This document shows, one piece after another, positions 1 to 49,443 of a DNA stretch of 49,443 bases. How positions within the stretch are numbered: the stretch's first letter is position 1; every line of letters starts with the position of its first letter. The notes beneath the pieces were generated by a model, which saw nothing but the letters and a program-made list of their open reading frames with translations, had not been told where the DNA came from and did not search any database. Source of the DNA: Faecalibacterium sp. An121 (GTDB taxonomy: Bacteria > Bacillota > Clostridia > Oscillospirales > Ruminococcaceae); NCBI RefSeq assembly GCF_002160915.1, contig NZ_NFLM01000019.1:1-49443 (forward strand), read 5' to 3'. The position numbers were made by a program, and so were the translations under genes.

Positions 1-19
1 CAGGATCGGAGCGGCGGGA

Positions 20-86
20 GGCTGGCGCCCGGAAAAAGCGTTGTGCAATTCCTCTAATGCACTCTTACACGCTTTTTCAGCCAGCC
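20..86. repeat. Long hairpin, possible bidirectional terminator
   Basis: An inner stem AAAAAGCGT (33-41) pairs with ACGCTTTTT (69-77), extended inward by GTGCA/TGCAC. An outer stem GGCTGGC (20-26) pairs with GCCAGCC (80-86). The run of T on either strand would suit an intrinsic terminator for a gene left of the window, but the outer extension is longer than a terminator needs. Confidence 0.5.
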
Positions 87-128
87 GACTAGAGCGACTT
101 CTTCTTTTGGGTCCAGGGGGCCGCGCTC

Positions 129-244
129 AGCGCGTCCTGTCCTCTTGCGCTTAGCCGGTTTTCGCAAGCGGGGCTTGGCCCGCTCTGCGAAAATCGGAGC
201 GCTGCGCCAGCCGCATCTTCGCTGCTTCGTCCACAGGACGCGCT
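129..244. repeat. Structured repeat element, copy 1
   Basis: An outer stem AGCGCGTCCTGT (129-140) pairs perfectly with ACAGGACGCGCT (233-244). Inside is CCTCTTGCGCTTAGCC (141-156), a 39-nt hairpin (157-195), then GGAGCGC-T-GCGCCA (196-209) and a CGTCC/GGACG hairpin. The GCGCT before and the AGCGC after the 39-nt hairpin also pair. The same order of parts occurs at 451-551 with a different hairpin sequence, so this is one family of RNA or DNA secondary structure. The strand of transcription, if any, is unknown. Confidence 0.65.
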
Positions 245-283
245 CGACGCGGCTGCCCTGGTCGTCGAGGGTGGGTAGGGAGT

Positions 284-332
284 CCAGAGGGGGTAGGGCG
301 GGACCGTCGAAAGTCCCGCCCTCCCCCTCTGG
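284..332. repeat. 20-bp GC-rich hairpin
   Basis: Bases 284-304 pair with 313-332 over 20 base pairs with one bulged T, around an 8-nt loop. It lies between the two copies of the structured repeat. It has no T tract, so it is unlikely to be an ordinary terminator. Confidence 0.6.
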
Positions 333-400
333 CCCCAGCGGGCAGCGTCCAGAGCGGGCAGCGTCCGCAGACCCTGCGTTTTGTTAGTTCCCTTACAAAG

Positions 401-593
401 TGCATGATTTGCATGATTTGAATGATTTTCTCAGGGTAGAGAAAATGAATCCTCTTGCGCTTAGCCAATTTTTCCGGCGCATCAAGGATGATGCTTGTAA
501 AAATTGGAGCGCGGCGCCACTCACGGCTCCCTGTTTCGTCCGCAGGACGCGGTCGCCGTTCGTGTAAATCATGCATTTCATTCAAATCATGCA
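401..593. repeat. Structured repeat element, copy 2
   Basis: The outer stem TGCATGATTTGAATGA (410-425) pairs perfectly with 578-593. A further TGCATGATT at 401-409 can pair with 567-575. A small hairpin follows (426-448). The core CCTCTTGCGCTTAGCC (451-466), 39-nt hairpin (467-505) and GGAGCGC-G-GCGCCA (506-519) match copy 1 part for part. The 39-nt hairpin has the same length as in copy 1 but mostly different bases that still pair. The right end TTCGTCCGCAGGACGCG matches copy 1 with one change. Confidence 0.65.
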
Positions 594-698
594 GTTCGTC
601 GGGTATCGAACAAACGGCGCAGTTTGTCAAGAGGGCAAAAAGCGTCAAAATGCGTCGGGTGTCGCGGCGAAGTCGTGAAAAAAGCCCCACATTCCCCC

Positions 699-727
699 TT
701 GACAGCGCCGCGGGGGTGTGGTACAAT
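699..727 (+). promoter_or_regulatory. Sigma-A promoter of infC-rpmI-rplT
   Basis: The -35 box TTGACA (699-704) and the -10 box TACAAT (722-727) are separated by 17 bp. A TGG just before the -10 makes it an extended -10 promoter. It is the only good promoter upstream of infC, giving a leader of about 180 nt. Confidence 0.9.
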
Positions 728-847
728 CATCGGGTAAAGAAAGCAGCTACGGCCATGCCGCGCTCGCCTTGCGGGTCCCTTGAGAGGCCCCGGGCTATAC
801 AGGACGCAAGCTCTCTGCAAGGAGGGCGTGCTGAGTGTGTATCTGTG

Positions 848-880
848 CGCGGCTGCCTTGGATGAGGCGGCCGCGTTTTC
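848..880 (+). terminator. infC leader attenuator hairpin
   Basis: CGCGGCTGCC (848-857) pairs with GGCGGCCGCG (866-875) over 10 base pairs, one of them G-U. The loop is 8 nt and GTTTTCTGTT follows. It is an intrinsic terminator inside the leader, 33 nt before the infC start. In Bacillus and other Firmicutes this operon is autoregulated by L20 through leader termination; the same scheme is inferred here. Confidence 0.75.
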
Positions 881-912
881 TGTTGACATTATTGTTTGGA
901 GGTGCATCGACA

Positions 913-1443
913 ATCGCTACCACTGGGAAAACGAAGGAACTGGAGATCAACGGTCAGATCCGTGATCGGGAAGTCCGCCTGATCGGTGCGGACGGAGCAC
1001 AAAAGGGCGTCGTCAGCATTCAGGCCGCCATGCGCGCCGCAGAGGAGGCCGGGCTGGATCTGGTCAAGATCGCGCCCCAGGCCAAGCCCCCCGTGTGCAA
1101 GCTGCTGGACTACGGCAAATACCGTTTTGAGCAGCAGAAGAAGGAGAAGGAAGCCAAGAAGAACCAGAAAGTGGTCGAGGTCAAGGAGACCCGCCTTTCG
1201 CTCAATATTGACACCAACGACTTCAACACCAAGGTGACCCAGTCGGCCAAGTTCCTGGCCGCAGGACACAAGGTCAAGGCCTCGATCCGTTTCCGTGGCC
1301 GCGAGATGGCCCACAGCGCCCTGGGCGCAGACGTGCTCAAGCGCTTTGCGGCCGCTTTGCCCCAGGCGTCGATGGATAAGCCGCCGGTGCTGGAAGGGCG
1401 CACCATGTCCATTCTGTTGACACCAAAACCCAATAAGGATTGA
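913..1443 (+). CDS. infC: Translation initiation factor IF-3, ATC start
   Basis: IF-3 binds the 30S subunit, keeps it apart from 50S and checks start codon-initiator pairing. The protein is 176 residues, normal for the family. The N domain covers about 10-80 with the family signature around [16 protein letters not shown] (58-73), a Lys-rich linker covers 74-90, and the C domain covers 91-170. No ATG or GTG suits the N-terminus. The strong ribosome-binding site GGAGGTG (898-904) sits 8 nt before an ATC at 913, and the family N-terminus begins there. Rare AUU/AUC/AUA starts are known for infC and make it self-regulating. An in-frame ATG at 835 would add 26 residues, lacks a good ribosome-binding site and lies before the attenuator. 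Confidence 0.95.
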
Positions 1444-1462
1444 TTCTAGGAGGATACCGAAA

Positions 1463-1666
1463 ATGGCTAAGATGAAACTCAAGACCCATTCCGGCGCAAA
1501 GAAGCGCTTCAAGCTCACCAAGAACGGCAAGATCAAGCGCGGCCACGCCTTCCGCAGCCACATCCTGACCAAGAAGACCACCAAGACCACCCGCGGCTAC
1601 CGTCAGCCCTGCTATGTGGACAGCACCAACGCCGCCACCCTGAAGCGGATGCTGCCCTACGGCTGA
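1463..1666 (+). CDS. rpmI: 50S ribosomal protein L35
   Basis: This small, very basic ribosomal protein of the large subunit is 67 residues long. The N-terminus [17 protein letters not shown] and the [13 protein letters not shown] stretch are typical of L35. The ribosome-binding site AGGAGG lies 8 nt upstream. It is the middle gene of the conserved infC-rpmI-rplT operon, 19 bp after infC. Confidence 0.97.
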
Positions 1667-1728
1667 TCGGCCCCCTTGTGTGACAGGATCGAGATTTCGT
1701 TTGTATCGTTAAAAGGAGATAAGAAAAA

Positions 1729-2079
1729 ATGGCACGTATCAAAGGCGCAACCATGACCCACAAACGTCGCAAGAAGATGCTCAAGCTGGCCAAGGGCTTC
1801 TACGGCTCCAAGAGCAAGCATTTCAAGATGGCCAAGCAGCAGGTCATGAAGAGCGGCAACTACGCTCTGGCCGGCCGCCGCATGAAGAAGCGTCAGTTCC
1901 GCAATCTGTGGATCTGCCGCATCAATAACGCAGTCCGTCCTCTGGGCATGAACTACTCCACCTTCATGGCCGGGCTGAAGAAGGCTGGCATCGAGCTGAA
2001 CCGCAAGATGCTCAGCGAGATGGCGATCAACGACCCCAAGAGCTTTGCCGCTCTGGTGGAGTCGGTCAAGAACGCCTGA
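1729..2079 (+). CDS. rplT: 50S ribosomal protein L20
   Basis: L20 binds 23S rRNA and is needed early in 50S assembly. The protein is 116 residues with the long basic N-terminal tail ([29 protein letters not shown]) and the globular C-terminal RNA-binding domain that ends [11 protein letters not shown]. In Firmicutes L20 also represses its own operon by binding the leader mRNA; the hairpin at 848-880 is the likely effector site here. The ribosome-binding site is AAAGGAGAT. A terminator follows directly. Confidence 0.97.
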
Positions 2080-2092
2080 TAAAGTTTCCCAA

Positions 2093-2130
2093 GACGCCCG
2101 CGCGCACACGCGGGCGTCGATTTTGTATGT
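2093..2130 (+). terminator. Terminator of the infC operon
   Basis: GACGCCCGCG (2093-2102) pairs perfectly with CGCGGGCGTC (2109-2118) and is followed by GATTTTGTATGT. It lies 14 nt after the rplT stop codon. Confidence 0.88.
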
Positions 2131-2169
2131 GTTGGAATGCAAGGCCCTGAACGCCTGGCAGGCAGACAG

Positions 2170-2219
2170 AACAGGGCCGGTGCCCTGCCGCGTTGCGCGG
2201 CCGGGACGGCTCTGTTTTT
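2170..2219 (+). terminator. Second terminator or attenuator before trmH-family gene
   Basis: The outer stem AACAGGGCC (2170-2178) pairs with GGCTCTGTT (2208-2216) with one G-U. Inner stems CCC/GGG and GCCGC/GCGGC close a GTTGC loop. The stem runs straight into TTTTT (2215-2219). It ends about 12 nt before the ribosome-binding site of the next gene. I see no sigma-A promoter between this hairpin and rplT. Confidence 0.65.
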
Positions 2220-2243
2220 GCTTTTGGACCGAAAGGAGAGACC

Positions 2244-3026
2244 ATGGACGAGAAGATCACCAGCCGCGACAACCCGAAGGTCAAGTACGCCTGCAAGCTG
2301 GCGGACAGCCCCGGCTTCCGGCGCAGCGAGGGCCGGTTTTTCGCGGAGGGGCGCAAACTCTGCCCCGAGCTGGCCAGGGGCGCGGCGCTGGAGCAGCTGT
2401 TCTATACCGCCGCAGCCGCCCAAAAGTGCCCGGAACTGGCCGGCTTGCCCGGGCAGCACTTTCTGGTGGAGGAGCACGTGGCCCAAAAGCTGGCCGGCGT
2501 GCCCGCCCCGCAGGGGGTGTTCGGGGTGTTCCGTACCCCGCAGCACACCTTGGACGAGGTGCGGCGCGGGGGGCGGTATCTGGCCCTCGAACGGGTGCAG
2601 GACCCCGGCAACGTGGGCACCCTCATCCGCAGCGCAGCCGCCTTTGGCTTCGACGGGGTGATCCTCTCGGAGGGCTGCGCCTCGCCCTATGCGCCCAAGA
2701 CCCTGCGCGCTTCGATGGGCGCGGCGGTGCGGGTCCCGGTCATCGAGACCGGGCCGCTGCCCCCGGCGCTGGCGCGGCTGCGGCAGCTGGGCATCCGGTG
2801 CCTGGCGGCAGCGCTGGAGCATTCCGAACCCCTTGGCCCGGTCCCGGCCGAACACCCCGCCGGGGTGTGCGTGGTGGTGGGCAGCGAGGGCCAGGGTCTG
2901 GAGGGGGATACCATCGCGGCCTGTGACGCCGCCGTCCGTATCCCCATGACCGACCGTGTGGAGAGCTTGAACGCCGGCATCGCCGGCAGCATCCTGTTGT
3001 GGCATTTCCGGGAGGTAGAAGTATGA
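2244..3026 (+). CDS. TrmH/SpoU-family RNA 2-prime-O-methyltransferase
   Basis: The enzyme transfers a methyl group from S-adenosylmethionine to a ribose 2-prime oxygen in rRNA or tRNA; the exact target cannot be read from sequence. It is 260 residues. An N-terminal substrate-binding region (1-105) precedes the knotted SpoU fold, with motif 1 DPGNVGTLIRSA (120-131, Arg129), motif 2 VVGSEGQGLEGD (211-222) and motif 3 VESLNAGIAGSILL (239-252). The start is the ATG after AAAGGAGAG. Its stop overlaps the dprA start (ATGA). Confidence 0.9.
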   Translation: MDEKITSRDNPKVKYACKLADSPGFRRSEGRFFAEGRKLCPELARGAALEQLFYTAAAAQKCPELAGLPGQHFLVEEHVAQKLAGVPAPQGVFGVFRTPQHTLDEVRRGGRYLALERVQDPGNVGTLIRSAAAFGFDGVILSEGCASPYAPKTLRASMGAAVRVPVIETGPLPPALARLRQLGIRCLAAALEHSEPLGPVPAEHPAGVCVVVGSEGQGLEGDTIAACDAAVRIPMTDRVESLNAGIAGSILLWHFREVEV

Positions 3027-4204
3027 GCCGTTCCATTGATACCGTTGAAAAAGCAAGACAGGCCGGCGCAACGGAGGCCGATATCCAGCTGTGCTGGCTG
3101 TGGCTGGCTTACGTTCTGGGCCCGGGGCATCCCCGCGCCCGCAATCTCCTCCGCTGGTACGGCGCCGACCCCATCACCGTCTGGCGGAGCCGGAACAACG
3201 AGGAGTTTGGCCGGATGCTGGGCGGCGGAGCCCGGCAGCAGGAGCGGCTGCGGGATACCGAGCAGGCCCTGGCGGTCTGCCGCAGGCGCCTGGACCAGTG
3301 CTCCAGGCAGGGGATCGCCATTTTGCCCTACGGCAGCCCCGATTACCCCCGCTCCCTTCTGGACCTGCCCGACCCGCCGATGGTGCTCTACTGCATCGGG
3401 GACCCGTCCTGGCTCAACGCCGGCAGCCTGGTGGGGATGGTGGGCAGCCGCCATCCGGACGAGTACGGCCTGTGGGCCGCCTCCGAGCTGGGCCGGCAGC
3501 TGGCCCGGCAGGGCGCGGTCATCGTCAGCGGCCTGGCCGCCGGCCTGGACGGCGCCTGCCATCAGGCGGCGGTGGACGAGAAGGCCCCCACCATCGGGGT
3601 CCAGGGGGTGCCCATCGACAAGCCCTATCCCAAGAGCACCATCGAGCTGCGCCGCGCGGCGATCGAGCATGGCTGCGTGGTGGGCGAGTACGCCCCCGGT
3701 GAGGACGGCGTGGGCAAGAACGGCTTTCTGCTGCGCAACCGCCTGATCGCGGGGCTGTCCCGGGCGCTGGTGGTGGTGCAGGCCGGGGAAAAGAGCGGCA
3801 CCATGTCCACGGTGGAACACGCCGAGCGGTACGGCCGGAAGATCTACGCCGTGCCCGCCGGGATGGACCGGACGCTCTCCCGCGGCTCCAACCTCCTGAT
3901 CGCCCAGGGCCGCGCCGAACTGGTGATGGACGGCGCCGGCATCCTCCGCCGGATGAATGGGGAGAAGCCTGCGCCCCCGGTCCAAAAGCCCGCGCCCGCC
4001 CGGCCCAGAGCCGCCCGGAAGGAGGCCGCCGCTGGGACGCTGGAGCGGGCCGTGCTGGACCGCCTGGAGCGCGGTCCGGCCAGCGTGGAGGAGCTTTCCG
4101 CCTGCTGCCGGGCCGGTACGGCCGAGCTTTTGGCCCTGCTGATGGGGCTGGAACTGGACGGCGCAGTCGGGCCGCTGCCGGGCCAGCGGTATATTTCGCT
4201 CTGA
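3023..4204 (+). CDS. dprA: DNA-processing protein DprA
   Basis: DprA loads RecA on incoming single-stranded DNA during transformation. The protein is 393 residues: a SAM-like N-terminal part (about 20-95), the Rossmann-fold DprA domain with GMVGSRHPDEYG (138-149) and IVSGLAAGLDGACHQAA (167-183), and a C-terminal winged helix (340-393) after a Pro/Ala-rich linker. The start is the ATG of an ATGA overlap with the preceding gene, preceded by GGGAGGTAG. DprA next to topA and trmFO is a common Firmicute order. Presence of dprA alone does not show competence. Confidence 0.93.
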   Translation: MSRSIDTVEKARQAGATEADIQLCWLWLAYVLGPGHPRARNLLRWYGADPITVWRSRNNEEFGRMLGGGARQQERLRDTEQALAVCRRRLDQCSRQGIAILPYGSPDYPRSLLDLPDPPMVLYCIGDPSWLNAGSLVGMVGSRHPDEYGLWAASELGRQLARQGAVIVSGLAAGLDGACHQAAVDEKAPTIGVQGVPIDKPYPKSTIELRRAAIEHGCVVGEYAPGEDGVGKNGFLLRNRLIAGLSRALVVVQAGEKSGTMSTVEHAERYGRKIYAVPAGMDRTLSRGSNLLIAQGRAELVMDGAGILRRMNGEKPAPPVQKPAPARPRAARKEAAAGTLERAVLDRLERGPASVEELSACCRAGTAELLALLMGLELDGAVGPLPGQRYISL

Positions 4205-4265
4205 AATGGCAGAACCTGAAACAAAAGCCCCCGCCGCCGGGGGCAGACCGAGGTAAGTGTAAGAA

Positions 4266-6350
4266 ATGGCAAAACTGGTTATTGTGGAATCGCCCGCAAA
4301 GGCGAAGACCATTGGCAAATATCTGGGCAAGGACTACGAGGTGACGGCCAGCATGGGCCATATCCGGGACCTGCCTACCTCCCAGCTTGGCATCGATGTG
4401 GAACACGGCTATACGCCCCAGTACATCAACATCAAGGGCAAGGAGAAGCTGATCCGGGAGCTGAAAGCCAAGGCCAAGAAGGCCGACGGCGTGCTGCTGG
4501 CCACCGACCCGGACCGGGAGGGGGAGGCCATCAGCTGGCATCTGGCCGGGCTGCTGGGCATCGACCCCAGCCAGCCCAACCGGGTCACCTTCGACGAGAT
4601 CACCAAGAAGGGGGTCAAGGAGGGGATGGCCCATCCCCGGCCCATCAATGAGGACCTGTTCAACGCCCAGCAGGCCCGCCGGGTGCTGGACCGGCTGGTG
4701 GGCTATAAGCTCAGCCCCTTTCTGTGGCGGAAGATCCGCCGGGGCCTGTCGGCGGGCCGGGTCCAGAGCGTGGCCGTCCGTCTGATCGACGACCGGGAGA
4801 AGGAGATCGAGGCCTTCGTGCCCGAGGAATACTGGAACGTGGACCTCACCTTGAGCAGCCACGGCAAGCGGTTCACCGCCCGGCTGGCCGCCGACGAGAA
4901 GGGCAAAAAGCTGCTGCCCCACACCGAAGCGGAGGCCCGCGCCATCGAGAAGGGGCTGGAAGGGGCCGTCTACACGGTGGGGGAACTCAAAAAGGGCAAG
5001 CGCAGCAAGCAGCCCACCCCCGCGTTCATCACCAGTACCCTCCAGCAGGAGGCGTCCCGGCGTCTGGGCTTCACCGCCACCCGCACCATGCGGGCCGCCC
5101 AGACCCTGTACGAGGGGGTGGACATCGCCGGATACGGCACGGTGGGCCTCATCACCTATATGCGTACCGACAGCCTGCGGATCTCGGACGAGGCGGTGGC
5201 CGCCGCCCGGGCCTATATCGAAGGGGCCTACGGCCAGCCGTATATCTGCCCGTACAAGCGCACCTGGAAGACCAAAAGCGCCACCGCCGCCCAGGACGCC
5301 CACGAGGCCATCCGGCCCTCGATGCCGGCCTTGACCCCCGACGAGGTGGATAAGAGCATCTCGGGGGATACCGCCAAGCTCTACCGGATGATCTGGAGCC
5401 GCTTCATGGCCAGCCAGATGGCCGACTGCCAGATGGATACCGTGTCGGTGACGGTCTGCGGCGGGGCCTACCGGTTCAAGGCCAGCGGCTTTACGGTCAC
5501 CTTCGACGGCTTCACCGCCCTGTACGAGGAGGCCGCCGACGAGAAGGAGAAGAAGGAGACCGCCCTGCCCCCCCTCGAACAGGGCCAGCGGCTGGATCTG
5601 GTCCAGCTCAAGAGCGAGCAGAAGTTCACCCAGCCCCCCGCCCGCTACACCGAGGCCTCCCTCATCAAGGCCCTGGAGGAGAACGGCATCGGCCGGCCCT
5701 CCACCTATGCGCCCATCATCACCACCATCATCGACCGGGGCTATGTGGAGCGGGACCAGAAAAAGCTCAAGCCCACCCCCCTGGGCCGGACGGTGGACAA
5801 GCTGATGCTGGAGCAGTTCCCCCACATCGTGGACGTGGACTTCTCGGCCCAGATGGAGAAGAACCTGGACAAGATCGAGAGCGGCAAGGCCGACTGGCGC
5901 CAGACGGTGGACGCCTTCTACAAGGGCTTTGACGCCAGCCTCCAGGCCGCCGAAAAGAATATGGAGGGCAAAAAGATCAAGGTGCCCGACGAGCCCTCCA
6001 GCGAGGTCTGCCCCCTGTGCGGCCGGCCCATGGTCATCAAGGTGGGCAAGTACGGCAAGTTCCTGGCCTGCAGCGGCTTCCCCGAGTGCCGGGGCACCAA
6101 GCGCCTGGTCAAGGACACCGGCGGCATCTGCCCCAAGTGCGGCCAGGGCCGCATCCTGGAGCGCAAGAGCGCCCGGGGCCGGATCTACTACGGGTGCGAG
6201 CGCTACCCCGACTGCGACTTCATGACCTGGGATACCCCGGTGGCCCAGAAGTGCGAAAAGTGCGGCTCCACCCTGTTCCGCCACGGTTCCCGGCTCTACT
6301 GCGCCAAAGAGGGCTGCGGCTTTGCGATGCCGGCGCCCAAAAACACCTGA
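4266..6350 (+). CDS. topA: DNA topoisomerase I
   Basis: This type IA topoisomerase relaxes negative supercoils through a 5-prime phosphotyrosine bond. It is 694 residues. The Toprim domain starts at residue 1, with the acidic DPDREGEA motif at 81-88. The active-site tyrosine is Tyr298 in GLITYMRTDS. The C-terminus carries three four-cysteine zinc ribbons, at about C582-C608, C622-C650 and C663-C684. A short GCCCCC/GGGGGC hairpin (4227-4244) sits in the 61-nt gap after dprA without a T tract. Confidence 0.98.
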   Translation: MAKLVIVESPAKAKTIGKYLGKDYEVTASMGHIRDLPTSQLGIDVEHGYTPQYINIKGKEKLIRELKAKAKKADGVLLATDPDREGEAISWHLAGLLGIDPSQPNRVTFDEITKKGVKEGMAHPRPINEDLFNAQQARRVLDRLVGYKLSPFLWRKIRRGLSAGRVQSVAVRLIDDREKEIEAFVPEEYWNVDLTLSSHGKRFTARLAADEKGKKLLPHTEAEARAIEKGLEGAVYTVGELKKGKRSKQPTPAFITSTLQQEASRRLGFTATRTMRAAQTLYEGVDIAGYGTVGLITYMRTDSLRISDEAVAAARAYIEGAYGQPYICPYKRTWKTKSATAAQDAHEAIRPSMPALTPDEVDKSISGDTAKLYRMIWSRFMASQMADCQMDTVSVTVCGGAYRFKASGFTVTFDGFTALYEEAADEKEKKETALPPLEQGQRLDLVQLKSEQKFTQPPARYTEASLIKALEENGIGRPSTYAPIITTIIDRGYVERDQKKLKPTPLGRTVDKLMLEQFPHIVDVDFSAQMEKNLDKIESGKADWRQTVDAFYKGFDASLQAAEKNMEGKKIKVPDEPSSEVCPLCGRPMVIKVGKYGKFLACSGFPECRGTKRLVKDTGGICPKCGQGRILERKSARGRIYYGCERYPDCDFMTWDTPVAQKCEKCGSTLFRHGSRLYCAKEGCGFAMPAPKNT

Positions 6351-6361
6351 CAGGAGACACC

Positions 6362-7723
6362 ATGGATCCATTTCACATCGATATCCTGGGGGCGGGCCTG
6401 GCCGGCTGCGAGGCCGCCCTCTGGCTGGCCGGGCAGGGGGTGGCCGTCACCCTCTGGGAGCAGAAGCCGGTCCGCTTTTCCCCCGCCCACCAAAACCCCG
6501 GCTTTGCCGAGCTGATCTGCTCCAACAGCCTCAAGGCCGAGCGGCTGGACTCGGCGTCCGGCCTGCTGAAAGAGGAGATGCGGCAGCTGGGCTCGAGCCT
6601 TCTGCCGGCGGCCCAGTCGGTGCGGGTGGCGGCCGGCGGCGCCCTGGCTGTGGACCGGGACGCGTTCAGCGCCGCCGTCACCGCCCGGGTGGAGGCCCAC
6701 CCCAACATCACCGTCCGCCGCGAGGAGGCGACCGCGATCCCCCAGGGCCGTCCGGTGCTGGTGGCCACCGGCCCCCTCACCGAAGGGGCCCTGGCCGCCG
6801 AGATCGCCCGCCTGACCGGGGACAGCCGGCTCCACTTTTACGACGCGGTGGCCCCCATCGTCACCGCCGAGAGCCTCGACTACGACAAGGTGTTCGCGGC
6901 CTCCCGCTACGGCCGGGGGGAGGCGGATTACCTCAACTGCCCCTTCAGCAAGGCCGAGTACGAGGCCTTTTACGAGGCCCTTGTGACCGCCCAGCGGGCG
7001 CCCCTCCACGACTTTGACCGGGAGGGGTGCGCCGCCCCCGACCCCGACGCGGTGGGCAAGAAGGCCGACACGGTGACGGTGTACGAGGGCTGTATGCCCA
7101 TCGAGGTGATGGCGGCCCGGGGGGCCGATACCATGCGCTACGGGCCGCTGCGGCCGGTGGGCCTGGTGGACCCCCGCACCGGCCACCGCCCCTGGGCCAA
7201 CGTCCAGCTGCGGGCCGAGAACCGCGAGCGCACCCTGTACAACATCGTGGGCTTCCAGACCAACCTCAAGTGGGGCGAGCAGAAGCGGGTGTTCTCGATG
7301 ATCCCCGGCCTGGAGCGGGCGGAGTTCGTCCGCTATGGGGTGATGCACCGGAACACCTTCCTGGACGCGCCCCGGGTGCTGACGGCCCAGCTGTGCCTGA
7401 AAGAGCACCCCGACGTCTTTTTCGCCGGGCAGATCACCGGCTTTGAGGGCTATATGGAGAGCGCGGCCTGCGGCCTGCTGGCCGCCCGGAGCATCTGGGC
7501 CAGGCTGAACGGCCGGCCCTATACGCCGCCCCCGCCCGATACCATGTGCGGGGCTCTGGTGCGCTATCTGACCACAGAGAACAAGCACTTCCAGCCCATG
7601 GGGGCCAATATGGGCATCCTGCCCCCTCTGGAGGACCGTCCCCGGGACAAGCGCCTGCGCTACCTGGCCCAGGCCCAGCGGGCGGCGGCCAGTATGCAGC
7701 GCTGGGTGGATGCCCAGGCATGA
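6362..7723 (+). CDS. trmFO: tRNA uracil-54 C5-methyltransferase (folate/FAD dependent)
   Basis: TrmFO makes ribothymidine at tRNA position 54, using methylenetetrahydrofolate and FAD in place of S-adenosylmethionine. The protein is 453 residues. The N-terminal FAD-binding motif is ILGAGLAGCEAALWLA (5-20), followed by ELICSNSLK, typical of the family. The C-terminal half contains the GFEGYMESAACGLLAA stretch near the FAD site. The ribosome-binding site CAGGAGA is 5 nt before the ATG. It follows topA by 11 bp, the usual Firmicute neighbour. Confidence 0.96.
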   Translation: MDPFHIDILGAGLAGCEAALWLAGQGVAVTLWEQKPVRFSPAHQNPGFAELICSNSLKAERLDSASGLLKEEMRQLGSSLLPAAQSVRVAAGGALAVDRDAFSAAVTARVEAHPNITVRREEATAIPQGRPVLVATGPLTEGALAAEIARLTGDSRLHFYDAVAPIVTAESLDYDKVFAASRYGRGEADYLNCPFSKAEYEAFYEALVTAQRAPLHDFDREGCAAPDPDAVGKKADTVTVYEGCMPIEVMAARGADTMRYGPLRPVGLVDPRTGHRPWANVQLRAENRERTLYNIVGFQTNLKWGEQKRVFSMIPGLERAEFVRYGVMHRNTFLDAPRVLTAQLCLKEHPDVFFAGQITGFEGYMESAACGLLAARSIWARLNGRPYTPPPPDTMCGALVRYLTTENKHFQPMGANMGILPPLEDRPRDKRLRYLAQAQRAAASMQRWVDAQA

Positions 7724-7753
7724 GCCTGCAAACAGGCAGAAAGGAACAAGACT

Positions 7754-8791
7754 ATGCAAATCATCGTGGATCTGATGGGCGGCGACAACGCCCCCCTGGC
7801 CCCGCTGGACGGGGCCGCACAGGCGGTCAAGGAATACGGCGTGCAGATCATCGGCCTCGGGGATGAGGCCCTGATCCGCAAGATGGCCGCCGACAACCAT
7901 ATCTCCCTGGACGGCATCCGGCTGGTCCACTGCTCCGAGAACATCGAGATGTGCGACGAGCCGGCCCGCGCCGTCCGCCAGAAGAAGGATTCCACCATCG
8001 TGGTGGGCCTGAATATGCTCAAGGAGGGCAAGGGGGACGCCTTCGTCTCGGCCGGCAGCACCGGCGCGCTCCATGTGGGCACCAGCCTGATCGTGCGCAC
8101 CCTGCGGGGGATCAAGCGCCCGGCCCTGGCCACCCTCATCCCCGCCCAGAAAAAGCCCTACCTGCTTCTGGACGCCGGCGCCAACGTCGAGTGCCGGGTG
8201 GATATGCTGGAGGCCTTCGCCGTCATGGGCAGCTGCTATATGCAGCGGGTGGAGGGCCGGAAGGACCCCGCCGTGGCCCTGGTGAACAACGGCGCCGAGG
8301 AGTCCAAGGGCACCCCGCTGCTGCGTGAGGCCCACCAGCAGCTCAAGACCACCCCCGGCATCCGCTTTGTGGGCAACATCGAGCCCCGGGACGTGCCCTC
8401 CGGCAGCGCGGACGTGGTGGTCTGCGACGGCTTCACCGGCAACGTGGTGCTCAAGCTGACCGAGGGCGTGGCCAAGATGATCATGGGGATGATCAAGGAG
8501 ATGTTCCTGTCCGGCCTTACCACCAAGCTGGCCTATCTGCTGCTGCGCGGCCCCATCGCCGGACTGAAAAAGCAGATGGACAGCGAGGAATACGGCGGCG
8601 CGCCCTTCCTGGGGGCACGGCAGCCGGTCATCAAGGCCCACGGCTCGTCCAAGGCCAAGGGGGTCAAGAACGCCATCCGCCAGGCCAAGATCTGCGTGGA
8701 GAACGATCTGTGCGGCACCATGCAGGCCGCCCTGGACGATGTGGCCGCCGCCAACGCCGCCGCCAAAGCCGCCGGCGGGGCGGAAGAATGA
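7754..8791 (+). CDS. plsX: Phosphate acyltransferase PlsX
   Basis: PlsX converts acyl-ACP and phosphate to acyl-phosphate, the substrate of PlsY, starting membrane phospholipid synthesis. It is 345 residues with the family start MQIIVDLMGGDNAP and the conserved SAGSTGAL (110-117 region). The partner plsY lies 38 kb away at 45903. In many Firmicutes acpP follows plsX; here rnc follows at once and no acpP is present. The stop overlaps an alternative rnc start. Confidence 0.97.
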   Translation: MQIIVDLMGGDNAPLAPLDGAAQAVKEYGVQIIGLGDEALIRKMAADNHISLDGIRLVHCSENIEMCDEPARAVRQKKDSTIVVGLNMLKEGKGDAFVSAGSTGALHVGTSLIVRTLRGIKRPALATLIPAQKKPYLLLDAGANVECRVDMLEAFAVMGSCYMQRVEGRKDPAVALVNNGAEESKGTPLLREAHQQLKTTPGIRFVGNIEPRDVPSGSADVVVCDGFTGNVVLKLTEGVAKMIMGMIKEMFLSGLTTKLAYLLLRGPIAGLKKQMDSEEYGGAPFLGARQPVIKAHGSSKAKGVKNAIRQAKICVENDLCGTMQAALDDVAAANAAAKAAGGAEE

Positions 8792-8811
8792 ACCGGAAGG
8801 AGGGCGCACGG

Positions 8812-9486
8812 ATGGCGCATCCGCTTGAAAAGATCATCGGTTATACCTTCAAGGACCCGGGCCTGCTGCTGACCGCCCTGACCCACACCAGCTACGCCAA
8901 CGAGAGCCGGACCCCGGTGGCCCACAACGAGCGGCTGGAGTTCCTGGGGGACAGCGTGCTGCAGATCGTGTCGGCAGACTATCTGTTCCACGCCTACGCC
9001 GACCGCCCCGAGGGCGATCTGACCCGCATCCGCTCCAGCCTGGTCAGCGAGGGGGCCCTGTTCCAGTTCGCCCAGGAGATCCACCTGGGGGACTATCTGC
9101 GGCTGGGCAAGGGCGAGGAGCGCTGCGGGGGCCGGGAGAGGCCCAGCGTGGTGTCCGACGCCTTTGAGGCCCTCATCGCCGCGCTCTACCTGGACGGCGG
9201 GATGGAGACGGCCCGCCGGTTCATCCTGCCCTTCATCACCGAGGGCAAGCACGCCGAGGCCGACTACAAGACCCGCCTGCAGGAGATCGTCCAGCAGAAC
9301 CCCGAGGAACGGCTGAGCTATGTGGTGGAGAAGGAGACCGGCCCCGACCACGACAAGCACTTCGTGGTGGCGGTGCGGTTCAACTCGGACTGCGTGGCCC
9401 GGGGCGAGGGCAAGAGCAAGAAGGCCGCCGAACAGCACGCCGCCCGGGAGGCCCTGAAGCTGCTGGGCGTGCTGCAGGAAAAGTAA
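8812..9486 (+). CDS. rnc: Ribonuclease III
   Basis: RNase III cuts double-stranded RNA and matures rRNA. The protein is 224 residues with the signature NERLEFLGDSVL (39-50), a second acidic patch SDAFEALIAALYLDGG, and a C-terminal double-stranded RNA-binding domain (about 155-224, ending GKSKKAAEQHAAREALKLL). I chose the ATG at 8812 because AAGGAGG lies 8-9 nt upstream. A start at 8788, overlapping the plsX stop, would add 8 residues with a poor ribosome-binding site. Next to smc and ftsY, the classic Firmicute order. Confidence 0.96.
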   Translation: MAHPLEKIIGYTFKDPGLLLTALTHTSYANESRTPVAHNERLEFLGDSVLQIVSADYLFHAYADRPEGDLTRIRSSLVSEGALFQFAQEIHLGDYLRLGKGEERCGGRERPSVVSDAFEALIAALYLDGGMETARRFILPFITEGKHAEADYKTRLQEIVQQNPEERLSYVVEKETGPDHDKHFVVAVRFNSDCVARGEGKSKKAAEQHAAREALKLLGVLQEK

Positions 9487-9489
9487 CGC

Positions 9490-12400
9490 ATGGTACTGAA
9501 GGAGCTGGAGATCCAGGGGTTCAAGAGCTTCCCCGACAAGGTCAAAATCGCCTTCGGCCCGGGCGTCACCGCGGTGGTGGGGCCCAACGGCTCGGGCAAG
9601 AGCAACCTGTCCGACGCGGTGCGCTGGGTGCTGGGGGAGACCAGCAGCCGCCAGCTGCGCAGCGCCGGCAAGATGGAGGACGTCATCTTCGGGGGCGCCG
9701 CCCGGCGGGGGGCCATGGGCTATGCGTCGGTGCGGCTGACGCTGGACAACACCGCCCACACCCTGGACCTGGACGCCGGCGAGGTGACCATCGGGCGGCG
9801 GTATTACCGCTCGGGGGACAGCGAGTACACCATCAACGGCCAGGCCTGCCGGCTGAAGGATATCTATGAGCTGCTGCTGGATACCGGCATCGGCCGGGAC
9901 GGCTACTCGATCATCGGCCAGGGCCGGATCGCCGAGATCGTGGCCGCCAAGGGCAGCGAGCGCCGGGAGATCTTTGAGGATGCCTGCGGCATCGCCAAGT
10001 ACCGCTACCGCAGGACCGAGGCCGAACACCGGCTGGCCGGGGCCGAAGCCAATCTGGAGCGGCTGCGGGACATTTTGCAGGAACTGGAAAGCCGGGTGGG
10101 CCCCCTGGAAAAGGAGGCCGGAAAGGCCCGCGCCTACCTGGAGCTGGCCGCCCGGCGCAAGAGCCTGGAGGTGACGCTCTGGGTGGAGGGCATCCGGGCC
10201 GCCCGCGCGGCCATGCAGCAGCTGGCCCGGGACTGCGAGACCGCCCAGGCCGCCTACGACCGCCAGGACCAGGCGGACAAGGCCGCCCAGCGGGAGGCTG
10301 AGGAGATCCGTATGCAGGCGCAGCGCCTCACGGTGGAGATCGAGCGCCTGAATGGGGATATCCGCAGTATCACCGAACAGATCAGCACCAGCGGCAGCCG
10401 CATCGCGGTGCTGGAAAACGACCGCGCCCACGGCCGCCAGAGCGCCGAAGCCCTGCGGCAGGAGCTGGAGCAGGGGGTGTCCGGCCAGCAGGACGCCGCC
10501 CGGGAGCTCCAGCGCCAGAAGGACGCCGCCGACGAAGCCGGCCGGCAGGCCGAAGCCCTCGCCGGGCAGATCGACAGCCTGGAACAGCAGCTGGCCCAGC
10601 TGCAAAGCCGCACCGACGCGGCCAGCGCCCTCGAGGAACAGCTGCGCCGCCGGCTGGCGGAGGCCTCGGCACAGCAGACCGCCGCCCGTGTGGAGGAGGC
10701 CGCCGCCGAAGCCGCCCGGCAGGCCGCCGCCGGCCGTCTGCCCGAGGCGCAGGACGCCGCCCGGCAGCAGCAGGCGAAGCTTGCGGAGGACCAGGCCAGC
10801 CTGACCGATACGGTGCACTATCTGGAGATGCTGGACAAAAGCCAGAAGCAGCTGGCCAACGTCCGGGCGGGCCTTTCCCTCAAGCTGGCCAGCCGCCAGA
10901 AGGCCCTGGCCGCCGCCCGGGAGGAGCAGCAGACGGCAATCCGCAGCCGGGACGCCGCCGCCCAGCGCCTGGCCGTATTGCAGGAACTGGAAAAGAACAT
11001 GGAGGGCTACCAGCACTCGGTCCGCGCCGTCATGCAGGCGGCCGCCGGAGGACGGCTGCGGGGGATCATCGGGCCGGTGTCCTCCATCCTGACGGTGGAG
11101 CCGGGGTGCGAGGTGGCGGTGGAGACCGCCCTGGGGGCCGCCATGCAGAACATCGTGGTGGAAAACGAGGCGGCCGCCAAAGCCGCCATCGCCCTGCTGC
11201 GCCAAAAGAACGCGGGCCGCGCCACCTTTCTGCCCCTGGATACCGTCCAGCCCGGGCTGTTCCGGGGGGAACTGCCCCTTTCGGCCCGGCTGGCCAGCAG
11301 TCTGGTGCAGGCCGACGCGCGCTACCGGGACGTCGTTTCCCACCTTCTGGGCCGGGTGGTGGTGGTGGAGGACATCCACGCCGCCGGCAAGGCGGCCCGG
11401 AGCCTGGGCTACCGCAGCCGGGTGGTCACCATGGACGGCCAGGTGGTCAACGCGGGCGGCAGCTTCACCGGCGGCAGCGTACAGCGGTCGGCGGGGCTGT
11501 TCACCCGGCGCCAGGAGATCCGGGACCTGGAAAAGAAGATCGCCTCCCTGGAGCAGGACTGCACGGTGGCCGGCGTCCGCGCCGCCCAGTGCAAGAGCCA
11601 GGTGGACGCGGTGTCCGCCGACCTGACCGCCGCCCAGGCCGAAGAGCGCACCGCCGCCGACGACCGGCTGCGGGCCGACGCCGAACGCCGGCGTCTGGAA
11701 CAGGCGGTGCAGCAGGGCCGGGAGGCCGCCGCCCAGGCCGCCGCCCGGGCCGAAGCGCTGGAGGAGGAGATCCGTGCCCGGCAAAAGGACGCCGCGTCCG
11801 CGTCCGGGCGCAGGCAGCAGCAGGAAGCCCTGGCCGCCGGTCTGACCCGGCAGCTGGAGCAGCTGAGCGCCGGGGACGATGACTTTGCGGCCCGGCAGTC
11901 GGAACTGTCCGGCCGGCTGGAAGCGGCCCGCCTGGAACAGCTGGCCCGCCAAAAGGACGCCGAGCTGTGCCGCAGCCGCGTCGCGGACTGGGAAGCCCGC
12001 CTTGCGGATGCCGGCGCACGCCGCCGGGAGCTGGAGGAGAACATCCGGCAGCTGGAACAGCAGGACGCCCGCCTTGCCCAGGCCATCGGCCAGGTGCAGG
12101 ACGAGACGGCCCGCAGCCGGGAGGCCATCCGCCAGAAAGAGGCCGCCATCCGGGATGCGGCGGACCGCCGGCTGGAACAGCAGGCCGCCGAGACCCGGGC
12201 CCAGGCCGCCGCCCGGGCCGCCGCCGAGCAGCGGGAGGAGGCCGGCCGTGAGATGGCCCGCCTGTCCGAGCGCAAAAGCGCGGCGGAAGGGGAGTACGAC
12301 CAGCTGGCCGCCAAGCTCTGGGACGAGTACCAGCTGACCCCCACCGACGCGGCCGGGCTGTGCGTGGACTATTCGTCCATGGCCGCCCTGCGGGCCCAGG

Positions 12401-13047
12401 TGGCCGAGGTGCGGGGCAGGATCCGCGCCCTGGGCAGCGTCAACGTGGGGGCGGTGGAGGAGTACCAGGAGGTACAGACCCGCTACCAGACCCTGAAAGC
12501 CCAGGTGGAGGACGTGCAGCAGAGCAAGGACCGCCTGGTGCGGATGATCGGGGAGCTGAACGGCCAGATGCGGGAGATCTTCAGCCGCAACTTTGCGGCC
12601 ATCAACCGGCATTTCGGCCAGGCCTTCGCCCAGCTGTTCGGCGGGGGACAGGCCGCCCTCGCGCTGGAAGACCCCGGCGACGTGCTGGGCAGCGGCATCG
12701 AGATCCAGGTCAGCCCGCCGGGCAAGGTGATCCGGAACCTGGAAGCCCTTTCGGGCGGGGAGCGGGCGCTGGTGGCCATCAGCATCTACTTCGCCATCCT
12801 GGCGGTCAACCCCTCGCCCTTCTGCATCCTGGACGAGATCGAGGCCGCCCTGGACGACGCCAACGTCACCCGCTTCGCCCAGTATCTGCGGCGGATCAGC
12901 GACAAGACCCAGTTCATCGTCATCACCCACCGCCGGGGCACCATGGAGGCCGCCGACGTCCTGTATGGGGTCACCATGCAGGAGGACGGCGTGTCCAAAC
13001 TGCTCCGGCTGGATCTGGACCATGTGGACGCCAGCCTGGTGTCCTGA
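9490..13047 (+). CDS. smc: Chromosome segregation ATPase SMC
   Basis: SMC dimers, with ScpA and ScpB, extrude DNA loops and organise the chromosome. The protein is 1185 residues, the normal length. Walker A is GPNGSGKSN (31-39). The first coiled coil covers about 165-500, the hinge about 505-670 (GCEVAVETALGAAMQNIVVE), and the second coiled coil about 670-1020. The C-terminal head has the signature LSGGE (1087-1091) and Walker B FCILDE (1111-1116). The coils are Ala-, Gln- and Arg-rich, reflecting the high GC. scpA and scpB are not in the window. Confidence 0.98.
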   Translation: MVLKELEIQGFKSFPDKVKIAFGPGVTAVVGPNGSGKSNLSDAVRWVLGETSSRQLRSAGKMEDVIFGGAARRGAMGYASVRLTLDNTAHTLDLDAGEVTIGRRYYRSGDSEYTINGQACRLKDIYELLLDTGIGRDGYSIIGQGRIAEIVAAKGSERREIFEDACGIAKYRYRRTEAEHRLAGAEANLERLRDILQELESRVGPLEKEAGKARAYLELAARRKSLEVTLWVEGIRAARAAMQQLARDCETAQAAYDRQDQADKAAQREAEEIRMQAQRLTVEIERLNGDIRSITEQISTSGSRIAVLENDRAHGRQSAEALRQELEQGVSGQQDAARELQRQKDAADEAGRQAEALAGQIDSLEQQLAQLQSRTDAASALEEQLRRRLAEASAQQTAARVEEAAAEAARQAAAGRLPEAQDAARQQQAKLAEDQASLTDTVHYLEMLDKSQKQLANVRAGLSLKLASRQKALAAAREEQQTAIRSRDAAAQRLAVLQELEKNMEGYQHSVRAVMQAAAGGRLRGIIGPVSSILTVEPGCEVAVETALGAAMQNIVVENEAAAKAAIALLRQKNAGRATFLPLDTVQPGLFRGELPLSARLASSLVQADARYRDVVSHLLGRVVVVEDIHAAGKAARSLGYRSRVVTMDGQVVNAGGSFTGGSVQRSAGLFTRRQEIRDLEKKIASLEQDCTVAGVRAAQCKSQVDAVSADLTAAQAEERTAADDRLRADAERRRLEQAVQQGREAAAQAAARAEALEEEIRARQKDAASASGRRQQQEALAAGLTRQLEQLSAGDDDFAARQSELSGRLEAARLEQLARQKDAELCRSRVADWEARLADAGARRRELEENIRQLEQQDARLAQAIGQVQDETARSREAIRQKEAAIRDAADRRLEQQAAETRAQAAARAAAEQREEAGREMARLSERKSAAEGEYDQLAAKLWDEYQLTPTDAAGLCVDYSSMAALRAQVAEVRGRIRALGSVNVGAVEEYQEVQTRYQTLKAQVEDVQQSKDRLVRMIGELNGQMREIFSRNFAAINRHFGQAFAQLFGGGQAALALEDPGDVLGSGIEIQVSPPGKVIRNLEALSGGERALVAISIYFAILAVNPSPFCILDEIEAALDDANVTRFAQYLRRISDKTQFIVITHRRGTMEAADVLYGVTMQEDGVSKLLRLDLDHVDASLVS

Positions 13048-13085
13048 ACGCACATACATCCCACAAAACAGCAGGAGGTTCCCCT

Positions 13086-14033
13086 ATGGGCCTGTTCGGC
13101 AGAAAGAAAGACAAGGAAAAAACCAAAGAGAAAATGGAAAACGGCCTCAGAAAGACCCGCACCGGCTTCTGGGGCAGCATCATCAACACCCTCACCGGCG
13201 CGGAGATCACCGACGATCTCTACGACGAGCTGGAGGAGCAGCTGATCCTGGCAGACGTGGGGGCCGAAGTGGCCCTGCACCTGGTGGAGCGGCTGCGGGA
13301 AGAGGTGAAAGCCCAGCATCTCAAGACCGGCGACCAGGCCATGGACGCGCTGCGGGAGATCCTGCGCCAGGAGATGGAGCCGGAGTGCGAGATGCAGCTG
13401 GACGGCCATCCCGCCGTCATCCTGGTGATCGGGGTGAACGGGGTGGGCAAGACCACCAGCATCGCCAAGCTGGCCAGCTACTACCGCGAGCAGGGCCGCC
13501 GGGTGATGCTGGCCGCCGGCGACACCTTCCGTGCGGCCGCCAGCGAGCAGCTGGACATCTGGGCCGGACGGGCCGGCGTCCCCATCGTCAAGGCGGGGGA
13601 GGGCGCCGACCCGGCGGCGGTCATCTTTGACACCGTCAAGTCGGCCCAGGCCCGGGGCTACGATATGGTCATCGCCGATACGGCCGGACGGCTGCACAAC
13701 AAGGCCAATCTGATGGCCGAGCTGTCCAAGATCAGCCGCAGCGTCCGCAAGGCCGCCCCCGAGGCCAGCCTGGAGACGCTGCTGGTGCTGGACGCCATCA
13801 CCGGCCAGAACGCCATCAGCCAGGCCCGGGAATTCTGCCGCGCCGCCGACGCCAGCGGGGTCATCCTGACCAAGCTGGACGGCACCGCCAAGGGCGGATG
13901 CGTGGTGGCGGTCAAGCAGCGGCTGGGCCTGCCGGTGCGGTTCATCGGGGTGGGGGAGGCCATCGACGACCTGCTGCCCTTTGACGCGGCGGGCTTCGTG
14001 GAGGAGCTGCTGCCCCGGAAATGGAGGAGCTGA
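13086..14033 (+). CDS. ftsY: Signal recognition particle receptor FtsY
   Basis: FtsY is the membrane-associated GTPase that receives Ffh-ribosome complexes at the Sec translocon. It is 315 residues. A short basic N-terminal tail (1-25) leads into the NG domain: P-loop GVNGVGKTT (116-124), DTFRAAASEQL (146-156), DTAGR at about 200 and TKLDG at about 262. The acidic A domain of E. coli FtsY is absent, as in other Firmicutes. The ribosome-binding site is AGGAGG. Follows smc by 38 bp. Confidence 0.97.
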   Translation: MGLFGRKKDKEKTKEKMENGLRKTRTGFWGSIINTLTGAEITDDLYDELEEQLILADVGAEVALHLVERLREEVKAQHLKTGDQAMDALREILRQEMEPECEMQLDGHPAVILVIGVNGVGKTTSIAKLASYYREQGRRVMLAAGDTFRAAASEQLDIWAGRAGVPIVKAGEGADPAAVIFDTVKSAQARGYDMVIADTAGRLHNKANLMAELSKISRSVRKAAPEASLETLLVLDAITGQNAISQAREFCRAADASGVILTKLDGTAKGGCVVAVKQRLGLPVRFIGVGEAIDDLLPFDAAGFVEELLPRKWRS

Positions 14034-14035
14034 CC

Positions 14036-14674
14036 ATGAAGATCTGTGCAGCCACCGGCAATCCCGGCAAGCTCAGGGAGCTGCGCCGGATCCTGGAGGC
14101 CCAGGGCCACCAGGTGCTCAGCCAGAAGGAGCTGGGCCTCGACCTCGACCCGGAGGAGACCGGCTCCACCTTTGCGGAAAACGCGGCCATCAAGGCCGCC
14201 GCCTTTGCGGCCGCCAGCCGTCTGCCCACCGTCGCCGACGACTCGGGCCTGTGCGTGGACGCGCTGGATGGCGCGCCGGGCGTGTACAGCGCCCGCTACT
14301 GCGGCCGTCACGGGGACGACGAGGCCAACAACGACAAGCTGCTGCGGGTCATGCAGGACCTGCCCGCGGAAAAGCGGGGGGCGAGATTCGTCTCGGCGGT
14401 TTGCCTGATGATGCCCGACGGCCGCGCCCTGACCTGCATGGGGGAGTGCCCCGGCCGGGTGGCGTTTGCCCGGCAGCCCGGGGACTACGGCTTTGGCTAC
14501 GACCCCCTGTTCATCCCCGACGAGCGGGGCGTGCCGGGGGGCGGCAAGCGGCCCAACACCGAACACGACAGCTACGCCCAGCTGACCCCCGAAGAGAAGG
14601 ACGCCATCAGCCACCGGGGCCGCGCCCTGGAGGAGCTGGAAAAGCGTCTGCCCGCATTTTTGAGCGAGACATAA
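14036..14674 (+). CDS. rdgB: Non-canonical purine NTP pyrophosphatase (RdgB/HAM1)
   Basis: The enzyme hydrolyses ITP, dITP and XTP to monophosphates, cleaning the nucleotide pool of deaminated purines. It is 212 residues. It starts MKICAATGNPGKLRELRRIL, where TGNPGK binds triphosphate. It also has VADDSGLCVDALDGAPGVYSARY and FGYDPLF, all family hallmarks. The ATG at 14036 follows GGAGG by 8 nt and begins 2 nt after the ftsY stop. Confidence 0.95.
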   Translation: MKICAATGNPGKLRELRRILEAQGHQVLSQKELGLDLDPEETGSTFAENAAIKAAAFAAASRLPTVADDSGLCVDALDGAPGVYSARYCGRHGDDEANNDKLLRVMQDLPAEKRGARFVSAVCLMMPDGRALTCMGECPGRVAFARQPGDYGFGYDPLFIPDERGVPGGGKRPNTEHDSYAQLTPEEKDAISHRGRALEELEKRLPAFLSET

Positions 14675-14687
14675 AAGGAGAGACACC

Positions 14688-14984
14688 ATGCTTACAAGTA
14701 AACAGCGCGCCATCCTGCGCGGCAAGGCCAATACCATGGACCCGGTCTTTCAGATCGGCAAGGGGGAGATCGACCAGCCCCTCATCGACGCGGTGAAAAA
14801 CTGCCTGGACGCCCGGGAGCTGATCAAGCTCAAGGTGCTGGAGACCAGCATGTACAACGCCCGGGAGGCTTCGGTGCTGCTGGCCGAGGCCACCGGCGCC
14901 GACTGCGTGCAGGTCATCGGCTCCAAGTTCGTGCTGTATCTGCAAAAGAAAAAGGACAGCGCCTACGCTGACTTGCTGAAATGA
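14688..14984 (+). CDS. yhbY: CRM-domain RNA-binding protein YhbY
   Basis: This 98-residue single-domain protein associates with pre-50S ribosomes in other bacteria. The fold is shown by MLTSKQRAILRGKA, QIGKGEID, LIKLKVLETS and QVIGSKFVLYLQKK. The ribosome-binding site AAAGGAGAG is close to the ATG. Its stop overlaps the nadD start (ATGA), so the two are translationally coupled. The yhbY-nadD-yqeK-rsfS order is conserved in Firmicutes, here with an LCP gene inserted before rsfS. Confidence 0.95.
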   Translation: MLTSKQRAILRGKANTMDPVFQIGKGEIDQPLIDAVKNCLDARELIKLKVLETSMYNAREASVLLAEATGADCVQVIGSKFVLYLQKKKDSAYADLLK

Positions 14985-15649
14985 AACTGCTGCTGTACGG
15001 CGGCACCTTCGACCCGCCCCACAACGGCCACCTGAACAATCTGCGCGCCGCGGCCGGGCGGGTCCGGCCCGACCTGGTGGTGGTGATGCCCGCCGGGGTG
15101 CCCCCCCACAAGGCGGCCAGCGCCACCCCGGCCGAGCTGCGGCTGGAGATGTGCCGCTGCTTTTATGCGCTGGAAGGGACGCCCGGCCTGCCCCGGCTGA
15201 CCGTCAGCGACTGGGAAGTGTGCCAGGCCCGGGAGGGCCGCCGCAACTACACCGTCCTGACGCTGGAGATGCTGGCGGCGCGCTGTCCCGGCGCCACCCT
15301 CTATCTGACGGTGGGCAGCGATATGCTGGAATCGTTCCGGACCTGGTACCGCTGGCAGGATATCCTGCGCCTGGCCCGCCTGGTGGTGGTCAGCCGCGAG
15401 ATCGGGGACGACCCCGCCCTGCACCAGGCGGCCCGCGCCCTGGACCCGTCCGGCAGCCGCATCCTGATGGCGCCGGCCCGGGCCGTGCCGATGGCCAGCA
15501 GCGAGATACGCCGGCGCCTGGCTGCCGGTGAGGACTGCGCCGCCGCGCTGCCTTTGCAGGTGCGGCAGGTGATAAGCCGGGAGGGGCTGTACCAGAGCTT
15601 CGAGCCGCCCGCTCCGCCCCGCCGCTGCCGCCATCCCGGGGAGTCGTAA
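14981..15649 (+). CDS. nadD: Nicotinate-nucleotide adenylyltransferase
   Basis: NadD joins nicotinate mononucleotide and ATP to form deamido-NAD, a key step in NAD synthesis. It is 222 residues. The nucleotidyltransferase signature GGTFDPPHNGH (7-17) includes the HxGH-type HNGH, and the C-terminal ASSEIRRRL matches the ISSTxIR motif. The start overlaps the yhbY stop by 4 nt. A Pro/Arg-rich tail of about 15 residues ends the protein. Confidence 0.96.
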   Translation: MKLLLYGGTFDPPHNGHLNNLRAAAGRVRPDLVVVMPAGVPPHKAASATPAELRLEMCRCFYALEGTPGLPRLTVSDWEVCQAREGRRNYTVLTLEMLAARCPGATLYLTVGSDMLESFRTWYRWQDILRLARLVVVSREIGDDPALHQAARALDPSGSRILMAPARAVPMASSEIRRRLAAGEDCAAALPLQVRQVISREGLYQSFEPPAPPRRCRHPGES

Positions 15650-15686
15650 AAACGCGTCACTGTGTATAGGAAAGGAAGGCTGCTCT

Positions 15687-16277
15687 ATGGATCTTGAGGA
15701 AGCAAAGGCCCTGGCCCGCAAACACCTGGGCAACAAGCGCTATCAGCACACCCTGAACGTGGAGGAGATGGCCGTCCGGCTGGCCGCCCGCTATGGGGCC
15801 GACCCGCACAAGGCCGCCCTGGCCGCCCTGCTGCACGATACCGCCAAGGAGATGCCCACCGCCCGGCAGCTGGAGCTGCTGCGCCAGTACCCGGATCTCG
15901 CCGGCGACACCGAGAACCGCCCCACCCCCGTGTGGCACGGGGTGTGCGCCGCCATCCTGGCCCAGACCCAGTGGGGGGTCACCGACCCCGAGATCCTCTC
16001 GGCGGTGGCCTGCCACACCACCGGCAAGCCGGGGATGTCCCTGCTGGACAAGATCCTCTACCTGGCCGACATGACCTGCGCCGAGCGGGACTTTGAAGGG
16101 GTGGAGCAGCTGCGCCGGCTGGAGTTCGAGGACATCGACCAGGCCATGCTGGCCGCCCTGGAGCAGTCGGTGGGCTTTGTCCGGCACGGGGGGCGGCCGT
16201 TGGACCCCATGTCCGCCGCCACCCTCGAGGACATCCGGAAGACGGCGGCCCAAAAGGACGGAAAGGTGAAGGTTTGA
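15687..16277 (+). CDS. yqeK: HD-domain nucleotide hydrolase YqeK
   Basis: YqeK proteins hydrolyse diadenosine tetraphosphate symmetrically to ADP in characterised Firmicutes. This 196-residue protein has the HD metal site: His21, His50-Asp51 in LLHDTAKE, a histidine in VWHGVCAA and an aspartate in YLADMTCAERDF. The ribosome-binding site is AAAGGAAGG. The neighbours nadD and rsfS are its usual partners. Confidence 0.93.
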   Translation: MDLEEAKALARKHLGNKRYQHTLNVEEMAVRLAARYGADPHKAALAALLHDTAKEMPTARQLELLRQYPDLAGDTENRPTPVWHGVCAAILAQTQWGVTDPEILSAVACHTTGKPGMSLLDKILYLADMTCAERDFEGVEQLRRLEFEDIDQAMLAALEQSVGFVRHGGRPLDPMSAATLEDIRKTAAQKDGKVKV

Positions 16278-16286
16278 TAAAACGGA

Positions 16287-16315
16287 TTGCAGATTCCGCC
16301 CGAGAATGCTATACT
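16287..16315 (+). promoter_or_regulatory. Sigma-A promoter of LCP gene-rsfS-leuS
   Basis: TTGCAG (16287-16292) and TATACT (16310-16315) are separated by 17 bp. A GCCGCCC/GGGCGGC hairpin with a 4-nt loop (16329-16346) lies in the transcript leader. Confidence 0.82.
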
Positions 16316-16392
16316 ACTAAAAGACTGTGCCGCCCGCTTGGGCGGCAACGACACACAGCCTGTGCATACAGGCCTCTGAAGGAGACTGGACT

Positions 16393-17880
16393 ATGAGTGG
16401 AACGCCCCGCCGTATCAATACAGACCGTTCACTGGGCATGCCTTCTCCGGGGGGCAGCGCCAGTGGCGGCGGCGTGCCGCCCCGCCCCCCCGTGCCGCCC
16501 CAGGCAGACGCACCCCAGGAGGACGACGGCCAGAGCTTTTTCCGACCCCAGCCCGGGGATGCCGTGCCCCGGCCCCGGCAGGAGCCAGCGCACAGCGCCC
16601 CGGACCAGGACCCGCCGCGCGGCAAGGAGCCGCCCCGCCATTCATCCGGGGGCAAAAAGGGCGGCGGCAAAAAGAAAAAGCGCCGCCGTTCCCCCCTGTG
16701 GCTGCCGTTGGCGGTGGTGCTGGGCTGTATGGCCCTCATCGGCTGCGGGGTGATCTACGCGGTGAACTACGTCAGCCGGATCCAGGAGAGCATCCGCCCC
16801 GAGTCGGACGCCCCCTCCATCGTGGAGGAGATCCAGACGCTGGAGGAGTACAAGGGGGATGTGGTGAACATCCTGGTCTGCGGCATCGACTATGAGGAGG
16901 GCCGGGGCTACGGCGCCGACGGCAGCAACGACGGCATGACCGACATGATCCTCTACTGCCAGTTCGACATCAAGAACGGCGCGCTGCGGATGCTGCAGAT
17001 CCCCCGCAACACCCTGGTGACCACCGAGAACCGCACCGTCACCCTCTCCAGCGGCAAGACCTACCGCGCCTCCAACTACCAGATCAACTCGGTGGCCCTG
17101 TCCAACGGCGGCAGCATCGCCGCCCTGGCCGAGGTGATCTACGACCAGTACAAGCTGCCGGTGGACTACTACGTCTCGATCAATATGCAGGCCCTCACCG
17201 AAGTGGTGGACAACTTCGGCGGCATCGAGGTGTATATCCCCCACGATATGGAGTACAACGGCAGCTACCTGGCCAAGGGCTACCGCAACCTGGACGGCGC
17301 GTCGGCCGAGTTCTTTGTGCGCAACCGGCACGGGAAAGGGTACGAGAACTCGGACATCGACCGCCTGAACATGCAGCGGTATTTCTATGCGGCCCTGTTC
17401 AAGCGGGCCCGCTCGATGGGCATTCAGGATATCCTCAACCAGATGCCCATTATTTTCAACAATTATATCGAGACGGATATGGACCTGGTCACCCTGGGCA
17501 AGCTGGCGGTCTCCTTCATGCGGATCGACAGCGCCAACATCATGATCGCCCAGACGCCGGTCTTTTCGGGCGGCGTGCCCTACATCGGGGCCACCGAGAC
17601 CTCTGCGGGCTACTCCTGCGTGGTGCCCGACGCCGGCTCCATCGCCGAGCTGCTGAACACCTATTTCCGCACCTACACCGGCCCGGTGAGCGAAGAAGAA
17701 CTGAACCTGGTCACCGACGACTGGCCGCACGGCTCGATCTCCACCAGCGCCAACATCCAGTTTGTGGGCCAGCTGGACAAGGAATCGGACGACGCCATCC
17801 TGGAAGGTGACACCGATGTGCAGGGCGCCGTGACCACCGACGGCCAGCCCGCAGGGGCGGGCCAGCAGCCGGCCGCCTGA
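16393..17880 (+). CDS. LytR-CpsA-Psr family cell-wall polymer transferase
   Basis: LCP proteins attach teichoic acids or capsule from a lipid carrier to peptidoglycan, outside the membrane. The protein is 495 residues. A Pro- and Lys-rich cytoplasmic tail (1-100) leads into one transmembrane helix (about 102-126), a short linker, and the LCP domain (about 155-400) with VVNILVCGID, DGMTDMILYC, LQIPRNTLV and RNRHGKG. A C-terminal extension of about 90 residues follows. The ATG at 16393 follows AAGGAGA. It has its own promoter although it sits between yqeK and rsfS, which are usually adjacent. Confidence 0.92.
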   Translation: MSGTPRRINTDRSLGMPSPGGSASGGGVPPRPPVPPQADAPQEDDGQSFFRPQPGDAVPRPRQEPAHSAPDQDPPRGKEPPRHSSGGKKGGGKKKKRRRSPLWLPLAVVLGCMALIGCGVIYAVNYVSRIQESIRPESDAPSIVEEIQTLEEYKGDVVNILVCGIDYEEGRGYGADGSNDGMTDMILYCQFDIKNGALRMLQIPRNTLVTTENRTVTLSSGKTYRASNYQINSVALSNGGSIAALAEVIYDQYKLPVDYYVSINMQALTEVVDNFGGIEVYIPHDMEYNGSYLAKGYRNLDGASAEFFVRNRHGKGYENSDIDRLNMQRYFYAALFKRARSMGIQDILNQMPIIFNNYIETDMDLVTLGKLAVSFMRIDSANIMIAQTPVFSGGVPYIGATETSAGYSCVVPDAGSIAELLNTYFRTYTGPVSEEELNLVTDDWPHGSISTSANIQFVGQLDKESDDAILEGDTDVQGAVTTDGQPAGAGQQPAA

Positions 17881-17916
17881 CCGATCCAAACGAAACTGTT
17901 CAAAGAAAGGGAGCTT

Positions 17917-18321
17917 ATGGAAAACCTGAACGACAGCAAGAACCTTGCCATCCGCATTGCCAAGATCCTGGACAAGAAAAAGGCCCAGCAGCTCCGGGTG
18001 CTCAAGGTGCAAGATCTGACCGTGCTGACCGATTATTTTGTCATCGCGTCGGGCACCTCCACCACCCAGGTGGCCGCTCTGGCCGACGAGGTGCAGTACC
18101 AGCTGTCCCAGCAGGGGGTGGAGCCCTACCACACCGAGGGCTTCGACTCCAAAAACTGGATCCTGCTGGACTATTCCGGGGTGATCGTCCACGTCTTTGT
18201 GCCGGGCACCCGCACCTATTACGACCTGGAGCACCTGTGGGCCGACGCCGAGACGGTGGACGTCTCGGCCTGGCTGGAGGAGGCCGGCGGGACGGACGAG
18301 GACGCCGGGACCGCACAGTGA
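17917..18321 (+). CDS. rsfS: Ribosomal silencing factor RsfS
   Basis: RsfS binds L14 on the 50S subunit and blocks joining with 30S when nutrients are short. It is 134 residues, with the typical core DLTVLTDYFVIASGTSTTQVAALADEV and WILLDYSGVIVHVFVPGTRTYYDLEHLW. The ribosome-binding site is AAAGGGAG. It lies 36 bp after the LCP gene and 52 bp before leuS. Confidence 0.96.
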   Translation: MENLNDSKNLAIRIAKILDKKKAQQLRVLKVQDLTVLTDYFVIASGTSTTQVAALADEVQYQLSQQGVEPYHTEGFDSKNWILLDYSGVIVHVFVPGTRTYYDLEHLWADAETVDVSAWLEEAGGTDEDAGTAQ

Positions 18322-18373
18322 CCGCTGTGGGGAAAGTCTTATAAAGTGAAGTAAAACGGGAGCTGATTGCAAG

Positions 18374-20923
18374 ATGAAGTACGATTTCAAAGCCGTCGAG
18401 GCCAAGTGGCAGAAGGTCTGGGAGGACGAAAAGACCTTCCACGCCGAGATCGATCCCCAAAAACCCAAGTTCTACGCCCTGGTGGAGTTCCCTTACCCCT
18501 CCGCCGCCGGGCTGCATGTGGGCCATCCCCGCAGCTACACCGCCCTGGACGTGGTGGCCCGCCGCCGCCGCCAGTGCGGGTACAATGTGCTGTATCCGAT
18601 GGGCTGGGACGCCTTTGGCCTGCCCACCGAAAACTACGCCATGAAGAACCACATCCATCCGGCCATCGTCACCAAGAAGAATGTGGACCGCTTCCGCGCC
18701 CAGCTCAAGAGCCTGGGCTTCTCCTTCGACTGGGACCGTGAGATCAACACCACCGATCCCGAATACTACAAGTGGACCCAGTGGATCTTTTTGCAGCTGT
18801 ACAAGCACGGCCTGGCCTACAAGAAAGAGATGAACGTCAACTGGTGCACCGGCTGCAAGTGCGTGCTGGCCAACGAAGAAGTGGTCAACGGCGTGTGCGA
18901 GCGGTGCGGCAGCGAGGTGGTGCACCGGGTCAAGAGCCAGTGGATGCTGAAGATCACCGACTACGCCGACAAGCTGATCGACGGGCTGGACGGCCTGGAC
19001 TACATCGACCGCGTGGTCACCCAGCAGAAAAACTGGATCGGCCGCAGCTACGGCGCCGAGATCGACTTCGGCACCACCACCGGCGACACCCTGACCGTCT
19101 ACACCACCCGCTGCGACACCCTGTTCGGCGCCACCTACATGGTGCTGTCCCCCGAGAACAGCCTGCTGGCCCGCTGGATGGAGGAGGGCGTCATCCGCAA
19201 CGCGGACGAGGTCAAGGCCTACCAGGCTGAGGCCGCCCGCAAGAGCGACTTTGAGCGCACCGAGATCAACAAGGAAAAGACCGGCGTGCGGCTGGACGGC
19301 GTCATGGGCATCAACCCGGTCAACGGCAAGCAGATCCCCATCTTCATCTCGGACTATGTCCTGGCCACCTACGGCACCGGCGCCATCATGGCGGTGCCGG
19401 CCCACGACAGCCGCGACTGGGAGTTCGCCAAAAAGTTCGGCCTGCCCATCGTCGAGGTGGTCAAGGGCAAGACGCCCTCCGACCTGGACAAAGAGGCCTT
19501 CACCGACGTGGCCACCGGCACCCTGGTCAACTCCGGCTTCCTGGACGGGCTGTCGGTCACCGACGCCAAGGAAAAGATGGCCGCCTGGCTGGAGGAGAAC
19601 GGCAAGGGCCACAAGAAGGTCAACTACAAGCTGCGGGACTGGGTGTTCAGCCGCCAGCGCTACTGGGGCGAGCCCATCCCGATGGTCAAGTGCGACAAGT
19701 GCGGCTGGCAGCCCCTGCCCGAGAGCAGCCTGCCTCTGACTTTGCCCGACATCGTGGACTTTGAGCCGGGCCCCGACGGCGAGAGCCCCCTGGCCCGCCA
19801 CACCGACTGGGTCAAGACCACCTGTCCCTGCTGCGGCGGCCCCGCCGTGCGGGAGACCGATACCATGCCCCAGTGGGCCGGTTCCTCGTGGTATTTCCTG
19901 CGGTATATGGACCCCCACAACCGGGACGCCCTGGCCTCCAAAGAGGCCCTGGAATACTGGTCTCCGGTGGACTGGTACAACGGCGGCATGGAGCACACCA
20001 CCCTGCATCTGCTGTACAGCCGGTTCTGGCACAAGTTCCTGTATGACATCGGCGTGGTGCCCACCGCAGAGCCCTACCAGAAGCGCACCTCCCACGGCAT
20101 GATCCTGGGACTCAACCCCCACAACTTTGCAAACCTCCCCGCCGACGAGCAGAAGGCCCTGCTGGAGCAGTACGGCAACCAGAAGGCCGCCGAGCGCGCC
20201 CTGGAGGAGAAGTACGGCGAGATGGCCCGGCACCCGGTGGTCAAGATGTCCAAGAGCCTGGGCAACGTGGTCAACCCCGACGACGTGGTGGCTGCCTACG
20301 GCGCCGACACCATGCGGCTGTACGAGATGTTCATGGGCGACTTTGAACAGGCGGCGCCCTGGCAGACTTCGGCCATTGCGGGCTGCAACCGCTTTTTGGA
20401 CCGCGTCTGGGGCCTGTCCGAGAAGCTGGTGGAGGGCGAGGGCTACCGTCCCGCCATCGAGACCCTGATGCACCAGACCATCAAGAAGGTGGGCGCCGAC
20501 ATCGAGGGCCTCAAGATGAACACCGCCATCGCCCAGCTGATGACCCTGGTCAACGCCCTGTACGACAACGGCGGCGCCACCCGGGCCGAGTTCGAGACCC
20601 TGGTGCAGCTGCTCAACCCCTTTGCCCCCCACATGACCGAGGAGCTGTGGGAGAAGCTGGGCCACACCCACGACCAGCAGCTGGCCTATTACCCCTGGCC
20701 CGCCTACGACGAGGCCAAGTGCGTGGAGGCGACGGTGGAGATCGCCGTGCAGGTGAACGGCAAGGTCAAGGCGCGCCTGACCGTGCCCGCCGACATCACC
20801 GCCGCCGACGCCATCGCCCAGGCCAAAGCCGAGCCGGCGGTGGCCGCCGCCCTGGCCGGCAAGACCCTGGTCAAGGAGATCTACGTCAAGGGACGCCTGG
20901 TCAATCTGGCGGCCAAGGGCTGA
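18374..20923 (+). CDS. leuS: Leucyl-tRNA synthetase
   Basis: This class I synthetase charges tRNA-Leu. It is 849 residues. The HIGH-type motif is HVGH (48-51) in [17 protein letters not shown], and the KMSKS motif is at 624-628. The editing domain (CP1) lies between, with [17 protein letters not shown] and [19 protein letters not shown]. Two Cys-pair clusters (CTGCKC...CERCG and CDKCG...CPCCGG) suggest bound zinc. No T-box precedes this gene, unlike the leucine biosynthesis operon at 29349. Confidence 0.98.
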
Positions 20924-20955
20924 AAAACGCCCCCGGCGGTCCTGGCGTTTTCACG
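20924..20955 (+). terminator. leuS terminator
   Basis: AAAACGCC (20924-20931) pairs with GGCGTTTT (20944-20951) and ends in a short T run. It starts right after the leuS stop codon. Confidence 0.72.
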
Positions 20956-20996
20956 AATTGTTAAGAAACCGGCCCGGAAAAACTTTGATAAAAAGG

Positions 20997-21025
20997 TTGA
21001 CTGAAACGCGAAAATGCGCTATACT
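20997..21025 (+). promoter_or_regulatory. Sigma-A promoter of rpsU
   Basis: TTGACT (20997-21002) and TATACT (21020-21025) are separated by 17 bp. It lies about 60 nt before the rpsU start. Confidence 0.88.
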
Positions 21026-21086
21026 GTCTCTGTTAGTTACTCTGTAACAACGAAATTCCCGCCTCACGGTCCAAGGGAGGGATAAG

Positions 21087-21263
21087 ATGTCGGAAATTCG
21101 TGTTAAAGAGGGCGAGTCGCTGGAAAGCGCACTGCGTCGCTTTAAGCGGAGCACCGCCCGCAGTGGCGTGCTCGCAGAGGTTCGTAAGCGCGAGGCTTAC
21201 GAGAAGCCCTCTGTTCGCCGCAAGAAGAAGTCGGAAGCGGCCCGCAAGCGCAAGTACAAGTAA
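21087..21263 (+). CDS. rpsU: 30S ribosomal protein S21
   Basis: This 58-residue, very basic small-subunit protein sits near the anti-Shine-Dalgarno end of 16S rRNA. The sequence begins [21 protein letters not shown] and ends [13 protein letters not shown], typical of S21. The ribosome-binding site AGGGAGG is 7-8 nt upstream. It has its own promoter and is followed by a strong terminator, so it is largely monocistronic. Being below 60 residues, it is easily missed by length filters. Confidence 0.97.
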
Positions 21264-21313
21264 TTGAGCTTTGCCCACGGTCCAAAGGACCGCTGCGTTG
21301 CTAACGCCGATGT

Positions 21314-21346
21314 GGGAGAACCCCGTGCGGGTTCTCCCATTTTTGT
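21314..21346 (+). terminator. rpsU terminator
   Basis: GGGAGAACCC (21314-21323) pairs perfectly with GGGTTCTCCC (21329-21338), with T5 at 21340-21344. yqeG starts 21 nt later, so its expression may depend on read-through. Confidence 0.93.
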
Positions 21347-21366
21347 TGCACGGAAGGAGCAGCCCT

Positions 21367-21870
21367 ATGCTGATCACCCCCGAGTATGTCTTTCAGGATG
21401 TCACCCACATCACCCCCGCCTTTCTGGCGCAGAAGGGGGTGCGGGCCCTGGTGCTGGATATCGACAACACCCTCACCGGCGACCGCAGCCAGGAGCTGAG
21501 CGCCGACGTGGCCGCCTGGCTGGAGGCTATGCGGCAGGCGGGGGTGGGCCTGACGCTGGTCTCCAACGGTTCCCGCCGCCGCGTGGAACCCTTTGCACGC
21601 CGCCTGGGCCTTGCGTATATCTCCCGCTCGGCCAAGCCCCTGCCCTTTGGGCTGATGGCGGCCCGCCGCCGTCTGGGGGTGTCCCGGCGGCAGATGGCGA
21701 TGGTGGGGGACCAGCTGTACGCAGACCGCCTGGCCGCCGCCCTCTACGGCATCCCGGCCCTGATGGTGGTGCCCCGGGGCCCCGACCTGGGGGCGCAGGT
21801 GCGCCTCAAGCGCAAGTGGGAGCGCCGCCACTGGCAAGCCTACTACGACAAAGGAGGAAAACTGCTGTGA
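21367..21870 (+). CDS. yqeG: YqeG-family HAD phosphatase
   Basis: This is a HAD-superfamily IIIA hydrolase of 167 residues. The catalytic motif LVLDIDNTLT (28-37) carries Asp31 and Asp33. Also visible are motif II in LVSNGSRRR and the later MVGDQLYADRLAA (motif III/IV). The natural substrate of bacterial YqeG is not firmly known; the related mitochondrial enzyme is a phosphatidylglycerophosphate phosphatase. The ATG at 21367 follows GGAAGGAG. It overlaps the next gene by GTGA. Confidence 0.92.
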   Translation: MLITPEYVFQDVTHITPAFLAQKGVRALVLDIDNTLTGDRSQELSADVAAWLEAMRQAGVGLTLVSNGSRRRVEPFARRLGLAYISRSAKPLPFGLMAARRRLGVSRRQMAMVGDQLYADRLAAALYGIPALMVVPRGPDLGAQVRLKRKWERRHWQAYYDKGGKLL

Positions 21871-22739
21871 CACAGCCTCACATCCGCTTTGGCCCCGCCG
21901 GCATGGGCGACAGCTTTGCCGGCATGGGCTACAAGAACAGCCTGGACATCCCCGCCTATACGGCGCAGTTCGGGCTGGACGCCTTCGAGTACCAGTGCGG
22001 GCACGGAGTGCGTCTGGGAGAGGACAAGGCCCGGCAGATGGCCGCCCTGGCGGCCGAAAAGGGGGTGCTGTTCAGCGTGCACGCCCCCTATTACATCAGC
22101 ATGTCCAGCCTGGAGGAGGAAAAGCGCCTGGGCAGCATCCGCTATCTGCTCCAGAGCTGCGCGGTCTGCCGGGCGCTGGGGGGCAGGCGGGTGATCTTCC
22201 ATCCGGGCAGCTGCGGCAAGCAGAGCCGTGCCGACGCCCTGGACAAGGCGATGGACACCCTGCGCCGCGCGATGGAGGCCCTGGATGAGGCCGGCTACGG
22301 GGACATGACCCTCTGCCCCGAGACGATGGGCAAGATCGGCCAGCTGGGCGATCTGGAGGAGGTGCTGGCCCTGTGCAGCGTAGACCGCCGCCTTGTGCCC
22401 TGCATCGACTTCGGGCACCTGAACGCCCGCACCCTGGGCGGCATCCGGAGCCAGGCGGACTACGCCGCCATCCTGGACCGGATGGGCGAGGCTTTGGGGG
22501 ACGAGCGGGCCAGCCGGTTCCATGTCCACTTCTCCCGCATCGAGTTTTCGGCGGGGGGAGAAAAGCGCCACTGGACGCTGGCCGACACCCAGTACGGCCC
22601 CGAGCCGCAGCCGCTGATGGAGCTGCTGGCACGGCGCGGCCTTGCCCCCACCATCATCTGCGAAAGCGCCGGCACCCAGGCTGAGGACGCCGCCGCGCTG
22701 CGCCGGATGTGGCGCGCCGGGGAGCAAAAAGAGCTGTGA
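21867..22739 (+). CDS. Endonuclease IV-like AP endonuclease
   Basis: This TIM-barrel enzyme belongs to AP endonuclease family 2, which nicks abasic sites in DNA. It is 290 residues. The three-zinc site is readable: His72 (VHAPYY), His112 (FHPGS), Glu152 (CPETMGK), Asp181 and His184 (IDFGHLNA), His219/His221 and Glu266 (ICESAG). It starts at GTG 21867, overlapping the yqeG stop and preceded by AAAGGAGGA. The RNase-III-like operon partners are absent; pairing with yqeG may simply be by position. Substrate is inferred from family. Confidence 0.9.
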   Translation: MTQPHIRFGPAGMGDSFAGMGYKNSLDIPAYTAQFGLDAFEYQCGHGVRLGEDKARQMAALAAEKGVLFSVHAPYYISMSSLEEEKRLGSIRYLLQSCAVCRALGGRRVIFHPGSCGKQSRADALDKAMDTLRRAMEALDEAGYGDMTLCPETMGKIGQLGDLEEVLALCSVDRRLVPCIDFGHLNARTLGGIRSQADYAAILDRMGEALGDERASRFHVHFSRIEFSAGGEKRHWTLADTQYGPEPQPLMELLARRGLAPTIICESAGTQAEDAAALRRMWRAGEQKEL

Positions 22740-22750
22740 GAGCGCTTTTT
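22727..22750 (+). terminator. Terminator of the yqeG-AP endonuclease pair
   Basis: AAAAAGAGCT (within the end of the gene) pairs with AGCGCTTTTT with one mismatch, followed by G and further T-rich sequence. It overlaps the last codons. Confidence 0.55.
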
Positions 22751-22773
22751 GCCCTGTTTTTTGCCGAAACCCC

Positions 22774-22802
22774 TTGCCAAACAATGCGCAATTGGGTACA
22801 AT
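22774..22802 (+). promoter_or_regulatory. Sigma-A promoter of efp
   Basis: TTGCCA (22774-22779) and TACAAT (22797-22802) are separated by 17 bp, about 50 nt before the efp start. Confidence 0.85.
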
Positions 22803-22853
22803 ATTCATAGATATGCGTGAGCATGAGATACTAAATTGATGGAGGAATTCCTT

Positions 22854-23411
22854 ATGATTTCTGCAGGCGAATTTCGCAATGGCGTGACCTTTGAGCAGGA
22901 CGGCCAGGTTCTCCAGGTCGTTGAGTTCCAGCACGTCAAGCCCGGCAAGGGCGCGGCCTTTGTCCGCACCAAGACCAAGAACGTCATCACCGGCGCGGTC
23001 ATCGAGACCAGCTATAACCCCACCGCCAAGTTCCCCCAGGCGTTCATCGAGCGCCGTGAGGTGACTTACAGCTACCAGGACGGCGATCTGTACCACTTCA
23101 TGGACAACGAGACCTACGACGACATCCCCGTCAACGCCAGCGACGTGCCCGACAACTTCAAGTTCTGCAAGGAGAACGAAGTGTGCAAGCTGCTGAGCTA
23201 CAAGGGCAAGGTGTTCAGCGTCGAGATCCCCAACTTCATCGAGCTGACCGTCACCGAGACCGAGCCGGGCATTCGCGGCAACACCGCCACCAACACCCTG
23301 AAGCCCGCTACCGTTGAGACCGGCGCCACCCTGCGTGTGCCTCTGTTCATCAACGAGGGCGACGTGATCCGCATCGATACCCGTACCGGCGAGTATATGG
23401 AGCGCGTCTGA
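22854..23411 (+). CDS. efp: Elongation factor P
   Basis: EF-P enters the E site of ribosomes stalled on polyproline and restores peptide-bond formation. It is 185 residues in three beta-barrel domains. The tip loop is KPGKGAA, with Lys32 at the position that carries the modification in family members; in Bacillus this is 5-aminopentanol. The signature [23 protein letters not shown] and the C-terminal end [17 protein letters not shown] are typical. The ATG at 22854 follows GGAGGAATT; an ATG at 22836 would lack this spacing. Confidence 0.98.
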
Positions 23412-23428
23412 GTCGGAACCCAGAATGC

Positions 23429-23467
23429 AGCCGGGCTTGCGGCGTCTGCCGCCGGTCCGGCTTTTTG
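23429..23467 (+). terminator. efp terminator
   Basis: AGCCGG (23429-23434) pairs with CCGGCT (23457-23462), with an inner GCGGC/GCCGC stem, followed by T5. Confidence 0.88.
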
Positions 23468-23509
23468 AATCGGCGGGCGTCCCGGCGCCCCGGACTGGAG
23501 GGATAGAGT

Positions 23510-24052
23510 ATGGAACTTGTTGAAAAAGCTGCCTATTTGCAGGGCCTGCTGGAGGGCCTGGGGGTGGACGAATCCACCCGCGAGGGAAAGATCTTCCACG
23601 CGATGGGCGATCTGCTGGCCGAGATGGCCGCCAGCATGAAGGCGATGGAGCAGGATATCACCCAGGCGGAGGACCAGCTGGAGCTGCTGCGCGGCGACGT
23701 GGAGGAGCTGCAGTCCGACGTGTACGAGGACGAGGACGACGCCGATGCGCCCTGCTACGAGGTGGACTGCCCCGGCTGCGGCGAGACGGTGTATGTCACC
23801 GAGGAGGACCTGGACGCAGGGGAGGCTTTCTGCCCGAACTGCGGCTGCACCTTTGAGGTGGCCCTGGAGGACGAGGCCGAAGACAGCGAGGAAGCCGGCG
23901 GCGACGGGCAGGAGCAGGCCCAGTATGAGGTGACCTGCCAGGCCTGCGGCGCGGTGAATGTGCTGGACGAGGACACCCTGCTGTCGGGCAAGGCCCGCTG
24001 CGGCAGCTGCGGCCGCCCCCTGGAGATCGATCTGCCCGGCCAGGAGGACTGA
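23510..24052 (+). CDS. Two-zinc-ribbon protein with CD1247-like N-terminus
   Basis: This 180-residue acidic protein has no known activity. The N-terminus (1-75) is a helical domain beginning MELVEKAAYLQGLLEGLGVDES; it resembles the domain named after C. difficile CD1247, judged from memory. An acidic linker follows. There are two zinc ribbons: C87/C90/C108/C111 and C143/C146/C164/C167. The paired ribbons suggest protein or nucleic-acid binding. The ribosome-binding site is GGAGGG. No promoter is clear after the efp terminator. Confidence 0.8.
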   Translation: MELVEKAAYLQGLLEGLGVDESTREGKIFHAMGDLLAEMAASMKAMEQDITQAEDQLELLRGDVEELQSDVYEDEDDADAPCYEVDCPGCGETVYVTEEDLDAGEAFCPNCGCTFEVALEDEAEDSEEAGGDGQEQAQYEVTCQACGAVNVLDEDTLLSGKARCGSCGRPLEIDLPGQED

Positions 24053-24075
24053 GCCGCCCCATACACTGCAAAAAC

Positions 24076-24116
24076 AAAACCCCTGCGGAGCGTATGGCTC
24101 TGCAGGGGTTTTTGCG
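24076..24116. terminator. Bidirectional terminator
   Basis: AAAACCCCTGC (24076-24086) pairs with GCAGGGGTTTT (24102-24112). T runs on both strands (TTTTT on plus; TTTTG TTTTT on minus) suit the convergent genes on either side. Confidence 0.9.
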
Positions 24117-24125
24117 TGGGCGCGG

Positions 24126-24416
24126 TCAGCGGAGGGCGGCCAGGGCTTTTTCGAGCCAGATGGCGCCGATATCCAAAGCGTTGTACAGCCCATGCCGCAC
24201 CGACTGGCGGGCTGTGCGCTCCTTGATGGACTTGGACAGGTCGGTGGACAAAAGCGTCACCTGCACCTTGTCGGGCAGCTCCGTCCCGTCTACCGGGGCG
24301 GTGGTCAGGATCTGGAGATGCAGGACATAGGGATCGGTCATCCAGCCGTAATAGAGCTCATTGTCCTTGCGGACGAGGGGCTTGCCTTTATAGGTCATTT
24401 TGGGTTTGTAGGACAT
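24126..24416 (-). CDS. Conserved-looking hypothetical protein
   Basis: I do not recognise this 96-residue protein. It starts MSYKPKMTYKGKPLVRKDNELYYGWMTDP and continues with an alternating beta pattern (YVLHLQILTTA, KVQVTLLSTD) and a C-terminal helix (GLYNALDIGAIWLEKALAAL). No signal peptide or membrane segment is visible. The start is chosen by the ribosome-binding site GGGAGG upstream of the ATG at 24416; a longer frame upstream runs through the promoter and repeats. It is transcribed alone, toward the shared terminator at 24076-24116. Confidence 0.75.
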   Translation of the reverse strand: MSYKPKMTYKGKPLVRKDNELYYGWMTDPYVLHLQILTTAPVDGTELPDKVQVTLLSTDLSKSIKERTARQSVRHGLYNALDIGAIWLEKALAALR

Positions 24417-24500
24417 TCCAAAGCCTCCCTTGTGTATTTTTGAAGTCTGCGGCAGGGCCAGGCTGTCCGGCCCCGCCGCCGAAAGAATCCGATACATCTT

Positions 24501-24529
24501 AGTATAACATAAAAGCAAGAGTATTACAA
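24501..24529 (-). promoter_or_regulatory. Sigma-A promoter of the small minus-strand gene
   Basis: Read on the minus strand, TTGTAA (24529-24524) and TATACT (24506-24501) are separated by 17 bp, about 85 nt before the ATG at 24416. Confidence 0.78.
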
Positions 24530-24554
24530 ATGATAAATCGGTGCAAGGCCGGCC

Positions 24555-24617
24555 CAAACGAAACCGCCCCGTGCTCAAACGAAATCGCCCCGTGCTCAAA
24601 CGAAACCGCCCCGTGCT
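24555..24617. repeat. Three 21-bp tandem repeats
   Basis: The unit CAAACGAAACCGCCCCGTGCT occurs as 24555-24575, 24576-24596 (one change) and 24597-24617. The array starts 26 bp upstream of the -35 box of the minus-strand gene. A 21-bp period is two turns of DNA, so each unit would present the same face. The last unit merges into a hairpin (ACCGCCC-GTGC / GCAC-GGGCGGT, 24605-24636). Confidence 0.85.
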
Positions 24618-24673
24618 TGCGGCGGCACAGGGCGGTCCATTTTGCGGTATTCGGTTTGGTATGAGGAGGAATC

Positions 24674-24742
24674 ATGTGTTACAGGGGGCGGTTGCGGCCC
24701 CGCCGTTCCTGTGAGTATAGGATACCAAAGATTTATACATAA
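24674..24742 (+). CDS. Possible 22-residue Arg-rich small protein
   Basis: The ATG at 24674 follows GAGGAGG by a short, good spacing. The frame encodes MCYRGRLRPRRSCEYRIPKI and two more residues before TAA. Six of the 22 residues are arginine. I see no clear promoter and no family match, so this may be chance. Nothing co-directional follows it; the next gene is convergent. Confidence 0.25.
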   Translation: MCYRGRLRPRRSCEYRIPKIYT

Positions 24743-24806
24743 ACTGTTTTGAATCTATGAATCTTTTGTAAACTCTCCTTTGGCGCCAAACAGCGCACAT
24801 ACGCGG

Positions 24807-27800
24807 TTATTCGGGGGCTTTCATGCTCTCCACCATGCTGATGGCCCGCACCTGGCGGCGCATCATGCGGCAGACGGCCACCGTGAACAGCAGCGTCAGC
24901 GCCACGCTGTACACAAAGCTGGTGGGCTCGAGGCTGCGGATGAACATCATCTGCTCCGACTCCACCGTCCGGATGACGAACTGGTGCATGGGCGCGCCAA
25001 TGGCGAGGCCCACAGCGGCGCCGATGACGCTGAGCAGCTCGATCTCCCGGAAGATGTAGCGGTAGACCTCCTTGTCGAAGAAGCCCAGGACCTTGATGGT
25101 GGCCAGCTCCTTTTTGCGCTCGCCGATGTTGACGCTGATGAGGTTGTACAGCACCACTGCGGCCAGGGCCGCCGCACAGACGATGATGAGCAGGACCACA
25201 TAGTTGATGCAGGCGATGGTGCTGTCGTACATGGCGGCGCTGTCGGCGGTGAAAGCGGTGCTGGAGACGTAGTTGCAGCCCAGCAGCACGGTGCTCAGGG
25301 TCTGGCGCTGGGTCTCCGAGCTGCAGCTGGTGACGGCGTACACCGTATTCCAGGCGGGGGAGTCCACCAGGGCCTCCAGGGTCTCCTGGGTGACGTAGAG
25401 GTAAGCGCCCAGGTAGTTCTCGGTCACGCCGGTCAGGGTCAGGGGCAGATAGGAGGCGCCGGTGCCCTGCACCCAGACGGTGTCCCCGGCCTCCACGCCC
25501 AGCAGCTCGGCGGTCTTTTCGCTCAGCACCACGCTGCCCTGGGTGAAGGTGAGGGGGCTGCCGCCGTTTTGCAGGGTGAAATACTCGGTCAGCTTCTGGG
25601 GCTCCTGGGCGGCCACCAGGGTGACGCTCAGCTCGCCGGCGCCGGCGGCATCCTCCGCCACCGTGACGGTGCGGGTGTAGAAGGCGCCCCAGCTCTCCAC
25701 CTCATCCCGGGCGGCCAGGGTGTCGGTGAGGCCGCCCTCCAGCTCGAGGGCCTTGTCGCTGCTCAGAGAGATGGACAGGTCGGCCTTCTGGATGGAGCCG
25801 TACTGCCGGCTGACGATCTCCACGATGGAGTCCTGCAGGCCAAAGCCGATCAGCAGCAGGGCGGTGCAGCCCGCCACGCCCAGCACGGTCATGTAAAAGC
25901 GCTTTTTGTAGCGGAACATATTGCGGGCGGTGGTCTTTTGGGAGAAGCTCATCCGGCGCCACAGGGGCTTGACCCGCTCCAGGAAGATCCGCTTGCCTGC
26001 GGCGGGGGCGCGGGGCAGAAGCAGGGCGGCGGGCTTTTCCCGCAGGGATACGCGGCAGGCCGCCAGGGTGGTCAGGCCCACCACGCCGATGCTGATGACC
26101 ACGCTCAGGACGGCCAGCAGGGGATAGACCCGCAGCCGGAAGGTGGGCAGGTCGAACACGGTGGAGTAGGCCCACCAGATGACCGACGGCACCCCGAAGA
26201 AGCCCAGCAGCATACCCGCGATGCAGCCCAGCAGGCCGGCGGTGGTGCCGTAGACCAGATACTTGGCGGTGATCTCCCGGTCGGTGTAGCCCAGGGCCTT
26301 GAAGGTGCCCATCTGGGTGCGGTTCTCCTCCACCATGCGGGTCATGGTGGTGCTGGCCACCAGGGCCGCCACCAGGAAGAAGAAGACGGGGAACACCCGG
26401 GCGATGGACTCGATGCGGTCGGCGTTCTGTCCAAAGAACACAATGGACACCACGCTGTTGCGGTCCAGCACATACCACTCGCCGGATGCGATGTCGTCCA
26501 CCTGCTCCTCCGCGTCGGCCAGTTGCCTGCGTGCGTCGGCCAGCTGGGCTTCGGCCTGGGCCTTCTGGGTCTCAAAGGCGGCCGCGCCCTCCTGGTACTG
26601 CTGCCAGCCCTCGTCCAGCTGCTGGCGTGCGGCCTCCAGCTGGGCCTGGGCCGCGTCAAAGGCGGTGAAGGCCTCTGCGTTGCCGGTGTTCAGGGCCAGC
26701 TGCCCTTCCAGCACCTGCAGCTTCATCCGACGCAGGGCGGCTTCGGCTTCGGCCACCAGCTCCTCGTTGGAGAGGTTGGGGGAGGAGATCAGCCCCTGGG
26801 CATACATCTGCTGTTTGCCCGCGTCCAGCTGGGCCTGGTAATCGGCCAGCTGCTGGTAGGTGGAATCGTACAGGGCCTGGGCCCGGTTGAGGATGTCCCG
26901 CAGCTCCACATAGTTGACGTCGTCCGGCTCGGCTTCCTCCAGGGCAGTCTCGGCGTTGTGCAGGATATCCTCCGCATAGCCCAGCAGGGGGTCGGCCACC
27001 CCCTTGAGGGTGACCAGCTGCTTGATCTGTTCCAGCTGCGCTTCAAAGTCCAGCACCTGGGCCTGGGCGGCCACCAGCTGGTCTGCGCCGCTGGCCATAT
27101 TGCCGGGCAGGGCGGCCTTCTGGGCTTCCAGCCGGGCCGTGCCGCTCTGGTATTCGGCCTCGCCCGCCTCCAGCTGGGCTTTCGCCTCGTCCAGCTGATC
27201 CTGGGCGTCGGCCAGCTGGGCTTCGGCGTCGGCGGCCTGCTGCTCGAACTCGGCCCGGGCGTCATCCAGCTGGTCCTGGGCCTGTTGGATCAGGTCCTGA
27301 CGGCGCTGCCGGGCCTGGGTATCGGCAATGGCTTCCAGACGGTCCATCACCGCCTGTACGGCGTTCTGGTATTCGTCGGAATCGTTGTCGTACTGGCCGG
27401 CCCCCGCCGCCTTGATGTAACAGGTGGTATAGTAATCCATCGTCAGGCTGCCGTCCGCCACATAGGCCGCCAGGCCCAGGGCGCCGTTGCCGGCGGTGGT
27501 GCTCTCGGTCTCGGTGGAGAAATAGAGGGGGTCGGTGACAAAGCCCACCACCGTGAGGGTCTGGGTGGACAGGTCGTCCGCGCCCGACGAGAAGGTGATG
27601 ACGTCCCCCAGCCGGATGCTGCCCGCCGCGCCCTGGTCCAGCACCTGGACGGCGCATTCCCCGGCGCTTTCGGGCAGACGGCCCTCCTCCAGCACCAGGC
27701 GGTTCATGTTGGCGTCCTCCTGCAGGGTGGGGTAGACCGGCAGCTGCTGGACCCGGATGGCCAGGGTGCTGCCGCCGCGATAGCTGCCCTCGCAGTCCAC

Positions 27801-28070
27801 CGACTTGACGGGCATCACGGCCTCGACCCCTTCCACCGCCGCGATGGCGTCGATGTCCGACTGCCCCAGGCCCAATGTGGACACCACCCGGATGTCAAAG
27901 ACGTTCTGCTGGGCATACCAGGTCTGGCCGGCCCGGCGCATACCGGGGGCCACGCTGAGCAGGCCCGACAGCATCATGACGCCCAGCAGTACGATGCCGA
28001 ACAGGGAGGCAAAGCGGCTTTTGTTGGCGGCGAGTTCCCGCCACATATTTTTGCGATAGGTCTTTTTCAC
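24807..28070 (-). CDS. FtsX-like ABC transporter permease with coiled-coil domain
   Basis: This is the membrane subunit of an exporter or mechanotransmission-type ABC system, 1087 residues. One transmembrane helix lies at about 19-41, then a periplasm-type extracytoplasmic region with a long Ala/Gln-rich coiled coil (about 245-530). The first FtsX domain, with three helices, covers about 558-690 (FKALGYTDREI). A second extracytoplasmic part (about 750-945) and a second FtsX domain (about 950-1070, IKVLGFFDKEVYRYIF) follow. The start is GTG at 28070, 6 nt after the ATPase stop; MWREL at 28046 is an alternative. The substrate is unknown. Confidence 0.9.
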   Translation of the reverse strand: MKKTYRKNMWRELAANKSRFASLFGIVLLGVMMLSGLLSVAPGMRRAGQTWYAQQNVFDIRVVSTLGLGQSDIDAIAAVEGVEAVMPVKSVDCEGSYRGGSTLAIRVQQLPVYPTLQEDANMNRLVLEEGRLPESAGECAVQVLDQGAAGSIRLGDVITFSSGADDLSTQTLTVVGFVTDPLYFSTETESTTAGNGALGLAAYVADGSLTMDYYTTCYIKAAGAGQYDNDSDEYQNAVQAVMDRLEAIADTQARQRRQDLIQQAQDQLDDARAEFEQQAADAEAQLADAQDQLDEAKAQLEAGEAEYQSGTARLEAQKAALPGNMASGADQLVAAQAQVLDFEAQLEQIKQLVTLKGVADPLLGYAEDILHNAETALEEAEPDDVNYVELRDILNRAQALYDSTYQQLADYQAQLDAGKQQMYAQGLISSPNLSNEELVAEAEAALRRMKLQVLEGQLALNTGNAEAFTAFDAAQAQLEAARQQLDEGWQQYQEGAAAFETQKAQAEAQLADARRQLADAEEQVDDIASGEWYVLDRNSVVSIVFFGQNADRIESIARVFPVFFFLVAALVASTTMTRMVEENRTQMGTFKALGYTDREITAKYLVYGTTAGLLGCIAGMLLGFFGVPSVIWWAYSTVFDLPTFRLRVYPLLAVLSVVISIGVVGLTTLAACRVSLREKPAALLLPRAPAAGKRIFLERVKPLWRRMSFSQKTTARNMFRYKKRFYMTVLGVAGCTALLLIGFGLQDSIVEIVSRQYGSIQKADLSISLSSDKALELEGGLTDTLAARDEVESWGAFYTRTVTVAEDAAGAGELSVTLVAAQEPQKLTEYFTLQNGGSPLTFTQGSVVLSEKTAELLGVEAGDTVWVQGTGASYLPLTLTGVTENYLGAYLYVTQETLEALVDSPAWNTVYAVTSCSSETQRQTLSTVLLGCNYVSSTAFTADSAAMYDSTIACINYVVLLIIVCAAALAAVVLYNLISVNIGERKKELATIKVLGFFDKEVYRYIFREIELLSVIGAAVGLAIGAPMHQFVIRTVESEQMMFIRSLEPTSFVYSVALTLLFTVAVCRMMRRQVRAISMVESMKAPE

Positions 28071-28076
28071 AGCGCA

Positions 28077-28781
28077 TCACCACTCGATCTCTTCCACCGG
28101 AACGGGGTGCTCATTGACTTCATTGGAGATGATCTGGCCGCTGCGGACCTGGACGATCCGGTCGGCCATGCCGGTCAGGGCGCTGTTGTGGGTGATGACG
28201 ATGACGGTGCGCCCTGTGGCGCGGCAGGTGTTCTGCAGCAGAGCCAGCACCGACTTGCCGGTCTTGTAGTCCAAAGCGCCGGTGGGCTCGTCGCACAGCA
28301 GGATCTTGGGGTTTTTGGCCAGGGCCCGGGCGATGGCCACCCGCTGCTGTTCGCCGCCCGACAGCTGGGCGGGGAAATTGTTCAGCCGCTGGCCCAGCCC
28401 CACGCTCTCGAGGGTCTGGGCCGGGTCCAGGGGATTTTTGCAGATCTCGATGGCCAGCTCCACGTTTTCCAGCGCGGTGAGGTTCTGCACCAGGTTGTAG
28501 AACTGGAACACGAATCCCACGTCATAGCGGCGGTAGGCGGTCAGCTCCTTTTCATCGAAGCGGCTGACCTGTGCCCCGTCCAGCACGATGCGGCCCTCGT
28601 CGCAGCGGTCCATCCCGCCCAGCATATTCAGCAGGGTGGTCTTGCCGGCGCCCGAAGGCCCCACGATGATGCAGAACTCTCCCTTGTTGACATGGAAGGT
28701 CATGTGGTCTGCCGCCGCCACCCGGACGCTGCCGGTCTGGTAGTATTTTGACACATCGGTAAAACTGACAAAGGGCTCCAT
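28077..28781 (-). CDS. ABC transporter ATP-binding protein (MacB/LolD type)
   Basis: This ATPase drives the adjacent FtsX-type permease. It is 234 residues: Walker [10 protein letters not shown] (41-49), Q-loop Gln93, signature LSGGE (140-144), Walker B ILLCDEP (160-166) and a switch histidine in VITHN. The DEPTGALD stretch is typical of the MacB/LolD/FtsE group. I chose the ATG at 28781, which follows AAGGTGG by 7 nt; an ATG at 28805 would add 8 residues. It is the first gene of a two-gene operon. Confidence 0.93.
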
Positions 28782-28839
28782 ACAACAACCACCTTCGCTT
28801 TCCATTCCTTGCGCCCGGGGGCGCTTTACTTCTATTTTA

Positions 28840-28869
28840 ATAGTACAACAAATCGCCCTGCACTTGCAA
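28840..28869 (-). promoter_or_regulatory. Probable promoter of the ABC transporter operon
   Basis: On the minus strand TTGCAA (28869-28864) and TACTAT (28845-28840) are separated by 18 bp. It lies about 60 nt before the ATPase start. A GC-rich palindrome follows in the leader (around 28811-28824). Confidence 0.5.
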
Positions 28870-28965
28870 GCAAAAGCAGATTGTTTTAATGCAAACTTTA
28901 CAAATAAGGACCAAAAACCGCCGCCCGTCCCGTCCCGGCCGCACGGCATGTGCGCAAACCTCCTC

Positions 28966-28994
28966 TTGACTTGCGGGCGGCGGCGTGCTACAAT
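28966..28994 (+). promoter_or_regulatory. Sigma-A promoter of the leucine operon
   Basis: TTGACT (28966-28971) and TACAAT (28989-28994) are separated by 17 bp. Transcription would begin at about 29001, just before the T-box. Confidence 0.9.
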
Positions 28995-29004
28995 AGACCC
29001 AGTT

Positions 29005-29314
29005 TCAAAAATACAAATGCGTTGAAGGGGATAAAACGGGTCCTTCCCGCTTGCAGAGAGCCGCCGGTCGGTGTAAGGCGGCGCGGGTGTTTCCGGTTAC
29101 TGGCCCCTGAGCGGCAGAGCTGAACGGCCATTCCCCAGTAGGCTCTGACGGATGCCCACCGTTACAGGGGCAGCGATTCGCCCCCGGCGGCTGATCGTGT
29201 GAGTGGCCGCATCATCTGCGGCAAAGAGAGTGGTACCACGGGACCGCCTTGTATCGACTTACAGGCTCTCGTCTCTCAAAGGCTTTGGTCCTTTGAGCGA
29301 CGAGAGCCTTTTTC
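29005..29314 (+). promoter_or_regulatory. Leucine T-box riboswitch leader
   Basis: The T-box reads uncharged tRNA-Leu and lets transcription pass into leuA. Stem I shows the AGAG-type bulge (29055-29060) and the terminal loop GGTGTAA (29070-29076), matching GGUGNRA. The lower helix AGGGG/CCCCT (29026-29030 with 29104-29108) and the helix AAC/GTT (29035-29037 with 29096-29098) border a loop whose 3-prime side holds the specifier CTG (29100-29102), a leucine codon. The T-box sequence TGGTACCACGG starts at 29231; its TGGT would pair with the ACCA end of tRNA-Leu. The terminator at 29263-29314 competes with the antiterminator. Confidence 0.93.
29263..29314 (+). terminator. T-box terminator
   Basis: AGGCTCTCGTC...CTCAAAG pairs with CTTTGAG...GACGAGAGCCT, over 18 pairs with one mismatch, around a short loop, followed by TTTTT. 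It is the regulated terminator of the leucine T-box. Confidence 0.93.
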
Positions 29315-29348
29315 CATCCATTTTTTCGAAAACAGGAGGTAACCTGCC

Positions 29349-31001
29349 ATGATGGACGCCACCAAGTACGCACCCGGATACTACCCCGCCCCTGCCGGCT
29401 ACGACAGCTGGGTCAAAAAGGATCATATCGAAACGGCTCCCGCCTTTTGCAGCGTGGACCTGCGGGACGGCAACCAGGCCCTGATCGTACCCATGAGCCT
29501 GGAGGAAAAGATCGAGTTCTTCAAAATGCTGGTCAAGATCGGCTTCAAGGAGATCGAGGTGGGGTTCCCCGCCGCCAGCGAGACCGAGTATGAATTTCTG
29601 CGGGTGCTGATCGAGCAGAACATGGTGCCGGAGGACGTCACCCTCCAGGTGCTGACCCAGTGCCGCGACCACATCATCCGCCGCACCTTCGAGGCGGTCA
29701 AGGGCGCGCCCCGGGCCGTGATCCACTTCTACAACTCCACGTCGGTGGCCCAGCGGGAACAGGTGTTCCACAAGTCCAAAGAGGAGATCAAGCAGATCGC
29801 CACCGACGGCGCCCGGCTGGTCAAGCAGCTCAGCCAGGAGTACGAGGGCAATTTCCTGTTTGAGTACAGCCCCGAGAGCTTCACCGGCACCGAGCCGGAC
29901 TACGCGCTGGAGGTGTGCAATGCGGTCATCGACATCATGGAGCCCACCCCCGACCGCCCCATGATCATCAACCTGCCGGTGACGGTGGAGATGAGTATGC
30001 CCCACGTCTACGCCAGCCAGATCGAATACTGCTCCAAGCACCTGCACAGCCGCGACAGCGTCATCCTCTCCACCCATCCCCACAACGACCGCGGCACCGG
30101 CGTAGCCTGCGCCGAGCTGGCGGTGCTGGCGGGCGCCCAGCGGATCGAGTGCTGCCTGTTCGGCAACGGCGAGCGCACCGGCAACGTGGACGCCATCACC
30201 CTGGCTCTGAATATGTACAGTCACGGGGTGGACCCCAAGCTGGATTTCTCGGATATGCCCGCCATCTGCGAGGTGTACGAGCGGGTCACCCGGATGCACG
30301 TCTATGAGCGGACCCCCTACGCCGGGCAGCTGGTGTTCGCGGCCTTCTCGGGCAGCCATCAGGACGCCATTGCAAAGGGGATGAACTACCGCAAGGCCAC
30401 CGGCGAGCACCGCTGGACCTGCCCCTATATCCCCATCGACCCCCACGACATCGGCCGCACCTACGACGCCGACGTCATCCGGATCAACAGCCAGAGCGGC
30501 AAGGGCGGCATCGGCTTTGTGCTGGAGCAGAACTACGGCTACAACCTGCCCCCCAAGATGCGGGAGGACCTGGGCTACAAGGTCAAGGCCGTGTCCGACC
30601 ACAGCCACAAGGAGCTGTCCGCCGCAGAGGTCTGCCGCATCTTTGAACAGCAGTATCTGAACAAGGAAAAGCCCTTCAACGTCAAGGAGGCCCACTTCAT
30701 CCAGAAGAGCGGCATCACCGCGTCGGTCACCCTCGAGATGAACGGCGCCACCCGCGAGGTGGTCTCGATCGGCAACGGCCGTCTGGACGCGGTGGCCAAC
30801 GCCATCCAGACCGCCACCGGGATGGACTTCCACCTGGACCAGTATTCGGAGCACAGCCTGGACGGCGGCTCCACCTCCCGGGCCGCCAGCTATGTGGGCC
30901 TGGTGTGGAACGACGGCACCACCACCTGGGGCGCCGGCACCGATACCGATATCATCGTGGCGGGCATCCGGGCGCTGGTGTCGGCCATCAACAACAAATA
31001 A
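29349..31001 (+). CDS. leuA: 2-isopropylmalate synthase
   Basis: LeuA condenses 2-oxoisovalerate with acetyl-CoA, the first committed step to leucine. The protein is 550 residues, the longer LeuA type. The catalytic TIM barrel has DLRDGNQAL (37-45) and the metal histidines His243 and His245 in STHPHND, plus LFGNGERTGNVDA. A C-terminal regulatory domain (about 425-550) is the site of leucine feedback in the family. The ribosome-binding site CAGGAGGT precedes two adjacent ATGs (29349 and 29352). It is controlled by the T-box upstream. Confidence 0.95.
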   Translation: MMDATKYAPGYYPAPAGYDSWVKKDHIETAPAFCSVDLRDGNQALIVPMSLEEKIEFFKMLVKIGFKEIEVGFPAASETEYEFLRVLIEQNMVPEDVTLQVLTQCRDHIIRRTFEAVKGAPRAVIHFYNSTSVAQREQVFHKSKEEIKQIATDGARLVKQLSQEYEGNFLFEYSPESFTGTEPDYALEVCNAVIDIMEPTPDRPMIINLPVTVEMSMPHVYASQIEYCSKHLHSRDSVILSTHPHNDRGTGVACAELAVLAGAQRIECCLFGNGERTGNVDAITLALNMYSHGVDPKLDFSDMPAICEVYERVTRMHVYERTPYAGQLVFAAFSGSHQDAIAKGMNYRKATGEHRWTCPYIPIDPHDIGRTYDADVIRINSQSGKGGIGFVLEQNYGYNLPPKMREDLGYKVKAVSDHSHKELSAAEVCRIFEQQYLNKEKPFNVKEAHFIQKSGITASVTLEMNGATREVVSIGNGRLDAVANAIQTATGMDFHLDQYSEHSLDGGSTSRAASYVGLVWNDGTTTWGAGTDTDIIVAGIRALVSAINNK

Positions 31002-31037
31002 ACAGCCAAAATCATACCAATGGAGGAGAACCGTATC

Positions 31038-32297
31038 ATGGGAATGACTCTGACTCAGAAGATCCTGGCACACCACGCGGGGCTCGCACAGGTCAAGGCG
31101 GGCCAGCTCATCAACGCCAGACTGGATATCGTGCTGGGCAACGACATCACCACCCCGGTGGCCATCAACGAATTTGAAAAGGCCGGCTTTGACAGCGTCT
31201 TCGACAAGGAGCGGGTGGCCATCGTGCTGGACCACTTTGTGCCCAACAAGGACATCAAGAGCGCCGCCCAGTCCAAGCAGTGCCGCACCTTTGCAAACAA
31301 GTACGACATCCTCAACTTCTACGACGTGGGCCAGATGGGCATTGAACACGCCCTGCTGCCCGAAAAAGGGATCGTCACCGCCGGCGACTGCGTCATCGGC
31401 GCCGACAGCCACACCTGCACCTACGGCGCGCTGGGCGCCTTCTCCACCGGCGTGGGCTCCACCGACATGGCCGCCGGGATGGCCACCGGCATGGCCTGGT
31501 TCAAGGTGCCCGCCGCCATCCGCTTTGTCCTCACCGGCAGCCTGCCCGAGCGGGTGTCGGGCAAGGACCTGATCCTCTCCATCATCGGCCGGATCGGGGT
31601 GGACGGCGCGCTGTACAAGTCGATGGAGTTCACCGGGCCGGGCGTGGCCAGCCTCTCGATGGACGACCGGCTGTGCGTGTGCAACATGGCCATCGAGGCG
31701 GGCGCCAAGAACGGCATCTTCCCGGTGGACGACGTGACCAAAGCCTACCTGGCGGGCCGCAGCCAGCGCACCCCCGTCTACTACGAGGCCGACCCCGACG
31801 CCGAGTACGAGCAGACCATCGAGATCGACCTGAGCCGGCTGGTGCCCACCGTCAGCTGGCCCCACCTGCCCGAGAATACCCGCCCCGCCAGCGAGGGCGC
31901 CGGCGTGAAGATCGACCAGGTGGTGATCGGCAGCTGCACCAACGGCCGCCTGGAGGACATGGAGGCCGCCTACGAGATCCTCAAGGGCAAGCACATCGCA
32001 AAGGGCGTGCGGGGCATCATCATCCCGGCTACGATGGCGGTGTACAAGGAGTGCATCCGCCGGGGCTGGACCGAAGCCTTCATCGACGCCGGCTGCATCG
32101 TCTCCACCCCCACCTGCGGCCCCTGCCTGGGCGGCTATATGGGCATTTTGGCTGAGGGCGAGCGGTGCGTGTCCACCACCAACCGCAACTTTGTGGGCCG
32201 GATGGGCCATGTAAAGAGCGAGGTGTACCTGGCCAGCCCGGCCACCGCCGCCGCCAGCGCCCTGACCGGCGTCATCACCGACCCCAGAACGGTCTAA
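31038..32297 (+). CDS. leuC: 3-isopropylmalate dehydratase, large subunit
   Basis: LeuC with LeuD isomerises 2- to 3-isopropylmalate with a [4Fe-4S] cluster. It is 419 residues, the short bacterial/archaeal type related to homoaconitase. Cluster cysteines are visible in GSCTNGR and in [12 protein letters not shown], and the substrate region in [23 protein letters not shown]. The ATG at 31038 follows GGAGGAG by about 10 nt. It sits 36 bp after leuA and 18 bp before leuD. Confidence 0.96.
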
Positions 32298-32315
32298 CGA
32301 GAGGAGCACACTGCC

Positions 32316-32807
32316 ATGAACGCGAAAGGCCATGTATTCAAATACCCCGACAACGTCGATACCGACGTCATCATCCCCGCCCGCTACCTCAACACCCAGG
32401 ACGCCAAAGAGCTGGCCTCCCACTGCATGGAGGACATCGACAAGACCTTCGTGCACCGGGTGCAGCCCGGCGACGTGATGGTGGGCGGCTGGAACTTCGG
32501 CTGCGGCTCCAGCCGGGAGCACGCCCCCCTGTGCATCAAGACCAGCGGCATCTCGGTGGTCATCGCCAAGAGCTTTGCCCGCATTTTCTACCGCAACAGC
32601 ATCAACATCGGCTTGCCCATCCTGGAGTGCCCGGCGGCCGCCGACGCCATTGCGGCGGGGGATGTGGTCAGCGTGGACTTCGATACCGGCGTCATCACCG
32701 ACGAGACCACCGGCGCCGCCTTCCAGGCCGAACCCTTCCCGCCCTTCATCCAGGAGATCATTGCCGCAGGCGGCCTGATGAACTCCATCAAGGCCAAAAA
32801 GCAGTAA
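32316..32807 (+). CDS. leuD: 3-isopropylmalate dehydratase, small subunit
   Basis: This is the swivel-domain partner of LeuC, 163 residues. It begins with the family pattern [22 protein letters not shown] and has the substrate-binding [10 protein letters not shown]. The ribosome-binding site is GAGAGGAG. The short length matches the LeuC type it pairs with. Confidence 0.96.
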
Positions 32808-32820
32808 GGGAGGGTCCGAC

Positions 32821-33897
32821 ATGGAAAAGAACATCGCTGTCATCTGGGGCGACTGCGCCAGCCCCGAGATCGTCCGGCAGGCCGTGCGGGTGCTGGACAA
32901 GGTGGCCGAGAAGTACGGCCATACCTTCCACTACACCGACGCCGCGATGGGAGGCGAGGCCATCGACAAGTACGGCGACCCGCTGCCCCAGCACGAGCTG
33001 GACAAATGCCTGGCCGCCGACAGCGTGCTGCTGGGCGCGGTGGGCGGCCCCAAGTGGGAGGGCCTGCCCGGGGACCAGCGCCCCGAAAAGGGCCTGCTGC
33101 GGCTGCGCGCCGGGATGGGCCTGTATTCCAACAGCCGCCCGGCCAAGATCTGGCCCCAGCTGGCACCCGCCAGCCCCCTCAAGCCCGAGATCGTGGCCCA
33201 GGGCATCGACTTCATCATCGTGCGGGAGCTGACCGGCGGCGTCTACTTTGGCCAGCACCGCACCGACACCCTGCCCAGCGGGGAAAAGCAGGCGGTGGAC
33301 GTGATGCCCTATTCGGAGCACGAGATCGAGCGGATCGGCCGCATCGGCTTTGAGACCGCCCAAAAGCGCCGCAAAAAGCTGTGCTGCGTGGACAAGGCCA
33401 ACGTGCTGGACACCAGCCGTCTGTGGCGCGCGGTGATGCACCGCATCAAGGACGATTACCCGGACGTGGAATACAGTGAGATGTTCGTGGACAACGCCGC
33501 CATGCAGATCGTCAAGAACCCGGCCCAGTTCGATGTCATCGTCACCGAGAATATGTTCGGGGATATCCTGTCCGACGAGGCGTCCATGATCACCGGCTCC
33601 ATCGGGATGATCCCCTCCTCCTCCCTGGGGGACGGCACCCGGGGCCTCTATGAGCCCATCCACGGCTCGGCCCCCGACATTGCGGGCCAGGACAAGGTGA
33701 ACCCCACCGCCTGCATCCTGTCGGCCGCCATGATGCTGCGGTACAGCTTCGGGATGCCGGCTGAGGCCGACTGCATCGAGCAGGCGGTAGGCCGGGTGCT
33801 GGACAAGGGCCTGCGCACCGCCGACAATATGTCCGCCGGCTGCACCTGCCTGGGCTGCGCCGCGATGGGCGACGCCATCCTGGCCGAAATGGATTGA
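32821..33897 (+). CDS. leuB: 3-isopropylmalate dehydrogenase
   Basis: LeuB oxidises and decarboxylates 3-isopropylmalate to 2-oxoisocaproate with NAD. It is 358 residues. Family marks are [25 protein letters not shown], the Mg-binding [12 protein letters not shown] and the nucleotide-binding [13 protein letters not shown]. The N-terminus [14 protein letters not shown] departs from the usual GDGIGPE motif, where GDG becomes GDC. leuB is last in the operon, 13 bp after leuD. The final transaminase step is not in the window. Confidence 0.94.
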
Positions 33898-33934
33898 CCG
33901 GCCCGCAAAAGCGCCGCAGAACGCAACAAAAAAG

Positions 33935-33967
33935 CCGTATGCACCCGCTTGGATGCATACGGTTTTT
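33935..33967. terminator. Terminator of the leucine operon, likely bidirectional
   Basis: CCGTATGCA (33935-33943) pairs perfectly with TGCATACGG (33954-33962), followed by TTTTT. On the minus strand the stem is followed by CTTTTTTG, so it can also end the convergent lipoprotein gene. Confidence 0.93.
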
Positions 33968-34005
33968 GCTTTGGACGGGGGTTGCAAAGGGGACTTTTGT
34001 GTGGG

Positions 34006-35316
34006 TCAGAAGCCAAGGAAAGAAGTAAGGGTGTTGAGATTGTGGTCTGGCTCAAACTTTACTAGTTTTTCATCCAGCGTCAAACCGCCGTTTGATAGGG
34101 CATCCTTGAGTTCTTGAAGTTTAACATCATTCCACAAGCTGGGATAATGAATGATGAGCGGGGTTGTCCTGTCCTCAAGAATGACGCCGAAAAATGCATA
34201 CCTCTCAATCGTTGGGACATTGTAAAAGGTTATCTCTGTCAGGCCGTCGCAGAGCTCAAATGCGCCGTTGTTGTACTCATCCGTTCCTGCAATGGTCTCT
34301 AAATTCTTTGGCAACTTGACTTCGGTCAGTTTATCGCACCGTAAAAATGTGCCATGGGGAATGGTAGTCACCTGGGTGTTGCTCAGGTCGATGCCGGGAG
34401 TTTCATCCGTAATATAGTTCTTAATATTACTTGGCAACTCATTTAATGTATCCGGTGCGACCAGATTGTTATTTGTGTCAAGCGGCCATGTATTGGGGTC
34501 ATCTACAACGCTAGCAGATTCAAATATGGCAGATACTGTGATCTCGGCGCTGCCCGACGAAAACAGCGCGGCCATGCCGCTGCCGGCGGTTGGGACGGTG
34601 TAAAAAACGGTCATTGATTTTTTCTGTTCGTTGGTACTTTTAGTCGTTTCACCGCCGACTGTAACGCTTTTGATTACATAGCCGCGCCCGGCTGTGACTT
34701 TGACGGACAATTTGTCACCCTCAATCACTTGATCTGTGGACACTTTAATTTCGCATCCTGTTTCGGTTGGCTTGCTGACAGTGACGCTTTGCCATGCTGC
34801 GAAAGTGACGTTTACATTGCCAAGATTGGACAGCTCGGTAATATTTTTAACAGGTAATTCGTATTTATTTCTCTCATCTCCAGTTATCTTTTCTACATCA
34901 CCATCGCCAATTTTAATGGATTTTATGGCCATACCAGGTTTGGGCGTGATCGAGCAAGAGACAGTGCCGTCCGAGCTGATCGTTACCTCCAATGTGCTGC
35001 CGTCATCAAGAGTGACTTTCTTAGTCTCGCCCTCTGTAAACGTTACCGGTTCACCATTGATGGTTACCGTATGCGTAGTTGCGCCCTGGCTGGAGGAGCT
35101 GTCCGGCTGGCTGGAGGGAGAGCTGCTGGAGGAAGGGGCGCTGCTGTCGTTGTCGTCGTCGTGATTGGGCCTGCTGGCCTGGCTGGAGGAGCTGGAAGAA
35201 GAACTGCTGGAGGAGCTGTTGAGCCACTCCAAAAATTCCTCCCAGCTGCACCCGGTGAGAGCGCCGGCGGCCACTGCCGCCGACAGGATGAACGCAATAG
35301 GCCGTCTCAAACGCAT
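34006..35316 (-). CDS. Ser-rich BspA-like leucine-rich repeat lipoprotein
   Basis: This is a predicted surface lipoprotein of 436 residues. The signal peptide ends in lipobox LTGC with Cys23. A linker of runs of serine, Asp and Pro (34-80) should span the cell wall. Beta-rich repeats follow (about 80-280), resembling bacterial surface repeat domains (VTVSKPTETGCEIKVS, KVTAGRGYVIKSVTVGG). A short BspA-type LRR region covers about 310-385 (TIPHGTFLRCDKLTEVKLPKNLETI). Base composition is clearly lower in GC than its neighbours, suggesting a separate history. Role unknown; adhesion is possible by family. Confidence 0.85.
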   Translation of the reverse strand: MRLRRPIAFILSAAVAAGALTGCSWEEFLEWLNSSSSSSSSSSSSQASRPNHDDDNDSSAPSSSSSPSSQPDSSSSQGATTHTVTINGEPVTFTEGETKKVTLDDGSTLEVTISSDGTVSCSITPKPGMAIKSIKIGDGDVEKITGDERNKYELPVKNITELSNLGNVNVTFAAWQSVTVSKPTETGCEIKVSTDQVIEGDKLSVKVTAGRGYVIKSVTVGGETTKSTNEQKKSMTVFYTVPTAGSGMAALFSSGSAEITVSAIFESASVVDDPNTWPLDTNNNLVAPDTLNELPSNIKNYITDETPGIDLSNTQVTTIPHGTFLRCDKLTEVKLPKNLETIAGTDEYNNGAFELCDGLTEITFYNVPTIERYAFFGVILEDRTTPLIIHYPSLWNDVKLQELKDALSNGGLTLDEKLVKFEPDHNLNTLTSFLGF

Positions 35317-35353
35317 GATTTGCCTCCTGTGTACAAAAAAGTATACCTTTCCA

Positions 35354-35382
35354 GTTTGCGGACCAATCGTCCCGTTTGCGGA
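35354..35382. repeat. Direct repeat upstream of the lipoprotein gene
   Basis: GTTTGCGGA occurs at 35354-35362 and again at 35374-35382, 20 bp apart, within 70 bp of the lipoprotein start. TATACC/GTATAC-like boxes are nearby but no full promoter is convincing. This could be a regulator site. Confidence 0.4.
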
Positions 35383-35478
35383 AAAACGCTTGCATGCCGG
35401 CGCATTTTCCTATATACTGAATGTGTAAAAAACAGCAAATCCAATCTTTCATTTTGTATACCTTCCCAAACACCCAAA

Positions 35479-35522
35479 ACGAAGCGGCCCCCGGCTCTGT
35501 ACAGGCAGAGACAGGGGCCGCT
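35479..35522. terminator. Hairpin with T run, either strand
   Basis: AAGCGGCCCC pairs with GGGGCCGCTT around a 20-nt interior that also pairs in part (CTCTG/CAGAG). T-rich ends lie on both strands. Along with the next hairpin it separates the hydrogenase from the lipoprotein gene. Confidence 0.7.
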
Positions 35523-35532
35523 TTTGGCACAA

Positions 35533-35571
35533 AAACCCCCGGCCTTCTCGCGGAAGAAAGCCGGGGGCGGG
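35533..35571 (-). terminator. Hydrogenase terminator
   Basis: On the minus strand GCCCCCGGC-type stem pairs with GCCGGGGG and runs into TTTTTG. It lies shortly after the hydrogenase stop codon at 35584. Confidence 0.85.
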
Positions 35572-35583
35572 GCAAATCAGGGA

Positions 35584-37128
35584 TTATTCAAAGTTGGGGT
35601 CGTCCTTCAGCAGGTGGATGTTGTTGATGAAGGCGCTCTGCTCGGGGTCGGTGAACGGGGCAGAGGAAACGTACTTGTTCAGCTGCACCGCAGTGCGGTT
35701 GGGATCGGCAATGGTGCCGGCGCCACCGATGCAGCCGCCGGGGCAGCCCATGCCCTCCAGCAGGTAGCCGTTGTACTTGCCGGCTTTGGCCATCATCAGC
35801 AGCTTCTTGCACTCTGCCAGGCCCTGGGCCGAGGCGATCTTGACCTCGCGGTCGGGATACCACTCGTGGATCTTGTCGGCCACAGCCTTGGCCACGCCGC
35901 CCGACTGGGCAAAGCCGCGGCCTGCCGCCGAGCCGTAGTGCAGCTCCTCCTCCTCTGCGGGCAGGGAAGCATAGTCGATGCCTCTGGCCTCCATGACGCC
36001 GGCCAGCTCCTCAAAGGTGAGCACGAAATCCACGTCGCTGCGCACATGCCGGCGGGAAGCCTCCAGCTTTTTGGCGGCGCAGGGTCCGATGAAGCACATC
36101 CGGGCCTCGGGATCGGCGGCCTTGATCATCCGCGCGGTAAAGACCATGGGGGTCATGGTCATCGAGATGTTCTTGGCCATGTCGGGGAACAGGGTCTTGG
36201 CCATCATGCTCCAGGCGGGGCAGCAGGAAGTGGCCATGAAGTTCAGCTTCTCGGGCACTTCGTTCAGGAAGTCGTGGGCCTCGTCCACCGTGCACAGGTC
36301 GGCGCCGATGGCCACTTCCACCGTGTCGCAGAAGCCCACCTGCTGCAGGGCGGCCTGCAGTTTGGCGGTGGTGTTCAGGGCGGGGAACTGGTTGATGAAG
36401 GCGGGGGCCACCAGGGCATACACGCGGTCGCCGCGGTTGAAGCTCTGGATCAGCTGATAGATCTGGCCCTTGTCGGCAATGGCGCCGAAGGGGCAGTTGA
36501 CCAGGCACTGGCCGCAGGATACGCACTTGGAATAGTCGATCTCAGCGCGGCCCAGCGTATCCGAGTGGATGGCGCCCATGCCGCAGGCCGACGAGCAGGG
36601 ACGCTCGGTCTTGACGATGGCGTGGTAGGGGCAGACGTCCACACAGCGGCCGCACTTGATGCACTTGTCCTGGTCGATGGTGGAACGGCCGGACTCCCAC
36701 ACGATGGCGTTCTTGGGGCACACTTCCATACAGGGATGGGCAAGGCAGCCCTGGCACAGGTCGGAGACCTTGACCATCTTTTCGGGGCAGCGGTTGCAGG
36801 CGAACTTGATGACGTTGATGAGGGGGGGATCGTAGTACTTGGCGGCGATGTTGGCGTCTTCCAGGCCGGACACCACGCTGTTGTGCTCGTCCATGCGGCG
36901 GGTGGGCAGGCCGATGGCCAGGCGGACGCGCTCCTCAACGATGGCGCGCTCCAGGAAGATATCTTTGCGCAGCTTGCCTTCCTCACCGGGGATGATGGTG
37001 TAGGGGATCTTGCGCATCATGCTGTTGGCCTTCTCGCCCTTCACATTGGCATAGGCCATCCGGGCGACTTCGGTGAATACCGCCCGCCGGATCTGGATGA
37101 CGGTGGTATTGATGCCTCTGAAGCTCAT
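35584..37128 (-). CDS. Monomeric [FeFe] hydrogenase
   Basis: This enzyme makes or oxidises H2 with ferredoxin; in fermenters it usually vents electrons. It is 514 residues. The N-terminal half carries Cys clusters for several [4Fe-4S] centres: C111/C114, C125/C128/C133/C137, C156/C159/C162/C166 and C202/C205/C208/C212. The H-cluster motifs are L1 TSCCPAW (300-306, Cys302 and Cys303), L2 GPCAAKK (Cys350) and L3 GMGCPGGCIGGAG (Cys462 and Cys466). It lacks the N-terminal [2Fe-2S] domain of clostridial HydA and resembles the group B monomers. No hyd maturase (HydE/F/G) or NADH-linked subunit lies nearby. Confidence 0.93.
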   Translation of the reverse strand: MSFRGINTTVIQIRRAVFTEVARMAYANVKGEKANSMMRKIPYTIIPGEEGKLRKDIFLERAIVEERVRLAIGLPTRRMDEHNSVVSGLEDANIAAKYYDPPLINVIKFACNRCPEKMVKVSDLCQGCLAHPCMEVCPKNAIVWESGRSTIDQDKCIKCGRCVDVCPYHAIVKTERPCSSACGMGAIHSDTLGRAEIDYSKCVSCGQCLVNCPFGAIADKGQIYQLIQSFNRGDRVYALVAPAFINQFPALNTTAKLQAALQQVGFCDTVEVAIGADLCTVDEAHDFLNEVPEKLNFMATSCCPAWSMMAKTLFPDMAKNISMTMTPMVFTARMIKAADPEARMCFIGPCAAKKLEASRRHVRSDVDFVLTFEELAGVMEARGIDYASLPAEEEELHYGSAAGRGFAQSGGVAKAVADKIHEWYPDREVKIASAQGLAECKKLLMMAKAGKYNGYLLEGMGCPGGCIGGAGTIADPNRTAVQLNKYVSSAPFTDPEQSAFINNIHLLKDDPNFE

Positions 37129-37190
37129 TCCAAACTCTCCTTTGCTTTGCAGAAACCTGGCCTGCGGGCCGTGCCCGTGCCATGGGTCGT

Positions 37191-37233
37191 GGCGGCGCCT
37201 GTCTGCGGGGAAAGACCGTCCCCCGGCGCCGCC
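37191..37233. repeat. Inverted repeat in the hydrogenase leader
   Basis: GGCGGCGCC (37191-37199) pairs perfectly with GGCGCCGCC (37225-37233), with an inner GCGGGG/CCCC stem. It lies in the untranslated leader of the hydrogenase transcript, between promoter and ribosome-binding site. Confidence 0.6.
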
Positions 37234-37245
37234 TCATACAATTTT

Positions 37246-37274
37246 ATTCTAGCACATTTTGCGCCCCTTGAAAA
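37246..37274 (-). promoter_or_regulatory. Probable promoter of the hydrogenase gene
   Basis: On the minus strand TTTTCA (37274-37269) and TAGAAT (37251-37246) are separated by 17 bp, with TGC before the -10 as an extended element. A CCCTT-GAA-AAGGG palindrome overlaps the -35 (37265-37277). Confidence 0.6.
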
Positions 37275-37334
37275 GGGATAGCCCGAAAAATCTGTCAAGA
37301 AAATAACGAATCCAAAGGGTGAAGCCGTCTTGCC

Positions 37335-38639
37335 TCAGACCCGGCCCAGGAACGCCGCCTGGACCCGGGCGCCGTCGTAGCGGCCCAGCCGCACCCGCAC
37401 GATATCCCCGGCGGCACAGCCCGGCGCCGACACGCTGACCGGCACATACAGCCGGGTATAGCCGGTGAAGACGGTGGCCGAGACGGGGGTCTCCAGCAGC
37501 ACCTGGTCCTCGGAGCCTTCCAGGCCGGCCAGCACGGCGCGGCGGACCTCCTCGGCCCGGTCGTGCATCCGGCGGCTGCGGGCCTGCTTTTCCCGCTCGT
37601 GGACCTGCTGGGGGAAATCGTAGGCCGGGGTGCCCTCCCGCCGGGAATAGGGGAAAACGTGCACCCGCAGAAAGCCCACTTCTTCCAAAAAGCCGCAGCT
37701 GCGCACAAAATCTTCCTCGCTCTCCCCGGGGAAGCCGCAGATGCAGTCGGTGGTGAAGCTGACCGGACGCCCCGCATAGGCCTGCCGCAGCTGCCGGACG
37801 ACGTCCAGATACTGGGCGGTGGTGTAGGGCCGGCGCATCCGGCGCAGCGTGGCGTCGCAGCCGCTCTGGAGGCTGAGGTGGAACTGGGGGCAGAGCTTGT
37901 CCACGGCGGCCAGCCGGCGGATGCCCTCCGGGGTGAGCATATCGGGGTCCAGGCTGCCCAGGCGGATGCGCTGGATGCCCTCCACCCCGGCGCACTGCTC
38001 CACCAGCTCGTAGAGGTCGGTGCCGGTGTCGGTGCCGTAGCTGGGCAGGGAAATGGCGCTGAGCACCACTTCCCGGTAGCCCGCGCCGGCCAGCTGGCGC
38101 AGCTCGGCCAGGATGCTGGAGATGGGACGGCTGCGCACCGGGCCCCGGGCCTTGGGGATGATGCAGTAGGCGCACCGGCGGTTGCAGCCGTCCTCCACCT
38201 TGATAAAGGCGCGGGTGTGGGTCTCGAACCGGTCCACCGGCATCTCCTCGAAGGCCTCCCCCCGGGTGTGGGGGGTGACGGCCACGATCCGCTCATGGCC
38301 GTTCAGCAGCTGCATCACATGGTCCAGGATGGCGCGGCGGTCGGTGTTGCCGCAGACCAGGTCCGCCTCCAGCAGGCCGGCAGCCTGCTCGGGGAACGCC
38401 TGGGGGTAGCAGCCGGTGAGGACGGTGACGGCGCCGGGGTTCTCCCGTTTGGCGTGGCGCAGCCATTTGCGGCTTTTCTGGTCCCCGAAATTGGTGACGG
38501 TGCAGCTGTTGACGATGTAGACGTCGGCGGGCTGGCCGTCGGGCACCACCGTGAACCCGCTGCGCCGGAACAGCTGCTCCAGGGCTTCGGTCTCATTGAG
38601 GTTCACCTTGCAGCCAAGGGTATAAAAACAAACACGCAT
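37335..38639 (-). CDS. mtaB: tRNA t6A37 methylthiotransferase MtaB
   Basis: MtaB, a radical SAM enzyme, adds a methylthio group to t6A at position 37 of ANN-decoding tRNAs. It is 434 residues. The N-terminal methylthiotransferase domain has Cys10, Cys46 and Cys77 for one [4Fe-4S] cluster. The radical SAM cluster is Cys152, Cys156 and Cys159 (GCNRRCAYC). The C-terminal TRAM domain (about 375-434) binds tRNA. The MRVCFYTLGCKVN start and no RimO/MiaB features support MtaB (YqeV). The ribosome-binding site is GAAAGGA. It is divergent from the carboxypeptidase gene. Confidence 0.93.
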   Translation of the reverse strand: MRVCFYTLGCKVNLNETEALEQLFRRSGFTVVPDGQPADVYIVNSCTVTNFGDQKSRKWLRHAKRENPGAVTVLTGCYPQAFPEQAAGLLEADLVCGNTDRRAILDHVMQLLNGHERIVAVTPHTRGEAFEEMPVDRFETHTRAFIKVEDGCNRRCAYCIIPKARGPVRSRPISSILAELRQLAGAGYREVVLSAISLPSYGTDTGTDLYELVEQCAGVEGIQRIRLGSLDPDMLTPEGIRRLAAVDKLCPQFHLSLQSGCDATLRRMRRPYTTAQYLDVVRQLRQAYAGRPVSFTTDCICGFPGESEEDFVRSCGFLEEVGFLRVHVFPYSRREGTPAYDFPQQVHEREKQARSRRMHDRAEEVRRAVLAGLEGSEDQVLLETPVSATVFTGYTRLYVPVSVSAPGCAAGDIVRVRLGRYDGARVQAAFLGRV

Positions 38640-38680
38640 GGATGATCCTTTCACACACAGGGCAGAATAAAACACACCTG

Positions 38681-38709
38681 AGTATAGCGAATCAGAGCGA
38701 AAAAGGCAA
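38681..38709 (-). promoter_or_regulatory. Sigma-A promoter of mtaB
   Basis: On the minus strand TTGCCT (38709-38704) and TATACT (38686-38681) are separated by 17 bp, about 42 nt before the mtaB start. Confidence 0.82.
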
Positions 38710-38809
38710 GATGCAATCCTGCCGTGCTGGACAGTCGTCCCGGCGCATAAAATCACACCAGAGGCCGCCGGGTGCGGCGACACAGGAAAACGGGATGGAG
38801 GCAGAAAGC

Positions 38810-40003
38810 ATGGTTTGCAGAAGTTTGGCTCTTGGGTGCGCGGCGGCGCTGTGTCTGTGGCTGGGGATGGCTGCCCCGTCCGCCGCCGCGCAGACGCCCG
38901 CCCTTTTGGCTGCGGCGCAGCAGGCCGCCGTGCAGGCGCCCGAGCTGTCGCTGCCCTGCCGGGCGGCGGTACTGATCGACCAGGGCACCGGCACGGTGCT
39001 GTATGAGAAAAACGCCAGCCAGCGGGTGCCCATCGCCTCGATCACCAAGGTGATGACCCTGCTGCTGACCTTTGAGGCCATCCATGACGGGCGGCTGACC
39101 CTGGATACCCCGGTGCCGGTGAGCGAACACGCCGCCAGCATGGGAGGCAGCCAGATCTGGATCGAGCCGGGGGAGCATTTTACCCTGGACGAGATGCTGC
39201 GGGCCATCTGTGTGTCCAGCGCCAACGACGCGGCCGTGGCGGTGGCCGAGCTGGTGGGAGGCAGCGAGGAAGCCTTTGTGGCCCAGATGAACGCCAAAGC
39301 CGCCCAGCTGGGGATGGAGGATACGACCTTTAAGAATGCCTGCGGCCTGGACACCGAGGGACACCTGTCCACCGCCCGGGATGTGGCCGTCATGAGCCGG
39401 GCCATCCTGAACGAGTGCCCCGAGGTGCTGCATTACAGCGGCATCTGGACCGACACGCTGCGGGGCGGCGAGACCATGCTGGTGAACACCAACAAGCTGC
39501 TGCGCCGCTATGAGGGGATCACCGGGCTCAAGACCGGCACCACCGGGGGCGCAGGGGTGTGCATCTCGGCGTCGGCCAGCCGGGACGGGCTGGATCTCAT
39601 CGCGGTGGTGCTGGGGTCCAGCTCCAGCGCCGAGCGGTTCGAGGCGGCCACCACCCTGCTGGACTACGGTTTTTCCGCCTATGAGGCGGCGCCCCTGCCC
39701 GATCTGGGCGGCCGGCCCCTCTACCTGGATGTGACGGGCAGCACCGTGGAGGACGTTCCCCTGGACTATACCGCCCTGCCCGAGAGCCTTCTGGTGCCCA
39801 AAGGGGGCGCCGGGGCCCTGACGGCCCGGGTGGACCTGCCCGCCGTCAGCGGCGCGCCCCTGGAGCGGGGCAGCCAGGTGGGCAGCGTCACCATCCTGAG
39901 CGGGGAACAGCCTGTGGGCAGCTGGCCCGTCCGGGCTGCGGCAGACGCCGCCGTGCTGGATCTGGCGGGGGCGGTGCGGCTGATGGCCGAGACTTTTTTA
40001 TAA
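38810..40003 (+). CDS. D-alanyl-D-alanine carboxypeptidase
   Basis: This low-mass penicillin-binding protein trims the terminal D-Ala from peptidoglycan peptides. It is 397 residues. A signal peptide (about 1-27, ending APSAAAQ) is followed by the peptidase S11 domain: SITK (77-80, nucleophile Ser77), SAN (137-139) and KTG (241-243). A C-terminal PBP5-like domain (about 300-380) follows. I chose ATG 38810, preceded 8 nt by GGAGG; ATG 38795 would add 5 residues. There is no C-terminal amphipathic anchor as clear as in E. coli PBP5. Confidence 0.92.
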   Translation: MVCRSLALGCAAALCLWLGMAAPSAAAQTPALLAAAQQAAVQAPELSLPCRAAVLIDQGTGTVLYEKNASQRVPIASITKVMTLLLTFEAIHDGRLTLDTPVPVSEHAASMGGSQIWIEPGEHFTLDEMLRAICVSSANDAAVAVAELVGGSEEAFVAQMNAKAAQLGMEDTTFKNACGLDTEGHLSTARDVAVMSRAILNECPEVLHYSGIWTDTLRGGETMLVNTNKLLRRYEGITGLKTGTTGGAGVCISASASRDGLDLIAVVLGSSSSAERFEAATTLLDYGFSAYEAAPLPDLGGRPLYLDVTGSTVEDVPLDYTALPESLLVPKGGAGALTARVDLPAVSGAPLERGSQVGSVTILSGEQPVGSWPVRAAADAAVLDLAGAVRLMAETFL

Positions 40004-40009
40004 GACAGG

Positions 40010-40030
40010 CGCCGGCCGCCGGGGCGTTTT
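40010..40030 (+). terminator. Probable carboxypeptidase terminator
   Basis: CGCCGG (40010-40015) pairs with CCGGGGCG with a bulge, followed by TTTT. It is 7 nt after the stop codon. Confidence 0.55.
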
Positions 40031-40160
40031 GGACGGCAAACCCACCCCGGGACGCGGCCTGCGGAAAAGGAAATTGCAGTTTGACGCGAAAATTAACAGA
40101 ATTTACAAGGACGTCCGGCGGGGGCTTGTTAAAATTGTATGAATCCCGGGGATTTTGGCC

Positions 40161-40189
40161 TTGACTTTATCCGGGCGGAACGGTACACT
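40161..40189 (+). promoter_or_regulatory. Sigma-A promoter of pgi
   Basis: TTGACT (40161-40166) and TACACT (40184-40189) are separated by 17 bp. The leader of about 95 nt contains GC-rich inverted repeats (CAGGG/CCCTG and GCCGGCCGGC, about 40217-40246). Confidence 0.87.
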
Positions 40190-40287
40190 TAGAGAAAGAA
40201 TCTCTGCTGTAAGCGGCCAGGGGCCTGTGGCCCTGCCGGCCGGCAGCGAAGAACATACAGGAAGGAACAGTTTGGAGGCCATAGATC

Positions 40288-41619
40288 ATGAGCGTTTCGT
40301 TTAACACCAGGCACCTTTCTCCGTTTGTCAAAGAGGATGAGTTTGCGGCCATCTATCCCCAGGTGGCGGCGGCCCATCAGATGCTGGAATCCAAGACCGG
40401 CCCTGGCAATGACTTCCTGGGCTGGATGTACCTGCCCCGGGACTATGATAAGGAAGAGTTTGCCCGCATCCAGGCCGCTGCACAGCAGATCCGCAGCGAC
40501 TCGGACGTGCTGGTGGTGGCCGGCATCGGCGGCAGCTACCTGGGCGCACGGGCCGTGGTGGAGGCTGTCAAGGGCGTCTACCACAACGAGCTGGAGCCGG
40601 GCCTGAAGATCTACTTCTGCGGCAACAGCATCAGCCCCACGGCGCTGAACGATATCATCGCCCTGTGCAAGGGGAAACGCTTCTCGATCAACGTGATCTC
40701 GAAATCCGGCACCACCACCGAGACCAGCCTGGCATTCCGCGTGCTGCGCAAGCTGCTGGAGGACCAGGTGGGCACCGAGGAAGCCAACAAGCGGATCTAT
40801 GCCACCACCGACCGGGCCCGCGGCACCCTCAAGCAGCTGGCGGACAGCCAGGGCTGGCCCACCTTTGTGGTGCCGGACGATGTGGGCGGCCGCTATTCGG
40901 TGCTGTCGGCTGTGGGCCTGCTGCCCATCGCCGCCGCCGGCATCGACATCGCCGAGCTGATGCAGGGCGCCGCCGACGCCATGGACCGCTTCTCTCAGCT
41001 GAGCCCCGACAATGACGCTTACAAGTATGCCGCAGCCCGCAACATCCTCAGCCGCAAGGGCAAGCAGATCGAGATCCTCGAGTGCTACGAGCCCAACTTT
41101 GCGCTGATGAACGAGTGGTACAAGCAGCTGTTCGGCGAGAGCGAGGGCAAGGACAACAAGGGCCTGTTCCCCGCCAGCTGCATCTTCTCCACCGACCTGC
41201 ACTCCATGGGCCAGTTCATCCAGGAGGGCACCCGCAATATGTTCGAGACCATCGTCAATGTCAAGACGCCGGCCCGCGACCTTTACATCGAGGAGCTGGA
41301 AGGCAACTTTGACGGTCTGAACTTCCTGGCGGGCCAGAACATGAGCGTGGTCAACCGCAAGGCGATGGAGGGCACCATCCTGGCCCACACCGACGGCGGC
41401 GTGCCCCAGCTGCTGATCGACGTGGACGACCTGTCGGCCTACAATGTGGGTTACCTGATCTACTTCTTCTGGCGTGCCTGCGCCTGCAGCGGCTATCTGC
41501 TGGGGGTCAACCCCTTCAACCAGCCGGGCGTCGAGAGCTACAAGAAGAATATGTTCGCGCTGCTGGGCAAGCCTGGCTATGAGAGCCTGACCGCCGAGCT
41601 GGAGGCTAAGCTCAAGTAA
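40288..41619 (+). CDS. pgi: Glucose-6-phosphate isomerase
   Basis: Pgi interconverts glucose 6-phosphate and fructose 6-phosphate in glycolysis. It is 443 residues, the compact Firmicute type. Sugar-phosphate-binding motifs are [15 protein letters not shown] and [15 protein letters not shown]; the C-terminal motif is [17 protein letters not shown]. It has its own promoter. The gap to the next gene contains a GGCTTTGGC/GCCGAAGCC inverted repeat (41631-41654) without a T run. Confidence 0.97.
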
Positions 41620-41707
41620 ACACCCCGGTCGGCTTTGGCGGAACGGCCGAAGCCAAACGAAAGGAACTCTCCCGCCGCGAGGCGAGGAAAATACAGGAGG
41701 CATTATT

Positions 41708-42112
41708 ATGATTAGACTGATTGTTGGCACCAAGGGTTCGGGCAAGACCAAGGCTATGATCGATATGATCAACGAATCGGTCCGCACCAGCAAGGGCAGC
41801 GTCGTTGTCGTGGAAAAGGGCATGAAGCTCACCTATGACATCGCCTCGGCTGCACGCCTCATCGACCTCGACGAGTACAAGATCCAGGGCGGCGAGATGC
41901 TCTACGGCTTTGTGGCAGGTCTGATGGCCAGCAACTATGACATCACCGATATCTACATCGACGGCATCCTGAAGGTGCTGGACCACGACGTCAACCGTCT
42001 GGGCGTGGTGCTGGACGAGATGGCCGCCATCGCAGGGGATTCGGTGCGGGTGACCGTCACCGTCAGCGCCGACGAGGCGACCCTGCCCCACAACGTCAAG
42101 AAGTATCTGTAA
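41708..42112 (+). CDS. Small P-loop protein of unknown role
   Basis: This 134-residue protein begins MIRLIVGTKGSGKTKAM, with Walker A GTKGSGKT (7-14). A possible Walker B is GVVLDEMAAI near residue 99. No other domain is recognised. It is too small for a kinase of a known type and lacks the features of PilT or DnaC ATPases. The ribosome-binding site CAGGAGG is strong. It may be transcribed with pgi from the promoter at 40161 because no promoter is clear between them. The function is unknown. Confidence 0.75.
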   Translation: MIRLIVGTKGSGKTKAMIDMINESVRTSKGSVVVVEKGMKLTYDIASAARLIDLDEYKIQGGEMLYGFVAGLMASNYDITDIYIDGILKVLDHDVNRLGVVLDEMAAIAGDSVRVTVTVSADEATLPHNVKKYL

Positions 42113-42145
42113 AAAAGATGCAAGCTCTGTAAAGCAGGGACGGGA

Positions 42146-42180
42146 GCCGGTGCGCCGGACAGCGCGCCGGCTTTCGCCGT
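42146..42180 (+). terminator. Probable terminator after the P-loop gene
   Basis: GCCGGTGCGC (42146-42155) pairs with GCGCGCCGGC (42162-42171) with one G-U, followed by TTTC and a weaker T-rich tail. Confidence 0.6.
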
Positions 42181-42228
42181 GTTTTGAGCCCGGCAAGAAA
42201 ATTTCTCCACTTGTACGCAATTTGGGGC

Positions 42229-42257
42229 TTGACACAAGCCCCCTTTGGCGCTATACT
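42229..42257 (+). promoter_or_regulatory. Sigma-A promoter of yceD-rpmF
   Basis: TTGACA (42229-42234) and TATACT (42252-42257) are separated by 17 bp. It is one of the two closest matches to consensus in the window. Confidence 0.92.
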
Positions 42258-42284
42258 TACAAGGCAGCTTTTTAGAGGTGTACT

Positions 42285-42782
42285 ATGCAATTTGACCTGA
42301 GGAGGTTCATGGCGTCCGGCCGCGCCGACTGGCAGCAGACATTCGACTGCGATCTGTCGGGGCGGGATTTTGCCGGCGCCCGTATCGAGGACCCTGTCAC
42401 AGCCGGCTTTGCCGCCAGGGCGGAAGGGAACGAGGTGCATATGACTTTGCGGGCCAAGGCATCGGTGCATGGCGAATGCGCACGCTGTCTCGACCCTGTC
42501 TGCCTGGACGTGCAGGTGGACGCGGAGTGGACAGCCCGGGAACGGGACCTGGACGACCCTGATTTTGAGCTGCCCCTCAACGCAGAGGGGTGCCTTGATC
42601 TGGACGACTGGCTGTACCAGGAGTTCTGCTTCCAGATCCCCACGGTGCTGCTGTGCAGTGCCGACTGCCTGGGGCTGTGTCCCCAGTGCGGGCGCAAACG
42701 TCCCTGCTCCTGCCCGGCTGCGCCGGAAGAAAGCGCACAGCCGGACGCGAGGCTGAGCGTGCTGAGATCACTGCTGAATTGA
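42285..42782 (+). CDS. yceD: YceD/DUF177 family protein
   Basis: YceD proteins are linked to 23S rRNA or ribosome biogenesis and almost always precede rpmF. It is 165 residues. The central CARCLDPV motif and the C-terminal LCSADCLGLCPQCG cysteine cluster are typical of DUF177. It lies 25 bp before rpmF in the same transcript. In many bacteria plsX follows rpmF; here plsX is at 7754. Confidence 0.9.
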   Translation: MQFDLRRFMASGRADWQQTFDCDLSGRDFAGARIEDPVTAGFAARAEGNEVHMTLRAKASVHGECARCLDPVCLDVQVDAEWTARERDLDDPDFELPLNAEGCLDLDDWLYQEFCFQIPTVLLCSADCLGLCPQCGRKRPCSCPAAPEESAQPDARLSVLRSLLN

Positions 42783-42807
42783 TATTCCATCCAAGGAGGT
42801 GCAAACT

Positions 42808-42987
42808 ATGGCAGTACCCAAGAGACATCTTTCCAAGGCCCGCCGCGACAATCGTCGCAGCAATGTCTGGAAGCTGGAGGCCCCCACGCTGGTGAAGTGC
42901 AGCAACTGCGGCTCTTTCAAGCTCCCCCACCAGGCCTGCGGCAACTGCGGCTACTACAAGGGCGAGGAAGTCATCAAGAAGGGCTGA
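42808..42987 (+). CDS. rpmF: 50S ribosomal protein L32
   Basis: This is a 59-residue large-subunit protein. It begins MAVPKRHLSKARRDNRRSNVWK, and the zinc ribbon is CSNCGSFKLPHQACGNCGYY (zinc-binding Cys form). The ATG at 42808 follows AAGGAGGTG by about 7 nt. A terminator follows 38 nt later. Confidence 0.97.
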   Translation: MAVPKRHLSKARRDNRRSNVWKLEAPTLVKCSNCGSFKLPHQACGNCGYYKGEEVIKKG

Positions 42988-43024
42988 TTTGCATTTTACT
43001 TGGTGGCATAATGGATGTATGACA

Positions 43025-43060
43025 GAAGGGGAGGGCGTGTTATGCCTTCCCCTTCTTCTT
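43025..43060 (+). terminator. rpmF terminator
   Basis: GAAGGGGAGGGC (43025-43036) pairs with GCCTTCCCCTTC (43044-43055) with one G-U, followed by TTCTTTG. Confidence 0.85.
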
Positions 43061-43121
43061 TGCTTTCGCTCCGGGGGGCCGCTGTGCCCGCCCTGTTTTG
43101 CGACGAGAAAGGAGACGGCCT

Positions 43122-44477
43122 ATGGCCATCAAGATCGACACAGTGGCCCCGGGCAGCGACGCCCAGGCGCTGGGCCTGGGCCCGGGGGACGAGCTGGTGG
43201 CGGTGGACGGCAACGCCATCAACGACGCGCTGGACTACCAGTTTTACACCGACAGCCCCGGCTTTCACCTGACCGCCCGCGTGCAGGGCGCCATCCGGGA
43301 GCTGGAGGTGGCCCGCCAGCCCGGCGAGGACTTTGGGTGCAATTTTGCCACCTACCTGGGGGACAAAAAGCATTCCTGCGCCAACCGCTGCATCTTCTGC
43401 TTCATCGACCAGATGCCCCCGGGGATGCGGGAGAGCCTCTACTTCAAGGACGACGACGAGCGGCTGTCCTTTTTGTTCGGCAACTATATCACCATGACCA
43501 ATATGCACCAGAGGGAGATCGACCGGATCATCCGGATGCATATTTCCCCCATCAATATCTCGGTGCATACCACCAACCCCCAGCTGCGCTCGATGATGCT
43601 GGCCAACCGCCGGGGCGGCGAGACCCTGCAATATCTGCGCCGCCTGACCGAGGCGGGCATCGCGGTGAACTGCCAGCTGGTGCTGTGCCGCGGCATCAAC
43701 GACGGGGAAGAACTGCGCCGCACCCTGACCGACCTGCTCGAGCTGGGCCCTGCCGTCCAGAGCATCGCGGCGGTGCCCTGCGGCATCACCGACTACCGCC
43801 AGGGTCTGTACCCGCAGACGCCCTACGACGGCCCTTCCAGCGCCGCGGTGATCGACCTGATGGAGGACTTTGGCGAACAGGCCAAAGCCCGCTATGGCAG
43901 CCGTATCGTCTATCCCAGCGACGAGTGGTATCTGAACGCCGGGCGGCCCATCCCGCCGGCGTCGTTCTATGAGGATTTTGCCCAGCTGGAAAACGGCGTG
44001 GGGATGTGGCGGCTGTATGAGGACAGCTTCCGGGCTGAGCTGGAGCGCGCCCACGCGGTCTATCGGGAAAAGAAGATGGATGTGGTCACCGGCACCATGG
44101 CGGCGCCCCTGATCACCGCCATGATGGAGGAGCTGCACCACCAGTATCCCATGATCACGGTGACGGTGCACCCCATCCGGAACCGCTTTTTTGGCGGCAA
44201 CGTGGGGGTGGCGGGCCTGGTGACCGCCACGGACATCATCGAGCAGTGCGCGGGCAAGCTGACCAGCGATGTGCTGGGGGTGCCCGAAGTGATGCTGCGC
44301 AGCGAACGGGATATGTTCCTGGACAGCATCACGGTGGAGCAGCTGGCCCAGCGGCTGGGGGTGAAGGTGGAGATCCTGCCGGCCGACGGCGGCAAAGAGG
44401 CCCGGGCCCTGCTGCGCAGCGGGCTGCATATCTCCCGCCGCAAAAAGCCCCAGAAGGAGGAAACAAGCCATGAGTAA
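43122..44477 (+). CDS. DUF512 radical SAM protein with PDZ domain
   Basis: Function is unknown. It is 451 residues: an N-terminal PDZ-like domain (about 4-65, GSDAQALGLGPGDELVAVDG), then a radical SAM core whose cluster cysteines Cys86, Cys90 and Cys93 lie in CANRCIFCFIDQMP. The DUF512 C-terminal domain covers about 230-430. This family typically sits just before der, as here, with an 8-nt overlap. That conserved place next to a ribosome-assembly GTPase suggests a related role, by inference. The ATG at 43122 follows AAAGGAGA. Confidence 0.9.
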   Translation: MAIKIDTVAPGSDAQALGLGPGDELVAVDGNAINDALDYQFYTDSPGFHLTARVQGAIRELEVARQPGEDFGCNFATYLGDKKHSCANRCIFCFIDQMPPGMRESLYFKDDDERLSFLFGNYITMTNMHQREIDRIIRMHISPINISVHTTNPQLRSMMLANRRGGETLQYLRRLTEAGIAVNCQLVLCRGINDGEELRRTLTDLLELGPAVQSIAAVPCGITDYRQGLYPQTPYDGPSSAAVIDLMEDFGEQAKARYGSRIVYPSDEWYLNAGRPIPPASFYEDFAQLENGVGMWRLYEDSFRAELERAHAVYREKKMDVVTGTMAAPLITAMMEELHHQYPMITVTVHPIRNRFFGGNVGVAGLVTATDIIEQCAGKLTSDVLGVPEVMLRSERDMFLDSITVEQLAQRLGVKVEILPADGGKEARALLRSGLHISRRKKPQKEETSHE

Positions 44478-45813
44478 ACCCATTGTCGCAGTGGTGGGCC
44501 GGCCCAATGTGGGCAAGTCCACCCTGTTCAATAAACTGTGCGGCCAGCGTCTGGCCATTGTGGAGGATACCCCGGGCATCACCCGGGACCGCATCTTTGC
44601 GCCCTGCGAGTGGCAGGGCAGGGAACTGCTGCTGGTGGACACCGGCGGCATCGAGCCCAAGGCCACCGAGGGCATCCTGGCCCATATGCGCCAGCAGGCC
44701 CAGATCGCCATTGATACCGCCGACTGCATCGTCTTTGTGGTGGATGTGCGCTCGGGCCTGACCGCCTCGGACGAGGAGGTGGCCCATATGCTACGCCGCA
44801 GCCGCAAGCCGGTGATCCTGGCGGTGAACAAGTGCGACAGCGTAGGCGATCCCCCGATGGAGCTGTACGAGTTCTACAACCTGGGCTTTGACGAGGTGAT
44901 GCCGGTATCTGCCGTCCATGGCCATGGCACCGGCGACCTGCTGGACGCGGTCTGCGCCCACCTGGATTTCTCCGAGACGGTGGTGGAGGAGGACCGGATC
45001 CCGGTGGCCATCATCGGACGGCCCAACGTGGGCAAATCCAGCCTGACCAACCGCATCCTGGGGGAAAACCGGATGATCGTGGCCGACGAGGCGGGCACCA
45101 CCCGGGACGCCATCGACACCCCGGTGGACAACCAGTTCGGCAAGTTCATCTTTACCGATACCGCGGGCCTGCGCCGCCGCTCCAACATCGGCGAGGGGCT
45201 GGAGCGCTACATGGTGGTGCGCGCCCTGGCGGCGGTGGAGCGCAGCCGTGTGGCTCTGATCCTGGTGGACGCTACGGTGGGCTTTACCGAGCAGGACAGC
45301 AAGATCGCGGGCTATGCCCACGAGCAGGGCAAGGCCTGCATCATTGTGGTGAACAAGTGGGACGCCGTGGAGGGCAAGGAGACCAACACCATGGAACTGC
45401 AGCGCCGGGGCTATGCCGAGTGCTTCAGCTTTATGAGCTATGCGCCCATCCTCTTCATCTCGGCCCAGACCGGCTATAACATCGACCGGCTGATGCGGCT
45501 GATCCGGGATGTGGATACCCAGAACGGCGCCCGTGTGCCCACCGGCGTGCTGAACGAGATGCTGGCACGGGCTACGGCCCGGGTGCAGCCGCCCACGGAC
45601 AAGGGCCGCCGGCTGAAGATCTTCTATCTGACCCAGGCCTCCACCCGGCCTCCCACGTTTGTGGCCTTTGTCAACTCCAAGCCCCTGTTCCACTTCAGCT
45701 ACCAGCGGTATCTGATCAACCAGATCCGGGAGAGCTTCAGTCTGGAGCATACCCCCATCCGCCTGGTGGTCCGTGAGCGCGGCACCGGCCAGGTGGGCGC
45801 AAAAGATGTCTGA
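44470..45813 (+). CDS. der: Ribosome-assembly GTPase Der
   Basis: Der (EngA) has two GTPase domains and helps 50S assembly. It is 447 residues. The first P-loop is GRPNVGKST (9-17) and the second GRPNVGKSS (183-191). The C-terminal KH-like domain covers about 355-440, ending RLVVRERGTG. The ribosome-binding site AGAAGGAGG is inside the preceding gene. Confidence 0.98.
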   Translation: MSKPIVAVVGRPNVGKSTLFNKLCGQRLAIVEDTPGITRDRIFAPCEWQGRELLLVDTGGIEPKATEGILAHMRQQAQIAIDTADCIVFVVDVRSGLTASDEEVAHMLRRSRKPVILAVNKCDSVGDPPMELYEFYNLGFDEVMPVSAVHGHGTGDLLDAVCAHLDFSETVVEEDRIPVAIIGRPNVGKSSLTNRILGENRMIVADEAGTTRDAIDTPVDNQFGKFIFTDTAGLRRRSNIGEGLERYMVVRALAAVERSRVALILVDATVGFTEQDSKIAGYAHEQGKACIIVVNKWDAVEGKETNTMELQRRGYAECFSFMSYAPILFISAQTGYNIDRLMRLIRDVDTQNGARVPTGVLNEMLARATARVQPPTDKGRRLKIFYLTQASTRPPTFVAFVNSKPLFHFSYQRYLINQIRESFSLEHTPIRLVVRERGTGQVGAKDV

Positions 45814-45902
45814 TACTTGCAAAAAGCCGCGCACTGTGGTAAGGTAAGGCTGACAGGCGCCGGGCATACCGGCCCGGCGGCAAGATGAGGAGGTAAAATT
45901 CC

Positions 45903-46577
45903 ATGTGGATGGACCTGGCGATCGTTCTGGCTGCGGCCCTGCAGGCATACCTGCTGGGCAGCATCGACACCGGCATTCTGGTGTCCAAGTTTATTTATCA
46001 CGATGACGTGCGCAACCACGGCAGCGGCGCGGCGGGCATGACCAATATGCTGCGCACCTTTGGCAAGCGGGCCGCGGCCATGACGGCGGCAGGGGATGTG
46101 CTGAAGGGCGTCCTGGCGGTCTGCATCGGCCGGTGGCTGTTTACCTTCCTGTCCGGGGAGACTTTTTCGGCTTACCTGGGGGTGTATCTGGCGGCCATCC
46201 TGGCGGTGGTGGGCCATCTCAAACCCCTGTACTTCGGCTTCAAGGGCGGCAAGGGCGTGCTGGTGGCAGGCGGCGCCATCCTGGCTGTGCAGCCGGCCCT
46301 GATCCCCTTCCTGCTGGTGATCTTTCTGGCCTGCCTGATCCCCACCGGTATGGTGTCCCTGGGCAGCATCGTCATGGCAGTGAGCTATCCCTTTTTGACG
46401 CTGGGCTATGGCCTGCTGACCGGCCTGCCCGGCCGCGACCTGGCGGTGACCACCATCGGCGCGGCCATCATGGGAGCCATGGTGTTCTATATGCACCGCT
46501 CCAACCTCCAGCGCATCCGCGACGGCAAAGAATACCGCTTTGGCCGCAAGGGCAAGGACGGCGGCGCCCAAAACTGA
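45903..46577 (+). CDS. plsY: Acyl-phosphate glycerol-3-phosphate acyltransferase PlsY
   Basis: PlsY takes acyl-phosphate made by PlsX and acylates glycerol 3-phosphate in the membrane. It is 224 residues with about five transmembrane segments. Motif 1 is GSGAAGMTNMLRTFG, where family members usually read GSGNIGATN, and motif 2 is FGFKGGKGV. The charged C-terminus (RFGRKGKDGGAQN) is cytosolic. The ribosome-binding site is GAGGAGG. gpsA, its common partner, does not follow; composition changes soon after. Confidence 0.93.
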   Translation: MWMDLAIVLAAALQAYLLGSIDTGILVSKFIYHDDVRNHGSGAAGMTNMLRTFGKRAAAMTAAGDVLKGVLAVCIGRWLFTFLSGETFSAYLGVYLAAILAVVGHLKPLYFGFKGGKGVLVAGGAILAVQPALIPFLLVIFLACLIPTGMVSLGSIVMAVSYPFLTLGYGLLTGLPGRDLAVTTIGAAIMGAMVFYMHRSNLQRIRDGKEYRFGRKGKDGGAQN

Positions 46578-46589
46578 ATGCTACATCGA

Positions 46590-46620
46590 AAGAAAAGCCC
46601 CTGCTTTTGCAGGGGCTTTT
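46590..46620 (+). terminator. plsY terminator
   Basis: AAAAGCCCCTGC pairs perfectly with GCAGGGGCTTTT around a TTTT loop and ends in a T run. Confidence 0.92.
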
Positions 46621-46901
46621 GCTGTTGGATCCGATGGGCGATGACCGGCCGCCAGTCATACGCCAGCAGCCACACCGCGATGTAGACCAGGCCGTAGGTG
46701 GCATGGTATTGCTGCAGGCGTGCATTGGGTCCGCAAGTGCTCTTTAAAGCAACATAAATAAGAGAGCAGACAGCCGCCCCACTGTTTCGTAAAATATTTT
46801 GTGGATGACCGGTAGAAATATCGTTCCAAGGATGCTAAAATGAATCGCAGGCAGGAATGAGCGATGAAGGAAAATTTGTGAGAAGAAAGGAGTCTGCTGA
46901 A
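46621..46901. other. Junction between GC-rich core and AT-rich islet
   Basis: Up to about 46740 the sequence is GC-rich and includes a minus-strand stretch that could encode a membrane-like peptide (LVYIAVWLLAYDWRPV), with no start and no boundary that fits a gene. From about 46740 it turns AT-rich. No clear promoter is visible for the next gene. Confidence 0.6.
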
Positions 46902-47456
46902 ATGGAATTGAGGAAAGCTAAAGCAAATGAGGCTGAAATATGTTATCAATGTATAGAGGACGCGAGAGCCTATCATAAATCTTTAGGGTTTGAGCAGTGG
47001 CGCCCTGATTATCCTACGCGGGAGACCATTCTCGAGGATATTGCTCAAAATATGGGATATACCTTTGTGGATGAACAAGGGATCGTTGGATATTGTTGCA
47101 TTATCATTGGCGATGAACCTGCGTATCGCCAAATAGAGGGGGCTTGGAAAACGAATAGACCCTATGCTGTGGTTCATAGAATGGCTTTCAATAAAAAGGC
47201 AAGAGGCGGTGGACGATCGAAGGAAGCGTTTGACTTGATAAAAGAGCTATGTCTATCAAAGAATATCCATGCTATCAGAGTGGATACGCAAGATGAAAAC
47301 AAAGGAATGCAGCACATACTGGTCCGAGAAGGATTTGCGTATTGTGGTCTCATTCAATTTGGCGGCGGACCAAAACTGGCGTATGAGTGGGATAACGAAC
47401 TTCCCGTTTATAGGGGAGACGGCAAAGCCGGCCGAGCCAGCGGGCGGACAAAATGA
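46902..47456 (+). CDS. GNAT-family N-acetyltransferase
   Basis: This predicted acetyl-CoA-dependent acetyltransferase is 184 residues. The N-terminus is MELRKAKANEAEICYQCIEDARAYHKSLGFEQW. The AcCoA-binding region lies around VVHRMAFNKKARGGGRSKEAFDLI, and the C-terminal part DTQDENKGMQHILVREGFAYCGLI is typical of GNAT. The ATG at 46902 follows AAAGGAG. The tail DGKAGRASGRTK is encoded by a GC-rich 17-bp repeat also seen at 48944, so the natural end may have been altered. Composition is AT-rich, unlike the core genes. The substrate is unknown. Confidence 0.88.
   Translation: MELRKAKANEAEICYQCIEDARAYHKSLGFEQWRPDYPTRETILEDIAQNMGYTFVDEQGIVGYCCIIIGDEPAYRQIEGAWKTNRPYAVVHRMAFNKKARGGGRSKEAFDLIKELCLSKNIHAIRVDTQDENKGMQHILVREGFAYCGLIQFGGGPKLAYEWDNELPVYRGDGKAGRASGRTK
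47431..47447 (+). repeat. GC-rich 17-bp repeat, copy 1
   Basis: GCCGAGCCAGCGGGCGG, identical to 48944-48960. It stands out in AT-rich surroundings and lies at the end of the GNAT gene. Confidence 0.8.
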
Positions 47457-47625
47457 ACGCCGCTGGAATGGGGTGATGGCGACGGCTCCGGCTCGAATGA
47501 TGGTATGCCGTAAAGAAATGCACAGGAAAAATAGACAGCGGACCACAATCTTGTATGACTTCTTTGTTGCAGCTGTTCACTCTCTTGCGGCTGAGATGTA
47601 GAATGAAAAAACGCGAAAAATCGTA

Positions 47626-47642
47626 TGCAACGCATGGTTGCA
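47626..47642. promoter_or_regulatory. Inverted repeat upstream of XRE regulator
   Basis: TGCAAC-n5-GTTGCA is a perfect inverted repeat about 60 bp before a TATACT -10-like box (47699-47704) and 86 bp before the regulator start. The position suits an operator for self-regulation; this is inference. Confidence 0.4.
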
Positions 47643-47727
47643 ACTGCACGTTGCGGAAAAGAAACCGTATGTTGGTGGTGCTCTATCGGCAAAAAGTGTA
47701 TACTGATAGCGACAGGAGGAGCACAGA

Positions 47728-48471
47728 ATGACCTTTGGAGAAAAAATACAAAAATTGAGAAAGGAAGCTGGACTATCGCAAGAGGAACTTTCTTATCAGT
47801 TAGGAGTATCCAGACAATCAATCAGCAAATGGGAGCGTGATAATGGATACCCTGAAACTGAAAAAATTGTCCGAATGAGTAAATTGTTTCATGTATCTTT
47901 GGACTATCTTCTCAACGAAGAAGATACAGAAAAGCCAGAGATAAGCCCAGATGAAAAAGGAATTTATGTCAGTCGAGAAATGGCAAATGGTTTTCTTTTG
48001 TACCAAAAGTGGAAACATCTTAGAATTGCACTTGCCGTAGGTATCATGGTCGGAAGCCTTTCACTCTCGTTTATGTGGTCAGATATTTTCACACTTCTGT
48101 TTATGCTGGTATGGATTGTGGGGATCGTTCTTTTATTCTCTGTCAAAATAGCAGATAATCCATATAGAAAACTCTGGAATGAGCCACTACTATTTGACAA
48201 AGCCGTAGAGGCTGAATTAAATACAGCATACGCAGAAAAAAAGAAATTTCTTCAACTATTTAACTTGATCGGAATTGCCTTCATTGCATTGGGCTTTCTG
48301 TTTTTCCCTTTAATTGTTCCAGCAGAATTAACCTTAGAAAATAATATTTCTTTAGCTGCGGGAATGATTGTTGCAGGAATTGGAATATTTTTCTGTATTT
48401 ATATGTCTGGTCTTGTTCGTGCCTATCGACTGCTAATTATGAATGAAGCCTATCAACAGAAAGGAAAGTGA
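47728..48471 (+). CDS. XRE-family regulator with membrane domain
   Basis: This is a 247-residue protein. An N-terminal XRE/Cro helix-turn-helix (1-60, GEKIQKLRKEAGLSQEELSYQLGVSRQSISKWE) is joined to a C-terminal domain with about four transmembrane helices (about 97-140 as two, 172-198, 205-232). Membrane-bound XRE regulators of this shape occur widely in Clostridia. The ribosome-binding site is AGGAGGA. It is followed closely by a lipoprotein gene whose frame begins 8 nt after its stop, so the two are likely one operon and the lipoprotein a candidate partner. Confidence 0.9.
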   Translation: MTFGEKIQKLRKEAGLSQEELSYQLGVSRQSISKWERDNGYPETEKIVRMSKLFHVSLDYLLNEEDTEKPEISPDEKGIYVSREMANGFLLYQKWKHLRIALAVGIMVGSLSLSFMWSDIFTLLFMLVWIVGIVLLFSVKIADNPYRKLWNEPLLFDKAVEAELNTAYAEKKKFLQLFNLIGIAFIALGFLFFPLIVPAELTLENNISLAAGMIVAGIGIFFCIYMSGLVRAYRLLIMNEAYQQKGK

Positions 48472-48478
48472 GAATATT

Positions 48479-48916
48479 ATGAAAAAAACATGGATTGCAT
48501 TCGTGGCAATACTGACGCTTCTTTGCGGCTGTCAAGCCAAGGAAAACACAAGTGCTTTTGATTATGGCGATGATATTGCAAAAGCGCAGGAAATAGCAGT
48601 TATTTCCGCTGATACATCGGAAGTTGTTGATACGATTACTGACACAGAGAAAATCGAAGATTTTGTTTCGGCGCTGAATTTAGACCAATGGGAATTAAAA
48701 ACGCTGCCAGATAATGCGGCGGAAATTGGTTCTTTCAATTTGGCGCAAGAGGAAACCATCAAACTGGGGCAGACGGATACGGATGGAACGCTATATGATA
48801 TTGCTACCATTACCCTATACAATGGAGCGTATGTCAGCTTTGAAATTGGCGGATTCGATATGACGTTTGAAGTGAGCAAGGATACGGCTGATTATTTGAA
48901 TGGATATTTTGGATAA
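48479..48916 (+). CDS. Small lipoprotein of unknown role
   Basis: This is a 145-residue secreted lipoprotein. The signal peptide MKKTWIAFVAILTLLCGC has a lipobox with Cys18. The mature part is acidic with beta-strand patterns (LYDIATITLYNGAYVSFEIGGFDMTFEVS) and resembles no domain I can name. It follows the XRE membrane regulator, with ribosome-binding site AAAGGAAAG. A terminator lies at 49003-49036. Confidence 0.85.
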   Translation: MKKTWIAFVAILTLLCGCQAKENTSAFDYGDDIAKAQEIAVISADTSEVVDTITDTEKIEDFVSALNLDQWELKTLPDNAAEIGSFNLAQEETIKLGQTDTDGTLYDIATITLYNGAYVSFEIGGFDMTFEVSKDTADYLNGYFG

Positions 48917-48943
48917 AGGGAATTGTCTAAAATAGCAAACCCA

Positions 48944-48960
48944 GCCGAGCCAGCGGGCGG
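48944..48960 (+). repeat. GC-rich 17-bp repeat, copy 2
   Basis: Identical to 47431-47447, about 1.5 kb apart in the same orientation, bracketing the XRE regulator and lipoprotein genes. Confidence 0.8.
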
Positions 48961-49002
48961 TCCGTTCGATTTTTGAAAAAGAAGATGGATTTTGTAGAAA
49001 AG

Positions 49003-49036
49003 GGCGGCAAGAGAATCGATCTCTTGTCGCCTTTTT
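49003..49036 (+). terminator. Terminator of the XRE-lipoprotein pair
   Basis: GGCGGCAAGAGA (49003-49014) pairs with TCTCTTGTCGCC (49020-49031) with one G-U, followed by TTTTT. Confidence 0.92.
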
Positions 49037-49399
49037 CGTGACGTTTCAGATCAAAAGCGCGCTGCCGGTGTCTAAAAGTGCCTACAGCTGGGCGATGAGG
49101 GGCTGGCTCTCTTGCAGAGCGAGATACAGGATAACGGTGGGGAGTCGATCAAAGGACTTTTTACGAGAAAATGGAATGGAAAGCGATCCATACAACTTTA
49201 CGGTGAAAATCGGCATTTCCATGGACGATCTCGCCTGCTGGGAAAAAGGATGCGATCAATAAAGCGTAGGATTCATTTATCTTCATTGTAACAGCTTTGA
49301 ACGAAGGCAAATAGTGGACATATGGTAACCGCCCCATAATCCCCCGTCTCAGCAGATCCCATCAGTATAAGAGCAGCACTTTCTAATCCTTTTAGACAC

Positions 49400-49431
49400 A
49401 AAAAGAGCTGCCGTGTCAAGTGCGGCAGCTC
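49400..49431 (-). terminator. Terminator for a minus-strand gene beyond the right edge
   Basis: On the minus strand GAGCTGCCG pairs with CGGCAGCTC (49431-49423 with 49413-49405) and runs into TTTTTG. It implies a minus-strand gene to the right of the window. Confidence 0.8.
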
Positions 49432-49443
49432 GGGGTTCCAGGG

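Follow-up and report, generated by a model that had tools for sequence, protein, structure and literature searches.

Near the start of the window, the whole 49,443-nucleotide stretch of Faecalibacterium sp. An121 analysed here (contig NZ_NFLM01000019.1), lie two copies of an element of approximately 115 nt that folds into two hairpin domains. Copy 1 spans positions 141–255 of the plus strand (94.5 bits with model R2; left boundary ±1–4 nt), and copy 2, the same two-domain element, spans 451–564 of the plus strand (92.9 bits). Both copies had been described in an initial annotation, and their positions and parts were confirmed. They share CCTCTTGCGCTTAGCC (141–156 and 451–466), followed by a 39-nt block (157–195 in copy 1; 467–505 in copy 2), the motif GGAGCGC-N-GCGCCA and a CGTCC/GGACG hairpin (228–240 and 537–549, respectively).

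Architecture of the two copies

Domain 1 is laid out as GCGCT, a 3-nt bulge, CC, a variable hairpin, GG and AGCGC. In copy 1, it occupies 147–202 (+), where the closing helix (147–151/198–202) is followed by the 3-nt bulge and the variable hairpin (155–197); in copy 2, it occupies 457–512 (+), with the closing helix at 457–461/508–512 and the variable hairpin at 465–507. Domain 2 comprises a variable stem of approximately 10 bp, an internal loop and the CGTCC/GGACG hairpin. It covers 208–255 (+) in copy 1 (variable outer stem 208–217/246–255; inner hairpin 228–232/236–240) and 518–564 (+) in copy 2 (outer stem 518–527/555–564, here partly broken; inner hairpin 537–541/545–549). Three pairs of the 39-nt block were originally reported as compensated between the copies: pairs 1–39 and 7–33 do change on both sides, whereas pair 2–38 changes from G-T to A-T, on one side only.

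The perfect outer stems reported around the copies are present (129–140/233–244 and 410–425/578–593), but do not belong to the element proper. The 12-bp stem of copy 1 results from a truncated inverted repeat of the element's own right half (120–140, minus strand), which is 86% complementary to 233–253. The 16-bp stem of copy 2 is that of a different repeat, AT-rich and palindromic, which hosts the copy, with a left part at 398–450 and a right part at 565–596, each containing one perfect arm. This host repeat was also found without the element at two places in another locus of the same genome (L145). Copy 1 is further flanked by a CCAGGG arm on its left (113–118) and a CCCTGG arm on its right (256–261); by eye, the two arms together resemble the GGGTCCAGGG..CCCTGGTCG hairpin context, of which loci L058 and L060 have empty versions.

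An unrelated strong palindrome, GGGGTAGGGCGGGAC / GTCCCGCCCTCCCCC, lies between the copies at 284–332. Positions 1–72 of the window are identical to the terminal part of a second An121 contig (C42, L007); a repeat or an assembly overlap is therefore the probable cause of the contig break. Comparison of positions 100–620 with phage and plasmid records returned no match. Further downstream, a sub-threshold match to the ribosomal protein L20 leader (735–888, plus strand; 26 bits against a gathering score of 58.7, E 0.01) directly precedes infC-rpmI-rplT-like open reading frames (ORFs), and a T-box leader (29013–29279, plus strand; 102.6 bits, above gathering) lies before the ORF at 29349–31001.

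Copy number and distribution

The motif CTCTTGCGCTTAGCC occurs in the An121 genome 10 times exactly and 16 times with at most two mismatches, compared with 2 for the reversed control. A pattern scan of named genomes gave at least 115 stretches, and among the matches listed, 80 of 80 were from Faecalibacterium, several of them poultry-named. Model R1, which was built from 50 copies, found 25 matches in the An121 genome at E ≤ 0.01 (24 at E ≤ 0.001), one of the 25 being the reverse strand of copy 1. The model search proposed for related genomes was successful: R1 matched 29 of 31 genomes of the genus, An121 included, and the richest held at least 94 (G023), 81 (G021), 65 (G016), 59 (G009) and 50 (G003) matches, these being lower bounds because just 120–150 candidates were scored per genome. 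R1 found no match in G019 or G020.

At family level, R1 matched 16 of 148 genomes, An121 among them. Model R2 matched 115 of 394 genomes at order level, 44 of 391 at class level and 3 of 398 at phylum level, one of the last (G1305) from outside the class; An121 is included in each count, the order, class and phylum samples overlap, and the R2 E-values are rough owing to a short calibration. The reading as a dispersed, palindromic mobile repeat is supported by the many copies, the candidate empty sites and the strong covariation described below, but its restriction to 'this lineage' was too narrow, as the family spans the class. No description of the element was found in the literature searched, including PMC3733652 and PMC12306157; ISfinder, bioRxiv and most subscription papers lay outside that search.

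Among other genera, tandem pairs of the element stand approximately 200–330 nt apart in L193, L196, L163, L171 and L169. One copy in the An121 genome (L001, contig C4) appears by eye to be a mosaic, in which the 5′ and 3′ arms of domain 1 seemingly derive from different subfamilies. A Gut-1 RNA (RF01706) lies at 128–202 (minus strand) of L211, approximately 70 nt from an element copy.

Gene context and tRNA genes

According to a home-made gene finder, all 128 copies examined lie outside predicted genes. The 90 copies with both neighbours fall into 36 convergent, 43 tandem and 11 divergent gaps, compared with 67, 343 and 95, respectively, among 505 background gaps. The element is therefore richer between convergent genes, and rarer between divergent genes, than the background. 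Within tandem gaps, 21 copies lie on the same strand as the genes and 22 on the opposite strand, making the orientation neutral.

The surroundings of copies from the family and order searches were inspected for tRNA genes at 40 loci, one per genome, of which only L208 belongs to the genus; L169, L188 and second copies were left out. A tRNA gene lies within 300 nt at 24 of these 40 loci. For copies in Faecalibacterium, the corresponding count is 2 of 112, compared with 89 of 5000 random places. When four loci from the class and phylum searches were added, 20 of 44 loci had an opposite-strand tRNA gene within 350 nt on one side. At 14 of the 20, a second copy of the 3′ part of the tRNA, starting from the anticodon arm or the T arm, stands 1–15 nt past the far end of the element; on the tRNA side, 10–22 nt of the arm recur in inverted orientation and end 5–21 nt from the element. 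The tRNAs concerned are those for Ser, Met, Pro and Trp.

This count of 14 in 20 was made without a null; in a separate null with a 99% score of 13, the direct repeats that were scored lay above that value, except in L192, and some of the inverted copies did not. The direct repeat is merely 11–17 nt in L192, L200 and L203, and is missing at 6 of the 20 loci. Some of the genomes are related (L190–L192; L200/L203), so there are fewer events than loci, and copies beside tRNA genes may have been inherited vertically. In a second group (L193, L201, L210, L155 and, more weakly, L207), a 5′ fragment of the tRNA is found instead. Beside ten copies from other genera, no transposase or integrase gene was recognised by eye from the heads of the ORFs. 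At L165, a direct repeat of approximately 105 nt beside the element spans the 3′ end of tRNA-Ser and the next terminator-like hairpin.

Insertion sites and surrounding repeats

For the analysis of insertion sites, copies less than 150 nt from a fetched end were dropped, leaving 128; copy 1 of the window was among those dropped, being too close to the contig end, and so falls outside the empty-site test. Of 93 distinct copies with a structure-defined end, 91 were compared with the fetched loci, and 55 had a candidate empty site with both flanks adjoining. At least four of the 55 (queries in L122, L046, L105 and L044) are, by eye, the element itself in tandem, and most of the remainder repeat one context, their flanks being 76–100% alike. 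The candidate empty sites are consequently paralogous rather than orthologous. The best pair, L058 (filled) and L085 (empty), has flanks that are 97% identical over 68 nt and 100% identical over 70 nt.

The right junction is recurrently TG|C(C), and the left end approximates NTC-CTCTTGCG with a variation of 1–4 nt, which limits how exactly any insertion point can be placed; no long target duplication was seen at the candidate empty sites (all by eye). One context (GTAAAAC..CTTTGC) hosts different subtypes at the same position, which suggests a hot spot. Many copies may have been carried as cargo by the repeats that surround them. One copy lies in a repeat with ends like TAGGGTGTATCTGA (L008; also noted in L004), of which an element-free version exists in L040; by eye, this repeat appears to be MITE-like.

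When the two flanks of a copy were joined, 4 of 81 junctions formed a stem of at least 6 bp (permuted mean 1.2, maximum 5), and the mean stem was 2.62 compared with 2.37 after permutation, a value reached in 11 of 500 permutations. Insertion into hairpin loops was set aside as a general rule: there are a few striking pairs, but the signal over the 81 junctions is weak.

Fold and covariation

Both copies in the window fold more stably than shuffled sequences, with z-scores of −5.6 (plus strand) and −4.7 (minus strand) for copy 1 and −4.1 and −6.7, respectively, for copy 2. Two copies alone are too few to establish covariation, which rests instead on 50 aligned copies (alignment A1). Compensated double changes occur there in 17 of 33 pairs; conserved letters in A1 are partly forced by the search pattern. 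In alignment A2, which holds 150 of 165 matches (139 distinct), 771 cells carry double changes, whereas shuffles have 242; its covariation score of 0.411 compares with at most 0.060 when slid. Two alignments that span genera gave scores of 0.617 (A3; at most 0.134 in slid controls) and 0.609 (A4; at most 0.128 in slid controls). In A4, which was drawn from model searches, 23 of 29 pairs are doubly changed, so the covariation anticipated by the initial annotation is supported both within the 50 copies and across genera. Further pair types in A4 showed no excess (60 compared with 62.7 in shuffles), and both A2 and A4 were fitted to their own models. A4 nevertheless keeps the letters TTGCG, T, A, CGC, GC and CT, together with CC/GG in the inner hairpin.

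Near-identical copies, with 1–4 differences (40 sequence pairs, not independent), differ by 19 one-sided stem changes and 1 two-sided change, and two-sided changes build up as copies diverge. This pattern would fit point mutation followed by compensation in spreading lineages; simultaneous correction of both arms is not supported as the main source of the covariation.

These changes bear on an explanation that requires no dedicated mobility. Surrounding repeats, together with replication template switching at palindromes, would carry the copies about, and the same switching would make the arms complementary. In its favour are nested and tandem arrays, mosaic arms, the arms duplicated in inverted orientation next to copy 1 and to the copies at tRNA genes, and stems that are mostly Watson–Crick. 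The one-sided differences between very similar copies argue against it, as do the unpaired letters and identical ends that different genera share although the contexts are unrelated, and we consider this explanation unlikely, albeit the strongest of the alternatives.

DNA or RNA

Of 4414 stem cells in the 139 distinct rows of A2, 4188 are Watson–Crick, 50 G-T, 44 A-C and 132 other; the 103 distinct rows among the best 112 have 3259, 13, 33 and 88, respectively. At columns 17/89, a position outside the model, A-C occurs 27 times and G-T 8 times. The 1909 stem cells of A4 comprise 1793 Watson–Crick, 7 G-T, 23 A-C and 86 other. G-T pairs thus make up 0.4–1.1% of stem cells and are about as numerous as A-C pairs or less so; the stems of A2 and A4 showed no bias of either strand towards G-T. 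By comparison, G-T accounts for 8.3% in the stems of 38 tRNA genes at the same loci; ARAGORN brackets list pairs only, so A-C is not comparable. Neither strand would appear to act like a functional RNA, and the A-C excess in some sets would correspond, if anything, to G-U on the minus strand.

Searches of Rfam at the gathering score found nothing over the element in the window or in 20 loci from other genera. At E up to 10, only weak matches lay over the copies, to Scr6925 (E 2.9) and SAM-SAH (E 6.3). A likeness of the minus strand to an HDV-like ribozyme, suggested by CTAAG before a helix, was discarded, since the bulge letters differ between subfamilies.

The proposal of a dispersed structured RNA, either a small RNA or a cis-acting untranslated element under selection for its RNA fold, would account for the strong covariation and for stable predicted folds on both strands. 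It might also explain an arrangement that is frequent outside the genus (14 loci), with the minus strand beginning 63–151 nt downstream of a tRNA gene on the same strand. The scarcity of G-T relative to tRNA stems, the neutral orientation towards tandem genes and the lack of an Rfam match at the gathering score nevertheless make it improbable, and this part of the initial annotation was not supported. Selection on folding fits the data, but the fold is apparently that of DNA rather than that of RNA.

Known systems and the search for an enzyme

As a kind, palindromic interspersed repeats are already known, and several systems invite comparison. REP/BIME repeats, and REPINs with their RAYT, are likewise high in copy number, palindromic, located outside genes (128 of 128 copies here, with 11 of 90 in divergent gaps compared with 95 of 505 in the background), arranged in mosaic arrays and gene-less. 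In contrast, REPs measure 20–40 bp, whereas the element is approximately 115 nt, has two domains and has stems that are free in sequence. No unpaired GTAG tag, a REP feature, was visible by eye in the A4 consensus; unlike the unpaired CGTC tag of REPs, the CGTCC of the element, in copies that have it, forms part of the inner hairpin stem, where other copies have CTGCC, CATCC or CCGCC.

Like MITEs, the element is small, non-coding, dispersed and nested in other repeats, but by eye it lacks the terminal inverted repeats and the consistent target duplication of at least 3 bp of a MITE or DDE transposon. Rickettsia palindromic elements are of similar size, spread by an unexplained mechanism and insert into genes; the element shares their palindromic nature and approximate size, but all 128 of its examined copies lie outside predicted genes. 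Integron attC sites vary in sequence, conserve a folded strand, are recognised at the DNA level and carry end boxes. The element likewise combines variable sequence with a conserved folded strand, but it has two hairpin domains, and attC end boxes are not visible by eye in its consensus. Location outside genes is the one feature that the element has of those tested for REP/RAYT, MITE, IS110 and retroelement systems.

The Y1 transposase domain (PF01797) is absent from the An121 genome and from G003, G009, G021 and G023, which are four of the five richest genomes, with assemblies 80–92% complete. It is present in 11 of 31 genomes of the genus, G016 having just a fragment with a stop. In those four rich genomes, there is also no IS110 transposase (PF01548), of which G016 and G006 each have two and An121 has one. 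Reverse transcriptase (PF00078) is absent from the same four and from G006 and G022, and present in G000 and G016; An121 and G016, the third richest genome, hold both IS110 and reverse transcriptase. Integrase domains (PF00589) occur in 10 of 10 genomes, including G019 and G020, which have no element matches, and in 14 of 14 controls. Tyrosine recombinases are the sole family of the four present in each of the ten genomes examined for all four and are a possible candidate, although the occurrence of phage integrase, being universal here, is uninformative. By eye, no transposase that might mark an autonomous version was found among the ORFs of two small, repeat-rich contigs of the An121 genome, and viral contigs scanned with one neighbouring protein held no relative.

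Movement of a REP/BIME-like repeat by a RAYT or another Y1 (HUH) transposase would suit a high-copy palindromic repeat outside genes, with mosaic arrays, few copies between divergent genes and no clear target duplication, but is doubtful in the extreme given the distribution of the domain, including its presence in G019 where the element has no match, and the missing GTAG tag.

Proposed mechanism and implications

The element is probably a small, non-autonomous mobile DNA of approximately 115 bp, gene-less, whose identity lies in its two-hairpin fold. It is proposed that a recombinase acting in trans would recognise the folded element, either as a strand or as a cruciform, and insert it, usually directly 5′ of CC, at or beside existing palindromes. 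These would be tRNA arms across the class and other palindromic repeats in Faecalibacterium. Copies would decay after insertion, and further spread would be confined to source copies still able to fold, which could give rise to the covariation.

More tentatively, the element may represent a class-wide family of Clostridia, gene-less and recognised as a folded strand, which lands on the arms of tRNA genes, duplicates the 3′ part of the tRNA and leaves the same arm again in inverted form, by an enzyme and a mechanism that have not been described. In Faecalibacterium, it may have escaped to other palindromes, reaching at least 94 matches in one genome.

From covariation alone, the element would be filed as a structured RNA. 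The scarcity of G-U on both strands, despite strong covariation, offers a way to separate covariation at the DNA level from that at the RNA level. The positions at tRNA arms, with a duplicated 3′ part and an inverted arm, provide a repeated and testable signature of a mobility mechanism distributed over a class to which major gut bacteria belong.
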